From positions 6,043,387-6,107,386 of the forward strand of contig JASSKH010000024.1 in the NCBI GenBank assembly GCA_031763025.1: DNA of 64,000 bases, written 5' to 3'. Under the pieces are notes generated by a model. It was not told the DNA's origin and made no database searches. It saw only the letters and a program-made list of their open reading frames with translations. The translations under genes and the position numbers were made by a program. Source of the DNA: Macrocystis pyrifera (Eukaryota > Sar > Phaeophyceae > Laminariales > Laminariaceae). Shown in pieces: positions 1 to 64,000 of this stretch (within the stretch, counting starts at the first letter, position 1; each line of letters opens with the position of its first letter).

Positions 1-88
1 GATTATGATGATGGCGATGACGATCTGATACTGCTGTGGGCAACTACGGCAAGTAAGTTGCTGTAACACCCGCTGTGATCATTTACTA

Positions 89-193
89 TTACGGGGGACC
101 ATAGTAAATAGGACCAAATATTGTTAGTAAAAATAGGCAAATATATAAGTTTTCATGTACATCATAGGTCCTATTAACTATGGACCCCCGTAA
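89..193 (+). mobile_element. TA-MITE (TTACGGGGG family), copy 1
   Basis: This is the reference copy of a roughly 105-bp non-autonomous DNA transposon. It starts TTACGGGGGACCATAGTAAA and ends in the inverted complement (TATGGACCCCCGTAA). About 30 bp at each end pair, around an A/T-rich core containing AAATATATAAG. A TA dinucleotide precedes the left end; the right flank reads TG, so the target duplication is imperfect here. There is no coding capacity. Terminal structure and TA target fit the Tc1/mariner superfamily by inference. Confidence 0.85.
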
Positions 194-639
194 TGTTAAT
201 ATTGGTTGGTATCAAAACCACTGCCTTTCGATACGTAAATAAATACAGCAGTACGCAACTTAAAAAATTTCGACTTTCAGCTCCCCACCATCCGAGTAGT
301 TTTTCCGCCGTTTCGTCTGACAGCCTTTATTTATACACAAGAACATAACAAAACAACGAAACATATATGAAAAAAAAAAAAAAATCAAAAACGAGCAAAA
401 AAATAAACCTCGCCGGCTCCTCGTCGTCCTTCGCGGGCAGAGCACCTATTAATAGAGCACACCTGCCGGTTTATTTTTACTGAAGTGAACGAAGATAAAA
501 AAAAAGGACAAAACACTACGAACATAGCACCAATTGTTCAACATGCTTTTGTAATTTCTTCCTGAGGTATGTTTCCACTACAGAGTTTACTGCAGGCTGT
601 CCTGCGACGACGGACTATGATATTTGGATTTTTTTGGGA
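194..639. other. A/T-rich spacer, no gene seen
   Basis: Poly-A runs (368-385) and low-complexity A/T DNA. The short open frames here have no recognisable domain or coding pattern. Confidence 0.5.
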
Positions 640-730
640 TTTTTACGACTGCAGAGGCCTGATTTGGGACAAACCAGTCAAATAATTCAAGCATTGGGGG
701 TCCGAAACGGGACTGCAGTAGTCCTATTAA
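640..730. mobile_element. TTAA-MITE (piggyBac-like palindrome), degenerate copy
   Basis: Diverged copy of the 90-bp palindromic family. The left arm has ACGACTGCAGAGGC and GGGACAAACC; the right arm has AAACGGGACTGCAGT. The TTAA flanks are not preserved. Confidence 0.6.
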
Positions 731-1132
731 TAGAAGGGTCTGGGGTGTGATATGAGAACAACAACAACAACAACAACAGCGGCACACATGTCCAGCGGCT
801 TGATGCTTTACTATCGGAGGAAAAAAAAGGTGTACGAGTATCTGCATGGCACTTTAGCCGTTGATAGGCATGTACACGCCCAACGGCTTATTGTTCACTA
901 CCGGGGTAATGGAGAAGAAAAACAAAACGAAACAAGACAGAGTGACCTGTGTGACATTTTAGCCATTGCGAGGAAAGCCCTCCCTTCCCGGCTCGCTCCG
1001 TGGTTGGACCACGTTCCATCGTACGAATATCAACAAGAGGGGTTTTTGGCTGAAACTGCGAGGGAGTTTTGGCTGAAACTGCCTTACCAGGTAATAGTAG
1101 GGTCTACTGCGGGGTAGGTTTTACGTGTAAAT
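731..1132. other. Unassigned DNA
   Basis: Contains (CAA)n at 760-778 and a tandem GTTTTGGCTGAAACTG motif (1046-1082). No gene is supported. Confidence 0.4.
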
Positions 1133-2000
1133 AAAACTACTTGCATACATCTTTCTCTCTGAGCGTGCGCGGCTGGCACATCCCTGGCCTCTCAGAGCTC
1201 CCACTTGGACACCGCCTCCTTCTATTACTTGCCGGACATTTCCAGTGGTTCCTTGTTTTCTCTATTTTTTTTGCCCTTTCAGTTCTTTGTCCGTTTTTTC
1301 TTCTTTTGATTCGAGTGCGTGCGTGTACTCAGAGCACGGCACCGCGGGCGAGCCCGGCGCCGTCGCGGATGTCAGCGGGTGCTGGCCGGTAGAAGGGGGG
1401 TTAGACGGAGCGCGGTCGCCGTTTTCATGGCTAGGCTTGAATGGGCTTTGTCTGGCCTCCTCGTGTAGAATCATCTATATTATGTACGAGTCCATAAGGG
1501 TCGTTTTGGTCTGCAAAATAATATTCATGCGGTTCTTATTTTTGCGACCAAGCTGAAGTTCACAGAGAGAGCTACACAGTCTTAGCACCAACACTGTCGA
1601 GCTGGCGAACGAGGGCCGCGGTGAGCACCGGGCTTCACGCGAGGCGGGCGACGAGGCTCACTGTGGCAGAGAGGAAGGAAAAAGCCTTACCCGGACCGAA
1701 TCGGTGGCGAGGTAGTCGCGAGAGAGGCGCGGGCGGCGTACGAGGCTGAGAGAGAAGCTATCTTGTTCGATTTTTTTTTGTTTTCGATCGGTGCAAGGTG
1801 TTCCGAATCAGGTAGAATATAATTGCACGAGAGAAGGGGATTTTTTTTTCTTTCTGAAATTCTCGGTTTAATTTTCATTGTTTTCGCAATGCTGCTGTGC
1901 CGTGCTGTGCTTTCTCTTTCGTACATACAGCATACCTGGTATCAAAATGAGAAAATAAGTACCCTACGAGTACCTGGGGTATGTACGTACGTACGGCATG
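1133..2000. repeat. 880-bp dispersed repeat, arm A of an inverted pair
   Basis: This stretch recurs in opposite orientation at 6345-7232. Shared blocks run in the same order: TCTCTGAGCGTGC, CATCCCTGGCCTCTCAGAGC, the ACTTGCCGGAC block, the GCGGTCGCCGTTTTC block, CACCAACA(C/T)TGTCGAGC, the TTTCGGTTT/TTCATTGTTTT block and GTACGTACGTAC. By eye identity is roughly 75-85 percent with indels. No open frame is conserved between the arms, so it is more likely a non-coding repeat, or the terminal arm of a larger element, than a gene. Confidence 0.7.
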
Positions 2001-2583
2001 CGGCGTTCGGGTTCTTTTCCTGAAAGGAGCAAGGAGCTCTTGGCATTTGCAAATCGCCTGTTTGCACCTAATTGTTTGGACCGTGTGATCCATTCTTCTT
2101 TTTCGTGAGCGAGCGTAGCGGGCGGAAGCGCCCCCGACGAAAAGCGCTTGTACCTCGTGCTGGTACAACAGCAGTGTACTAAACTGTACCATATAATTGT
2201 TTACTGCACTCGATCCAAGTAGTAGTGTGTCCCAAAAGCGTGGGTGCAGCTCTAAAAGCGATAAAACGTATAAATCATACGAGGTACACAACACTCTGGC
2301 CAATAATATAACTACCGCTATAATTACCACAATATATTCTAAACGTGTACCATATTCGGGGCAAGGGTGGGAGTATATACGGTGAACCTGTCTTCGTCAG
2401 CTCAAGCTGGCTAACCAATCGCGTTTTTTTAAGTGTTCAACTGCTCTGCCCATCTTGAGCAGATTAGACAATACACGTGTTTCGAAGGATACGTTGCCCG
2501 GATTGTTTCCTAGGGGTTTGGGGAAAAACGGAAAAAAAAAAAAAAACGCAAGAGTTGAAACTTTGGCAGACTGTTTCCCGCTC
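2001..2583. other. Unassigned DNA between repeats
   Basis: A GC-rich block with TGAGCGAGCGTAGCGGGCGG (2106-2125) resembles sequence near 6120-6160 and 6320-6345, possibly the outer end of the inverted duplication. A poly-A run lies at 2530-2545. No gene seen. Confidence 0.4.
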
Positions 2584-3040
2584 CACCAGCAGTGTTTACG
2601 ACCTGGCCGACTGGGTGGAGCATCTACGAAATGGTCGATTGACAGTCCACACGAACTCCTCATTACATCCTAGAACATTCCGAGAATTTTCCCAGGCGGT
2701 CGGGGTTAGGGTTGGAGCCAGCAGTGTTTTACGACTCACTTGGCACAGGTTTGAAATAATGGTTGATTGATGATAGTCCGCACTAACTCTTCATTACACC
2801 CTAGAACATTCCGAGAGTTCTCCCAGGCGGTCGGGGATAAGGTTCGGCCAGCAGTGTTTTACGACTCACTCGGCCCACCTTTAAAACAGGGTTGGGCCAG
2901 CAGTGTTTTACGACTTACTTGGCCCACCTTTACAACAAAGGTTGATTGATAGTCTGCACTATAATAACTCCTCACTACAACCTGTTACTAGAACATTCCG
3001 AGAATCTTCGCAGGCGGTCGGGGATAGGTTTATTAGGTCA
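2584..3040. repeat. Tandem repeat, about 130-bp units (3 full, 1 partial)
   Basis: Units start near 2584, 2718, 2847 (partial, 48 bp) and 2895. Each carries CCAGCAGTGTTTTACGAC, then CTAGAACATTCCGAGA and CCAGGCGGTCGGGG. Open frames across it simply repeat the unit and are not taken as genes. Confidence 0.8.
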
Positions 3041-4135
3041 GGGCTAGTGTCAGTGGTGGAACATATTTCAAGACCATCCGGTTTCAGGCCATAGTAGGGA
3101 TAGAGACCAGGAAAATCGGCTTTGTCATAAGAAAAAACTACTCGGAATTAGTACAGGATCATTATTTCAGTATTGCAGTGGTAGGGCGAAAGGTGAGACC
3201 AAGACGGGGATAAGACCACGTAAAATTGTCCTTGAGGTCACGAGGTGGTCATAAAATTGGTGCATCACAGCTGTAAAACCAACCGTATGTAAACTATGCA
3301 GTCAAGCTGTGTTCGGCGCCTTCATCTTACGTCGACCTGACCCGCCCCCCCCCCCCCCCCAGCACCTGAGCCCCTACCATGGACCTTGGAAACAGATCAG
3401 GGACCTTGGAAATGAGATTACAAACCTTAGGAATAAGTTGCACTCGCTTAAACACGAGTAGCGGGGCGACTGGTCGCGGCTGCAGCCAGTCACCACCAAA
3501 GTCAGATTCAAAACACAAAAAAAGGCACTTCAATTAAAAAAAGAAATTGAACAGCTCGGAAAAACGTCATGCCCTACAGGCGGGAATCGAACTCAGCGTT
3601 GTCGCCACTTCCGAACACGGCGGCCGCCAATATGCCGTCGCCCGAAAGACGCCCACATGCCCACGGCGGCACCAATTATTATTCGTTCGACCACGGCGCC
3701 CTATTAACAGAGCAAGTTTCTAACTCCGCAGCCGCAGGCGCCACATGATATTGATGAGACTCCGCCACGACCCACGCGACCTTCACCCGCCGAGTTTGGC
3801 CGTTTTTTATAGGCAAAAAGAAAGGGCAGTCACGAATGATGATTCTCCGGATGTTCCTAGAACTCTCGTCTTCGAAGGACTTACCGCTGTCTGCAGCAGC
3901 ACGACCTCGTGCCCCCCTTTTTCTTTGTTCCGGTCACAATTTTAACGACCACACTGGTCGGTCTACACGGACGGGCTATCACGGCCACCAGTCCGAGCGG
4001 AGGGTCAACCAAAACACAACAAAAATTATAGAGACTACAAAAAGGTAAAGGTGGTGTTGGACCGCGGATGTTGGTGTAGGTACCCCTGTCTTCCCGGAGC
4101 CACGACGAAGACAGACAACTACTGCTGTAGTAGTA
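3041..4135. other. Unassigned DNA with poly-C tract and a pol III-like box
   Basis: Poly-C at 3342-3360. On the - strand near 3565-3680 there is GAGTTCGATTCCCGCC, which fits an internal B box, with a possible A box upstream. This could be a second tRNA-derived SINE, but no second copy was found in the window. No protein gene supported. Confidence 0.4.
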
Positions 4136-4530
4136 GGCCCCCCTCTATAGATAGTGCCGGTGAAATCGCTTGGCATATACCAGCATGTCCCAAAATATAA
4201 GGACATTTTGTATTGAATATTAGTCTATAAAAGTTCCTTATATTTCGGGACAGAATGGTATGGGATTAATCAGTGCGGCAGTGTGCGGAGTATTGCCGGT
4301 GCCCCCCTCTATAGATAGTGCCGGTGAAATCGCTTGGCATATACCAATATGTCCCGAAACATGAGGATATTTTTCACTGAATTTTAGTATACAAAAGTTT
4401 CATATTTTTCGGGACAGAATGGTGTGGGATTAATCAGTGCGGCAGTGTGCGGAGTATTGCCGGTGCCCGCTATAATGCCGATTCATTGGCCTGGTACGTA
4501 AGTCCCAGCATTCTGTATAGAGGAGTCACT
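4136..4530. mobile_element. GTGGYCCCTCTATA-family element with internal 164-bp tandem duplication
   Basis: The left end reads GGCCCCCCTCTATAG and the right end TGTATAGAGGAGTCAC, an imperfect inverted pair matching the termini of 61362-61674. Inside, a 164-bp unit is present twice (4137-4300 and 4301-4466). Each carries TAGTGCCGGTGAAATCGCTT and CAGTGCGGCAGTGTGCGGAG. The halves of each unit are themselves partly complementary (ATGTCCC / GGGACAGAAT). No coding capacity. Confidence 0.65.
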
Positions 4531-4587
4531 ACTACTCGTGTATGCGCTCTGGCGAGCACTTGAATAAAGCAGTATACTGCTGTAGTA

Positions 4588-4692
4588 TTACGGGAGACCA
4601 TAGTAAAGAGGACCTACGGTAAACACAAAAACCTATATATTTACCTATTTTTGTCAACAGTGTTTGGTCCTACTTACTATGGTCCCTTGGAA
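4588..4692 (-). mobile_element. TA-MITE copy 2
   Basis: Reverse orientation relative to copy 1 (GGACCTACGG left, TTTGGTCC right). Flanked by TA on both sides; the right terminus has mutated to CCTTGGAA. Confidence 0.8.
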
Positions 4693-4884
4693 TAGTATGG
4701 CCCCACGAACCAGAAATAAACCTTGTGCTGTAATAAGAAAAGAAGGCTCACTCCTTGATGTACGCTATTACCAAGAAAAAAATGACCATACGGAAAATGT
4801 GCTCAGAGGCGAGCGCTATTAATACTGTAGCTATACCTGGTGTGCACCCAATCCTATCTAATATTAATAGTCCATGCTCAACAT

Positions 4885-4976
4885 TAACCCTTTTGAAACT
4901 GCAGTCCCGTTCTGGGGACGAACCACTCTAATATCAAGTATTTTGTCCCCCAAACGGGACTGCGGTCCTGAAAGGA
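4885..4976. mobile_element. TTAA-MITE copy
   Basis: Begins TTAACCCTTTTGAAACTGCA and ends CAAACGGGACTGCGGTCCTG. A near-palindromic 90-bp element; only the left TTAA is intact. Confidence 0.8.
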
Positions 4977-6344
4977 TGATGTCACTTGAAAATAATGAGG
5001 ATTACTCGTATAAGCAAGGTGATTCTTGATGGCGGGGCCACACTGCAGAACAAGGTACTACAGCAGTACTACTACCAGTGTTCGCGTAGCTCTGCCCGTT
5101 TAGGCGAGAGCTTCCTCAGGTGTGCCCGAACAGAAAATAGAGCCTTTCCGAGCACAACGACCAGCTGGCACACCAACTAAGCATGCCTCTGGTTAGGGTT
5201 AGGCTTAGATTTCCGGGTCGGTGCGGTGGCCACCGTTAGCCGAAGCCCGAAACAATCTCACCATCGGGAAAAAAAAACTATTTGCATTTTCGTGACAAAA
5301 TTCCTCCCTCGTTAAAACAGCATAACTTATTCGAGCATGTCTGAAGAATTTCGCCTCAACGGGCAGATTTACGTCAGCTGTGAGCGTTCCCGGTGCTCAA
5401 GCGATGCATCTCATAACCACGTACAAGGTCAATTTCGCGTGTTCGAGCCCCTCCAAGGGACTTTTCCTTGCGCAAAAAATCGACGCAGAAAAAGGGCGTA
5501 CTTTCGTATACACAATAAATTCGACGAGAGCCGATGAGTGCAGGTCGTTTTTTGCTCCTTTTTCATCGTGCTATCTAGCATACAGCAGTACCGCGGCAAC
5601 CGTCGGACATTAACTATGTGATGGGGCGCCGCGGCGACTCTTTCCTCGACAACGATAAAACAACATTTTGCTGTGGAAAAGCTGAGCGGCAACGGTAAAT
5701 CAATACCCGGCACCTGGTATTTTCTTCCGAAGACCCGTTGTCCGGTGGCACCTGGTATTTTCTTCCGAAGACCCGTTGTCCGGTACCGGTAAATCAGCGG
5801 CTATACATCAACGTTTGCTCGGTGAACTCGACCCTCTTTACCGCTCCCTAAGGGTCTATATTTATTGTAAGTCTGATCGCACCTGGCATAATTTTGGTCG
5901 GTGTACCTGCGCCCAAGGGCAAAAGGGTCACTGCGACATTTCGTCATGGCAGTAGTTCGTCTATTCCAGGGCGTCAATCAGGGCTCCGGCGTCTGTTATG
6001 CTCGGCGCAACAAGCGACAGGTATGTTGCGCGCAACACGTGCCGCAGGCGTGATAGACTCCGCAGGCGCCCCAGCCCCCGGAGGCAAAAATAATATGATA
6101 TACAAGGCGCTTCGCTCCGCGGGCGGCCTACGCCACCCGCTACGCTCGCTCAGGAAGGAAAAGTACATCAAATTATGCGAAGCGGACAGAGGTCCATGAT
6201 TGAATATAGTTTTTTTCATGATAGCAGTTGCAAACTGGCGACTTGATAATGCCAAGAGTCCCGCCGCCATGCTTCAGGAGAAAACAGCTCCGACGCCATA
6301 TACGCTTCGCGTCGCGGACGGTTTTCCGCTACGCTTGCTCACAT
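4977..6344. other. Unassigned DNA with a short tandem repeat
   Basis: A 40-bp unit (CACCTGGTATTTTCTTCCGA, then AGACCCGTTGTCCGGT) occurs twice at 5709-5786. A TTAGGGTTAGG stretch lies at 5193-5203. Around 5990-6160 are GC-rich blocks with CGCGCAACAC and GCTACGCTCGCTCA. No coding exon is recognisable. Confidence 0.45.
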
Positions 6345-7232
6345 GTTGTACGTACGTACATACCCCAGGCAGGGTACTTGTTTTCTTATTTTGATATGCT
6401 CTGTGTCTGTACTCGTATGCACGAAAGAGAAAGCACAGCAAGGCACAGCAGCACCGCAAAAACAATGAAAATGAAACCGAAAATTTCAGAAAGAAAAAAA
6501 ATCCCCGTCCCCTCTCGTGTACCAGGTAATAATTTCCTGCCTGATTCGAACACCTTCCACCGGTCAAAAAAAAGAAAAGAAAAAAATCGAACAGCAGAGC
6601 TTCTCTCTCAGCCTCGTACGCCGCCCGCCCCTCTCGCGACCATCTCGCCACCGATTCGGTCCGCGTAAAGCTTTCCTCCCTCTCTGCCACAGTGAGCCCC
6701 GTCGCTCGCCTCGCGTAAAGCCCGGTGATCACCGTGGACCTCGCTCGCCAGCTCGACAATGTTGGTGCTCAGACTGCGTATCTCTCTCAGTAAATTTCAG
6801 ATTAGTCGCAAAAATAAGAACCGCTTGAATTTTACTTTGCATATCAAAACGACCCTTATGTACTCCTACATAGTATAATCGGAACCACACCACGAGGCCA
6901 GACAGAGCCCATTCATGCTTCCCTCGTGTCTCGAGGCACACACGACGCCTAGCCACGAAAACGGCGACCGCGCTCCTTGCAACCCGCCACCACCCGCTGA
7001 CACCTGCGACGGTGCCGCGCTCGCCCGCGGTGCCGTGCTCGGAGTACACGCAAGCACACGAAAAAAAAAGAAAGGAAAAAGGACTGAAAGTGCTAAGAGA
7101 AATGGAGAAAACAAGGAACCGCTGGAAGGTCCGGCAAGTAATAAAAGGAGGCGATTCCCAAGTGGGAGCTCTGAGAGGCCAGGGATGTACCAATCGAGCA
7201 CGCTCAGAGAGTGAGATAACTGTAAGTAGTTC
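6345..7232. repeat. 880-bp dispersed repeat, arm B of the inverted pair
   Basis: Inverted counterpart of 1133-2000 with the same ordered blocks. The arms are about 4.3 kb apart, so together they could be long terminal inverted repeats of a 6.1-kb element or two independent insertions. The DNA between them shows no transposase. Confidence 0.7.
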
Positions 7233-7521
7233 TATATATGCGTGGATATATGCCCGAATACCACGTGACACAGTGCGTTAAGACCCCCCGAAAACGTTTG
7301 TTTCGCCTACAGCGAACGTAAAAGGTGCCTCAAAGTTTTTTCACGCCCCCGGCGAAGAAGACACGCGCAACACTATATTTTTACCGCTCGCGGCGAAAAA
7401 TGTTGAGCGTCCCAAAACCCGTACGAGTATGGCGTGCGCGCAACACGCTTTCCGGCGCCTGTTGCGCAAACCCACAATTTTCCTACCCAAATGTTGCGCC
7501 AGCGCAACAGCGCGACAGCTA

Positions 7522-7727
7522 TTGAACCCTTCTATTACGGGGGTCCATAGTTAATAGGACCTATGGTATGCATAAAAACCTATATATTTACCTATTTTTA
7601 CTAACAGAATTTGGTCCTATTTACTATGGTCCCCCGTAATAGTACTGCAATCCCGATTTGGAGACATACCACCCAAATCATAAGTAGTTTGTCCCCTAAA
7701 CGGGACTGCAGTCCTGAAAGGGTTAAG
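7522..7727. mobile_element. TTAA-MITE split by a nested TA-MITE
   Basis: The left end (GAACCCTTC, 7524-7532) and the rest (GTACTGCAATCCC to CCTGAAAGGGTTAA) are separated by a complete TA-MITE inserted at a TA. This orders the insertions: TTAA-MITE first, TA-MITE second. Confidence 0.8.
7535..7639 (-). mobile_element. TA-MITE copy 3 (nested)
   Basis: TTACGGGGGTCCATAG to GGTCCCCCGTAA with a TA duplication on each side. It sits inside a TTAA-MITE. Confidence 0.88.
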
Positions 7728-8165
7728 GCCCTGGTCTATTTCCTATATTCGTACGGGTGATAGTCTGTGCGAGTACTAATAGTATCAACAGCATTATATT
7801 TTATAGGCCCGCTGGACACACATCAGGTGTCAGGTGTGATTGGTAGATAAACCAAAACATGGTTGTCGCCAAGGCAAGGCGCATAATCGCATATGCCTAC
7901 AGCAATAGGGGCGCACTGCCACAGTATGTACCGACAGTAGTAATCTACTGGCAGTAGTAATCTACTGATTGACCCCGCCAGTATATTCACCAGTAGTTTT
8001 GTATTACGTACGTCCAATAAACACGACATCTTGTAGTACGGAAACCCACCAAATTCATTTCGGGAGGAGAGAGCAGAGACAGTATACTGCTGCAATCCAG
8101 TGTACTGACTGGTTTATACGACAGTATTATCGCTACCTACAGCGTCAGCCAGTGCCCAGCTCTAC
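7728..8165. other. Unassigned DNA
   Basis: Contains the recurrent decamers CTACTG and TACTGCTGCA and a 15-bp direct repeat (AGTAGTAATCTACTG, 7938-7967). No gene seen. Confidence 0.4.
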
Positions 8166-8470
8166 ATATCACTTTACGTTCCAGCTTAACTCGTAGGAGG
8201 TTTTGCCCTCAGCGATCTTCTGGACAAGCCGTGGTCACAGGTATCGTCCCTTCTCCCCCCCAGTACGTGCTTTCATTTTTATCGCGCATAGGGTTCAGCA
8301 TTCCCACTGCTCGTCGATTTTAATCCAGAGTTGCTAATTCACGCTCTCGCGCTTTCCGCTCAATAGTTTATATGCAAAACGAAGTCCCTACTGTAGTATG
8401 CACGCGTGAGACTCGAACCCACGAAGTTGATCTTAGAGTAGTAGGCACGCGGACCACCTACCAAGCTTAG
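8166..8470 (-). mobile_element. tRNA-derived SINE, copy A
   Basis: Read on the - strand, the 5' end has TTGGTAGGTGGTCCGCG (A-box-like) and, about 35 nt on, GTGGGTTCGAGTCTCACG (B box), then about 240 bp of family-specific body. The body includes CGAGCAGTGGGAATGCTGAA and CCTGTGACCACGGCTTGTCC. It ends near GTAAAGTGATATG. Two more copies occur at 21318-21650 and 34921-35222 in the same orientation. Pol III transcription is inferred from the boxes. Confidence 0.75.
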
Positions 8471-8639
8471 GGTTAGGGTCACTAGGTATACCTGGCACCA
8501 GGTACGGAGTACCAATACCTGGTACTGGTATATAACACACCAAGGGCAGGGTACAAGTCACAGATGATTCCGTACACCGCAAGTAAAGTGAAATATTTTC
8601 GAGAGAAAGTCCTGCAGGTACTTCGTGAACTCCCACAAT

Positions 8640-8850
8640 TTCAGATTTATGTACTGCGGATACTGCGAGTACTCGCAGTATTTCGAGGTTCAGTACTGTG
8701 GATAGTTGTGGACTCACAGCATTTCGGGGTTCGACGCTGTTGTGGATACTCCCTGTACTTCAAGTAGTCGAGGGTTCTGTAGTGCGGGTACTGCGAGTAC
8801 TGCCAGTATTTTGTCCGTTGGTATGGGGAGCACTGCGAGTCCTCGCGGTA
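8640..8850. repeat. GTACTCGCAGTA-type degenerate repeat
   Basis: Repeated short units such as TACTGCGAGTACTCGCAGTA and CAGTATTTCGAGGTTCAGTA. A related block occurs at 9960-10180. Confidence 0.65.
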
Positions 8851-8854
8851 CAGG

Positions 8855-9195
8855 GTTCTCGCGGGTCACGGGGTGTTCAAAATGTCACGGGTCGGGTCGG
8901 CTCAGGAAGTGTTCAAAATGTCACGGGTCGGGTCGAGTCGGGTCAAGAGGTTTTCAAATCTCGCGGGTCGGGTCAGGTTGGGTCAGGAGTTTTTCTAATC
9001 TCACGGGTCAGGTCGGGTCGGGTCAAGAACTTTTCAAATCTCACGGGTCGGGTCGGGTCGGGTCGAGAGGAGATGAAAAGCTCATGGGTCGGGTCAGGTC
9101 ATGCATGACCCGCGAGAAACGGGACACTCGCGGGTCGGGCCAGCGTGACCCGCGAGTTCTTTTCTGCTGACCCGCGGGTTGGACCCGCGCATCCG
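8855..9195. repeat. GGGTCGGGTC minisatellite, block 1
   Basis: Tandem units of about 40 bp combining ACGGGTCGGGTCGGGTC with a spacer such as AAGAGGTTTTCAAATCTC. All frames stay open because the unit lacks stops, so translated products are artefacts. Confidence 0.85.
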
Positions 9196-9430
9196 GCTCG
9201 CGGATCCGACACTTTAAACACTTCCCGCTCTCTTACCCAAAGGCTTCTCTCGTACAAATATTCAAAAATACTCCTTTGGCATCTTATTCAAACATTAAAA
9301 CACTGCCAAATCCATATACGCATGCTCACATCCATCCATACTCGCTACGGCCAGGCCACATATCGCTGCTGGGCACAAAAAATGAGTAAATTCTTTTTGA
9401 AATGTCGACCCACGGGCCGGATCCGCAGGT
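9196..9430. other. Unique spacer between minisatellite blocks
   Basis: A/C-rich DNA without repeats or a supported gene, flanked on both sides by the same GGGTC minisatellite. Confidence 0.5.
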
Positions 9431-9745
9431 CGAACCTGCGGCTCAAGATATAAGGTCTCGCGGGTCAAGGTTACCCGACCCGCATGAAACCCGGGTTTTA
9501 CGGGTCAATCGGAAGGTGGCGGGTCGGGTCGGGCCGGGTCAGGAGGTTTGGAAATCTCGCGGGTCGGGTCGGGTCGGGTCAGGATATTTTCAAATCTCAC
9601 GGGTCGGGTCGGGTTGGGTCGGGTCAAGAGGCTTTCAAAATCCCGCGGGTCGGGTCGGGTCAAGTCAACACATGTCAAATTTTTCGCGGGTCGGGTCGGG
9701 TCAGCGGACAAGACCCGACCCGACCCGTGAGGTTTGACATGACCT
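9431..9745. repeat. GGGTCGGGTC minisatellite, block 2
   Basis: Same unit as block 1 (CGGGTCGGGTCGGGTC with TTTTCAAATCTC spacers). Near 9711-9730 an inverted piece (GACCCGACCCGACCC) appears. Confidence 0.85.
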
Positions 9746-10837
9746 GCGAAAAGCCCTGCAATACATTCTCCATTGCTGTGGGTACTCGCAGTACCAAAAT
9801 ACTCTATACTCGGAGTATGAAGTATACTTCCACCATCTGTGCACCGTTTGGACCATTCCATCCGCGTTTTTTTTGCCGAAAAGATCCACAGATGGCCCCA
9901 CGAGCGAGTGGGACTTGGGGGACGTTACTTTCGGCGGGGGCAACCGGAGTACAAGAACATCCAGTAGAATTCTGGCAGTATTTTGGGAGTATTCCGGGGT
10001 TCAATACTCCGGATACTTCGGGATGTTTGTACTGCGGGTACTCGGCATCATGTACTGCTCATACTTCCAGTACTCGCAGTAATTGGGCCTCCAGCACTGC
10101 TCATCTGCTCATACTCCCGGTGCTTGCAGTATTTAGGCCGCCAGTTCTGCAATAGTCTCAGTACGGAGTACCTAGTGTAAGCATTACGTACTATTAATAC
10201 TACCGCACGCATGCTACGAGCATCTGCATCTGAGGCTGTGTAACTTCAGGTGTCTACTGCTGCTGTAGTGCAGGTTCCTGTTACGTATATCATCGATTAC
10301 TACGGAAAGTACCAACGGCCGAGACGAACGCCCTGCAAGGAAGGACCCCATGCCCAAGGGAAGAGGTACGGGGAGAAGGAGGGAGACAACTCTTCGTCAT
10401 GGGGAAGGCGCAGCCACCGCATCAGCAGCACATTGCACTTCAGTATCTCGCAATCCGCAAGCCGCAAGGCCACATCACCCCCTAAAAAAATATGCGGCGT
10501 GATTTCAAATTAAACACCGCTTTTTCTGACGAACGGGTTCACCTCGGTGTGCAACATGCTGACATGCTGACCTGCTTGATGGACCCGGTGACGGCAGCAG
10601 GAGGTAGGAAAGCCGCAGACTCAGGAGTCCACGCGAGGATGCACGCCATCGCGGCCCATACTGTTGGTGTTGGAGTCTTCATGTCGACAGACAGCAGAGA
10701 GTGTTTCTTGACAAAAGGTTCATTTGTTGAGGTCTCAACGTGGGGTTTCCAGTGCGGTGCTGTCGTGCGATGGAGGGAACATACTGTTGCAGTCCCCAGG
10801 ACAGAACGCACAAAAGGGACAGACACCAGAGGGCAGG
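9746..10837. other. GTACTG repeats, then possible 5' flank of the presequence exon
   Basis: 9960-10180 repeats CAGTATTTTGGGAGTATTCC-like units. From about 10500 the DNA is less repetitive and leads into the exon at 10838, so it may include a promoter or 5' UTR. No TATA or initiator could be assigned with confidence. Confidence 0.4.
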
Positions 10838-11090
10838 ATGAAAACTTTGATGGTATCTACTGTTCTCGCAGCGACAGTCGCGGGGCTGCTGACCTCTTCC
10901 ACTGCCTATGCATTCGTTGCGCCCTCGCCAGTGCTTGAGGCAACCCCAAGCCGACGGCAAAGTTCCGCCCTCACTACTGCTGCTGCTGCTGCTACAAGTT
11001 CCCCCAAGCTGGTGAAGTGCTGCGGGCGTCCCTGTGCGAGGTCCGCGTCTTTGCGCATGAAGGCGTCGCCGTCGACGGGCTCTACCCCAG
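10838..11090 (+). CDS. First exon of a nuclear gene for a plastid-targeted protein (bipartite presequence)
   Basis: The exon starts at ATG 10838 and encodes 84 codons plus one base before a donor GTGAGCG at 11091. Residues 1-25 form a signal peptide (MKTLMVSTVLAATVAGLLTS, then STAYA). The predicted cleavage falls in AYA|FVAP at residues 25/26. An aromatic residue at this position is the known ASAFAP-type requirement for import into complex plastids of stramenopiles. The following 55 residues are rich in Ser, Ala, Arg and Lys with few acids (for example RSASLRMKAS), as expected of a transit peptide. No mature domain is present here, so the product depends on the downstream exon. A phase-compatible acceptor exists in the methyltransferase exon at 39583 or 39586. 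The start is chosen as the ATG that opens the hydrophobic core; an in-frame upstream ATG at 10724 would bury the signal peptide. Confidence 0.72.
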
Positions 11091-11984
11091 GTGAGCGTGA
11101 TGGCTCTGCTTGCCAGGTGGGGGTTGGTTCGGCGACGTGGCCTGCTCCGATCATGTACGAGTACAGCATACCAGTAGCATTTTAGCACCCCATAGTTGAA
11201 GTTCGATAAATCAGGTGGTGATGATATGAGACGAATAGTGACAGTCCCGCGCTTGCTTCCGCCGCAAGACGAGTCGGGGCCGGCCACATGTCACATGTAC
11301 ACATGTACACATGTACATGTCACATGCAACATGCAAACAGGCAAATGCTTGCAAACGGCCTGTGCCCACGAGTATACCACTGCAATATTATACAGATAAA
11401 TCTACCGCAATTATTGCAACAACACAACAGCATTATTGCACAGAACGAACCAAACACTAATCACCCGTTTTTTTATAAATTTTGAAATACGTACCCGATT
11501 TTATAAAAAAAACACAAAAAAATACACGTCAGCTGCGACTTCAACCGCGGTCGATGCTCGACTTTGTTTGCAAGCAGCGTGATAACAGTTCGCGCGTTTT
11601 CCATGATTTCCCCCGCGACTGATTACTACTGTCCGGTGTCCGGTGTCCGTTGTCTCACCGGGATGCTACCCGAGGGTTGACGAGACGATACTACTTACAG
11701 GCTCAATTTCCAATCGATTTCGGCCAGTACCATCTCGTCCGATTATAGTACCCGGTACCAGTTACCATACGTATACAAGTACTGGTATCGCTTTTACAGA
11801 ACGACGTGACCTGGTAGCAGTAGAGCAGACAGCACCAGCAGTAATACTGCTGTCTGGTAAACAGAAAGAAGCTGGAAGTACTGCTGTAGGATACCAGGTA
11901 CAAACCTGGTACAACAGGGGTCGCGGCGGCAAATATTGATTTGTGATTTTGGCTGGGTTCCCGTGGTAAAACGTCCATCTTACA
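11091..11984. other. Start of a possible very long intron
   Basis: Begins with the donor GTGAGCGTGATGG. Contains ACATGTACACATGTACAC (11293-11320) and recurrent CCTGGTA/TACCAGG motifs. No exon recognised. Confidence 0.5.
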
Positions 11985-12275
11985 TTGGGATTGGCATTCC
12001 GTGTGACGTGTTGTGGGATCCCATGGGTTGCCACCGAACATCCCACGGGAACTCTCGTGGGACCCTGCGGTAATTTTCGCGGGAAGTTCCGCGGGACCCC
12101 ACACGGCATGCAACGGTTCCCATGGAATCCCATGGGTTTTCCGATGGGATCCCACGAGAGCGATTGGTAATTCCAACAGCATTCCGCCGGATACCGTGAA
12201 ATACCGTGGATTCTCGTGGGACATCCCATGGGAGTCCCGCGGGTTTACGTGGGGATTCCAAGGGATACCACGAGT
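11985..12275. repeat. Degenerate array of CCCATGGGA / CCCGCGGGA palindromes
   Basis: Short self-complementary words (TCCCATGGGA, TCCCACGGGA, TCCCGCGGGA, TTCCCATGGAAT) follow one another at 10-25-bp spacing. Because each word is palindromic, both strands show the same pattern. A similar CCATGGCA array lies at 50140-50330. Confidence 0.7.
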
Positions 12276-13001
12276 ATGGGGGATCGAAGTTGACATAGTT
12301 TTTGTGTAGGGGCCGAAAATGAATTCCTTTTTAGGGTGGGGTGGAAATTGACGTGGTTTTGGTGTTGGAATCAATATGATCCGTGCTTCTTGTGTGTGGT
12401 CGAAATTGACTTCGTTTTTTGTGTGCTGGCCGAAAATGACTTGGTTTTTGTGTTGGGGATCAAAATTGACTTGGCTTTTGTGTGCGTGGTCGAAATTGAC
12501 TTGGTTTTCGTGCTCGGACCGAAAATGACTTGGTTTTTGTTTAGGGGATCGAAATGGACTCGTTTTTGTGTGGAAGGTCAAAATTGACTTGATTGTCGTG
12601 TTCGGCCGGAAATAACGCGTGCGGAGATTGATTCACTTTGTTTTTGTATGGGGGATCGAAATGGACTTTGTTTTTTGTGTGGATGGTCGAAATTGACTTG
12701 ATTTTTGTGTTCGGTCGGAAACGACGTGGTTTTAGTGTGGGGATCGATTCGCCTGCTCTTTGTGTGGGTGGTTGAAATCGACTTGTTTTTTTTGTGCAGG
12801 CCGAAAGTGAATTGATTTTCGTGGGGGGGATCAAAATTGTCTTGGTTTTTGTGTGGGTGGTCGAAGTCGTGACTTGGTTTTTGTGTGCGGGCCGAAAATG
12901 GCTTCGTGTTCGTGTGAGGGATCGAAAAAGACTTGGTTTTTGTGTAGATGGTCGAAATTGGCTTGCTTTTTTGTGTTCGGCCGGAAATGACTTGGCGTTT
13001 A
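12276..13001. repeat. GACTTGGTTTTTGTGTG minisatellite, left part
   Basis: Degenerate units of about 30 bp built from GACTTGGTTTTTGTGT plus GGTCGAAATT or GGCCGAAAAT. The same array resumes at 13751-13920 beyond a 746-bp transposon insertion. Confidence 0.8.
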
Positions 13002-13747
13002 GGCCGTTTCCTAAGCGGTTCGATTTTTGAGCTTCAGATATTGACCCGATCGCTTTTTCAGATGTGAACTTGGCAAATCGAAACAGTCTTCCTACGCGGA
13101 AAAATCAGATTTATTGTGCATGCAGAGATTCACGCCGAGACAAACTGGAGTTGTTGTGGTCTGGCGCCGCGAAGAGACGCGCTGGGTGCGCTGCACTGCG
13201 CGTAGGACCCAAGCGTCCGAACCAAAGGCTGGCTGCCTCTGGTCTGGCAGCGAAGAGACGTGGCGAGTGCGCTAGAGTCCCCCCCTTGTCTTGGTATTTT
13301 GTTTTTCACAATGTGACTGACTGCTGCTGCTGTACAGCAGTGTAGTCTACGAGTACGTATCCACGGAGAAGTGCGCGCCGAGTGCGCTTCTCTTGGTCTC
13401 TAGGCCCGAGCCCGCGCCAGCCGACTGTAGTCTGGCCACGGAGAGACGCGCAGCCCGCCGACCGCGCGTCGGGCGCGAAGCAACGTCGCTATACAGCTGT
13501 CACCATCCAACTCATCGACCGTTCTGCTGCTGTTTGCTGTCGTGGATCACATCTTGAATTTAGAGAGCATGCCATTTTTCGATTCGAAAAATTGATGACC
13601 AAAGTCGTCGGATTTTGGGCTCAAATCGAAAAAAAAAAAAAAAACGGTCCTATTTAGCATATTCGGACTGCACATGCAGGGTTATTCATTTTTTAGATCG
13701 AAAAATACAAGTCTGGAGCTCGAAATCGAACCACATAGGAAACAGCC
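13002..13747. mobile_element. PIF/Harbinger-like non-autonomous transposon, copy 1
   Basis: A 746-bp element with about 40-bp inverted termini: GGCCGTTTCCTAAGCGGTTC on the left and GAACCACATAGGAAACAGCC on the right. A TTA trinucleotide (12999-13001 and 13748-13750) flanks it as a 3-bp target duplication. It splits the minisatellite. A second copy is at 29888-30648. The interior has no transposase. TTA duplication plus GGCC-type termini fit PIF/Harbinger by inference. Confidence 0.8.
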
Positions 13748-13750
13748 TTA

Positions 13751-13920
13751 GAATGGAAATCGATTCACCTGTTTTTTTTTTTGTGGGTGGTCGAAATTGA
13801 CCTGTTTTTTGGGGGGGTTGTCGGAATGACTTGGGTTTTGTGTGCGGGCCGGAAATTACTTGGAATTTGGGGGGCTCGAAATTGACTTGATTTCAGTGTA
13901 GGGATGGAAATTGACTTTGC
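13751..13920. repeat. GACTTGGTTTTTGTGTG minisatellite, right part
   Basis: Continues the array interrupted at 13001, with GTGGTCGAAATTGACCTG and GGCCGGAAATTACTTGG units. Confidence 0.75.
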
Positions 13921-14727
13921 TAAAAAAACTAATAAAGGGACCCAACGTGAGCATCGAAACACGATGATACTCAAAATACCATTGACCAGGATCAGAGTGC
14001 ATATACTGTTACACATGTCTTTTTTCAAGCCTTTTTTAAAAAAAGGTTGCGGAACCTCTTGCCGTAGCTCACGTACGACGTACATGTATTAATGTACTAC
14101 TGCTGTGTGCAACATCGCCAACATGTGGTACGATCACACAACCACGCACTGCTGCGTCAGAGAGAGAGGTAGCTGGTGTGTTGTTGCGGGATGATCAATC
14201 TCAGACTCAGATAAAAGCAACTAGCCACCGCAGTACACCGGAGACCTACGCGCATGTGGACCTGCCACACGCACACGTGGCTGCCCGCTGTCCTGCTGCT
14301 GCTGGACGGCAGGGTTGTAGTGTTGTACCGGTAGGCAGCTGGGGGTAAGCACGCTCTCTGCTCTGCTGCTAACGGTATCGTCTGTTGTCTGTTGTCTGTG
14401 CTGTGTTCAGACGCGGAAAAGTGGTACCGGTACGTACGTACGTCACTCATGAAAGGCCCAAAGATGACGACGTTTCACCGGTACGTACGTAAAAATAAGG
14501 CCTCTCGTACGGAAACCAGGGAAATCGTATTATCTACTCCCACCGGGAAAAAAAAATCTTTGGGCGCCCGCCACGCGCTCCAGAGTGCACGGATCGCGCC
14601 CGGACCTCGACCAATGTGTCCGGCCGGGCTTCCCGTGTCGACTGTATTGCGTTTTGCCAGAAAGTGCTCGTACGAAGAGATATGGTCGAAAAAGTACAAA
14701 ATTTCCACAAACATGACTATTGATGTT
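13921..14727. other. Unassigned DNA
   Basis: Contains short GTACGTACGTAC palindromes (14440-14490). No gene or family member recognised. Confidence 0.4.
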
Positions 14728-14817
14728 GACTCTTTCGGGACTACAGTCCCGTCTTGAGGATAAATTACTTAGATTTTGAGTAATTTTCCCCAAAACGGGA
14801 TCGCAATCCTAAATGCT
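14728..14817. mobile_element. TTAA-MITE copy (diverged)
   Basis: CTCTTTCGGGACTACAGTCC on the left pairs imperfectly with AAACGGGATCGCAATCCTAA on the right. Confidence 0.7.
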
Positions 14818-15469
14818 CTAATAGTACTATTAATACTTCTGCCGTAGACAATGCGATTCCATGCCATCGTACTGGATACGACGAGCACAACATGCACAAG
14901 CGAGCAACCTATGTACATCGAAATAGAGAAACACGAATACACAAAAAGAAAGATGAGAAAGAAAAAAAAGAAATTCATGATGAATGCCAGGTATGACAAA
15001 AATAGAGAAGAAAATGAAACAAGAAAGAAAGACATATAATGCAAGGAAGCAAATAAAAAATACTTCGAAAAGTAATACGAATACGCACCAAAGAAGCCCA
15101 AAGAGAGGAAGAGAAATACCAGGGTTCTACACGGTCCCTCGCGCTGTTCGTACGAGGTACACGGTTTGTTTTGGTTAGGGTCATTCTTATCGGAGAGCTT
15201 TTTGTCCATAATTTCCACATTTTTTTCTCGCAATTTTTCACTGTTCCAGATTTTCTTGATTTTTTTTTCCAAATATATGAAATTTAACAAACTTGATTTT
15301 TTTGCTTGTGGAGAATTTCGCGAATAGTGACAGAACGCCTCCGTATCTTGATACATATCTCCAATAATTTCCAAACTTTTGAGAATAATGTAAAGAAAGC
15401 TCTCGGACAAGAATGAACCTTAAAACCTGTAGAATCAACACTACTACAATGAGGTTTGTCTGAACATGT
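14818..15469. other. A/T-rich DNA
   Basis: Long A- and T-rich runs (14930-15080, 15190-15320). The open frame on the - strand encodes mostly Phe, Ser, Leu and Lys with no domain, so it is not called. Confidence 0.5.
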
Positions 15470-17186
15470 GAAACAGAGCATGATGCCAAGCAGAATCGTA
15501 CCGCGGACTGGCTGTGCACTGTCTTCGAAGCAGCAGGCCTCATGGTATTGGAAAGAAGACATCTGTGTGTTTCTGCGAGCACCAGACCAGACAACCCTCG
15601 CCCCACGGCTCATCATCGAAGCAGCAGGCCACCAGAGGTATTAACAGACGGCCCAGTTCTTACACCTATATAGGCGGGCGTTACGCACGAAAACGCCGAC
15701 CTCTCGCTCGAAATCGACCGACTGATCCGTCTCATGCGGGCATGCTTCAAACGGTTCGGCCCGGAGTTGTATGATAGGACGACCACCCTGCTTAGCCTGA
15801 AAGTCCGAATGCTGAAGGCCGAGGAGATTGAGACCCTGCCTTTACGGGGGTGTGGCGTGGACCCTCAGAGCGGAACACCTTGCCAAACTTCGAGCGGCTC
15901 ACCAACCAGTCCTCTTGCGAGTCATGGGCTTCCAGCGCCGATTTCGTACCGACCACGCCACCCTCTCGCACGCCAAGGTCCTCAAGATGACACGTTGCCA
16001 GAGCATCTAAACGACCACCCGTAAACGGCGGCTCTTTGTTGCGGTGGCCGTGGCACGGCAAAAGCAAGGAGCGATTGCCCAGTCGGGTAAAGTTCGGGAC
16101 AATGGCTGGCGGGGAGAACCCAAGAGCTGGCAGGCAGTCTAAGAGTCATCATAGATGCGTAGTCCCTTAGGAGTTCTGAGCCACCGAAGGATCAACGGAA
16201 CACTCCCCCTTGGTGTTTGGAGTTGAGACCGCGCTGTGGTCAACTGCAGCAAAAAAGGTGAGTAAGTGGTACCGGGCAATCCTTGAAGCAGCCGAATGGT
16301 TCGTGGTGAGGTGGCAAGAAGATAAGGCACAGCTGAATAGGCAGCGCCGCGCATCCGCCGTGGGTGGTATCCAAGAGAGTGGGGGGAGGGAGGGCAACAG
16401 GAGGAGTGGAAGGAAACCCGACCAAGGGGATGGGAGCAGGGGAGGCAACAAGAGGGATATAAGCGAAACTGCGATGAACGGAAGTAGGAAGGAGACGGCA
16501 GATAGGGTAGCAAGGCACCAGGCCGACTACAGTAGTAGGTGGAACATATCTATGCACTCGTGCCGCCAACTGCTGCAGCTGGTTCGAACGTGGTCTTTCT
16601 TTGATTTCTTGTTCTTTTTGCGTTATTATTTATTGTTACTTTTTTTTCTATCTCCCTTCTTTTTTGTCTTTAAGACTGGAGTCTTGTGGCGTGGGTGGAT
16701 GAGAGCCTGCTTTCCTTATTTCGTATTGTCTGACACATCCTCTCAGGGGATGGGGCATTGGTGACGGAGACGGCAGAAAGGGTAGCAAGGTACCAAAATG
16801 ACTATTTTTGGTAGGTAGAACCTGGCTATGCTATTCGTACCACAAACTGCTGCAGCTACCTGGAGGGTTTTTGCTTCGGTTTGCCTGTTATTTCCCTTGT
16901 TTCTTAGTCGAACTCTGTTCAAATGTGGTGTTGTTTCTTTGGCTTGTTCTTGTATAGTGATCGCCACATCCCCGTAGGGGGAGCACGACAGTTTTTTTCT
17001 TTTTTCTTTTTCTCTTAGACCAACTATTTTGTCTCTGTGGCGTAGCAGTTTTGTGACCACAGAACTTGTACTCGTATCTCTCTAGGATTGAAGAATCGGC
17101 ACGGACACTGGTTGTGCTGGATGTCGACGGGTAGAAAGAACGGTTTAATGTGAAGAAAACAACAACAACAACAACAACAACAACAT
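15470..17186 (+). mobile_element. 5'-truncated LINE (CAA-tailed family): reverse transcriptase C-terminal region plus 3' UTR
   Basis: This is the 3' part of a non-LTR retrotransposon. Broken coding pieces in three frames (15470-16560) carry the region after the RT palm: KVRMLKAEEIETL, then AWTLRAEHLAKLRAAHQPVL, GFQRRFRTDHATLSHAK, and GVETALWSTAAKKVSKWY. I recognise these as typical of the post-RT region of RTE-like LINEs. Stops and frameshifts make it dead. The 3' UTR contains a roughly 97-bp unit twice (16492-16588 and 16767-16863), then GTGACCACAGAACTTGTACT and GGATGTCGACGGGTAGAAAG, and ends in (CAA)n at 17157-17186. The endonuclease and the RT catalytic centre are missing. Confidence 0.78.
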
Positions 17187-17266
17187 GCGAAATTATTTCT
17201 GAGCTCTCAGAAGTGGGGTTTTAGGCCGAATACGAAGTATACGCGTTTTACTCGGCGGGAAAGCCT

Positions 17267-17592
17267 AAAACACGGATAGACTCCTCAAAATGCTCCCCGT
17301 AGTTTTTTGGGGGCTTTCAGGAACCATTTCCCGTTTCTCCAGAGTCCTAAATTTACAGTTAAATTTTAGAGCAGCCAAACGATTTTCTCTGGAGGGTCAG
17401 AAATAAGGCTGTTGGTCAGAACTGGGGCCAGGAATAGTGGATCTTCGAGGATTTTTTATGAAAAATCACGATGTCCTCAGAACTGGAAATATGGACGAAC
17501 AGTACAACTACGACCCTGGAGAAACGGAAAAGTGCTCGAGAAAGCTCTCGGAAAACTAAGGGGAGCATCCTTAGGAGTCTACCGGTGTTTTT
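17267..17592. mobile_element. Fold-back element with 55-bp inverted termini
   Basis: The left arm AAAACACGGATAGACTCCTC, then ATGCTCCCCGTAGTTTT, pairs with the right arm (GGGGAGCATCCTTAGGAGTC, then TACCGGTGTTTTT). The spacer is about 215 bp. No second copy was found in the window and flanking duplications are unclear. Confidence 0.6.
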
Positions 17593-18529
17593 GACAGTCC
17601 TGTCGAGTAAATCGCGTGTTTTCGGCAAAAAAAGCCAGCTCTGAGACCCTTACAAAATTTTCCCATAATAAATAGTTCTCTTAGACCTATGCCAATGGGA
17701 AAGCGAAGTATCAATAAAAAGTTTGAATTCCAAAGAAACCCGCCAAAAAAAATTACAACACGCTTCCTATGGGCACGTTTAGGAAAAAAAAGAGTTCCCA
17801 ACTTTTGGAAAAGCCCGAAAAAAGCAAATCTGGGGCCGATGTTGGGCCAAGATCGGCTTGAGAAAAACTCAGGCCGATCTTTGGTTAGAAGCGGCGAGAT
17901 TCCGAGTCCTCGACAGACATCGATCGACAAAACCAACGATTGCGTCATGAATTCTGAACGGAGTGCGCTCGTTAGGGGCTCCGACCCACCCTTGGGTCAC
18001 CGTCTTCACACAATGGCCAGTGACGTGTGGCGGGCGCTGGTCAGGCGTACGATAAAAAACATTTAGCCGCTGGTGTGTACAAAATAGAAGACAAAATTTC
18101 TCGATCCGTCTCGAATGGCAAAAAACAGGCTTTTTTCTGGTTTGGGAGGATACCGCAGGACGCAGCCGGCAAGCTCGCGCCCCTTAGAGCATGTATTCAC
18201 TTTCTATCTTCGATGCCGTCATCTATACTCGTTGGCCTTGCCCGACACCAAGCGGGTTGGCAGTGGGCTGAGTCTATATGGAGATCGAGAATCTATCGTC
18301 GCACGAGCTGATTTTTATCAGCGTGCTGACAATTTGCAACAAGAGAAAACAAATTGCGCCACCTGCAGCCGTTAGAAAAAAAAGAAGAAAAAATCAAACA
18401 TTTTTTCTCTTTTTCCCCACAGCGGCGGTACGAGGATATTTTCGGCTGTTTTTTTAAAGCAATATTTTTGAAAGAAAACTTTTGGACTTCGCGTTTCCAT
18501 TGGCATAGGTCTTCGGATTTTTATTTTTA
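17593..18529. other. Unassigned DNA
   Basis: A-rich stretches and short open frames. Composition and translation give no recognisable domain. Confidence 0.4.
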
Positions 18530-18878
18530 TTTTTGTTTCTTTCGTTCCTTTTTGTTTTTTCTCCTTCATAGAATGTGTATGCCGTGCCTGTCGCATCCAG
18601 GATGATGACATGGCATTTCATTGTCTACTCTGCTCACTGCGAAACAATGCACTGCTATAGGATCTCTGTGGCGTAGTTTTGTGACCACAACACGTGTACT
18701 GTTACCCCCTTCAGTACCGCAGTCCCGATTTGGGGACAAACCTGTCTAATTCCAAGTTATTTGTCCCTAAAACGGGACTGCGGTACTATAAGGGATAATA
18801 TTGCCTCGCTCTAACACTGTTTGTGCTGGATGCCGACGGGTAGAAAGAACGGTTTAATGCGAAGAACACACACAATGT
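18530..18878 (+). mobile_element. CAA-LINE 3' UTR fragment split by a TTAA-MITE
   Basis: Carries the family 3' sequence (AATGTGTATGCCGTGCCTGT, GTGGCGTAGTTTTGTGACCA, GACGGGTAGAAAGAACGGTT) ending in GAAGAACACACACA. A TTAA-MITE at 18702-18796 interrupts it. Confidence 0.75.
18702..18796. mobile_element. TTAA-MITE copy nested in a LINE tail
   Basis: CCCCCTTCAGTACCGCAGTC to GACTGCGGTACTATAAGGG, highly palindromic. The TTAA has drifted. Confidence 0.8.
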
Positions 18879-19620
18879 CATCCACTACACCTGCTGAGCT
18901 ACTGCTGTAGAACTTAGTGCGAACAGAAGAAAAAACTGCGAAAAGAACCGTACGTCGGGATTCCTAAGGTTGAGCCCAACGGAAAACAATTGAAACGCTG
19001 GCTGAGCGGGTCCTGCGATGAATTTCGGAAAGTTAAGACGCAGGTTAGATTCCGCTGAGCACGACCATAGTATTGCTTGCATGGTCTTTGTAAATTACTT
19101 TTTAGAACCAATGGAGTGTTTGCGAAAAAATTTTTTTTTTACTTTTACTTCTCTAAAAATTCTCCCGAGGTAAATTTTTGAGGTAAATTTCTGAAAAAAA
19201 AAACGGCCGGAAAAGACTTCAGCGAAGTAAGGATTTCAGCGAAAGTTACGGTAACTTTTGGCTCTCTGTTTCATTGGCCTACACGCACCGAGCATTATCC
19301 CGACGCAGAACGCAACTCAAATCTCGAAGGATCAAAACACCGAGCATTTTCCATGCCACCATGCTGCTACCCGTACACATCACGACAACCGCTGGGAGCA
19401 CAGAGGCTCGAGAGGTGTAGCTTGAGTATAGCGCGCACGAGCGGCGTTGGATCGTGCCAGCGGGTCGCCGCCGCTGCTACGGTACACGCTTTCGCCCGCT
19501 TGGTGACGACGTGGAGGATGCGTCGTCCCAAAAAAGGACTCATACTGTATTCACACTCGTACTCGTGCTCGTAGAGAGCGCGACAGCATGACAGCTCGTG
19601 TATCATTTCGATTTCACCAT
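18879..19620. other. Unassigned DNA
   Basis: Poly-T at 19129-19141, with AGGTAAATTT repeated near 19169-19190. The GC-rich part at 19350-19600 has an open frame without recognisable features. Confidence 0.4.
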
Positions 19621-19627
19621 ACTACGG

Positions 19628-19735
19628 CTGCAGCAGCAGCAGCAGCAGCAGCAGCAGCGGCAGCAGCGGCAGCGGCGGCGGCGACGGCGGCGGCGGAGCG
19701 GAGCGCGCCGGCGCTGTGGCGTGCGTAGGCCGAGC

Positions 19736-19778
<43 letters not shown>
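19628..19778. repeat. (CAG)n / (CGG)n trinucleotide array
   Basis: CAG runs at 19628-19665 and 19738-19778 around a CGG-rich core. The Gln/Ala/Leu/Arg frames on both strands are simple-sequence artefacts. Confidence 0.85.
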
Positions 19779-19781
<3 letters not shown>

Positions 19782-21317
19782 CAATCCAAAAATGGAAGCT
19801 GGTTGGTGCTGGTGCTTGCTGGTGCTGGTGCTGGTGCTGACGCTGTTTGTTTTTGTTGCTCACGCTGCCCCTAGCTGCGTCTAGCGCCAGCTAGCTGCTA
19901 TTGCTGCTTGTAGTCGTGAGATGGCTGTGGTGGCTTCGCGGTCAACTGTGCCGCCGAAACGTTGCTGGGCTGCCGTTGCTACTCGCACGCTGTTTTTTTG
20001 TTCACAGCGTTCGTTCTTTTTTTGTTTGCCGCGTTGCCTCACCTCCCCACTTCCCTTCTTATTTTCGGAGGCGTCGCCTGCAGGATTTGATTTACCTCAC
20101 TCGCAAACACACCGAAATCAGGAAGGGAAGGAAATTCACTTTTTTTAGCGGAAGTAAAGTTTTTTTTTTTTTTTACCTCTATCGCAAACACTCTAATATA
20201 TTGATAGCGGTTTTACTCTACTAAGGCTGACTCTTATGGGACCAGAAACCAGAAACCAGAACTGGCATGCACTTCTGTTTTTCGTATGGCCCAGATTCGT
20301 ATATCGAGTTTCGTCTTTTCGTCTTTCCTATCTTGCGGTGTTTTGTGTGAGTATGCCGGGGTTTCTTTTGGGTTGGGAGGACGTTGGAGCGAAGAGTTGC
20401 CGCAATATTTGAGTTCGGCGGACATACAGCAGTAGTACAAGTACACAACACCCAGGTATCCTGTTTGGTACCCGCCGGCTAACATGGGGCTTGCTTTCGC
20501 AGACTTCAGCTTCCTGGACTGGGTTGGCTTCCTGCGACGAAGGGCCCTCAAGCTTGGCAGTCTGTTGTAGCATCAACAAGGAGCAGTGCGTTGGTATATA
20601 CCTATTGCAGAAAGCTCAGCCACACAACAACGACAACCGCCAAGAGCATGCGGTCTAGTCGGTTGTTCGCCATCACCGGAGCTTACATTCTCTGGCTACC
20701 GCTATATGCCGGGATACCGCGTCTGAGACACCGAGAGTACAGCAGTAGTAGCAATGATATGTACAAGTATTAGGCCCGCCACGCTATGCCTCCTCTGTGG
20801 GGTTCAAAACCAGTGTTGGCCAGCTCTTGGACCGGCCAGAACTGGTGTCTGATTTCGTTCAGCCAGGCCGTTTCCGATCGACATACAGAAGATATTTTAG
20901 AGATTTCTGTTTTTTGGCCATCGACAAGATTCGATAAGTCGGATCTGGCACGAAATTCTTCCTGGATCTCTCTACAAACCCTGTTTTGTTTTTTTTCGGT
21001 TTCTGGTCCCACAAGAGTCAGCCTAACTGTTTACCAAAAGCAACGCCAAACCGTAAAGAACCGCTGAAAAATGCCCCGGGCCTGCGGCAAGATGGACACG
21101 CACATTGTGGGGAGGGAGACGGGAAAAAAATTGAGGAAAGACAAAACTATTATTGAAACAAAACCAATCAAATCGAATAATCATGATAACGAAAACAAAA
21201 AGAAAGTAAGCCAGACCACGACAGGCAGGACTCAATACGGACGCCGACATGGAGTACGGAATGCAAAACTGCTGGAAACATTGATTGCCACGCGGGTCAC
21301 CTTGTATTTTATATAAT
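19779..21317. other. Unassigned DNA
   Basis: GGTGCTGGTGCT repeats (19805-19840), poly-T (20157-20173) and a GGGACCAGAAACCAGAAACC motif (20238-20257) whose inverse recurs near 21000. No exon supported. Confidence 0.4.
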
Positions 21318-21650
21318 ATTTTTTTATCATCACTTTATTACTCTCCAGGTTAACTCGTAGGAGTTTTTGCCCTCAGCGTTCTTCTGGACAAGCCGTGGTC
21401 ACAGGTGTCGTCCCTTTTCCCCTTTCCCCCCCCGGTACGTGCCTTCGTTTTCATCGCGCATAGGGTTCAACATTCCCACTGCTCGTCGATTTTCATAGAA
21501 TGTTGCCAACTCACGCTCTCGCGCTTTCCGCTAGCCATTTGTTATGCGAGAAAAAGTCCCTACGAGTATGCACTCGGTGAGTCTCGAACCCACGAAATTG
21601 ATCTTAGTAGGCACACGGACCACCTACCAAGCCACCGGGGACGCCGGCTA
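21318..21650 (-). mobile_element. tRNA-derived SINE, copy B
   Basis: On the - strand: GGTGGCTTGGTAGGTGGTCC (A-box region), CGTGGGTTCGAGACTCACCG (B box), the shared body, and an A-rich 3' end after TAATAAAGTGATGAT. This is the best-preserved tRNA-like head of the three copies. Confidence 0.8.
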
Positions 21651-22530
21651 TTATACTTGGGTGATAGCGCCCAACTCACTGTCATTGTGCCCCTACCCCC
21701 CGAGAGGACAAGAAACGAGCAAGAAAAATTGACAATAGGGAAAAATGGAAACAAGAGGAGACCGAAACAAAACGGTACCAGAAACTAAAACTGAAACTAA
21801 AACTAATCGGAAACTCACGAAGCGGGGGAGATGCTGAACGAGAGAAACAAACCGTGGCGAGAGGAAATCCCAGACGAAGAAAGGGAAGGAAATGCCGCCT
21901 CTTTTGCAATGCGTCGACAGCGGTGGTGGTGGTGGTTGTATCGTTGCCGTACCCCCCCCCCGAGGAGATGTGACAAATAAAACGCACAAACAAGACAAAA
22001 AAACAAACAACCAAACAAACGAGCACCACCGAAAGACGAACAACATTTGTTTTCATGCATAGGGAGAAGAAAGAAAGAAAAGAAGAAAAAAAGAAGGAAA
22101 TAAATGAAAAAAGCCAAAACACAAAACAACCCAACCACATTTACTTTTTGGAAGCAGCCGCAGCAGTTTCCGGTGCGAGCGCGATAGAACAGACAGAGTC
22201 CTACCTGCTCGTCAGTCTGATACCTTGCTGCTCTTGTCCGCCGTCTCCTTCCCGGTTTCGTCAACCGCGGATTCACTGCGACCGTTGCCCGCCGCCCCCC
22301 TCCCATTCCCTTGGGCGCCACCTACGAATAACGGATGCGTGTCGCTTTCTGCTCAAGTCCGCCTCGTCTTCGTGCCACCTAACCATGAACCGTTCTGCTG
22401 CTTCGAGAACCCCCCGGTACCACTAGCCCGCCTTCTTTGCTGCAATGAGCCACGTAGCGGTCTCATCTCCACAAAACGCCTACAACGGGGGGTGTTTCGT
22501 GGAGCTTGTGGGCTATGACCCTCAAAAAAA
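21651..22530 (-). mobile_element. CAA-LINE fragment, reverse orientation
   Basis: Read on the - strand, 22460-22200 encodes the same post-RT region as 15470-16560 (AKKAG, VLEAAERFMVRWHEDEA, SRKRHAS). T-rich DNA resembling the family 3' UTR follows, down to about 21700. Stops are present. The junction with the neighbouring SINE is near 21650. Confidence 0.6.
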
Positions 22531-22639
22531 AGGAATACTGCTGTCATAGCTCACAGACGACGTGGACCCCTGAGCGTCACTGCCAACGTAATTTCTACCG
22601 CTCAAAATGACGGGGATACGACGTCCAGCACACGGCCGC

Positions 22640-22785
22640 GCACTTGTGTTCTTCTGTTCTTCCAGGGAGGAACTACTTTCTGACCACAGCGCTTCTTTCT
22701 CTCTAGGGTGAAGAACCGGCGCGGACACTGCTGGGTGTGCTGGATGTCGACAGGTGGAAAGAACGAAGGACACACACAGAGGGGA
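22640..22785 (+). mobile_element. CAA-LINE 3' end fragment
   Basis: CTTTCTCTCTAGGGTGAAGA, then GTGCTGGATGTCGACAGG and GAAAGAACG, ending in ACACACACAGA. Only the last 150 bp are recognisable. Confidence 0.6.
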
Positions 22786-22990
22786 GACGGCAAACAGCGC
22801 GAAGCGAGGCCGTCACGATGGAATATCGACAGATATGATCGATCTCGATCGAGACATTTCCGAAAAAAACAACATTTTTCGTTGTGTGTACCCGAGTCGG
22901 CGTGCCCTCCTTTGTTGTCGCGAAAATCGACTCGATTATATATTCATCCCGGTGGAGGGATGTTGTCTTTCGTGTAGGGCGGGGTCAATG

Positions 22991-23085
22991 TTAACGCTTT
23001 CGGTACCTCAGTCCCGTTTGGTGGACAAACTACTTGGAATTAGAGTGGTTTGTCCCCAAGACGGGACTGCAGTCCTAAAAGGGTT
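22991..23085. mobile_element. TTAA-MITE copy
   Basis: TTAACGCTTTCGGTACCTCA on the left and ACGGGACTGCAGTCCTAAAA GGGTT on the right. Core TGGTGGACAAACTACTTGGA. Confidence 0.85.
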
Positions 23086-23129
23086 GGTGGTAGCGACCAG
23101 AGAGCTTTCATCTCTCTACTGCTGTCATA

Positions 23130-23236
23130 TTACGGGGGTTCTCATAGTTAATAGGACCTATGGCATACATAAAAACCTATATATTTACCTATTTTTACTG
23201 ACAGTATTTGGTCCTATTTACTATGGTCCCCCGTGA
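23130..23236 (-). mobile_element. TA-MITE copy 4
   Basis: TTACGGGGGTTCTCATAG to GGTCCCCCGTGA, flanked by TA on both sides. The recurrent word TACTGCTGT lies immediately upstream. Confidence 0.85.
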
Positions 23237-23539
23237 TAGTATTATGCCGGGTGTCGCGGCTGCCAGCGGGTATGAAAAAACGGGCTTTTAGCCCTTTATT
23301 AGAAATAATAGTACTGCACTGCACTGCTACCGTACATGAACCTAAATCTGAGCCGAATTTCAAGTGTTTTGGCCTCACAAATGGGAGTGCAGTTCTGAGA
23401 ACTCACACCCGCATGATGATAGATATACTAAAAAGCACACAGAAGGAGCTTACCGGTACCGTTTTACTGCTGTTGACCGCTGTGGTTGTGGTTGTTGTTG
23501 TCGGCGCGCTATCGACAATCGCGTTTTCCTTCCGTTCTC
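23237..23539. other. Unassigned DNA
   Basis: A faint TTAA-MITE-like remnant (CAAATGGGAGTGCAGTTCTGA near 23378) and a TGTGGTTGTGGTTGTTGTTG run. No gene seen. Confidence 0.4.
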
Positions 23540-23670
23540 CACATTGATTCCACCCGTCGACGTCCAGCACACCCAGCGGGAGTCCGTCGTGTTTTTTTTT
23601 TTTATGCTCGACGGGATACACTCTCTGTGTGGCCACGTGCTGCTGTAGTCACAGACTACGACACAGCAGA
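23540..23670 (-). mobile_element. CAA-LINE 3' end fragment, reverse orientation
   Basis: CACCCGTCGACGTCCAGCAC ACCCAG is the inverse of the family signature CTGGATGTCGACGGGT. The match fades after about 100 bp. Confidence 0.55.
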
Positions 23671-24631
23671 GAGAATACGTCGCAATTCCACTACCTGTAT
23701 TGTACCAGGTACGGCGTAAGAAACCTCCTCCGGGGATAACTAAATCGCGTTTTTGCTTCTCGTATCACCCGGGTTGGTTTCCTGTGGTGGGGTGGTATCT
23801 TACCTACCCCAGTGATAATGGACGCATTTTGTTCGAGTTTTTGCAATTTTACCACCGGCGGGTGATAACGGCGGTAGAGGCGGGGGGACTACACTCCGTA
23901 ATATTTGGCACAGGTGGCACGCCCCCTCCGGCCGCAGGTGGCGGGAGATAACAAGAGGCGGCTTGCGGACGGACGAAGAACGAAACGGTCGTGGTCCCGC
24001 TCGTGGCTTAAGAGGCGTACGTGCCAGCAGACGTGTGTTGGGGCACCTCGCCTCTCCGGAGCCACAGTCGCGTTCTGCCCAAGGGTGATGGGCCGCCCGT
24101 GCGAAAGGGCTTTTTTTCTCCTGTTTGATGTTGTCGTCGTTGTCCATGCCGTGTGTTGCCGTAAGGTATCGGTACTACAGCAGTACACCACTCCGTGTGG
24201 GATCCCCCAGAGGGTGATATTTTTTCATGTTTGGAAGGTGTATCGGCCCAGGGGGGGGGGGGGGGGGGGGGTGGTATCGAACGTGCCCCGGTGATAAACT
24301 TCTGCCTTTTTATTTTGTTTTGGCTTTATTTTTATCACCGGGGGTGGTTTCCTGTGGTGGGGCGGTATCTAAGGAAAGGGTGGTATTTTTACGTCATACA
24401 CGGTAGGCAGTGAAAGCAGTACCGTGCCATCGTCGTGCTGGATGCGAAAAGCATGGCATACACACTCCAGGAATCCAGGTACACCGAAAGAGAGAGAAAC
24501 CAAAGAATACAAATGATCGATACCTGGTGACTGCTGCTGGTTTGTATTACTGATCAATCAGATGATGAGCCCTTTTTTTTTCTTTTTTTTTGCCGTCGCC
24601 CATGTTGTTTTTCCATCGCTATCATCTACTA
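23671..24631. other. Dispersed ATCACCGGGGTGGTTTCC repeat region with poly-G
   Basis: The motif GGTTTCCTGTGGTGGGG(T/C)GG with a preceding TATCACC occurs at 23764-23800 and 24335-24371. GGTGATAA or its variants recurs between them. Poly-G spans 24250-24272. No gene supported. Confidence 0.5.
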
Positions 24632-24963
24632 TTACGGGGGACCATTGTAAATAGGACCAAATATGTTTAGTAAAAATACAGAAATACATCTAGATGCCGT
24701 TCGTCGAAGGCAAGACGCCTCTTCTAGGCGTTGTGCGAAGAGCTGTCTATTGGTTGCAGTTTGCGAAGAAGAGAGAAGAAAGAAAGGTTGTTTGGCTGTT
24801 CGGCTGTTTCAAAGAAGAAGGGCCGTTTGCGAAGAGCTGTCTATCAGTCGGTCTGTCTGCCAAGAGCTAGCAAGTGACAACGACCTCAAAAATCGTAATT
24901 ATAGTTGTATTTATAGATGTTTTTGTCTATACCGTAGGTCCTATTTACTATGGACCCCCGTAA
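24632..24963 (+). mobile_element. TA-MITE copy 5, long variant with 226-bp interior
   Basis: Both termini are typical (TTACGGGGGACCATTG and TATGGACCCCCGTAA, TA on both sides). The usual core is replaced or interrupted by about 226 bp carrying CGAAGAGCTGTCTAT twice (24737 and 24831) and GAAGAA-rich DNA. It could be a nested insert, filler DNA from repair, or a remnant of a longer parent element. Confidence 0.8.
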
Positions 24964-24964
24964 T

Positions 24965-25160
24965 ACTACATGGCATTGCATTGTCCACTGCTGTGCTTAC
25001 TGCATACGTGGCAACGTAGTATCTCTGAGGCGTAGCTTTGTGACCACAGAACTTGTACTCGTATCTCTCTAGGATTGAAGAATCGGCACGGACACTGGTT
25101 GTGCTGGATGTCGACGGGTAGAAAGAACGGTTTGATGTGAAGAACACACCACCAGGTACT
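24965..25160 (+). mobile_element. CAA-LINE 3' UTR fragment
   Basis: ACATGGCATTGCATTGTCCA, GTAGCTTTGTGACCACAGAA and GGATGTCGACGGGTAGAAAG, ending GAAGAACACACCACC. It abuts the long TA-MITE. Confidence 0.75.
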
Positions 25161-25553
25161 GCATTAGTCCTGGGTCACAAGACAAGAGTAGGGTGTGGGG
25201 TGGACGAACAAAGCACGGCAGGGAAAAACACTGCGCGTAGCCTCGTTGGGGTACCCTTGTAAAAGCCACCCATGAATTTGCCAGGAGGCCCCATCTTCAT
25301 GCCTGCCCATTGCACTTACATACTGCTGTGCTGTTGCAGCAGTATGCTGTATGATCGTTGAGTGGCCATCGTGTAGCAGTACTGACTGCTACAACAGTAG
25401 AAGTGGTACTGCTGTGGTGGCGCGATACCCTGTACCTGGTACTCGTGTCAACATCAGCAGTGGTTGCATTAATGTTTATGTTGATAGTATAATAGTCCGA
25501 AGAGGACGGCAGCAGTATGTGCCCTCTACTTCAAGTACGTGGGAAAATAGAGT
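25161..25553. other. Unassigned DNA rich in CTGCTGT words
   Basis: Several TACTGCTGT / ACAGCAGTA words at 25318-25420 and a CCTGTACCTGGTAC motif. No gene seen. Confidence 0.4.
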
Positions 25554-25664
25554 TTAACCCTTGCACGACTGACAGAATAGTCAGAGGTTGAGTGGTTTGT
25601 CCCCAAAACGGGATATGTGCACTGCTGCACTTAACAGCAGTAGTCGTATTTAAAAGGGTTGAAA
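25554..25664. mobile_element. TTAA-MITE, rearranged copy
   Basis: Left TTTAACCCTTGCACGACTG and right TTTAAAAGGGTT with an intact GGTTTGTCCCCAAAACGGGA core. Extra CTGC-rich DNA has been inserted in the right arm. Confidence 0.6.
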
Positions 25665-26057
25665 AACGGAGCTTGGAAATTAAAAAAAAAAATGAAAAAG
25701 TGTGTCGCATACGTACCCGTACCAGGTACGTACTTGACTTGTGCTGCTGTTGGTAGGCGCTGCGCCGTCTCCACGAAATTGTGAGCATTCTACCCCCTTC
25801 TCGCTCCGCCAGAATGCCAGGTATGGATGTGAGCCCCGGTTAGCCGAACGTCTCAATCCAGCTTTCTTACGACAGAACCGATACAACACGGTTGTGTGTA
25901 TAGTATTAATAGCAAGTCTCCAGCAACATTTTCAGGGGGACCTGCTGCTGTGCTCCCAAGCGCGTGTCTATGGTGAACACGCTAACCTTTTCTTTTTTCT
26001 TTTTTTTTTTGTATCCTCCGGCGGATTGGTAAAAATAAAGCTTAAACTCACAACACG
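25665..26057. other. Unassigned DNA
   Basis: Poly-A (25681-25691) and poly-T (25990-26010) tracts. No coding signal. Confidence 0.4.
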
Positions 26058-26151
26058 CTAACCGTTTTAGGACTGCAGTCCCGTTTTGGGGACGAACCGG
26101 TCAAATTCCAAGTAGTTTGTCCCCAAAACGGGACTGCAGTCCTAAAAAAAG
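26058..26151. mobile_element. TTAA-MITE copy, well preserved
   Basis: AACCGTTTTAGGACTGCAGT to GGGACTGCAGTCCTAAAA. The arms are nearly perfect complements for about 35 bp. Confidence 0.88.
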
Positions 26152-26326
26152 TAAATCTGCCCGTAGTCGTACAAGTGACTGGCGCACCGTTTTGGCGAGA
26201 ATTCCGCTTATAGCGCACAATGTGCTGGAGCCAGTGTGCGGCTTGCCGCACCTCCTGCCGCACCTCCGTTTCTCGGTCCCGCATCTGTTTTCGCGCCGCG
26301 CATGAGAAACAAAACGTGCGGCACTC

Positions 26327-26480
26327 TCTTCGCCGTAGGCGATTTTTTGGGGGGGGTCCGTTTCGTCGTACGCGATTTTTTTTCTGGGTCCGTTTCGCCG
26401 TAGGCAATTTTTTGTTCGTGGGGTCCGTTTCGCCGAAGTCCAAATTGTTTTTGGGTCCATTTCGCCGTACCTGTGGGTTC
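26327..26480. repeat. GGTCCGTTTCGCCGTA minisatellite
   Basis: Five degenerate units of about 33 bp: GTCCGTTTCGCCGTAGGC followed by a T-rich spacer. Confidence 0.8.
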
Positions 26481-27267
26481 ATTATTTTTTTGGTCGTTCG
26501 TTCCAGTATATAATTGTGTTTGTGTACGCTGCGCTAAAAGGAGGTTGATGCCCGCCTCCTGCGCGAGGGTAAAGGGAGCGTGTCAGACGCACATTTTGAG
26601 TAATGCCAACGCAATATTTACGCATGCATATGTGGTCCAATTTATGGCCTCCGACGGCCCTCCGAGGGGCCTCCGGCAGTCCTCCGGGAGGCCCTGGCGG
26701 GGGGGGGCTGGTGCGGGCCGTACCACGTGCCCGAAGGCTAAGTATAACCCTGGTACTGATAATATCAACTAGACCCCGACGAAGCCGGTGACCCTCCCCA
26801 CCATCCCTAAGTAGTATATTACCTAACTATTAAAGATGTCAGGAGACAGATCAATCGCTGCTGTCGAGTTTGTCTGTCGAGGATAATCCATTTTTTCTTT
26901 GTGTATGTCCCCTATCCCCGGGTAGAAAAAAACTCATTACATGTGTGGGAACCCCTCTATGTTGTATTATCTGTTGTGCTGCTAGCTGCCAGTTGCGAGT
27001 TTACTCGTTTTACGTTGAATACAGTTTCCGGTCATCGAGAATCTGTTCGTGGTTCAATTCAATTGCTTTTCATTGGTGCTTATCGAACGCGGAAACGTGG
27101 CAAAATGTCCGAAAAAACTAGCCAGCAAGATTACACCTTATTTTCAAATATGGTAATTTTAAGGCGTTTCCCACAGAACGGGGATTCTCACGTCATGTCC
27201 CCGGGTTTCGGCTGTCAAGGCTGTCTGTCGAGGCGTTTTCCCTGACGGTGTCTGTCCAGGAGTGAAA
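26481..27267. other. Unassigned DNA
   Basis: A short GGCCCTCCGAGGGGCCTCCG palindromic patch at 26656-26720. The motif TGTCTGTCGAGG occurs near 26871 and 27223. No exon recognised. Confidence 0.4.
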
Positions 27268-27414
27268 GTGTGTGTGCGTGTTCTTCACGTTAGACTACCC
27301 GTCGACACCCAGCACACCCTGTCTGTGTCCGTGCCGATTCTTCAATCCTAGAGAGATGCTGAGCTTTGTTTTTGTGGGTATCGAACTACGACACAGAAAC
27401 ACTACTTTGCAACG
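27268..27414 (-). mobile_element. CAA-LINE 3' end, reverse, fused to rRNA sequence
   Basis: On the - strand it reads GTCGTAG, GGATTGAAGAATCGGCAC, GGTGTCGACGGGTAGTCT and ends in AAGAACACGCACACACAC. Its 5' side stops where SSU rRNA sequence begins at about 27412. Confidence 0.75.
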
Positions 27415-27545
27415 GAATGCTTGCAACTCGCCCGCATGAAGCTGGAATCACTAGTAATCGCGGATCAGGATGTCATGGTGAATACGTCCCTGGGCCTTTG
27501 CTTGCACACCCCGCCCGTCACGTCCTGGAAGTCGACGTAGCAAGA
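27412..27545 (+). pseudogene. Fragment of organellar (mitochondrial-type) small-subunit rRNA
   Basis: The sequence contains consecutive conserved 16S blocks from the 3' quarter of SSU rRNA: GCAACTCGCCCGCATGAAGC, GGAATCACTAGTAATCGCGG, ATCAGGATGTC, GGTGAATACGTCCC, GGGCC and CACCCCGCCCGTCACG. It is only about 130 nt and carries changes at normally invariant sites (TTTGCTTGCACACCCCG in place of the usual TTGTACACACCG), so it is not functional. GTAATCGCGGATCAG is closer to mitochondrial or alphaproteobacterial than to plastid SSU, from general knowledge. It lies among nuclear repeats, so nuclear mitochondrial DNA is the likely origin. Confidence 0.82.
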
Positions 27546-27652
27546 AAATTTTGGAGTACACCATTCAATCCTTGCCTCAGATCATTTACGTTCTGTCTCC
27601 TGGCATAGTTTGCTACTGCTGTTAATTGGTGATACAGCAGCAGCCGTAGTAG

Positions 27653-27928
27653 CGGTCCCTCAGTAGTGCCGGTAGGCGTAGGCACCAGGCAACAAAACCG
27701 GCACTATTATAGCGGCAACTAACCGGCACTAATTACTCCGCACACTGCTACCACACTGGTTCATCCCATCTACCACTATGACCGTAAATACAAACACCGT
27801 TTGATATCGGTCTCAAACTTCAAATGGGTGTTATATTTTGGGTCAGAGTGGTATGATATCAATGAACGATTTCACAGGCACTATAGCGGGCAGCCGGCAG
27901 TAGTCAACCGGCAGAGTAGAGGGACCAC
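27653..27928. mobile_element. GTGGYCCCTCTA-family element
   Basis: Left CGGTCCCTCAGTAGTGCCGG and right AGTAGAGGGACCAC are inverted partners. The interior holds ACCGGCACTAATTACTCCGC ACAC, the inverse of the equivalent block at 61570-61590. No coding capacity. Confidence 0.7.
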
Positions 27929-27947
27929 CCGTGCTGTAGTATTGGTA

Positions 27948-28052
27948 TTACGGGGGTCCATAGTAAATAGGACCAAATATTGTCAGTAAAAATAGGTAAA
28001 TCTATAGGTTTTTATGTATACCATAGGTCCTATTAACTATGGACCTCCGTAA
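27948..28052 (+). mobile_element. TA-MITE copy 6
   Basis: TTACGGGGGTCCATAG to TATGGACCTCCGTAA, flanked by TA on both sides. Confidence 0.88.
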
Positions 28053-28294
28053 TAGTAAGGATACGGCCAAACGTCCATGGGGTTTCCACTCCCTGTCAGA
28101 TAGCGCGATGCGTGACGTGTGCTTTCGTTGCCAGCGAAGGTCATTTGCCCGCTCTGCCCCTCCGTCAAGCCGCCGCTGACGAGCGGCGGCTCGCTCGTCG
28201 CTAGAATAAATAACAGGTATCGTTTTGTGGCAATGTGTGTGTGGCATCATTAGAAAAAATGCCTGGTACAGCAATTAATAGTAGAATCCAACCT

Positions 28295-28783
28295 ACGCGT
28301 ATGAGAAGATCTGAAAAACTGCTCTACTATTACATAAATTACGTAAATAGCTGTCTTCGTACACCTTCCCTCCAGAAAATTCGAAAACTGACGCGGTAGG
28401 ACCGCAAGGCTTACTGCTGTGGCAGATCGGCCGATTCGAGGGCATGGCCAAGGACCCACGCGTATGAGAAGATCTGAAAAACTGCTCTACTATTACATAA
28501 CTTACGTAAATAGCTGTCTTCGTACACCTTCCCTCCAGAAAATTCGAAAACTGACGCGGTAGGACCGCAAGGCTTACTGCTGTGGCAGATCGGCCGATTC
28601 GAGGGCATGGCCAAGGACCCACGCGTATGAGAAGATCTGAAAAACTGCTCTACTATTACATAAATTACGTAAATAGCTGTCTTCGTACACCTTCCCTCCA
28701 GAAAATTCGAAAACTGACGCGGTAGGACCGCAAGGCTTACTGCTGTGGCAGATCGACCGATTCGAGGGCATGGCCAAGGACCC
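28295..28783. repeat. Three near-identical 163-bp tandem repeats
   Basis: Units start at 28295, 28458 and 28621 with ACGCGTATGAGAAGATCTGA. They differ at only a few positions by eye (for example ATAAATTACG versus ATAACTTACG), which implies recent expansion or homogenisation. Because 163 is not a multiple of three, the open frames seen across the junctions are not one protein. Confidence 0.9.
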
Positions 28784-28845
28784 TTTTTCCGATTATGTCC
28801 ACCTTATGCGCCGTAAATAATAGTGCTGAGTTAACCTGATTATTA

Positions 28846-28905
28846 CCCGTTTATAGGACTTGCATTCCCGTTTTGGGCACAAAGTATTGAGAATCAGAGT
28901 CAAAT
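28846..28905. mobile_element. TTAA-MITE remnant (left half)
   Basis: CCCGTTTATAGGACTTGCAT followed by CCCGTTTTGGGCACAAAG. The right half is not recognisable. Confidence 0.5.
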
Positions 28906-29019
28906 AGGCGTGTTTTGTGCGCTGCAGCGCACCAGAAAGAGAGATAATAACCAGATGGTTCCACGGAGTATGAAGACATCGAGACATCGAAACACCTGTT
29001 TCGGGAATGTCGTTCTTAA

Positions 29020-29222
29020 GCCTTTTAGCAGTGCAGTCCCGTTTTGGGGACAATTATTACGGGGGGGACCATAGTAAATGGGACCAAATTTTGTTAGTAA
29101 AAATAGAGAAATATATAGGTTTTTGTGTGTGCCGCAGGTGCTATTTACTATGGTCCCACTTTATACTTAGAATTTGACTGATATGTGCCCATAACGGGAC
29201 TGCAGCTGCTGTAAGAGGGTTT
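29020..29222. mobile_element. TTAA-MITE split by a nested TA-MITE
   Basis: Left TTTTAGCAGTGCAGTCCCGT and right CATAACGGGACTGCAG. A TA-MITE (29057-29166) sits in the middle. Confidence 0.75.
29057..29166 (+). mobile_element. TA-MITE copy 7 (nested)
   Basis: TTACGGGGGGGACCATAG left, CTATGGTCCCACTTTATA right. The right terminus is mutated. Confidence 0.8.
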
Positions 29223-29887
29223 GGTCAGGGATGGTAAGAACGACGAAAAACGTTTTTACGCGTAACCAATCCGGGGTGGCCGTAGTAACTGGATTTTCCC
29301 ATTTCCCCCAGCCAGTATTTGCGTTTTGTCCCCGTACCTCTTATGTAGAAAAGCCACTTCGGTGGGTGGAAACCCAGGAAACCCTACATTAGTAGTAGAG
29401 CAGCTCGAGGCTCGAGCAGAGCGCCATAAGTGAGAGGTGGTCTTGGTTGTGATTGGGGCGTGCAAAAATGCGATTAGATGGGCCAGCATGCCATCGGCCC
29501 ACATCAAAACCTCATGTTTTTTTTTTTTTTTTTTTTGTCTCCCAAGCATGGGTATCATCGTACAACGCCATTATGCTACGCCTGGTATGTCGTGGTGTTC
29601 AACAGGCCAAGCGGAAATCCAGCGCAAACAATACTTCGTATATGCTGCTGTAGATACACCGGGGATATCCGCCTCTTATACCCGCGGGGGGATACTTTTT
29701 GCGAAAACCCCCTGATGATGTTGACGTAATTACGCGCAAGTTTTACAAAATAAATACTACTGCTGTTTTCCCGAAACCACGCGTAAGATTTTTGTTGCGA
29801 AAACCCCGTCCTGATGTTGACGCAAAATGTGGATGTAATTATACGCGTATCTTTTGTAAAATACAGGCTGTTTCCCCGTAGCTAAAC
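29223..29887. other. Unassigned DNA with a degenerate 120-bp repeat
   Basis: GCGAAAACCCC and TGATGTTGACG recur at 29700-29727 and 29799-29822 with similar following DNA (TAATTA, TACGCG, AAATA). Poly-T at 29517-29536. Confidence 0.45.
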
Positions 29888-30648
29888 GGCCGTTTCCTAT
29901 GCGGTTCGATTTTCGGGCTTCAGATTTTGACCCGATCGCATTTTCAGATATGAACTTGGCAAATCGAAACAGTCTTTTCTATGTATGCGGAAAAACAGAT
30001 TTATTGTGCGTGCAGATATTTGAGCAAACGCCGAAACCAACTGTTGTTATTGTGATTTGGCGCCGCGAAGAGACGCGCTGGGTGCGCTGCACTGCGCGTA
30101 GGATCCAAGCGTCCGAGCCAAGGCTGACTGCCTCTGGTCTGGCGGCGAAGAGACGTGGCGAGTGCGCTAGAGTCAACCTGTATTCCTATTTTGTTTTTCA
30201 TTTTGTGACTGACTGCTGCTGTACAGCAGTGTAGTCTGTGAGTACGTGTCCACGAGGAAGTGCGCGCCGAGTGCACTTCTCTTGGTCTCTAGGCCCGAGC
30301 CCGCGCCAGCCGACTGCAGTCTGGCCACGGAGGGACGCACCGCCCGCCGCCCGCGCGTCGGGCGCGAAGCAACGTCGCTATACAGCTGTGTCGCCATCCA
30401 ACTCATGGATCGTTCTGTTGCTGTTTGCTGTCGTGGATAACATCTTGAATTTAGAGAGCATGCCATTTTTCGATTCGAAAAATTGATGACCAAAGTCGTC
30501 GGATTTTGCGACTTGGGTGATCGGATTCTCAAATCGAAAAATTTCCGGTCGGATTTTGCATGTTTGGACTGCATAAGTAGGGTCATTCATTTTTTAGATC
30601 GAAAAATACAAATCTGAAGCTCGAAATCGGACCGCATAGGAAACGGCC
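29888..30648. mobile_element. PIF/Harbinger-like non-autonomous transposon, copy 2
   Basis: A 761-bp copy in the same orientation as 13002-13747. Termini GGCCGTTTCCTATGCGGTTC and GGACCGCATAGGAAACGGCC. The interior shares GAAGAGACGCGCTGGGTGCG and CAACGTCGCTATACAGCTGT. Flanking trinucleotides (AAC, TAC) are not identical. Confidence 0.8.
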
Positions 30649-31209
30649 TACGCGTAAGTTTTTGGACGGCTTTGCCGAATTTGACTATCCCTCATATTAA
30701 TTACTGTTGATTGATATGACCCTCTCATTAATTAATACGTTGATACCATGGTTTCGATGTTCATACCACTCGGTCCATAAATAAACTATTACTACAGAGT
30801 TGTAGGACCTATTTCGATGAAATACCAAGACAGAAACGTTCAGAGACAGCTTAGTGGTATGAACATAGGTGTATAAATCATATCATGCCTGGTACTGGTG
30901 TACGTGTAAGTGTCACGAGTTCCAGATTTACAGGCTTACCATGCACACGCACAGGCAGGTAGGTGCCCGGTGTCATCGCCTCACAGCAGCAGTGCTCGGC
31001 ACTGACTCAGTGACGTCGCCCTAATCCTATCCCCAAACCTGGTTCGGGTACCAAAATACCCGGTGCTTTTTCGCTTTTTTTTCTGGTTCAACCCTCGGGT
31101 TGCTGCAAAGATTGATTGACCCATTTATGACTCCAACCACGCACAGAGCAGTGACAGCAGTTTGCTGTGAAGTGTCCCCACTTCCACTTCCACCACTGCT
31201 TGCTGCCCA
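30649..31209. other. Unassigned DNA
   Basis: No repeat family or exon recognised. Short TTGATTGATATG motif only. Confidence 0.4.
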
Positions 31210-31412
31210 ACCCTTTTACGACTGCAGTCCCGTTTCGGGGACAAACCCCTTAGAATTGAACTATTTCGGGGGGCCATAGTAAATAGGACCAAATGTTGTT
31301 AGTAAAAATAGCGAAATATATGGGTGTTTGTGTGTACCGTTGGTCCTATTAACTTTGGTCCCCCGTAATAGCGCGTCCCCAGAACGGGACAGCGGTTCTA
31401 AAATGCTTAAAA
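31210..31412. mobile_element. TTAA-MITE split by a nested TA-MITE
   Basis: Left CCCTTTTACGACTGCAGTCC and right CCAGAACGGGACAGCGGTTC around the TA-MITE at 31264-31368. Confidence 0.8.
31264..31368 (+). mobile_element. TA-MITE copy 8 (nested)
   Basis: TTTCGGGGGGCCATAG to GGTCCCCCGTAA with TA on both sides, in the interior of a TTAA-MITE. Confidence 0.85.
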
Positions 31413-31685
31413 TCGCGAAGGGTGGCAAAGCATGACATTCAATAAAAAGGAGGACTCTGTTTTTATCCTGCACAGCAGCGGTATTTATTGAAAATTAAAA
31501 CTGCCTGCCCAGGGTGCAGCTTTGCTGCTGTGCAGCAGCTGTAAGGGAAAAAGAGAAAAACGACATCGCACCACATCCGAACCCGAAAGAAAATCGAACA
31601 CCACCATTCCAGTCGGCCTGCCCATTGCGGTATTTCACCACCGCCCAAACCAACCAACCATATATCATTCCAACCTTTGAGCCAG
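31413..31685. other. Unassigned DNA
   Basis: CTGTGCAGCAG words at 31530-31545; otherwise unremarkable. Confidence 0.4.
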
Positions 31686-31832
31686 CTGATGTATGGCTAG
31701 TCGGTCGTATCAGTTTTGTGACCACAGAGCTTGTATCTGTGTGTGCAGGATTGAAGAATGGGCACAGACACTGGTTGTACTGGATGTCAACGGGTAGAAA
31801 TAAATGCTGGTTTAAAATGTGAAGAACACAAG
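31686..31832 (+). mobile_element. CAA-LINE 3' end fragment
   Basis: CAGTTTTGTGACCACAGAGC, GGATTGAAGAATGGGCACAG and GGATGTCAACGGGTAGAAAT, ending GTGAAGAACACAAG. Confidence 0.7.
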
Positions 31833-31979
31833 CAGCTTGCGCTCGATGTTCGCCGCTTGCTGTATGCCCACCACTCCCCTATGCACCTACCGCCGACCTT
31901 CTCCGCCCCCGCTGCTGCTGTTGTTGCTACTGGTGTACCGACGCTGCTGCGTATGCCCTGCCTTGTATATACGTGTAGC

Positions 31980-31981
31980 TG

Positions 31982-32029
<48 letters not shown>

Positions 32030-32032
32030 GAC
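31980..32032. repeat. (CTG)n microsatellite
   Basis: About 16 CTG units. It lies in 200 bp of GCTG-rich DNA whose open frames are poly-Leu or poly-Ala. Confidence 0.9.
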
Positions 32033-32154
32033 CCCCTAACCTAGGTAGGTATCTCCTTATACTGGGACCCCCCCGCCATACACCCGTTTTTTCTGTAATT
32101 TTCCTTCCGATCCGCCAAACTCCAGATTGTCACGACGTTCTTGTACCGCGTTTT

Positions 32155-32560
32155 TTTTCCAGCTCGTTCTTTTCAAGTGTCTGCCACGTCCCCTACGTGG
32201 GGGTACGATGGTTTGCTGCTATACTGAAGTATATACATATACCAGGTATATTTTAGTTTCTTTTTTGTTTCTTTTCTCTTTCGAATCGTCTTTGTTTTTG
32301 TTTTTGTTTTTTCTCTTTGTTTCGTTTTTGTTTCTCTAGGTCATGGAATGTGTATGTCGTGCCTGTCGTACGCAGTATGATGACATGGCATTGCATTACC
32401 TACGTGGCAACGTAGTATCTCTGTGGCGTAGCTTTGTGACCACAGAACTTGTATCTCTCTAGGTTTGAAGAATCGGCACGGACACTGGTTGTGCTGGATG
32501 TCGACGCGTAGAAAGAACGGTTTAATGTGAAGAAAACAACAACAACAACACCGCAGTTTC
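32155..32560 (+). mobile_element. CAA-LINE 3' UTR fragment, longer copy
   Basis: Includes the T-rich upstream part of the 3' UTR, ATGGAATGTGTATGTCGTGC, ACGTGGCAACGTAGTATCTC, GTGACCACAGAACTTGTATC and GGATGTCGACGCGTAGAAAG. It ends in AAGAAAACAACAACAACAAC. Confidence 0.8.
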
Positions 32561-32629
32561 ATAGACTTCAACCACAGGCACAGCATAGCGGTAAACACCG
32601 AGCAGCTGTCCCGAAACGCGTAGGGTGGT

Positions 32630-32935
32630 ACAGTAGTTTTCTTTTCTTTTTCCTTCTTCTCTTTCGGTTTGTTGTTTGTTTGTGTGTGTTGTTTTTTGTT
32701 TTCTCTCTATCATAAGATGTGTCTGTCGTGCTTGTCGTATCTACAGTAGTATGATGAACATGACGTTGCGTTGTCTACTCTGCTCAACAATGTAGTATCT
32801 CTGCTGTGACGTAGTTTTGTGACCACAGATCTTGTATCTCCCTACCTGAAGGACTGAAGAATCGGCACGGAGACTGGTTGTGTTGGATGTCGACGGCAGA
32901 AAGAACGGTTTGATGTGAAGAACACACACATGGCC
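32630..32935 (+). mobile_element. CAA-LINE 3' UTR fragment, immediately downstream copy
   Basis: Same arrangement as the preceding copy (AAGATGTGTCTGTCGTGCTT, GTAGTTTTGTGACCACAGAT, GATGTCGACGGCAGAAAGAA) with tail GAAGAACACACACA. The two copies are head-to-tail 70 bp apart. Confidence 0.8.
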
Positions 32936-33137
32936 ACGACTATCAGACCCTGATACAGACAGTCAGTCCGGCTGTAAAGGGTAGATCGCCTATGACGTGT
33001 GATATTTTCGACACAAACAAGAGGAAACGTCATCGCCACCAGACCTGAGCCCAAAATACCGGCAGAATGTAGAATGCCCTGCCCGCCTGTCTTACCCCCT
33101 GTGTGTTGGTGTCGATCGACAGCATTTGCAAGTTTAA

Positions 33138-33226
33138 CTCTTTTAGTACCGCAGTCCCGTTTTGGGGACAAATCACTTGGAATTAGACAGGTTTGTCCCC
33201 AAATCGGGACTGCGGTACTAAAGCGG
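33138..33226. mobile_element. TTAA-MITE with intact TTAA on both sides
   Basis: CTCTTTTAGTACCGCAGTCC to GGGACTGCGGTACTAAAGCGG, flanked by TTAA at 33134-33137 and 33227-33230. This copy defines the target duplication of the family. Confidence 0.9.
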
Positions 33227-33230
33227 TTAA

Positions 33231-33850
33231 GCGACGGCATTTGCAATTTTTAGCTTTTATACAACAGCCGTCGTCGCCGGGAAGGTTTCGGTAATTTCCG
33301 GAGGATCGGCAACGAACTTCAGCAGTAATTGCAGCTGTTGTATGCACCTCGTTCCGGCCCCACGCCTTGCCTTCGTTGGGCTCCCGCGCTGTGCGATAAC
33401 AATCTAAAGAGGGCGATCTGTACAAAGCCAACACTAGTAATAGTAGTGCTGTTCCGACGATTTGGTACGGTGATGTAAATGTTACAAGTCGTAAAATACT
33501 GCAGCAGTGCAGTACGCGACATCTCCGATTTTGGCTGAGGCTCGCTGCTTATTGTGACACGCCAAGTTGAGCGGTTGCAATTTTATCGCTATTTTATACC
33601 CCGGGTAGGATCTATTATAGAGCGCGTTCCTCGCTGAGCACAAATGCTCAGATGCAAATTCCTACTTTTCGAAATATCTCCGTCTGACGTTATCAACTAT
33701 TATTACTAATAACAAATTCTCAACACCCAGTCGCGTCCCAACCCGTAGCTGTTGAAGCAGGCGTTGAACTAAATATTCTCACAGCTGATCTTCTACTTCA
33801 GTATTTTTGTAAAAAAGTGTTTCAGCGAGGCGTTACAGCAAGCAACTACT
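33231..33850. other. Unassigned DNA
   Basis: No repeat family or exon recognised. Confidence 0.4.
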
Positions 33851-33851
33851 A

Positions 33852-33956
33852 TTACGGGGAACCATAGTAAATAGGACCAAATGTTTTAGTAAAAACTAGG
33901 CAATTACACAGGTTTTTGTGTGTACCGTAGGTCCTATTTACTATGGTCCCCCGTAA
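33852..33956 (+). mobile_element. TA-MITE copy 9
   Basis: TTACGGGGAACCATAG to GGTCCCCCGTAA with TA on each side. Confidence 0.87.
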
Positions 33957-34095
33957 TACGTACATACAGCAGCAGCAGTATTTTTACGTTCTATGGCGAT
34001 GGCGGCAAAAAATGGTCGTATGGTAGCCGGTATACCTGGTATATAGCCCATATACAAGCTTGCTGGTGTTTCGGTTGTGTTAGATCTCTGGTCCT

Positions 34096-34096
<1 letters not shown>

Positions 34097-34132
<36 letters not shown>
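34097..34132. repeat. (CAG)12 microsatellite
   Basis: Uninterrupted CAG run. It is followed by a 39-bp tandem duplication (ACATATTGGTTCA, CCTGGGAC, AATAATTCTCGAGAT) at 34146-34230. Confidence 0.85.
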
Positions 34133-34133
<1 letters not shown>

Positions 34134-34230
34134 GTTTACATTTTGTTACATATTGGTTCATACCTGGGACAAATAATTCTCGAGATACATATTGGTTCAC
34201 ACCTGGGACGAATAATTCTCGAGATATCCA

Positions 34231-34536
34231 AAGCCAAACCGAACTGATGCTCTGCTACGTACTGCTGCCTGTCTGCCGTGTTGCGTGCCTTGGCACTTGT
34301 GTGCAGGCCGTGTCAATACCAGTGCACCATACGTAGCGCCAACCGATATGACAACATTACGTACACGAAAATAATCCTTTACTACTTACTGCTGCTGTTG
34401 TTGTCGTGTCGTGGCCCGCTTTTTGGCACTGCATAACTCGTACGACCTGCCCCTCCCCTCGGTGGGTCCCAGATATATATATTATATATATATATGGTAT
34501 CGGGTATCTGGCACCTGATGTGTGTTGTTCACATTC
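34231..34536. other. Unassigned DNA
   Basis: Contains a (TA)n patch at 34474-34492 (ATATATATATTATATATATA). No gene seen. Confidence 0.4.
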
Positions 34537-34720
34537 CACCATTAGTCCTCCCCGTCGACATCCAGCACACTCAGAAGTGTCCGTGCTGATTCTGCGTCCT
34601 ATAGAGATAACGTGTCATATGTGGTCACTACACTACCACTCATATGTTACATACCTGGTATGCTACATCTTCAAATGAAACCGTTCTTCCTCCTTCCTGT
34701 CGACATCAACGACCTGGGAC
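34537..34720 (-). mobile_element. CAA-LINE 3' end fragment, reverse
   Basis: CCCGTCGACATCCAGCACAC and TCCGTGCTGATTCTG are inverses of the family 3' end. A second short inverse piece (AAACCGTTCTTCC, CTGTCGACATC) follows at 34678-34705. Confidence 0.6.
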
Positions 34721-34760
34721 GAGAATATACTTCAGTACCTGGTACCTGGTATTATTAATA

Positions 34761-34865
34761 TTACGGGGGTCCATAGTTAAAGGGACCAAATTTTGTTAGT
34801 AAAAATATGCAAATATATAGGTTTTTATGTACATCATAGGTCCTGTTAACTATGGACCCCCGTAA
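34761..34865 (+). mobile_element. TA-MITE copy 10
   Basis: TTACGGGGGTCCATAG to TATGGACCCCCGTAA, TA on both sides. Confidence 0.87.
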
Positions 34866-34920
34866 TAGTATATATAGACAATCGTGTACGTTTTTTACGT
34901 ACGTACATATATATATCTAT

Positions 34921-35222
34921 TTTTTTTTAAATCATCACTTTTACTTTCCAGCCCACTCGTAGGAGGTTTTACCCTCGACGATCTTCTGGACAAGCCGTGG
35001 TCACAGGTGTCGTCCCTTCTCCCCCCCGGTACGTGCCTTTAGTTTTTATCGCGCATAGGGTTCAGCATTCCCACTGCTCGTCGATTTTCATCGAATGTCG
35101 CCAACTCACGCTCTCGCGCTTTCCGCTTATCAATTTTTTATGCAAGAAAAAGTCCCTATGAGCATGCACTCGGTGAGACTCGAACTCACGAAATTGATCT
35201 TGACAGGCTCGCGGACCACCTA
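34921..35222 (-). mobile_element. tRNA-derived SINE, copy C
   Basis: On the - strand: GTAGGTGGTCCGCGAGCCTG, GTGAGTTCGAGTCTCACCG (B box), shared body, and an A-rich tail (AAGTGATGATTTAAAAAAAA). Confidence 0.8.
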
Positions 35223-36455
35223 CTATAGGTAGTGTAGTACGTATATATAAGTAGTGTATAGTTTTCGGTGATGAAACAACTGAAAACACCCGACGCGCAT
35301 ACAATGGAAGGGAGCTTACCAGGTGTTCGGGGAAAAGCTCGAGGGTCGCTATGCATACTATTAATACATCATACGAATAAGATCGAACCCTTGTTGTTCT
35401 CATCGCCACAATACAGCCAGTCGGTGCAGTTCGTGGTCGCTGGACAAGCTCCGATAACTCTGGAGTGGAAAAATACCTCGGGAAAAAATCACAATAAGCA
35501 AAGAATAATGCACATGATAACTGAAGCACAGCTACACCTCAGACAACAAATTCACCCCGAGCCAAGCCTAAGAGCAGACCCATTGGTTAGCAGTAGCCCC
35601 TTCGTCTCGTACGCAGTTGTTTGTGCCAACCATTTTCTAGAATATGTTGCTATATACCTGGTAAGGTCCACCGAACAGGGTCCACTGCCGTATCATTCTG
35701 ACAACTCGATCGAATACTGACTACCCTTTTCTCACCTATTGAAGGCGCTAATACCAGATACCCTGTGGTGTTTGAGTAGGCTGTTTTTTTTTTAAAGCAT
35801 TCGACGTTCTTGAAAACTCTGACGACTTCATCGCTTCTCCTATAAATATAGAAATGAAACTACAGGCGGCGCCGAGAAGTTTAGTTTTTCATTTTTCGCA
35901 GGTGGCGGACGACGCGACGACTACTGACTGTTGCGAGGAAATAAAGTCGACCTGTCACCTCCCCGTGTTTCTCGCATCTGCTTCAGACTCAAAATTGCGA
36001 ATCCGCGACCTACTTTGTCGAATATTGTCACCGATACAGACAATAATCCCTAAACTGCGAAACTTCTAGGATATCTTGACCTTATCTGAATCCCAGAGAA
36101 ATCTTCAAAATTCACCAACAATATTTCCGGTCTTGTTTCGACGGCGCCCAAAAGAACAGGGTCAGCAGAAGCACAATTTGCCGGATTTCGGCGCCGAATA
36201 AGCCTATTTCGGTATGTCCGAACAACCGCGCACTACAGCAGTACGAGTACGTACTACCGCACCGGTACGTGCGTGTAGAATGCACGTGTTCGGGGTCTCG
36301 GTTAGGGCTGGGTTCGGGTTGAGTAGGTGGGCCAACTACTGCAACACACCCAACCACGAACAGAACTTCATGAGGGATGTGTTTTTTTTTTTGTTTGCCG
36401 ACGATCCCGTCCAGGTCCTCGGAGATAATATTAACAGCAAAAGCTTCTTCCATTA
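35223..36455. other. Unassigned DNA
   Basis: A 150-codon open frame (35268-35720, +) has no recognisable domain or clear splice context and is not called. The rest is unremarkable. Confidence 0.4.
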
Positions 36456-36552
36456 ACCTTCGTGGGACTGCAGTTCCGTTTTTGGGAGAAACCATTCATG
36501 TTCCAAGTAATTTGTCCCCCAAGACAGGACTGCGTTTCCAAAAGGTTTTAAC
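36456..36552. mobile_element. TTAA-MITE copy
   Basis: TTAACCTTCGTGGGACTGCA left, ACAGGACTGCGTTTCCAAAA right. Core GTTCCAAGTAATTTGTCCCC. Confidence 0.75.
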
Positions 36553-37094
36553 ACCACCTCTTTCATCAGGAATACGTCTAAACCAAAACCATGTCCCACC
36601 CTTCCGCCCACGCTAGGAACCTACGTACGTAGAGACCGCAGCTACGCATCATGCCCTCGACAGACACCTTCACCAATGTTAAAGTTGTCGGGTCTGGCCG
36701 CCTAATGGTCCCGAACAAATTGACTAGCACATACCTGGTATCTGGTGCGTTTTTTGCCCCCCACGAACGGGTTTTTTCGCTTCGCCGCTGTCGTCTCGCG
36801 CGTCGCATCCCTTACCTTTGAAACTCTCGTGCACAGAGCATGTCTGTATTCTGATCACCCCTTTTGACTGCCCTCCCATGGCGGGGACTAAACACTTTGA
36901 ATTTTAATCGGATTTAAGTTGTATGTATCATGCAGTACTACTGTCAGCCACCTGAACCGGTTCCAAGTCCTCACCTTCGTCCTCATCTCCACGTACAGTT
37001 TGTGGGCCCAGCGGCAAGAAACGTCTATTTTGGTCTTCAGGCTCAATGTCCTGATTATTTTCCCGACCATGATCCAACTTTATTGTGTACCAGG
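36553..37094. other. Possible coding remnant on the - strand
   Basis: Read on the - strand, 37085-36931 encodes an acidic stretch (REDNNQ-like, RRFLPLGPQTVRGDEDEGED, EPVQVADSS) ending in a stop. It could be the C-terminus of the gene whose exon-like unit is duplicated just upstream on that strand. I do not recognise it. Confidence 0.3.
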
Positions 37095-38052
37095 GTAGGA
37101 TTTAGAAATGGTCCCCCTGTTGATTAAGCTGTGTTTCTTAAGCCCATTTTTCTTATCATTCGTGCCGATCTGAGCCTATTTTTCTCAACATTATGTTTCT
37201 TGACTGCGGGCGCCTTCTGTACACGGTGTAGCGAAGCTTCGTTCCTTGCAGCAACCTGCTCCGCTTTTTTGCTTTTTTCTTGCTCCCTGTGTAACATAGA
37301 CCAAAATCCTACAGTTCTATTTAACGCTGCCAACGATCGTTCAATGTAAGGATTGGATTGGATGAGGCCTCCTGCTCCCAAGCAGGGGGGGCTCGCCCGG
37401 GATAAACTCCGCGCTGAGTGAGCTCTCAGCACGGTGCCCATCCCTGGGATTAGCATCACCGTTGAGAAAAATAGTATCAATAATAAGCCTGTAGGTTGGG
37501 TAGGAAGGTCTGTATTTTATTCTGTGCCTACCACCTTGCTCTCGCAGGATAGCTAGGCATCGACGGGGTGATCCACCAGCGTAGGATTTAGAAATTGTCC
37601 CATTGTTGAGCTGTGTTTCGTAACCCAATTTTCTTATTGTTCGTGCCGATCTGAGCCTATTTTTCTCAACATAATGTTTCTTGACTGCGGGCGCCCTCTG
37701 TACACAGTGGAGCGAAGCTTCGTTCCTTGCAGCAACCTGCTCCGCTTTCTTGCTTTCTTGCTCCCTGTGTAACATTGACCAAAACCCTACAGTTCAATTT
37801 TACGCTGCCAACGATCGTTCAATGCAAGGATTGGATTGGATTAGGCCTCCTGCTCCCAAGCAGGGGGGGCTCGCCCGGGATAAACTCCGCGCTGAGTGCG
37901 CTCTCAGCGCGGTGCCCATCCCTGAGATTGGAATCACCATTCAGAAAACTCCTACCAATAAAAGTTTGCAGGGTGGGTAGGAAGGTCTGTGTTTTTTTCG
38001 GTGCCTACCACCCTGCTGTCGCAGGATTGCTAGGCATCGACGGGGTGATCGT
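37095..38052. repeat. 486-bp direct tandem duplication with a conserved open segment
   Basis: Unit 1 is 37095-37580 and unit 2 is 37581-38052; both start GTAGGATTTAGAAAT. On the - strand each contains an open stretch of about 65 codons rich in Lys and Arg (FWSMLHREQ, KKAEQVAARNEASLH, APAVKKH, VEKNRLRSAR). The only indel between copies in that stretch is 3 bp, preserving the frame. This suggests a duplicated exon, but clean splice sites were not found and the protein is not recognised. Confidence 0.6.
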
Positions 38053-38207
38053 CTCCTACATACTTTCTCTGAGTAATTCTGACCCAAATACGGGATTTAC
38101 CTTCTGGTTCCAAAACTGGATTCATTTGATTGGCTCGCGATTTTACGCAAAACGTGCTCGTACCCGATTGCAGCCTAGGGCCCTATCTGTTTCGCGGGGG
38201 TTAGCTA

Positions 38208-38312
38208 TTACGGAGGACCATAGTAAATAGGACCAAATATTGTTAGTGAAAATAGGCAAATATATGGTATTTTATGTATACCATAGGTCCTATTAACTAT
38301 GGACCCCCGTAA
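38208..38312 (+). mobile_element. TA-MITE copy 11
   Basis: TTACGGAGGACCATAG to TATGGACCCCCGTAA, TA on both sides. Confidence 0.87.
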
Positions 38313-39530
38313 TAGAGACAATGAAAACCAAGAATAATCGACTGCGGCACGGACGGCATAGTGCGAAAAAGACTGCTCTCCCTGGGCTTTTTAGGAATAT
38401 TTTTGTTCGCCTTCAGATATTAAAATTGGTGCGTGGTGGCTGCCCTCCACCCCCTCTTCTCTCTCTCTCTCTCCCCCCCCCCCCCCCCCCCCCCCCTACC
38501 CCCCCCCGCCCGAAGAAAACACCCGATAATGTGATAGATGCGTTGCCCTCGATAAGAGACCACCCCCCACCCCCCTGCCATGATTGTCGTGTCAGACCTA
38601 CCTCCACACGGTCATGTGAAAGTTGTGTATGCTGCTGGTGAAGCCAGGGGAGTGGCGCTAAGCGCGTACCTCACCACCGCGAGAACCTCGGCAGACATCG
38701 GGATGGCCTTCTGTCCCCCCCCCCCCCCCCCCTCGTTCGCGTTACCCTCTCACCCAATTGATGCTGCTCAATGCCATACACAGCCTTGTCTTATGGAGAA
38801 GCGAGGATTCTTTGGGCGTATGGCTCTCCTCGCCTCCCCGACGATGTCCTCCCTTGCCCCTCCTACAGCGTGCGATTCTCGTAAGGACCGTTTGGCTGTT
38901 AACGTGCATATCAAAACGACCCCTACGTTTCCGGACATGGTGGTATGTCAGAAACACGCCTCCCCCTCACCCTTGTCCTCCTCGTGCTACTCCTTGTCCT
39001 CGGTCAGCCCGCCTGAACCCTTGCACGACTGCAGCCACGTTTTTTGGGACAAAGTTTTTAAACGTAAGAGTCGAGAGAAAAGTTGCAGTGCTTACTGTAT
39101 TGACGAATTTAAATAAACTCGCTATCCTCTTCATTTTTCCCCCCCTTGCGCGCCCATCGCTTTGTTCCGCTCCTCAGCGCTCAGTGTTTTGTCAGCACTC
39201 AGTCCTCGGTATTGGTTGGCGCATGCTGATCTTTTTTACTCTGCCGCCCCTCGCCCCCTCCCCCCTTCCCCTCCTCCACTGCCCTTTCCTGCCTCCCGCT
39301 CCCGTCCCCCGCTTGTGCAACGCCTTCCTGCTCTCTCCCCGCTGTCTGATCATATGTATCTCCCCTTTACTTGACTCTCGACTGCACCAATGTGGACGCA
39401 CCGCCGATGCCCACGCGGGGCTGCGTGGTGCGCCTGCCGGGACTACTGCTGCTGCTGCTGTTGGTGCTGTTTCCCGGTGCTGGAATTTCTGCTGCTGCTG
39501 CTGCTGGTGGTGGTGGTTCTGTTGCTGGTG
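38313..39530. other. Poly-C-rich upstream region of the methyltransferase exon
   Basis: Poly-C tracts at 38473-38496 and 38708-38732, a CT repeat at 38459-38472, and a TTAA-MITE remnant (CCCTTGCACGACTGCAGCC) at 39017-39036. No upstream exon could be identified with confidence. Confidence 0.45.
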
Positions 39531-42500
39531 ATGTTGTTGCTTGTTGTTGCGGGTTCTGTTGCTGGTTCCGGTGTTGCTCAAGCAGCAGCGAGGCTGGTGC
39601 TTAATGATGGCGAACGCAGAAAGCTGAACGATGGCGCTGACTCGTTCTTTTACAACTATCCACGGCTGTGTTACCACGTGGACGCGGGCTTCCTCACCCA
39701 CCTTACGGAACTCTACAGGTGGATCTGGGGGAGTTTTGGTTTTGCTTCGACACGACGGCGCGTTGTTTTTTTCCGGGAAGCCATCGAAACATGTCGTTTG
39801 GTTGGTTTTGCGCTGCAGGAACTCTGAGCATCGTCCGGATGTTGCGCTGCGTTGTGCTGCGTAGAGCGGTGTTGCGCTGTGTTGTGCTGTGTTTGTGATG
39901 TGCTGCGATGCGCGATGCTCTGATGTGGCTGTGCTGTGCTATACTATGTTCTGCTGTCTTGTGCTGTGCTTTGTTGTTCTCCACTAGGCCCTTTTTTTAT
40001 GTGTTGGCTGTGCTGTGAGGTGCCGTGCTCGCACATGCTCTGCTGCGTGATAGCTCTACGCTGCTGTACGCCTCACACGCGGCCGAAAAGTGTCAGCCGC
40101 GGCTGCCGCTCTCTTGTAGACGCGATGAAATAGAAACAGCCTTGATCTACGAGCTCATTTGAATAACCCCGACAACCGACTGTGAAGGCGATTTTTCTCG
40201 ATTGCAACGACGTCGGAACACGTTTTCGGCGGCGGCGGCGGTGATGGTGGCGGTGCTTTTGTGATGGGGGTGGTACTGTTGTGGGGAGTCGAAGGGGGGG
40301 GGGAAGGGTAGCGAACGCGGCGCGAGAGGCAGAGGAAACGCAGTAGAGTTCGGGTGAATACACCAGGTCAGATCAGGTGAGGGTCGGCCCCTGGCCGAAT
40401 GGGCACCACGACAGCCGCTGGAGGGGGGTGGAAACTGCTCGGACAGTTGGGAGCCACACCCATACCGGCCGCTACTACTGTCTTCTTTCCCGCCCACTCA
40501 TGGATTCATCATCCGCCCCAAGCGACCGCGCCGTTCTTGAATCGATCCGACCCAATCCCATCTCGACTTTTTATTGTCGCAGGGAGCGAATTCCTCCTGG
40601 AGGGGCCGTCTTGGACATGATGTCCTCGTGGGTCAGCCACCTGCCGCCAGAAGTGCGTAGTTTTTTGTCTGTCAGAACGACCAGGCTCTATTTTGTTTCG
40701 CCTTTGGGTTGACAATGTTTCAACAGCATGCACACCGCCAGGGCATCGTTTCACAACTGCATGGACAATACGTTTTAGCACATTCACACTGGCAAGGTAC
40801 CCTTGTGCCTTATACCTGCAGTACGCTGTAGCCGCGTGTTCTACGGGGGCGGTAGAAACCTACACTTGATGACGAAACAAATAAACGGTAAGCTAAACCC
40901 GATATCGATCCCGTGGGCCAGGTATAAAAGGAATGCGTTCGGTAAAACATCAATCGCGTCCAGAACTAGCGGGTAGCTCCTCAGTTTCAATGGTTGCGGC
41001 ACCCCCGTCAGTGAAGAATGGTTGGGCGCAAACGTGCAAATCCGTGCCTGCACGGCTCCATAGCGGTGACTGGAAGGTTTGGCGTCGAACCCTAGAGGTG
41101 GAGCGAGCCGTGCTCTTGCCGCGGCGTGCTTCCGTTCAGTTTCCAGGCGATGTACTTCCTCGTTTCGAGGCAGCAGCAGCAGCAGCAGCAGCAGCGGTGG
41201 CAGTAGGGCAGCAGCACAGCGACCACGGTAGCGGTAGATGTGTAAAAGTAGCGGTAGTGGCGGTCGCGGTCGTGGTGGTGGTATTGATGGCTGTGGCGGT
41301 AGCTGTGGCAGTAGCTGTGGCGGCAGTGCTCGGGGTAGCTGTGTGGCAGTAGTGGAAATGGTTGTTGTGGTGACGGTGGTAGCGGCAGCGCTGGCGAGGT
41401 GGGCCGGCAGAACTTAGGGGGACGTTGCGTCTTTGGTGTGTTTACCGGAAGTCATGGACGCCCTAGGTTTTGGATAGGTGCAAGCATAGCCTGGAGCTTC
41501 CTGGATGTGGTTTGAGTCATGAGCTCGTTTAATTTTTGGATAGGTGCAGACACAGCGTGAAGCTGCTCTGGACGTGTTCGGTGACCCGGCTTTGAGCGCT
41601 TCGGCCGTTTGTCCGGATGAACTGCTTTCGCCGTGCGTGAGGTCGCTGCGGTGCGTCAAGGCCTTATACCGGTAAAGCCTGCTCGTAGTAATCGTAGTAT
41701 TAATAGCGATTTTGTGGCAGCACCGCCAGCAGCAGGAAGTAGTCGGAGTGGCTGTAGCAGGGGTGGCAGTCCAACTATCGTGGGGGTGGTAGTGCTCCTC
41801 CTTGTGGTGCAAGAGACTCCCGTCCGCCCGTCTGTCCGTCCTTCCCCGGTGCCCTCCTTACTCTCTTCCGCTTGCATCTCATTCTCAACTCGGCTCCCCA
41901 ACCTCTTCGGCGGTGTATTGGCCCCGCACGGCGCATGTTGACGATGAATACGCAGGTAGCGTACGAGAGGGTCGACGGACATGGCATGAACATGGAAGAG
42001 TTGGGCCGCAACCCTCGCTTGGACACAAAGCGGGTGAGCGTACACACAACCGAGCACAGTTTTCCGTCACCGTGCCACCATCTCTCCGATCTGGTGTTGG
42101 TGTTGAGTTTGTCGGTTCTCGTGTGTCGCATCGTAGCCGCTGGAGAGGATGTTTCCGCTGCCCTGTGTGCGCATGGAGCACCTTGTGGGCACCTTGTGGA
42201 CACCTTCATACGTGGGCCGGGACCCCCCCCCCCCCCTGCATGATGTGGGCGTAAAAAAAACAGGCGTGGAGACGTTGAACAACGTAGCAAACACCCCAAG
42301 ATGTCGACAACCTCCCAATTCGGTACGCACAGTTGGTGTGCTACATTGTTGAACGTGCTAACAAGTTTTGATTTACGCCCACATTATGCAGGGGGGGGGT
42401 CCCGGCCACCTGTGTTGTGGACTCCCTGTGGACACCTTATGAGTATATATGGGCACACTGTCGGCTTACGGTCGGCAACTTGTGAGAGCCTCGTACGGGG

Positions 42501-45173
42501 TTTTTGTTCGGGACTGTTGTTCGGCATATTGTCGACACATTGTTGACACCTTGTGGCCATCATGTGGGCGTTTTTTCAGCACCGTCAAAGTTGCGCCTTG
42601 CCGCAAAAGTCTTGTGGTCGTCTTGTGGGCACCCTTGTGGGCACCTTGTGGTCCATTGCTTGGGAACCTTGTGGTCCAGTTCGTGGGCACCTTATGCGGT
42701 GTAGGGCGTCGCGACCACGCTCCCCGCCGAACCGAATGACACGGTATTCGGGCGTTCTGCCCGTGCCTCAAAACAGCAAATACCGGTGCTCGACACAGGC
42801 TTTCTGTTTTCTGTGAGAAGCAAGCCTGCTCAAGGTCGGGTGGTTTGCGCCCCCCTGCCCTCTCCCCCCGGTGTACCTAATTATGCCATTCTGCTGCATG
42901 AGAGACTTCGTGATCGACCCCCTCGCTCCATCCCTTGCCTCCCGTGATTGTTTTTTCGCGACGTGCTACGCTCTCCGCGATTCGCGCTTTTCGACGCGCA
43001 CTAAGGTTTGGGATTTGAACGCGGACCCCCGGCTTCCCTTCGACGACGCGACGTACGACGCCGTTGTGTGCACGGTGTCGGTGCAGTACCTGCAGCAACC
43101 CGAGGCCGTCTTCGCCGACGTGCAGAGAGTGCTCAAGTGAGGGAGTTCCATTTTCGTGGCGATTGGGGCACGGCCGAGCCCCCCCCCCCCCCAACACCTC
43201 ACGGTGCTTCGCGCTTGATGCAACCAATGTCTGTGTGGTCGGTGAAAACCTGACGTGCTCCGGCCCAGCATTGTAGGGATGCGTGCGTCTATGGTCATAC
43301 GAATACGGCCATACATGATTTGAATACACCCCCCCCCCCCCCGCCTGCTCCGCCGAACGCTTATCCATTGCGTATTCTCCCGCAAGAAACTAAAAAATAA
43401 TGCGCCTCAGGTTTCATTGCATGCAGTCGATTTGTTATTTCTCATATCCGCTGTTCGCCCACGAGATGCACTGCACGATACTCCCTTGTGCCCATGCTTC
43501 GCGCATTCCCCTTGACGCGTACCCCCTCAACCCCCCCCCCCCCCCGTACGTACGTCCCAAAACCCCATCACACTTTTGTGTGCGGTGTTTAAACCCCCCC
43601 GTCCCCCGGTCTCCTACTGCGGAATGTTCTGGGAAATCTTCTCATGGCTGTAATGGGCTCGTGGTCGGCTCCGTCACTACGGCGTCACTCCTTCCCCTGC
43701 CGCTGCTGCTGCTACTGCTGCTCCTGCTTTGAATCGTTCTGGGCATATTCCTGCCGATGAAACGGACGCGTGGTCGGTACTGTCTATTCCTGCGTTGTTG
43801 TTGCTGCTGCTGCTGCTGCTACTGGCAATCGACGGCGTGGTGCACGCGGAAACCCGGACTCCTGCTGCACATACGATATTTATTGTTGATGTACCGTCGG
43901 CATAATTTTCTTTTCGCGACGGTGGTGACGACGACTTTGTTTCTGTTGAAAATCTGGGGCCGGCGAAGACCTGGAGGGGTGGCAATATTCTCGTTCTCTA
44001 ACCGAATGTTTTCGGACAAGGTGATTATATTGATGAGTGCTGTGATGAATACGCGAGAACACATGCGGCCTAAAGTGTACCGTTTCGGGGAAACCCAAGT
44101 CTGGCGTTGCTAAGGCAGGAGGGACACATGGTTGCCAAAATCGACCTCACGCGCTCAGGTTTCATGCACAGCGTGTCACACCCTCTGATTTTGTTTTCGG
44201 GATTTGTAGGTCAAGTCGATCCTCGGCGGATGTCGGAGTCCAAGCGCACATGGATATTAGCCCTCTCTTCTCTAGAACTTCCTTCGCTGATAGTCTCAAT
44301 ATATACCAGTTCGCCAGAGTCAAAGTGATAACAGTCGAGAGTTCGACCAGCGCATAAGCTCTCGTTGTATTCAGTGTCGTTTTGGAGTGCGCCCATTATT
44401 TATAGTGCATCTTGCGCATCATGACGAGAAATATTTAGTTTCTCGCGTCATCGCATGATGTGTGTCAACGACGCCGGCCAGGCTATCAAAGGGTGGATCA
44501 ACCGGACGGGAAAAGGAAGGACGCGCCTGGTGACTGAGTACTTCAACGCAGCCGGAGGGTTCGGCAAACCGGAGTCCGTCCAGCGCGCCGCCCAGTGAGT
44601 CCATAGACCTGGAGAGTACAACGTGTATATGTATCTGATGCTGTACTGTACGCGCATACGGTGGTTTCACTTCATTCTCTTGTCCAAGGGGTACGAGTTG
44701 CTTCGGTCAGTCTGTGCCTTATTGTGTGCCGGGTACGGTTTTTTTTTTCCCCTCGAGGTTTTCTCCCTCTCCCGGATTATTGGAGCCTGTCCTGTGACCA
44801 CTGCGTTAGATCTCGGCAATGACTATTGTGAGAAGAACAACAATAGCAGCAGAGCGAGAGAAGGATAGAAAGAGAGCGAGGTAAAGAGAGATGCCGCATC
44901 CATGCCGTGTCGGTGCTTTATTGCGGAGGGGTGAGTGATTGGAGGGCTGGTTGGGTGGATGGGTGGGTGGTTGACGGCACGTTCTTTAGGGTAAGTTCTA
45001 AACACCTCCGTTTAGTTGTCTCGCCTCCGCCCCCTGCGCTACTGTAGTCGGTTTGTCGCGCCGAGGCATGAAGAGTGTGTGCTAGCTGCCGTTATCGGAT
45101 GTTCTCCGTCTGTGTGCAGAATTTTAGTTGCTGCTTAAACACGTAGTATGCTGGGCTGTTGCTGTTGCTGTCG

Positions 45174-45250
<77 letters not shown>

Positions 45251-46085
45251 GTTATTGCTGTTGTTGTTGCAACGGTCGCTCATCGATACCCAGTCTGCAC
45301 TCGGTCCCATCCGTCCGCTCATCTTTATCCATCCTCCATGTCGCACCCATCCCCTCATCTGCACCCATCCATCCATCAAACCACCCATCCTCTCATCTGC
45401 GCATCCATCCCGTTCGTCCTTCCCCTCATGTGCATCCATCCTCCAATACCGCACGCACCTTCTCGGCTGCACCCGTAGACGCGTGCTGGTAGTAGAATAG
45501 ATAGATAGATCTTCGATTCCCACTTTTGATGATCTGGATGTTTTCAGGGCAAACACATTCCCGATGTGGTATGATCTCTAGCTAGCGTTGACGGGTGGGG
45601 GGCCATGCTATGATTTGCATGGTGTAGGAAACGTTTGCTATGAATAGGTTGGATATGTACCCCGTATACAGACCCTGCGCTAACATCTCATAACTCGGGC
45701 AGGTTTTTGATCCCAGAGATTTTATCTTCATCGTGATCCGATGCAGATAGTGGCATGCCTGAATGCCATGGGGTTATCCGTAGGGCAAAGCCTACATTCT
45801 ATTCCGCAAAGTCAGTTTCTTGGGTGGTATTATAGACTTAAGTTCAGGTGAGAAAGGAGCCTCCGACAATTTACATGCGCCCCTACCCTACCGTTGAATA
45901 CGCCCGCGCACCCTCCCATCTGCACTCCATCCCATCGATCCACACCCGCACACCCTCTCCATCTGTAACCATCCGCCCGTGGTGCCTATAGGGAAGAAGC
46001 CGGCTTTTTCACGGGCCTTGCGGAGCTGATCGGCCTCATGGGCAAGGGCGATCCGTTCTGGGCGGTGGTGGCGACGAAAGAATGA
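39531..46085 (+). CDS. Class I SAM-dependent methyltransferase (type 11 family), seven exons
   Basis: Exons: 39531-39718, 40583-40652, 41956-42033, 43006-43136, 43969-44020, 44482-44594 and 45992-46085. Every intron is GT-AG (for example GTGAGTCC after exon 6) and all phases agree, giving 241 codons and a TGA. Landmarks: FFYNYPRLCYHVDAGFLTHL (about 39-58), VLDMMSSWVSHLP (72-84, replacing the usual Gly-rich SAM motif I), GHGMNMEELGRNPRL (94-108), DLNADPRLPFDD (115-126), YDAVVCTVSVQYL (129-141), LKPGG (155-159), FSFSNRMF (163-170) and C-terminal DPFWAVVA (231-238). These match, from memory, a roughly 220-residue family shared by cyanobacteria and algae. Its substrate is not known to me. The start is uncertain: ATG 39531 gives MLLLVVAGSVAGSGVAQA, a possible signal peptide. 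Alternatively this T/G-rich stretch is the end of an intron with acceptor at 39582 or 39585. Introns carry a palindromic MITE-like element (intron 3), a poly-C SINE (intron 4) and (TTG)n (intron 6). Confidence 0.88.
41168..41345. repeat. (CAG)n then GGTGGC/GTGGCAGTA array in intron 2
   Basis: CAG run at 41170-41192 followed by GGTAGCTGTGGCAGTAGCTG-type units. Open frames here encode only Ala/Val repeats. Confidence 0.75.
41450..41580. repeat. 78-bp tandem duplication in intron 2
   Basis: TTTTGGATAGGTGCA recurs at 41468 and 41536 with similar flanks (AGC, GGA, GTG words). Confidence 0.6.
42150..42710. repeat. CCTTGTGGGCA minisatellite in intron 3
   Basis: Degenerate ACCTTGTGGGCACCTTGTGG words occur at 42181-42206 and 42540-42695. 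They are split by the palindromic element at 42215-42407. Confidence 0.7.
42215..42407. mobile_element. Palindromic MITE-like element (GGCCGGGACCCC termini) in intron 3
   Basis: About 70-bp arms: GGCCGGGACCCC, a C run, TGCATGATGTGGGCGTAAA and GTTGAACAACGTAGC on the left. The inverse is on the right (GCTACATTGTTGAAC, TTTACGCCCACATTATGCAG, GGGGTCCCGGCC). The spacer is about 50 bp. It interrupts a CCTTGTGG repeat. Folding into a long hairpin in the pre-mRNA is expected. Confidence 0.75.
43181..43341 (+). mobile_element. Poly-C SINE-like element in intron 4
   Basis: Body from about 43196 (TTCGCGCTTGATGCA) through GGTCGGTGAAAACCTGACGT, GCATTGTAGGGATGCGTG, TCTATGGTCATACGAATACG to GAATACACCCC. Poly-C borders it on both sides (43181-43192 and 43326-43341). 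It is the counterpart of 57287-57428 in the opposite orientation and shares its 3' 70 bp with the LINE at 57503-60760. Confidence 0.72.
45148..45272. repeat. (TTG)n microsatellite in intron 6
   Basis: About 35 TTG/GTT units, followed by CCATCCATCC-type C-rich DNA to 45440. Confidence 0.9.
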
Positions 46086-47775
46086 AGCTCATCGACCTGA
46101 CGGACACACAGATTTTTGTTTTTGTGGTGAAGCTTAAGCTCAAAACGCTTTCACGATTAAGACAAGCGTCGTGTGTCAGTTTAACATACTGTAGTAAACG
46201 ATTTCTTTTTCGAATTTGTGCACCGTTTTTACAGAAATTGAGAAAGGCATCTGACCTGTCAGATCGAAGATTTCGTTGCAAACTCATATATTTTGTTTTT
46301 GCAAGCTGCGTGTGATAGTTCCGTCGCGCGTATTTTTATAGGGGTGTATTACGATTTTTTGTACGCTTCGTGTGCGTTTTTTGCGCACAATTTTTGTGCG
46401 CTTTTTATTAGGCACATTCGTTTTGTGCGCTTTTGATGCGCTTCTGGTGCGTACTTGCCGAACTACCCTACCAGCATCATATGTATAGAGCAGTACCACA
46501 GTTCGAGTAGCAAACGTACACCGGCGAAAGTGTTTAAAATATTGCCGCTGTAGAGAGTAAAGCTGGCCTCCCAATTGCAAGTACTTGCTACATGTAGGAT
46601 GTAGTGTTTGTAGCATGGTACCTGGTGTTTGTTTTGTAAACACCTCTACTGCTGTACTGTACGGACAACTCTTGCGCAATAGTTTTCTTTCTCGCTTGAC
46701 CCACCCCACACACATTTTTTTTTTCAGGGTTTACTTTGCATTGGTGACGATGATGGTTGCGGTGGTTACGGTGGTGATTTGATAACTGGGTTCGCTGTTG
46801 CTACCCGTGGCGGGTATAGATCACATCCCTGTTCGGTTGCAAGAACCAAAGCGAAACGATGGAGTCGCCAGGAAACAGAGCATGCCACCACATAGATAGA
46901 TAACGCCACCGCTCTGCATCATGGACACCATATCGGCGATGAACGCAGGAAGCCACAGCAGCAGCAGCAGCAGCACAGTAGAAGTAGCAGCTTCACCTGG
47001 CGACAGTATTTCGAATTGCATTGTACAGGCTGCAGCAACGGCGCTTATTCTGCGAGTGGGCATGCTATTATACGCTTTTTTTTTCTGCTGCTCCTTGTTT
47101 TGCTGCCTGTGAGGGTTTGTCGCCTCGTATTACAGCTCTTTGGGAGTTTTGTCGGGGGCAATAAGCAGTGGGCAAAGTGAAGCCTTTCGGGACTTCAGAG
47201 ACGAAAAAGGACGAAACAAAATGGCAATTACCGCATCGGCCACACACACGTCACGGTACCAATGCCGCTACGATAAGCAGTACCAGGTACTGCTGTGCCT
47301 GGTACCGTGTACAGTACGATCAGCGGTGAATCATCGTTAGGTACTACCGGAAGCTAGGTATTCGCGGGCTGGAAATCGAATAACTCCGTAGTAAGCAGAT
47401 AGCTACTGCTGCTACACACACGATGCCGGCAAAAATTTCCAAGTTCAAAGCTCGGTAACAAGTTCAACGAGACGCAGCCCAACAACAGGGACGAGTGGAA
47501 CAGGAGCTGAGAGGGAAAACGCAAATAAATGTCCCCAGGAGTTTGGAATCCAACGCGTTCGGTACAGTAGCAACCGGGCGCTGTTGGGTCACGGGATGAT
47601 ACCGTTAGTACCGGAACCACACCGAAAGGGGTCTCCTAAAACGCGCACGCAGCATAAGTATCGTGGTCGTACTTGCAGACCGCTCAACCTAGGCGGTTAG
47701 TGAGACCACCCTTGTATTTGAGGTTGTCTCTACGTCTGCCCCCCCCGAAAGGTTAATTTACTTTTAACACCCCAC
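46086..47775. other. 3' flank of the methyltransferase gene and spacer
   Basis: GTGCGCTTTT words repeat at 46360-46450 and a CAGCAGCAG run lies at 46957-46976. No polyadenylation signal could be assigned and no further exon is evident. Confidence 0.4.
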
Positions 47776-48133
47776 AGATTGCACGGGGAGGAGGGGTGGA
47801 AGAGGTGTAACAACGAGTTAGGGGCCGGCCCGCGCATCGCTCTCATCCGTGCGTGCGCTCGTTGGTGCCCAGCGGGACCCCCCCCTACCCCTTCCCTCCT
47901 CATTCTTGCGCCTTGCGCCGCGGTTGTCGTTCCAGCGCCCCCCCCCCACCCCCCAGATTGCACGGGAGGAGGGGTGGAAGGGGTGTAACAACGAGTTAGG
48001 GGCCGGCCCGCGCATCGCTCGCATCCGTGCGTGCGCTCGTTGGTGCCCAGCGGGACCCCCCGCCCACCCTACTCCTTCCTTCCTCATTCTTGCGCCATGC
48101 GCCGCGGTTGTCGTTCCAGCGCCCCCCCCCCCC
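47776..48133. repeat. 179-bp tandem duplication ending in poly-C
   Basis: Units 47776-47954 and 47955-48133 both begin AGATTGCACGGG and end GTTCCAGCGCCCCCCC. They are nearly identical by eye. The poly-C end means each unit finishes like the poly-C retroelements elsewhere in the window. Confidence 0.88.
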
Positions 48134-50139
48134 TCGTCTTTAATCTCCCCGCCCGCCCTCATCCTATTTCTCGTCTTTCTCCTCCCTCACCCCCCGCCTC
48201 TTCCACCCCCCTCCCCCCCCCCCCCCCCCGCTCTAATAATCCTCCTCCTGCGTCTCCATCTTTGCCAACGATTGCCTTTGTTGGTGAACGCAGAACACGA
48301 ACACTAAAGAAGAGATAGCCAGATCGACAGTCGGACACGCATGCTACAGTAGTAGTAAGACAGCAATGAAGGCACGCCACTCAAACCCGCACACTGGTAA
48401 ACCTACGTTAGGGTCTTCTATATCCAAAACCATTTTTTTGTCCGCCTGACCCCCCCCCCCCCCTCCCAATCCAGCAGCTAGAACAATCACGAACCCTCAC
48501 CGCCGTCACCAACACCGACCTCTGGCAGAAGTTCCGGGCGTGTCGAGGCCGGATCCCACCACCAATCCGAATAATATCGAGTAGTTTTGATCCCATGGTT
48601 CTCGTCATCCCTCGCTTACGATCATTCTCCACTGCCCGTAGTTGCTGTGGTGTACCTGGTACATGATTGAGTTGTGCGGGTACCGGCACCATCGAACACA
48701 ACACACGTCATACGTTCATTCCGAAAAAATATTCACGTGACGGTAGCGGTGGGTACGCCCGCGAAGAAGGTGGGAGAACGTGTTTCACGCTGCTTCTCGG
48801 TCGCGACGGAAGTCTGGCACGCTGGCCGCAACGGTGACGCCGGCGTTCCCGAGGTTGAACAAGGTCAAACCACGTCCTGGACTCCACCGATCTTCCACCG
48901 CTGCCGGCTGAGGCGACGGTGATACTCGACTGCAATGGCGATGGTGGTTTTAAAACGGTGGCGGTGGTGGTGATGGAGGCTCGAGCTCTAGGTCTACGTC
49001 CGGCGTCAAGAAGGACGTCCCCCATCATTGAGTACACGGCCATTTGACAATGAACGGTAATGGCGACGGCGAAGACAAATGTGACGGAGGGAGGCGACGA
49101 TCACAGCGGGAAGTGAGCGACGGCAACATTGCCAATGGCACCTGGGAACTCGGCAGCTTCTTCGGTGGCGATGCCCAAAGTGCACACGATGGAAGCGGCG
49201 GCGACTGTGGTGACCACGGTGCCAGTCTTCTCTTGAAGCCGATAGTGATGAACTCGCTATTCAAGGGACCCGCAGAGTAACCGGGGGTGCGGGGAGCGGC
49301 TGCGACAGTCACGACGAGGCAGGCAAACAGCCCCAGCGATGCTGACGGTGATAGTGAGGGTGGTGGTGGCAGGTCCAATCTCGTTTCGGCCGTTGGCGGA
49401 AGACCAGGCGGAAGATACATCGAAGCGAGGGGCGCCGATGGGGCACGCATCAAGGACACCGCAGGATTGATCGCGAACGGCAGAGCCCCCCCCCCCTCCG
49501 GACGGTTGAGACGACTCATTCGCTATTTGCCTCACTATGCCGTCGGCAAAAAAGGCGAGAGCGGAGGGACTCATGGCAACGGCGGCGATCCTGTTGTTGG
49601 TGGTTGCGCCGGCGGCGACGACGACGGTGGTATAGCCCGCCGTGCAGAAAGCAGCGGTGGTGGCGACGCGTGCGAGCATAGGGCTAGAGCCCAATTGTTG
49701 TGAGCCTCCTCGCATAATGAAGAGCTCCATACGCCATCGAAAACTGACCCTCTGGAGAAAAAGTATAGGCGGGACTCCGTGCGACCAATCCCATGGCCTA
49801 AGTGAGTCCCAACGTACAGTAGTAACGAATACTTTTGAGGGCACACACATAGGATACGTACGCCAGGTGGTTCCTTGCTTGAGAAATTCCTTGCCAAGAA
49901 GTGCTGCCCATATTATAGCATGCGTCACGGCAGAACCTCGGAGAGGGCGATAAAAGATGGCGGTACAAATCGTGTCGCCATCGACGGTGGCACCTTCACC
50001 GTCGGTGGTGGTGCTGGTGGGATATATATATATATATATACGCGTGAACGGCGCTTGACCGAGAACCTCTCTTCTTCCCCGACAGTGGCCAAGGCAGCCC
50101 CCCCTCCGAGCGTGGCAGGGTTCTACACTATTTGACCTT
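48134..50139. other. GGY/GRC trinucleotide-rich DNA without a supported gene
   Basis: Poly-C at 48211-48229 and 48449-48463. From 48750 to 49700 the + strand is dominated by GGTGGCGAC-type triplets that keep several frames open. Both strands show long open frames, so no strand can be preferred. A (TA)n lies at 50023-50040. Confidence 0.4.
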
Positions 50140-50330
50140 GTCGTGGGCATGCCGTGGCATTACCATGGTACCGCCCATGGCATACCATGGCATCACCACG
50201 GCATCCCATGGTGTGGCATAGGATTTCATGGCACGCCGTGGGGGGTGCCCGGCATGCCATGGGTAGTACCATGGCAACCCCACGGCATGTCATGGCACCC
50301 CCCACGGCACCCCAATGTCCACGGCACCTA
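50140..50330. repeat. CCATGGCA / CCACGGCA palindrome array
   Basis: Units such as ACCATGGCATCACCACGGCA and GCCATGGGTAGTACCATGG repeat at 10-20-bp spacing, similar in design to 11985-12275. Confidence 0.75.
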
Positions 50331-50370
50331 GGTTAGGGTTAGGGTTGGGGTCAGGGTTAGGGTTCCATGA
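50331..50370 (+). repeat. Interstitial telomere-like TTAGGG repeats
   Basis: GGTTAGGGTTAGGGTTGGGG followed by TCAGGGTTAGGGTT, about five units of which three are exact TTAGGG. DNA of the same palindrome type continues on both sides, so this is not a chromosome end. Confidence 0.8.
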
Positions 50371-51010
50371 AATGCCGTGGAGGTCCGTGGAAGGTTCCGT
50401 GGTATGCTGTGGAAGATGCCGTGGAAGGTTTGGCCGCAGGTGGTGCCACATGCCACGGCATGTCGCGAAAAAAGACAATAACGCGCGGAGATGAGGTGAC
50501 ATGCAAGCGCTCGAACTGCCGCCAGACCCCGCAGTGGGCATTCAACGCTCGACGGGCCTGTGGAACGGTGCTAACGCTGGCGGCTCAATGACCGCTTTTC
50601 CAGACGGGAGATGGTTTCCCTCATAATCACCCCCATGCGAGGTCGCCTTCTTTAGGGAGCGCAGCCACCCGGTCACGGAAGCAACGATTAATGTACCTGT
50701 CTTGAAGATACACCCACCAGTAACACTCCATTAAACCAAAAAGGCTGGTGGCGCGAGACACGGCGGTGTGCTTCCTGAGGAAAACACTCTGTTCATGTGT
50801 GTGGCGGTGGACGAGCGGCCCAGCTTTTGGTACTGTGCCGCTCACTTATATAGGCATGTGCACTCCTCCTCCTCCTCGTCCGAGCCAAACGTTTTGCTGT
50901 ATTATAGTCGAGTAGCGTCAATAACATGCGTTGCCGTGCTTTTCCCTACAGTAGGTGCAACTATTCAAGGTTGGATGGAGGTAGGATGTCTCTCGGATTT
51001 TTCCGACCTA
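50371..51010. other. CCGTGGAAGG repeats then unassigned DNA
   Basis: 50371-50470 repeats GCCGTGGA and GGTTCCGTGG. The remainder shows no gene. A 25-bp word CTCGTCCGAGCCAAACGTT (50875-50893) recurs near 51226. Confidence 0.4.
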
Positions 51011-51107
51011 GCCCTTTTAGGGCCAACTGCAGTAGTCCCATTATGGGGTGAAACCACTCAAATTCCAAGTAGCTTGTCTCCAAAGCGGGACTGCAGCTCT
51101 ACAAGGA
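51011..51107. mobile_element. TTAA-MITE copy
   Basis: GCCCTTTTAGGGCCAACTGC left, AAGCGGGACTGCAGCTCTAC right. Core CAAATTCCAAGTAGCTTGTC. Confidence 0.75.
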
Positions 51108-51319
51108 TCGCAGGCAGGGAATTCCGAAGCGACCAAAAACAGGTACTGGAAGCCCAGAACGGGTACATTCAGTACACGGCAGCAGGGACGGAAAAAAGAA
51201 AATCAAACTTGGGTTGCACGTTGCCTCTCCTCCGAGCCAAACGTTGTGCTGTGTTCTTGAAGTCGAACGCAACCACTCTCGCATAAATAATTCAGCCTGG
51301 ATCAGCTTTCCTGTTTCTT

Positions 51320-51500
51320 ATAAAATAGATCTAGCCTCTGGTAAGATGATCGACAGGTACAGCAGCTTCTACGGAAGACATGCGGACAGACAGACAGGCA
51401 GACAGACAGACACATTTGCAATTACCGAAGCAGAGACTCAGAATAGATGTAGCCTCAGAGGTGAGATGATCGACACGTACAGCAGCTTCTATTATTGCGC
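51320..51500. repeat. 119-bp tandem duplication
   Basis: ATAGAT(C/G)TAGCCTC followed by GATGATCGACA(G/C)GTACAGC occurs at 51324-51372 and 51443-51492. A CAGACAGACAGG run lies between them. Confidence 0.65.
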
Positions 51501-52000
51501 ACTCCACCATCACGACTTCGCTGGTGCGCGCACGTTTCACGCCACTGAAAACCAAAACCAAACACGAAAATAATATATATATACCTGGTACGAATATATC
51601 GCAAAACTGTCACAACATCGAGCTAAGCGTACAGCAGAACTATCGCTAAATTATTGTTCCTAGGTGCGATAGCTGCACAGCTGAGCGGCACTCCATGCTG
51701 TGCTGTGGTGTACCCGTGGCGCATCAGACAGCCGCCCCTCCCGCTCCTCCATTGCAAAATATATCGTCAAACCCTCCTTGCTTCGCCCCGCTAACTATGA
51801 TTACAACGTAGAAGAAAAACTAAAAACAAAAGACGTGCGAACGGTGCATGTTTCAAGTGAGTTCCGCCGTGAACCAAATAAAACACAAAAAACACAAGGG
51901 TTGGCTCAACGGATCAACGAACAAGTCAACCAATAGGGAGCAGAATAAACTCGGAAAGCAGAAAATAACGGCACGTCGGCCCACCCCCCCCCCCCCTCCC
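51501..52000. other. Unassigned DNA with poly-C
   Basis: (TA)n near 51574 and poly-C at 51981-51995. No gene seen. Confidence 0.4.
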
Positions 52001-52610
52001 TCTCTTCGATCCACACGTTATAGCCCATCCAAAATGTATCGCCTTCACACGAAACGAAACAATGCCTCCATACATCCCGAAATTCCTCAACACCCATCCA
52101 AAACGTATCGCCTTCACACGAAACAATGCCTCCATATACCCAGAAATTCCTCAACACGAAATAACGCCTTCCACACGTAATATCGCCTGCACGTGTAATG
52201 ACGCCTCAAGACGCGAAACGCCTTCACACGCGAAAACACGCAGTCACTCGTAAACGCGCCTACGCACACAAAAACGCGTTTTCACGCGGAAGAGCGTCTT
52301 TCACACGTCATAGTGCCTCCACGTTGTAACAACGTCTTCGCACGCAAAACGCGTTCGGTGATAACGCCCCCACGTTCAATAACCAGTAACGCCTCCGCAT
52401 CCAAAAACGCCTTCACAACTAATACTGCCTACACACGTAATTGACGCGCCCACACATGTTATTAAAGCCAGTCACACGTAGAAATGCCTCCACGCAGAAC
52501 AGCGCCTTCGCACGCAAAAACGTCGCCACGCGGATTAATCGCTCCATACGCAACAACGCCTTCGCACGCAATACCGCCTCCACTCATTATAACGCCTTCC
52601 ACAGCGAATT
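52001..52610. repeat. Degenerate AACGCCTTCACACG satellite
   Basis: Roughly 20-30-bp units such as AACGCCTTCGCACGCAAAAA and ACGCCTCCACACGT run for 600 bp. Open frames simply follow the unit. Confidence 0.75.
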
Positions 52611-53002
52611 CCTTGCACGTCCTCCCTTTCTCTAAATCCCCAATCGTTTTCACGTGCTTTTCAGGTCATCACCTCTCCCCTTTCTTAACTTTGGTCCGAT
52701 TATTTGGGGCATCTCCCCCTCCCCTCCCCGTCCGTTTTCGGGGGGAGTTACTTCTCCCTACGATTTCGTCTTCCTCTCGGAGACATCTGTATGTGTCCCT
52801 ACTTCTTCCTCCGTTCTTCGGAATACAACTCTCCCTCGTTTTCGCCCGCTGTAGTGGCGTTTTTCATGGCATCTCTCACATCTCTCTCTTTTCTTTCTTT
52901 CGTCAGTTTTTCGGAGCATTTCTCCCTTATATTATTACTTATTCCTGACTTTTGTTTCGGCACGAAACCTCCGGGGGTTTTTTTTTCGTCCACCGTGAGG
53001 GC

Positions 53003-53163
53003 ATACCAGGCATCAATCACGTCCGCTGATACCAGGTATCAATCACGTCAGCTGATACCAGGTATCAATCACGTCAGCTGATACCAGGTATCAATCACGT
53101 CAGCTGATACCAAGTATTAATCACGTCCGCTGATACCAGGTATCAATCACGGCATCTGATCAC
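53003..53163. repeat. 26-bp tandem repeat, about six units
   Basis: ATACCAGGTATCAATCACGT followed by CAGCTG, nearly perfect for four units and degenerate at the ends. The stop codon of the candidate - strand exon lies at its right border. Confidence 0.9.
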
Positions 53164-53444
53164 GGCATCTGATCCAGCGCTCGAACCAAAAATGCGGCGA
53201 AAGCTGCGTACCCGACCTCCTGGTCCTCCAGCCTGCCACGCCCCTCAGCGAACCCTGTCGCAAGGAAGACGCCCCTCGCAGCAAACCCGCCGCATCCTCC
53301 CGATTTCGCGCCGGAGGACAACCCCGCCTCCCCGTTATACACCCTAGCGTCGCCTTTTCCTCTATTGAAAACCATCACTCCGCGATCCCCTCCATCCTCG
53401 TAATCGTCGACGTCTTCGCAGCTGTAACGGTAGGCTCCGTTTAC
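53160..53444 (-). CDS. Candidate C-terminal exon of an unrecognised gene
   Basis: From an acceptor at about 53445 (GGTGTCGCAG), or an internal one at GTTACAG near 53420, the - strand stays open to a TGA at 53160. It encodes about 94 residues: YSCEDVDDYEDGGDRGVMVF, then a Gly-rich stretch (GAKSGGCGGFAARGVFLATG), then RLEDQEVGYAAFAAFLVRAL before the stop. The mixed composition and balanced acids and bases look like protein rather than simple sequence. No domain is recognised. Possible partners are the - strand exons at 54223-54351 and 55942-56097, but phases agree only for some acceptor choices. Confidence 0.42.
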   Translation of the reverse strand, partial: VNGAYRYSCEDVDDYEDGGDRGVMVFNRGKGDARVYNGEAGLSSGAKSGGCGGFAARGVFLATGFAEGRGRLEDQEVGYAAFAAFLVRALDQMP

Positions 53445-53547
53445 AACGCCTGCGACACCGAGTCCGTTCGTGATTGGAGGAGGAGGAAGAGATGGACGAG
53501 ATATGGGGCGGGGGGAGGGTGGTCGGGAATGAATATGGAGATGGGCA

Positions 53548-53576
53548 AAGGGGGGGGGGGGGGGGGGGGGGGGGGC
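53548..53576. repeat. Poly-G tract (about 29 nt)
   Basis: Uninterrupted G run on the + strand. A poly-C tract of similar length lies at 53742-53770. Confidence 0.85.
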
Positions 53577-53883
53577 GCGGGGTGCTTCCCGCAGAAGGTA
53601 TTGCCGTTCTCTCGCCGGCATGTACTCTGTATGATGTGATTCGTGCGCTTGGCATGGGCTACGCTCTACTATTGCAGAGCCTCTACACCCGTACTCGTAC
53701 ACACTTCGTTCAACAATCATGGAACCAATTCGTTGTCGGAAACACCCCCTCCCCCCCCCCCCCCCCCCCCTCTTGCCATCGGGCAACCAGCCGAGAAAGA
53801 CCATACTGTCCGCCCTCTACAGTATTCCCTCGAATACCTCACGCCTAGCAAGGGCAAAACAAGCAAATTTTCCTATACAAACC

Positions 53884-54032
53884 GCGGGCGCCCATCTGGA
53901 AAAGGATGCGTGGTCAATGGTCATACGACTGAACCAAGCGACGAACGATTTTTAGTAAATACATCGCTGCTATCCTCCAGCGGCATGGTAAACATAAACC
54001 CAATGAGTGCGCCCCCCCCCCCCCCCCCCCCG
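53884..54032 (+). mobile_element. Poly-C retroelement tail, diverged copy
   Basis: GGATGCGTGGTCAATGGTCA, TACGACTGAACCAAGCGACG and AATGAGTGCGCCCCC match the 3' tail of the LINE at 57503-60760. A poly-C tract follows directly, and another lies 110 bp upstream. Confidence 0.6.
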
Positions 54033-54222
54033 CTGCGCCCCCCCGCCACCCCGCCGGCCGACGCCTCCCCGAACCCTCCCCCCCCCCTCCCCCCGCACCC
54101 CCCCGCGACGCAAACCCCTAACTTACCTCTACCATTGTATCTACCACCGCCTCCGCTACGCTCTCCCCCCCCTCCTCCTCCTCGTCCCCCCCCTCTGTCG
54201 TGGTCGAGGGGTACGATACGTC

Positions 54223-54351
54223 CTGCGGAGGCGTATATTCCGACTCGGGCACAGCGGTGCCAGCAGACAGCATCCTGGCACACCAGCGCCCACGCCACGG
54301 CGACGTCCGAGAGGGACATGCCGACGTCCAGGGAACGGAACACCGCCTGGT
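54223..54351 (-). CDS. Candidate internal exon, unrecognised
   Basis: The - strand after an acceptor GACACACCAG is open and encodes AVFRSLDVGMSLSDVAVAWA followed by LVCQDAVCWHRC; donor candidates are GTGCCC or GTATCG. The region between flanking poly-C tracts is otherwise simple sequence, so this coding-like stretch stands out. Phase at its left end matches the C-terminal exon at 53160-53444, but not the exon at 55942-56097. Confidence 0.3.
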
Positions 54352-54402
54352 GTGTCCCGGGACTTTGTTTCGTGTTTTGACGTTTTAAGGCGTGGGTTTT
54401 AT

Positions 54403-54970
54403 CGACCGTTCGTTTCAATGGAACCAGTCGTTTCATTCAAGTTAGGTCGTTCCGACGGGACGGGTTGTTTCCATAAAGTAAGCCGTTTCAATGTCCGTCC
54501 CGACGGTTCGGTTCAATAAAATCAGCCGATGCATGGGTTGTTGGATGGTGGTGGTCGGCCGGTACGCCGCACGCCGCACGGAGGCCGGTTAGGGGTTCGC
54601 ACAAAGGATCGACGGCGATAGCGGAAGGCGGGCGCGGGCGAGAGGGGAGGGCAGGAGCACAGGGAAGGGGGCGTTATTTTGGGGTGGGGGGGGGGTGATA
54701 CAAACGTACGGTACGTGATGGTGTTCAATCGTCGCGAGAGGTTTTCGGGCGATTTGAGACAAAATAACTCGGAGATTTCGGATCAAAATTACCTCTCCCC
54801 CGCAAAAACACAGCCGCGAGTCGAAACCCCGGAATAACGCTTGAATCCCGTGTGCTATTAATACTGCAAAAACAATTCCGAGTTGCTCTATAGCGTGTCC
54901 TCAAAACGTGGGTGCAGTTGACGCGAACGGGCGGGAGTGCGACCAACACACTCGCACGCTCGCCCAGAAA
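54403..54970. other. Unassigned DNA
   Basis: GACGGGACGGGTTG/GTCCCGACGG words at 54450-54510. No gene recognised. Confidence 0.4.
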
Positions 54971-54977
54971 TTGCCAC

Positions 54978-55095
54978 GGCAGCAGCAGCAGCACGAGCAG
55001 CAGAGCAGCAGCAGAAGCAAGAGTAGCGGCCACAGCAGCAGCAGCAGCAACAAACAACAGCAGAGCCAGGAGCAGAAGCAGCAGAACCAAGGCTC
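54978..55095. repeat. Imperfect (CAG)n array
   Basis: CAGCAGCAGCAGCACGAGCA-type DNA. Frames encode poly-Gln, poly-Ser or poly-Leu and are not genes. Confidence 0.8.
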
Positions 55096-55484
55096 AGTCG
55101 TAAAGGCAGAAACAGCAGTCGGAGCGCCCAAATATTTTTCGATGCCGAAGCAACCCCCGAAAGAATCGCTTCACCCTTTTTTTCCCGTAGATGGGACGCA
55201 ACAGAATACAATTGAGCACACAAAACGAACAAGACGCCAACAACAACACCCTGCATAACTACTGTACAAAATATTCGACAGCCCATGAGGGTTTGGGAGA
55301 TAATATCGTTTCACACCTCTGGCAGATAGATCATGATCTGTCTGATCTATCTGTCTACTGAAGATGATCTAGTTTATCACCCGTCATTGTGAGAGATTGT
55401 GCAGGATTTGTCTTATAGGGCAGATACAACCCAGGAAGGAAGAGCGTTAGATCATGCAGATCATACAGCTCCCACCCGGCAAAA

Positions 55485-55547
55485 TGAGCTAGATCATACA
55501 GATCATACAGATCATACAGATCATACAGATCATACAGATCATACGTG
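55485..55547. repeat. 9-bp tandem repeat GATCATACA
   Basis: Seven consecutive units (one frame reads Asp-His-Thr). A diverged CTGATCTATCTG patch precedes it at 55320-55370. Confidence 0.9.
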
Positions 55548-55761
55548 CAGATCAGTTATCTATCTGCGCACCCTGCCTCGAATAACAACTTAAGCCAGAC
55601 CCTGCCTAGTTAGGTGATGTCGCGAACTGTAAAACCGCCTCGTCAGCTCCTCCTGCCCCCCCCTCCAGCCACCTCAGGCAATCCCCTCCCGTCCCCCTAT
55701 CCTCGCCTGAACCCCCCCTCCCCTAAGAGTACACCCCCTCCCCCCCCCGTAGCAAAACGCG

Positions 55762-55916
55762 TCTACGTAACATATGGAAACATGTAATGAGCGCCCAACT
55801 GCCCGAGGTGTCTCTATTAGCAGTGCGAACGGTGCTCCATCTCGAAAGGGATGCGTGGTCAACGGTCAAAAGACTAAGGCAAGCAACAAATGAGTACGCC
55901 CCCCCCCCCCCGCCCC
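55762..55916 (+). mobile_element. Poly-C LINE 3' fragment (truncated copy)
   Basis: The last roughly 140 bp of the LINE at 57503-60760 in the opposite orientation: ATGGAAACATGTAATGAGCG, GAGGTGTCTCTATTAGCAGT, AAAGGGATGCGTGGTCAACG, AGGCAAGCAACAAATGAGTA CG, then poly-C. On its 5' side sits AGAGTACACCCCCTCCCCCC, which looks like the poly-C tail of another copy. Confidence 0.8.
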
Positions 55917-55941
55917 CCGCTGCCCCCTTCCTACTATTTAC

Positions 55942-56097
55942 CTTAATCCGGCCGATTCCAGGGCTTGAAAATCAGACGCGATGAGGTCGGCCATGCAAGC
56001 GCCGAGCTCGGCAACCGTGCCCCGACCTCCCTCCGCCGCCCCGATAACTGCGGCCGCTATGGCAGAAGCGGTCACCCGAAGCTCTTCGTTACCGTAC
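55942..56097 (-). CDS. Candidate internal exon, unrecognised
   Basis: Bounded on the - strand by an acceptor ACCCCAG and a donor GTAAATAG. It contains 51 codons plus one leading and two trailing bases. It encodes ELRVTASAIAAAVIGAAEGG, RGTVAELGACMADLIAS and DFQALESAG, an Ala-rich helical pattern with regular charged residues. No family recognised. It may belong with the candidate exons at 53160-53444, because an acceptor at GTTACAG there has the matching phase. Confidence 0.42.
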
Positions 56098-56550
56098 CTG
56101 GGGTTTCGTACCATGCAGAGGCGCCAGCCAGGGAGGGCAGGGGGGGGGGGAGAGGGGAAGGGACAGAGGGACAGGGGACGGGGTTAAAATGTAAGAAACC
56201 CACCTGATACCATGTCAAAAGGGCGCAATATCGCGTTTCCCCCCTACAGACGAATGTGCTACTTTTCAATGGATATCGGCAAGGCTCTCAACACATAGAA
56301 AGAAAATATAGTTGTAGTATTTAAAATAACACGGAGAAACGTATTAAAGAGTTTGATATTGAAGAAATAATCTCGTTGGGCGGCGGCCGGCAGGCGAAGG
56401 ACGGGAGGAAAGAGCGAGGTGGCGGCCGAAGAGGAGGACTAGGCGGGGGGCGGGGCGGCACGTTCTGCTTTTCCTCGCTCGCGATGCCTAACGTAGCGGT
56501 CATGGCGGAAGACTCTGCAAATACAAGATATGGCACTATCCTCACAATCG

Positions 56551-56552
56551 CT

Positions 56553-56582
<30 letters not shown>
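56551..56582. repeat. (CAG)n microsatellite
   Basis: About ten CAG units followed by CGACAACAAAGAGCAG. Confidence 0.85.
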
Positions 56583-56584
<2 letters not shown>

Positions 56585-57286
56585 ACAAAGAGCAGTAACA
56601 GCCGCAACAACACCTGCAGCATACGACAAACCAGGTAGAAATTTACGCACGTAGCTAAACAAAACACAAGCACAAACAAACGCTGCCGCGCCTGCCCCCC
56701 CCCCTCCCCCCTCCTCCCGGAAAAAAAAACCCTTCCTGGAATAAATTTAATTGCTCGACAAAAAATAAACAAATACAAACAAATACAAACCCAAAATGCC
56801 CCTCCCTCCCCTCCCCCTCTCCCCTCCCCCCCTCCCCCCCCCCTTTCTTCCCCCTTCCCCCCTCCCCAAAAAAAAGCAACAAACAAACGACAACAAAAAG
56901 CTCAAGCTTGCTCTCTGATTTTGGTCCTCTGGCTCTCGTTCTCTGGCCTATTGCCCTCTCCCTTCCCGAAACCCACCTTCCTGCCGATATGGCCGAGGCC
57001 ACCTTATCCGGAAACCCGGTGAGCGCCCCGTGATTGGAGGCCGACACTACCCGGCGAAGGCAGAAGGGGAGGACGCCCCTCGCCCCGGCCATCGCTGCCG
57101 ACAAGGTAGGGGTTCGGTCAGGGGTGATGGCCTTGGGAAAGCCGTGGGGTCCGACCAGGTCGTCCAGCTGTGCATGTACGATGCCGCAGGACGACGATTT
57201 GGGTGTTGTCGGTTGTGTTCAGGATTGCAGGATTGGTTGGGAGTGGGAGTGGGGCGCGGGGAGCTGGGGGGGGGGGGTACTCGATA
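56583..57286. other. C-rich DNA, possible coding fragment
   Basis: 56694-56870 is poly-pyrimidine (CCCCTCC). Around 56990-57100 a - strand frame encodes RGVLPFCLRRVVSASNHGAL, but no splice sites or homology support it. Confidence 0.35.
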
Positions 57287-57428
57287 GGAGAGATGTACTC
57301 GATCTCATGCATGGCCGTAGTCGCATGACCATAGACCCTCGAATCCCTACAATGCCGGGACGGAGCACGTCGGGTTTTCACCGACTAGGCAGACATTACT
57401 TGCACCAAGCGCGACGCGCCGGGGGGGG
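57287..57428 (-). mobile_element. Poly-C SINE-like element next to the LINE
   Basis: On the - strand: TCGCGCTTGGTGCAAGTAAT, GTCGGTGAAAACCCGACGTG, CATTGTAGGGATTCGAGG, TCTATGGTCATGCGACTACG, GAGATCGAGTACATC and GAGTACCCCC. It is about 80 percent identical by eye to 43196-43325. Poly-C (poly-G on +) lies at both ends, at 57269-57279 and 57421-57497. Confidence 0.72.
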
Positions 57429-57454
57429 GGGGGGGGGGGTGGGGTTGGTTGGGG

Positions 57455-57497
<43 letters not shown>
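57421..57497. repeat. Long poly-G tract (poly-C tail of the LINE)
   Basis: About 75 nt, nearly all G on the + strand, with GGTTGGTTGGGGTTGGGG interruptions. It separates the LINE 3' end from the neighbouring SINE-like element. Confidence 0.9.
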
Positions 57498-57502
57498 CGT
57501 AC

Positions 57503-60500
57503 TCATTTGTTGCTTGCCTTAGTCATTTGACCATGGACCACGCATCCCTTTCGAGACGGAGCACCGTTCCTACTCCTAATAGAGACACCTCCAACAATTG
57601 GGCGCTCATTACGTTGTTTCCATGTATTACATAGAAAGTTTTTGCTAATCTTATCCCCTTCCTGTTTGGTCTCCTGTGGCCACCATCTATCTCCTAGGAT
57701 AGCGACCGTTTTCTCGCTGCTATTCATTGTATCAAACTCCTCCATGTCACATTCGTCTATTTTCCTCATCTCCTCTTCTAACACATCCCGTTCCTCCTTG
57801 TATATTTCACATTCTCTTACTATGTGAGTTCTACTCTCTATCACTTTGCCACACGGGCACATCTGTGCGTCTACTTCCTCCTCTTCCCGGCTACTGGTGT
57901 ACCTCTTTCTTCTTTCTGGCAGGTCCAGGTCCCCTACACGAAAACGCAGTTTCAGCGTTTTCGCGAAGTCCATTGGGCCATGCAAATACGTTTTCATTCC
58001 TATTCCTTCCCTCAATCCCCCGTATATCTCCAAGTGTTTTCCCGATTCCACCTTGTTTCTTAGCGCTAGCCTTTCCCTTCTTTCTATCGTTTCTTCTAGT
58101 TCTGCCTTGTACCTCCCCAAACTTCCCGGCGGACATCATCTCTACTTGGTTTCCCCCTAGGTCTTTCCATACTTTCTCAACTACGCCATCCCACCTTATT
58201 CCAGCTCGTCCTTTTGATACTTTCTCCCATACAGCTCTATCAACTATGGCTGGCAACCTCTTTTTTGGCATGTTCCTTACTTTATATTGCCAGTTCAACT
58301 TTCTCATGTCTCTATTTGTCTTGAGTGGGCGCATTCCCAGTTCTGCTCTTAATACTGTATTACTAGTCGTACTTGAGCATCTTGGGATTTTTTTAGCTGC
58401 TGTCATTTGTACTGTTTCCAACTGTTTTACGAGTTTCGCGTTCCCTTCCCATACTTCTCCTGCATATTCTAGCTTTGGTACTACCACATTCATCAAGATA
58501 CATCTCTTAATCCTAGTGTCAAGGTTCGGGTCTGTTAGGATCGCATCCATCTTGCCTACTTGTGCTTTACCCTTTCCTATTACGTTTACTATATGTGTAT
58601 CCCAAGAGCAATCTTTTGAGATCTCTACGCCAAGGTATGTATACTGGTCTACGATCGGCAATTCATCTTCTCCCCACTTCCAACTGAAATTTACCGGGTT
58701 TACCTTATCTTCGTTGCAAACAGCTACTGCGCATTTCTTGACGTTCGCCGTCACCCTCCATTTCCTGGTGAATTCTAGCGCCTTCTCTATTTGTTTCTGC
58801 AATCCTTCGGGTGTTTCTGATATCCCCACGAAGTCATCCGCAAACATCAATCCCGACACCGTATCTTCCCCTACCGTGACTCCCTGCCTTGCTCCCTCGA
58901 CTGCTACTATCAGGTCGTTAATATATATCTTGAATAAGTTAGGTGACAACGTACATCCCTGTGCAACACCTTGTAAAATATCAACATACTTCGATATTTC
59001 CCCGTCCAGCATCACAGCACTTGTCGCACATTCCGTCATATTTTTCATCATTCTCCACATCTTTCCTCTGATTCCTATTTCCCACAGTTTTTTCCACAAT
59101 CCATTTCTCCATACTGTGTCGTAGGCTTTCTGCACATCTAGAAAGAAACAGTACGTTGTTAGTCCCGCGTCTTTCCTACCTTGAATAATCTTACCTAGGT
59201 GTACACATGGTCTACGCAGCTACGGTTTGGCCTAAACCCTGCTTGTCCTTCGCTTATTTTGTCTTCCTTCTCCATCATCGTTCCCATTCTATCGTTCAAA
59301 ATCTTACAAAATGTTTTGCCTACTGTGTTTAGTAGCGTTATCCCTCTATAGTTCCCCGGGTCAGCCTTATCTCCTTTCTTGAATAAATTTACTACTACTC
59401 CTTCTCTCCACCTCCTAGGTGCGTACTCGTTTTTTTTTTCATATCCAGTTATACAACATAACCATCATGGTAAGCATTCCTTCTCCCCCGTACTTCATAA
59501 ATTCATTCACTATTTGGTCTGCCCCTGCTGCCTTTCTATTCTTAAGTTTAGCTACACACTTCTTTACCTCTTCCCTTGTGAACTCTCTCTGTAACCCTCC
59601 CGAACCACTGTCTTCCCTTTCTGATGTATCTACGTTCGCCTCTGCCCACGCGTTGATTTCCTTCTCGAATTCTGCATCGAACGTTTCGTTGGCTGTGGGT
59701 GTTCCTAGCTTTCGGAAATGTTCTACTAGTACCTCCCTTTTCCCCTTCGAACTACTACCCATTTTACCGTTCTGTGCTCTTAGAGTAGCTATTCCCGTGT
59801 CTGCCTCTCCTGCTTGTCTGCCAAGTATCCCTTTTATCCCTACCCACATCTGCTTCATCCCGCCCTCAAAGTCTTCATTTGTTTTATTTACTACCTGGTA
59901 CGTCTTTCCATATCCCTTTCTTCTTCTTCTCTACCATATCTTTTACTTTCTTTCTAGCTATAGCATATTCCTCCCACCCTGTCGAAGTTTTACTCGATGT
60001 ATACCTTGCGTGTGCCTTTCTCCTTGCTCTTATGGCCTCTTTCACTTCTTCATCATCCCACCATTTTACCGCTCTGTTGCATACTATCAACTTCTTCCCT
60101 ATTACTTTACTTGCTGTGGTCTTGACCAACTGCTCCCGTCCTTCTATTATCCTAGCTCCTGCATCATCCCTTTCTATATCGTTTCTTGTTGTACCTATTC
60201 TTTCCAACAGCTCGGAAAATTTCTCTGCATTTTTGGCCATCTCTTCTTGGAACTCTTCCCGTTTCTCTTTTACTTCTAGTTTACCTATTCTCCATCGATA
60301 CAATTTCCTACCTCTTCTATGTTTGATAACTCTCGTCTGTTGACTGTCTGTCCATATTAGACAGTGATCCGTAGTTCCTGTGTCCGCTGCGCATACATGT
60401 AGTTCCGTTTCCTTACCACTTCCATTTTCTACTACTATAAAGTCAAGGATAGAGCTTTCTCCCTTTTGTATGCACGGTCTAGTCCATTCCAGTTCTGCCT

Positions 60501-60760
60501 TTTTTACTCTGTCGTTCAACGTTTTCATCTCGTTGTGCTTGAGGAACTTCAACATCTCTTCCCCATTCTTATTCTTTGTTACTTCCCCATACTGTCCAAC
60601 GTTCTCGTTCAGTTTGCTTGCCCTCCCAACTCTTGAGTTAAAATCTCCCACTATTACTACTTCTCCTTGCCTCTTATACTTCTGTACATCTACTGCTACT
60701 TCTCCGAACTTCCTCTGTATATCTTTTATCGTATTCTTCGACTCTGGGGGCATATATACG
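57503..60760 (-). mobile_element. LINE with poly-C 3' end: endonuclease, reverse transcriptase and zinc-knuckle remnant
   Basis: On the - strand the element encodes, in order: the C-terminal part of an apurinic-type endonuclease (VYMPPES, VVIVGDFNSRVG near 60640, SILDFIVVENG, TDHCLIW); a reverse transcriptase (EGQAGFRPNRSC, KAYDTVW, GVAQGCTLSPNLF, catalytic FADD near 58840, YTYLGVEIS); and a distal Cys/His knuckle (CPCGKVIESRTHIVRECEIY near 57860-57800). The frame breaks near 59900, 59440, 59195 and 58118, each explained by a 1-nt indel. The N-terminal third of the endonuclease is missing, so the copy is 5' truncated and dead. The final TGA (57503-57505) is followed by GTACG and then poly-C, so there is almost no 3' UTR. 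Poly-C also abuts the 5' end. Non-LTR class is certain; the clade is not assigned. Confidence 0.92.
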
Positions 60761-60796
60761 GTTGGGGAGGGGGGGGGGGGGGGGGGGGGGGGGGTA
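60761..60796. repeat. Poly-G tract at the LINE 5' boundary
   Basis: About 35 nt of G on + (C on the element strand), directly joined to the truncated endonuclease coding sequence. Confidence 0.88.
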
Positions 60797-60976
60797 TGGG
60801 GGGTGTTGAGAAACGTTTGGGACATTTAAACTAGGGTAAGACGTAGCCTGCCCCAGATAAGAATTTGGGCCTGGGCCCGGAATAATATTTTGTGAAGTGG
60901 TGTCGCGTACCATACAGCAGTAGGTACCGGCACCAATCTACACGCCTGTTGGTGTTGTGGCTATGAACGGTAGGTA

Positions 60977-61083
60977 TTACGGGGGGGGGCATAGTAAATA
61001 GGACCTAGGGTACACACAAAAACCTATATATTTCCCTATTTTTACCAACAATATTCGGTCCTATTTACTATGGTCCCCCGTAA
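60977..61083 (-). mobile_element. TA-MITE copy 12
   Basis: TTACGGGGGGGGGCATAG to GGTCCCCCGTAA with TA on both sides. The G run is expanded. Confidence 0.87.
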
Positions 61084-61361
61084 TAGTATCAAATAGCACG
61101 TATATACGTACGTGTTTGAACCGTGTCTACGTTTGGGGCGAACGCATCCTCCCACCCGCTGCTCTCATAAGACGGTCAGGCCAGAGGCTCGGGGGCTAGC
61201 TAGACCTGCAGCAGCAGTGGTCTCAACGATATCGTCCAAGACGAACAAAACGAGAACAGGTTCCGTAAAACATTGCGAACTTGCCAACCTCAACCTTCTA
61301 GAACGAGAGCCGCAAGCCCGCGCGAGAGAGCGGGTCGCGCGACTCCTCGCGGTGTGCAGCA
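61084..61361. other. Unassigned DNA
   Basis: A + strand frame at 61210-61350 encodes a mixed stretch (KTNKTRTGSVKHCELANLNL) with a GTGTGC after it. Without a partner exon or homology it is not called. Confidence 0.35.
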
Positions 61362-61674
61362 GTGGCCCCTCTATAGCGCCGGCTGCCCGCCATAGTGCCC
61401 TGTGAAATAAATCACTTGGCGCAGATGGAATTCACCAGCGCGGTAGCAAGAATAGGTCCATCGTTAATAGGACCAAATATTGTCACTAAAAATAGGCAAA
61501 TATATAGGTTTTTATGTATACCATAGGTCCTAATAACTATGGAACTATTCTTGCTATTCAGTGCGGCAGTGTGCGGAGTAATTAGTGCCGGTTGCCGGTA
61601 TACACAGTACAGGTATTGTTGCCTGCCGCACACTGCTGTACCGGCGCACTATATAGAGGGACCACTATTACGGG
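61362..61674. mobile_element. GTGGYCCCTCTATA-family element carrying a nested MITE
   Basis: Termini GTGGCCCCTCTATAGCGCCG and GCACTATATAGAGGGACCAC are inverted partners. The interior includes AGTGCGGCAGTGTGCGGAGT, shared with 4136-4530 and 27653-27928. A variant TA-MITE lies inside at 61445-61555. Confidence 0.75.
61445..61555 (+). mobile_element. TA-MITE variant with altered ends (copy 13)
   Basis: The family core is intact (TTAATAGGACCAAATATTGT to CCATAGGTCCTAATAACTAT). The outer ends, however, are AGCAAGAATAG and CTATTCTTGCT, a perfect new inverted repeat replacing TTACGGGGG. Confidence 0.75.
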
Positions 61675-61677
61675 GGG

Positions 61678-61773
61678 TCCATAGTTAATAGGACCTATGG
61701 TATACATAAAAACCAATATATTCACCTATTTTTACTAACAATATTTGGTCCTATTTACTATGGTCCCCCGTAA
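61678..61773 (-). mobile_element. TA-MITE copy 14
   Basis: TTACGGGGGGTCCATAG to GGTCCCCCGTAA. It starts within a few bases of the neighbouring element's right end. Confidence 0.85.
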
Positions 61774-61959
61774 CGCTATTCATACTGTATGTAGCTCGGG
61801 AAAAATAGTTTTTTTTTGCCCCGTCCCGCCCCAGCACCCCCGCGGCTGGTAACCGCCATATACAAATAACCTTCTTGGGGGATGGTGCGATGGTTGGTGG
61901 CCGAGTTACAACGGTTGATCCTCTGTCCGTGCTGCTGGACGTCTCTTGCCATTAAACTA

Positions 61960-62055
61960 TTACGGGGGACCATAGGTAATAGGACCAAATACTGTTCGTA
62001 AAAAATGGCAAATATATAGGTTTTTGTGTGTGCTGTAGGTCCTATTTACTATGGG
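61960..62055 (+). mobile_element. TA-MITE copy 15, right end lost
   Basis: TTACGGGGGACCATAGG left. The match stops after TATTTACTATGGG, so the terminal CCCCGTAA is missing. Confidence 0.8.
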
Positions 62056-62503
62056 CATAGCACCATGGGCATACTTGAGGGTTTCTCTTAGGAGGAGTGT
62101 AACAGGCGCATCACTATTTTATAGGCGAAAGTTAACAAAGCACCAAAGGGCATCATCGAAAAGCTTGTTTGTTTGTATGTTTGTTCGTCTGTTTGTTTTT
62201 CGGAAAACAAAGAGCAGAATGTGGATACACACCCACTGAAGCCGCAAAATGAGTGCTAACCAATTGGCTGTCGGTTTCGGGCATCGCTTCAATTAATCGC
62301 CATCCGACGGGACGTGCTTGCTTCACGCCTCACACCAGCGCCCAGCCTGAAGGGCACAGATTGCTTCAAGCTAGAGTTGGCACATTTTTTTTGCAGCGCA
62401 GCACAGAGAACACAGTAAAATAGCAAAAACTAAAGTCATCATCATCATTCCGCGTAATGTTTCATATATCACACCATAAAAAAACAATGAAAAAACGCCT
62501 CAC
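62056..62503. other. Probable intron or 3' part of the edge gene
   Basis: On the - strand this follows the donor GTGAGGCG at 62503. No next exon was identified. TTTGTTTGT repeats occur at 62167-62200. Confidence 0.4.
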
Positions 62504-62597
62504 CTGCACTACGAAAACCCGGTTGACTTTGCGCATAAGTCGCTCCACATCAGCCCGGGACAGCCCCCCCTTGTGTCCTTCTTCCACAGCGGCGTTT
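62504..62597 (-). CDS. Internal exon of an unrecognised gene (edge gene, downstream exon)
   Basis: On the - strand, acceptor GGTGCAG and donor GTGAGGCG enclose one leading base and 31 codons: NAAVEEGHKGGLSRADVERL then MRKVNRVFVVQ. The leading base completes the Gly codon left open by the exon at 63517-63765, so the two are phase-matched across a 919-bp intron. The charged, helical pattern is typical of a globular protein. The next exon was not found. Confidence 0.6.
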
Positions 62598-63154
62598 CTG
62601 CACCCCATCGAGGCAACAGCACAAACGGAGCCCCATTTCCGACAACACAAGAGGCGGGGGTGGGGTGGGGTGGGGCAGGGAGTCTGATCAGCTTTTACTC
62701 GACTGCTTTAAACCTTACACAACTATTACAGCAATCAGATCCCACGGTGGACACCAAAAGCAAACGTCCCTCCCTAGGTCGACACCCAAAATTTGGTCCT
62801 GGTTAACATCTCCCCGCAATGAAAAAAGGCGTGGAGAGAAGTCCAGCCGACTCTCACCCGTATAAATTGCCCGGCCCGCGGGGCAAGCCGCGAGCCACAC
62901 AGGCGTAAGATAGCAAAACGGCCATTGATTTGTGGAAAATCACGCCATCATCACGTTTTTTTTTTTTCATTCCGAAAATGAAAGACAGCAGCGTGAAAGA
63001 GTCAAGACCACTGCACGATCCTCCCTGAAGAAACAGTATCAATGTAGGCTATGTACAGAGTATACCTTTAGCAAACATAGTACGTCAGGAGATCGCGGGG
63101 GCGAGGACTCAGGTTGGCTTACTCGCGTGTGTCAAATATTACATACATTAATAT

Positions 63155-63256
63155 TAAGGGGGACCATACTAAATAGGACCAAATATTGTCACTAAAAATG
63201 GGAAATATACAGGTTTTTGTGTGTACCGTAGGTCCTATTTACTATGGTCTCCTGCA
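63155..63256 (+). mobile_element. TA-MITE copy 16 in an intron
   Basis: Degenerate ends (TTAAGGGGGACCATAC and CTATGGTCTCCTGCAA) with an intact core. It lies in the intron between the two edge-gene exons, in the opposite orientation to the gene. Confidence 0.8.
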
Positions 63257-63516
63257 ACTGTACATAACATGGTACTACAGTAGTACCAGAGAAACACTTG
63301 AGTACTACTACTGCTGTAGGTACCAGGAATACATCAACCAAGTTTGGCCGATTCGTACGGCGGACATAATTGTAACAAGAAGAAAAAAGACAAGGAAAAA
63401 GACACGCTTTGCAACAAACAACGATGACCCATCCCCCTCCCAGCACCCCACCCCCCTGAGAACCCCTGCCAAAAAAAAAAAACACCTCCATCCCCCTAAG
63501 AAAACTAAGCACTCAC

Positions 63517-63765
63517 CCATGCCCGCGGGGTTGCTCCAGCACCTCCCCCTGCCTCGAAAACACGCTGCTAAAACCACCGGAAACCAGCAAGTCCACGTGG
63601 CCGAACAGGCTGTCGCTCTGCCCCCCCCCCGCCCCCCGCCCCCACCAACCCGCCTTCTCGTCCTCCTCCAACACTTTCACCAAGTCTCTCGGGGGGTTGA
63701 GAGCGATCACGAGAACGCGTTGCCGCTTTCGCCTGGAGGCGACGAGCAGCTCGCGCAACCTCGCC
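63517..63765 (-). CDS. Internal exon of an unrecognised gene (edge gene, upstream exon)
   Basis: On the - strand, acceptor ACGCAACAG and donor GTGAGTGC (a strong consensus) enclose 82 complete codons plus one leading and two trailing bases. The product begins ARLRELLVASRRKRQRVLVI, continues ALNPPRDLVKVLEEDEKAGW, has a Gly-rich turn at codons 42-49, then SDSLFGHVDLLVSGGFSSVF. Alternating hydrophobic and charged residues argue for real protein. I do not recognise the family. Upstream exons probably lie beyond the right edge of the window. Confidence 0.62.
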
Positions 63766-64000
63766 CTGTTGCGTCAGGGCATTACACACGTAGGGACGGT
63801 GGCATCTACAAGTGACATAATACCGCATATTACAAGTGACCTACTGCAATACTCGGTTGGAAAACAAATCCCCGCCCTCGGATTTTTACAGCGGATGAGA
63901 TGCTGCAGTTCAACTGCCGCTGCGAGAGGACTTGTGGAGGAGAGGAAATTCCTGTCCCCACTTTTATGTATCAAGTTTTCGTTTTTGCCCGTTCGAACCC
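63766..64000. other. Window edge, upstream intron of the edge gene
   Basis: No upstream exon is recognisable before the window ends. GGGTTCGAACGGGC on the - strand at the very edge resembles a pol III B box but cannot be judged without flanking sequence. Confidence 0.35.

What the first reader, a model, noticed from the sequence alone, without database searches (positions are those of the whole stretch)
57287..60796. Retroelements bracketed by poly-C on both sides: possible poly-C-targeted LINE/SINE system
The LINE ends 5 nt after its stop codon in a long poly-C tract, and poly-C also abuts its truncated 5' end. The SINE-like elements at 57287-57428 and 43181-43341, and the tail fragments at 55762-55916 and 53884-54032, have the same GAGTACNCCCC end and also lie next to upstream poly-C. 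LINE tails are normally poly-A or short A-rich repeats, so a C-homopolymer tail plus insertion next to existing poly-C suggests the element primes on poly-G/poly-C microsatellites. This would also explain the many poly-C tracts in the window.
Basis: partly seen in the sequence, partly recalled or inferred. Interest (0 to 1): 0.85.

Follow-up and report, generated by a model that had tools for sequence, protein, structure and literature searches.

The report
Kelp jumping genes landing in poly-C
In giant kelp, a family of copy-and-paste jumping genes and its smaller hitch-hiker end in runs of the letter C and insert into existing runs of C, including the C tails of older copies, so they stack up one behind another; this looks like a homopolymer version of a known targeting habit.

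Summary
A LINE (RT, weakly matched AP-type endonuclease) and a ~520-bp SINE-like partner share a ~65-nt tail closing in GAGTAC and end in poly-C. On one strand of the genome, 1703 of 2203 LINE ends and 2080 of 2535 SINE ends have C6 within 3 nt; 1576 of 2017 SINE heads have C6 5-35 nt upstream, 3 of 2017 have G6. In 298 kb read in full, 69 of 99 truncated copies have C6 within 40 nt upstream, 1 has G6; close neighbours share orientation in 42 of 43 pairs. At one SINE insertion, 10 of 10 uninterrupted relatives carry a C-rich tract at that point. So poly-C is the target, in fixed orientation. Best mechanism: nicked poly-G primes reverse transcription on C-ended RNA; this chemistry is inferred. 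The paper searches made listed no C-homopolymer target. A new variant of microsatellite-targeted LINE/SINE pairs. Most poly-C runs in this window do not touch recognised copies.

The parts
57498..60768 (-). 5'-truncated, frame-broken LINE copy (endonuclease remnant, RT, C-terminal part)
   Evidence: its 3' end has 190 candidate and 40 scored places in the genome, itself included
57891..59135 (-). RT open frame of the LINE copy
   Evidence: Pfam RVT_1 E 8e-18; PDB sequence hits include R2 and L1 ORF2p
59884..60768 (-). endonuclease remnant (the open frame runs to 60825, into the flank)
   Evidence: Pfam Exo_endo_phos_2 E 3.5e-6, 27.3 bits against a cut-off of 27.4
57503..58120 (-). C-terminal open frame; its stop codon lies 5 nt before the poly-C
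   Evidence: no Pfam match
57498..57563 (-). shared LINE/SINE 3' tail, ~65 nt, closing in GAGTACG
   Evidence: LINE 3206-3271 is matched by the SINE profile at about 427-508; predicted fold
57457..57497 (-). C41 tract at the LINE 3' end
60769..60794 (-). C26 tract at the LINE 5' end
57278..57420 (-). 5'-truncated SINE-like copy lying in the poly-C downstream of the LINE
57421..57439 (-). C19 tract at the SINE 5' end
57266..57277 (-). C12 tract at the SINE 3' end
43193..43328 (+). second 5'-truncated SINE-like copy, C14 on both sides
43179..43192 (+). C14 tract at the 5' end of the second SINE copy
43329..43342 (+). C14 tract at the 3' end of the second SINE copy
55750..55898 (+). 5'-truncated LINE tail (LINE 3122-3271), C9 before and C13 after
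55727..55748 (+). GAGTACA plus C-rich end of a further copy directly upstream of that tail
53892..54031 (+). degenerate LINE tail (57 nt aligned), end motif GAGTGCG, then C20

Best explanation
A LINE and a SINE-like parasite that shares its 3' tail insert into poly-C tracts in one fixed orientation, so that poly-C stands on the sense strand on both sides. Inferred mechanism, target-primed reverse transcription: the LINE endonuclease nicks the poly-G strand inside the tract; the poly-G 3' end anneals to the C run at the 3' end of the LINE or SINE RNA and primes reverse transcription next to the recognised ~65-nt tail; the C-strand is cut a little downstream, giving target duplications that start with C and run into the flank. 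RT often stops early, so many copies are 5'-truncated. The new copy leaves C tracts on both sides, which serve as targets for further insertions; this yields head-to-tail chains. Shown: both junctions, the orientation, the chains, the shared tail, a pre-existing C tract at one locus. Inferred: nick strand, priming, how the RNA gets its C run.
For: 3' ends: C6 within 3 nt at 1703 of 2203 LINE ends and 2080 of 2535 SINE ends, forward strand, with anchor words that hold no poly-C. 5' ends: 1576 of 2017 SINE heads have C6 5-35 nt upstream, 3 of 2017 have G6 (reverse strand). In 298 kb: C8 or more within 40 nt upstream at 61 of 112 copies, G8 0 of 112; random 40-mers away from copies, C8 1.2% of 20000; ends of an unrelated inverted-repeat element, C8 0 of 72 and G8 1 of 72. 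Truncated copies only: C6 69 of 99, G6 1, A6 0, T6 4. Copies with no element found within 150 bp upstream: C8 36 of 69. Chains: 42 same-strand neighbours, 1 opposite. Empty site: 10 of 10 fetched relatives have a C-rich tract at the point where the L052 SINE sits. Target duplications that reach past the C run, e.g. words of 11 nt at contig 200 and 8 nt at contig 214; shared words on average longer than in all of 300 shuffles.
Against: 24 of 99 truncated copies have no C6 run within 150 nt upstream; by eye, some of these 5' ends are cut by the inverted-repeat element, and one (L042) continues upstream of the query used. 4 of 90 copies with both ends readable have C6 at neither end. The first test for target duplications failed (220 of 2000 shuffles reached the observed value); the second was designed after it, and 11 of its 36 copies share no word at all. 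Empty sites were read at only one locus, from paralogues, not alleles. Exact search words count near-consensus copies only and include DNA-level duplicates. No biochemical or expression data.
Confidence: 0.85

Rival explanations
1. Template jumping: at one insertion the RT finishes one RNA and jumps to the C tail of another, so the chains with poly-C between them arise in a single event and not by repeated targeting.
For: Close neighbours share orientation in 42 of 43 pairs; divergence differences within pairs are somewhat smaller than in shuffled pairs (0.037 against 0.046, 3.2% of shuffles at or below, 38 pairs; 0.034 against 0.042, 7.2%, for the 23 pairs with longer alignments).
Against: Many neighbours differ widely in divergence (e.g. 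SINE 0.015 beside LINE 0.121); copies with no element upstream also have C8 (36 of 69); the L052 insertion lies in a C tract that its uninterrupted relatives have. It may add to the chains but cannot explain the solo copies.
Confidence: 0.12
2. The endonuclease has no taste for poly-C; insertion goes into breaks at fragile poly-G tracts (G-quadruplex sites), where an exposed poly-G end primes on the C-ended RNA without nicking by the element.
For: Fixed orientation and C on both sides would look alike; at some 5' joints the shared word runs into the first bases of the element, as microhomology would.
Against: Short target duplications at some sites fit staggered nicks better than breaks; but they are not shown for most copies, and the endonuclease reading itself rests on Pfam matches below cut-off.
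Confidence: 0.15
3. The upstream C is made by the element (extra C copied from the tail, or a C-rich 5' end of the RNA), not by the target.
For: Full-length SINE heads at several listed places share the same bases after the C run, so for them the exact 5' border is uncertain.
Against: C runs also lie next to scattered truncation points (69 of 99); adding C to the cDNA end would give G on the sense strand, seen in 1 of 99 (reasoning); uninterrupted relatives at one locus already have the tract.
Confidence: 0.05
4. The poly-C runs are assembly or sequencing artefacts.
For: The assembly was made from long reads with Canu and polished with Racon, so homopolymer lengths are unreliable.
Against: Strand-specific excess of 1576 against 3 at SINE heads, and dependence on the elements' ends.
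Confidence: 0.01

Closest known systems
RTE-X LINEs and the ~600-bp RTEX-N1 element of the brown alga Ectocarpus (PMC12477816, passages seen)
   Same: Brown alga; very abundant short non-autonomous element sharing the LINE's 3' end; origin of its 5' part unknown.
   Different: The passages seen give no 3' repeat or insertion target for it, and the word homopolymer has 0 occurrences in that main text; supplements were not read. Whether the kelp LINE is RTE-X was not tested.
Microsatellite-targeted non-LTR retrotransposons (Togen into (TG)n, some HERO families: PMC4640811, passages seen; Dong, Waldo, Kibi: targets recalled)
   Same: Insertion inside a simple repeat; the 3' end meets the same repeat.
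   Different: Target here is a C homopolymer; the families of that paper carry a restriction-like endonuclease, this one matches AP-type profiles weakly.
Mammalian L1 with Alu (poly-A tail; poly-T primer strand; mechanism recalled)
   Same: Homopolymer at the RNA 3' end facing a complementary homopolymer in the target; 5' truncation; short target duplications that begin in the homopolymer; a trans-mobilised short element.
   Different: C in place of A; longer pre-existing tracts and not short T-rich sites; tail shared by sequence with the partner (stringent type).
Stringent-type LINE/SINE pairs, e.g. BovB and L2 with their SINEs (review PMC3747384, passages seen)
   Same: SINE 3' end derived from the LINE 3' end, ending in a short repeat.
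   Different: That review's table of plant and green-algal LINE tails lists (CA)n, (CAA)n, (CCAT)n, (ACAATG)n and (CTTGTAA)n for six green-algal RTEX families, no poly-C.

Membership tests
non-LTR retrotransposon (LINE) | reverse transcriptase of the non-LTR kind | tested here: met
   RVT_1 E 8e-18; PDB sequence hits include R2 and L1 ORF2p
non-LTR retrotransposon (LINE) | AP-type endonuclease | tested here: inconclusive
   Exo_endo_phos_2 27.3 bits against cut-off 27.4 in the window copy; 22.7 bits, and Exo_endo_phos 18.7 bits, both below cut-off, in L042; no PDB sequence hit
non-LTR retrotransposon (LINE) | frequent 5' truncation with a constant 3' end | tested here: met
   57 LINE 5' ends scattered over query positions 1 to 3208, the first being the window copy itself; 46 of 50 readable LINE 3' ends followed by C6 or more
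non-LTR retrotransposon (LINE) | target site duplications | tested here: inconclusive
   first test: 220 of 2000 shuffles reach the value; second, post hoc: 0 of 300; a few clear cases
RTE-X clade | position in an RT tree with reference LINEs | not tested
   no named reference LINE sequences were on hand
stringent LINE/SINE pair | SINE 3' end homologous to the LINE 3' end | tested here: met
   LINE tails matched by SINE profile positions about 427-508 in many copies; alignment of 83 tails
SINE (strict) | RNA polymerase III promoter of tRNA, 5S or 7SL origin | tested here: not met
   no tRNA in L071, L052, L053, L066, L036, L037; L071, L052, L053 gave one Rfam match, E 0.32, far below gathering; internal T run. 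Hence SINE-like, not SINE in the strict sense
microsatellite-targeted non-LTR retrotransposon | most copies lie within one simple repeat in fixed orientation | tested here: met
microsatellite-targeted non-LTR retrotransposon | repeat present at the empty site | tested here: met
   10 of 10 fetched paralogous empty sites at one locus; one locus only
microsatellite-targeted non-LTR retrotransposon | endonuclease cuts the repeat | not testable with these tools
   needs biochemistry

The most novel reading that the evidence does not exclude
The elements encode no C tail at all: their RNA borrows its 3' C run by reading through into the tract in which the parent copy sits, and each insertion splits one C tract into two and may lengthen it. 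Target, primer and tail would then be the same sequence, and the system would seed and multiply its own landing sites, which is why copies grow into head-to-tail chains.
Probability: 0.35. Interest if true: 0.78.

Novelty: new variant of a known kind. Interest (0 to 1): 0.64.

Why it matters
The microsatellite targets of LINEs that I know of (partly recalled) are repeats of longer units, and the familiar homopolymer tail is poly-A. A C-homopolymer target is unexpected because poly-G/poly-C forms stable folds and should be hard to unwind and copy. Thousands of near-consensus copies with readable junctions, a ~65-nt tail shared by both partners, and chains that record repeated hits make the link between 3' tail, primer and target directly testable. 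It also gives a candidate contributor to poly-C tracts in kelp genomes and a hazard for their assembly.

Tried and rejected
Relatives outside kelp: a 27-base LINE end found nothing in viral contigs and the RT protein found no relative there; the one genome-contig scan (bacteria and archaea) was not used.

Target duplications: the first local-alignment test, on 45 copies, was not significant (220 of 2000 shuffles at or above). A second test was then designed, on 36 copies: full-length SINE heads left out, shared words required to hold at least 3 non-C letters, and for chains the flank beyond the chain also tried; it passed (0 of 300). Both are reported.

Age order inside chains: upstream older 22, downstream older 16, sign test p 0.42, Wilcoxon p 0.27: no polarity, as expected if both flanking tracts are targets, so not informative. 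Empty sites within the fetched loci: 101 rows of candidate flank pairs, many of them self matches or other LINE/SINE copies, none taken as a true empty site. A repeat-flank search for a second locus (output cut, so seen in part) showed mainly the inverted-repeat element and segmental duplicates. A second insertion at the same host tract: pattern with GAGTAC 4-34 nt before a host word, 0 matches; the L052 copy itself does not carry that exact host word.

Tail structure: consensus folding of 44 LINE tails gave no signal (z 0.3), 51 SINE tails z -1.5, a joint sample of 40 z -8.4. Standard pairs fill 360 of 395, 367 of 384 and 311 of 330 cells of three helices in 66 distinct tails, but few pairs change on both sides, and in the LINE the stretch is also coding, so the fold is a proposal. 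Genome count of all C runs of 14 or more: not obtained.
Full report
WHERE. The window is bases 6043387-6107386 of contig 205 of an assembly of 537,376,219 bases in 223 contigs. The size, the contig number and the length of contig 196 (13,669,674) equal the length, contig number and N50 printed for the giant kelp Macrocystis pyrifera (PMC10498591, passages seen). That assembly was made from long reads with Canu and Racon, so exact homopolymer lengths should not be trusted.

WHAT IS IN THE WINDOW. A LINE copy lies at 57498-60768 on the minus strand. It has an RT frame (RVT_1, E 8e-18; PDB sequence hits include R2 and L1 ORF2p), an endonuclease remnant at the edge of Pfam's cut-off, its parts in different frames, and a stop codon 5 nt before C41. 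C26 lies at its 5' end. Two SINE-like copies (57278-57420 and 43193-43328) have C tracts on both sides; one sits in the poly-C that follows the LINE. A further LINE tail (55750-55898) is flanked by C9 and C13. The fragment near 53884-54032 is a decayed tail whose upstream tract is about 120 nt away. Of 30 C/G runs of 10 or more in the window, 7 lie within 150 bp of recognised copies; 23 do not, two of these flanking the decayed tail.

THE FAMILY IN THE GENOME. A search with the last 118 bases before the LINE's GTACG end, so without the poly-C, gave 190 candidates, 40 scored; 30 loci were cut. With neighbouring stretches this made 298,461 bases including the window. All 20 fetched SINE-like copies have C6 or more at or within about 10 nt of the end motif; four of the 20 share the same flank and count as one in later tallies. 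The SINE-like element is about 520 bp, with variable 5' truncation. Its 5' part matches no tRNA, and Rfam gave only one match far below gathering, so it is SINE-like in behaviour only.

JUNCTION COUNTS IN 298 KB. Profile searches gave 131 copies; copies in four loci were dropped as duplicates, leaving 127. C6 or more follows 46 of 50 readable LINE ends and 58 of 67 readable SINE ends. C8 or more lies within 40 nt upstream of 30 of 57 LINE and 31 of 55 SINE 5' ends; G8 or more in 0 of 112. Random 40-mers away from copies have C8 in 1.2% of 20000. The ends of an unrelated inverted-repeat element have C8 in 0 of 72 and G8 in 1 of 72 (Fisher p 4e-16 for 61 of 112 against 1 of 72). For the 99 truncated copies, the cleanest test, C6 occurs upstream in 69, G6 in 1, A6 in 0 and T6 in 4; of the 90 with both ends readable, 54 have C6 on both sides, 8 only at the 5' end, 24 only at the 3' end and 4 at neither. 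The nearest C6 run ends within 10 nt of the element in 63 of 99 and is absent within 150 nt in 24 of 99. Some of the 24 are not true 5' ends: by eye several are cut by the inverted-repeat element, and the L042 copy continues upstream of the query; none was removed from the counts. The sample is not random: it consists of neighbourhoods of copies like those in the window.

GENOME-WIDE COUNTS. Pattern counts are whole, but variable-gap patterns count several times on one strand, so the strand with unique anchors is used. LINE end word: 2203 forward, 1703 of them with C6 within 3 nt. SINE end word: 2535 forward, 2080 with C6. SINE head word: 2017 reverse, 1576 with C6 5-35 nt upstream, 3 with G6. 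Exact words favour near-consensus copies, and DNA-level duplicates are included (for instance an ~11-kb array on contig 125). For full-length heads the exact 5' border is uncertain, so the truncated copies carry more weight.

CHAINS. Neighbouring copies within 100 bp are in the same orientation in 42 pairs and opposite in 1, and in most the gap is C-rich. Divergences show no order along chains (22 against 16). They differ within pairs somewhat less than in shuffled pairs (0.037 against 0.046, 3.2% of shuffles at or below; 7.2% for the 23 pairs with longer alignments). That fits mainly repeated insertion into either flanking tract; template jumping may add a share. Copies with no element found within 150 bp upstream also show the tract (C8 in 36 of 69).

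EMPTY SITE. The SINE-like copy L052, with its 5' flank L071, lies antisense in the RT gene of another LINE family, whose RT has a glycine-rich linker before the YADD motif, written by G tracts. Its 3' flank gave 152 candidates and 42 matches, itself included and three of them pieces at one place. The ten best other places were fetched, about 205 bases each; all ten lack the SINE and carry a C-rich tract at the insertion point, with longest pure runs of 14, 10, 6, 13, 7, 7, 5, 16, 17 and 19. The filled site reads host flank, C20, SINE, GAGTACA, C9, host flank. So the tract was there before the SINE. It is one locus, and the empty sites are paralogues, not alleles.

TARGET DUPLICATIONS. A first test on 45 copies was not significant. 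A second, designed afterwards, looked at shared words holding at least 3 non-C letters in 36 copies: mean 3.53 against 2.32 in shuffles, none of 300 as high; 11 of the 36 share no such word. Clear cases: 11 nt at a LINE on contig 200, 8 nt on contig 214, and on contig 206 a 7-nt word that brackets a chain of five elements. These duplications start in or beside the C run and extend into the 3' flank, which is the geometry of a nick in the poly-G strand followed by a cut of the C-strand further downstream.

SHARED TAIL. The last ~65 nt of the LINE, which encode its C-terminus, match the SINE-like tail. In both, GTGCTC near the start can pair with the closing GAGTAC, with two hairpins between. 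Seven of 57 LINE 5' ends fall at 3206-3208, the start of this stretch, and none beyond, as if RT often stops at the base of the stem. Few pairs change on both sides, and LINE tails alone gave no folding signal, so the fold is a proposal.

MECHANISM. Steps shown: target, orientation, shared tail, chains, truncation. Steps inferred: nicking of poly-G by the element's endonuclease, annealing to the C run of the RNA, and the origin of that run. L1 with poly-A is the nearest mechanical parallel (recalled).

KNOWN OR NEW. Ectocarpus has RTE-X LINEs and a dominant ~600-bp partner sharing their 3' end (PMC12477816, passages); Saccharina has RTEX-1, RTE, Jockey, L1 and CRE elements (PMC4421812, passages). 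None of the passages seen mentions a C tail or target. Green-algal RTEX tails are other repeats (PMC3747384, passages). Microsatellite targets are known, e.g. (TG)n for Togen (PMC4640811, passages), and named in general in PMC5035012 (passages). Paper searches listed no paper whose title or abstract start describes a C-homopolymer target; only open-licence papers are held, and the 2004 cross-genome survey by Kojima and Fujiwara was seen only in reference lists. Verdict: a new variant of microsatellite-targeted LINE/SINE pairs.

Noticed in passing
window 60975-63260 and elsewhere: Short inverted-repeat element (GGGGGACCATAGTAAATAGGACC...), MITE-like; 72 end motifs in 298 kb; some copies appear to lie inside LINE and SINE copies.
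   Followed up: partly
L072-L081, L052: A different LINE family whose RT has a glycine-rich linker of variable length just before the YADD motif, written by G tracts.
   Followed up: partly
contig 125, about 1.377-1.623 Mb: Listed SINE heads and tails recur at about 11-kb steps with constant spacing: probably an array of large repeat units.
   Followed up: no
contig 222, 15.68-15.83 Mb (L051, L065-L067): Four SINE-like copies with the same 3' flank: a segmental duplication.
   Followed up: no
L027 and L030 (contig 218): Two paralogous LINE copies without a C tail, 3' flanks 99% identical.
   Followed up: no
LINE position 3206-3208; e.g. L006, L015: Recurrent ~65-nt mini-copies that consist only of the shared tail plus poly-C (7 of 57 LINE 5' ends).
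   Followed up: partly
298 kb of fetched sequence: 96 of 226 C/G runs of 10 or more lie more than 150 bp from any recognised copy: candidate free targets or remains of lost copies.
   Followed up: partly
window 53001-53180: Short tandem repeat with unit near TGATACCAGGTATCAATCACGTCAGC (by eye).
   Followed up: no
window 55300-55560: Repeat rich in CAGATCATA/TGATCT; a similar-looking stretch lies in the 3' flank of SINE L054.
   Followed up: no
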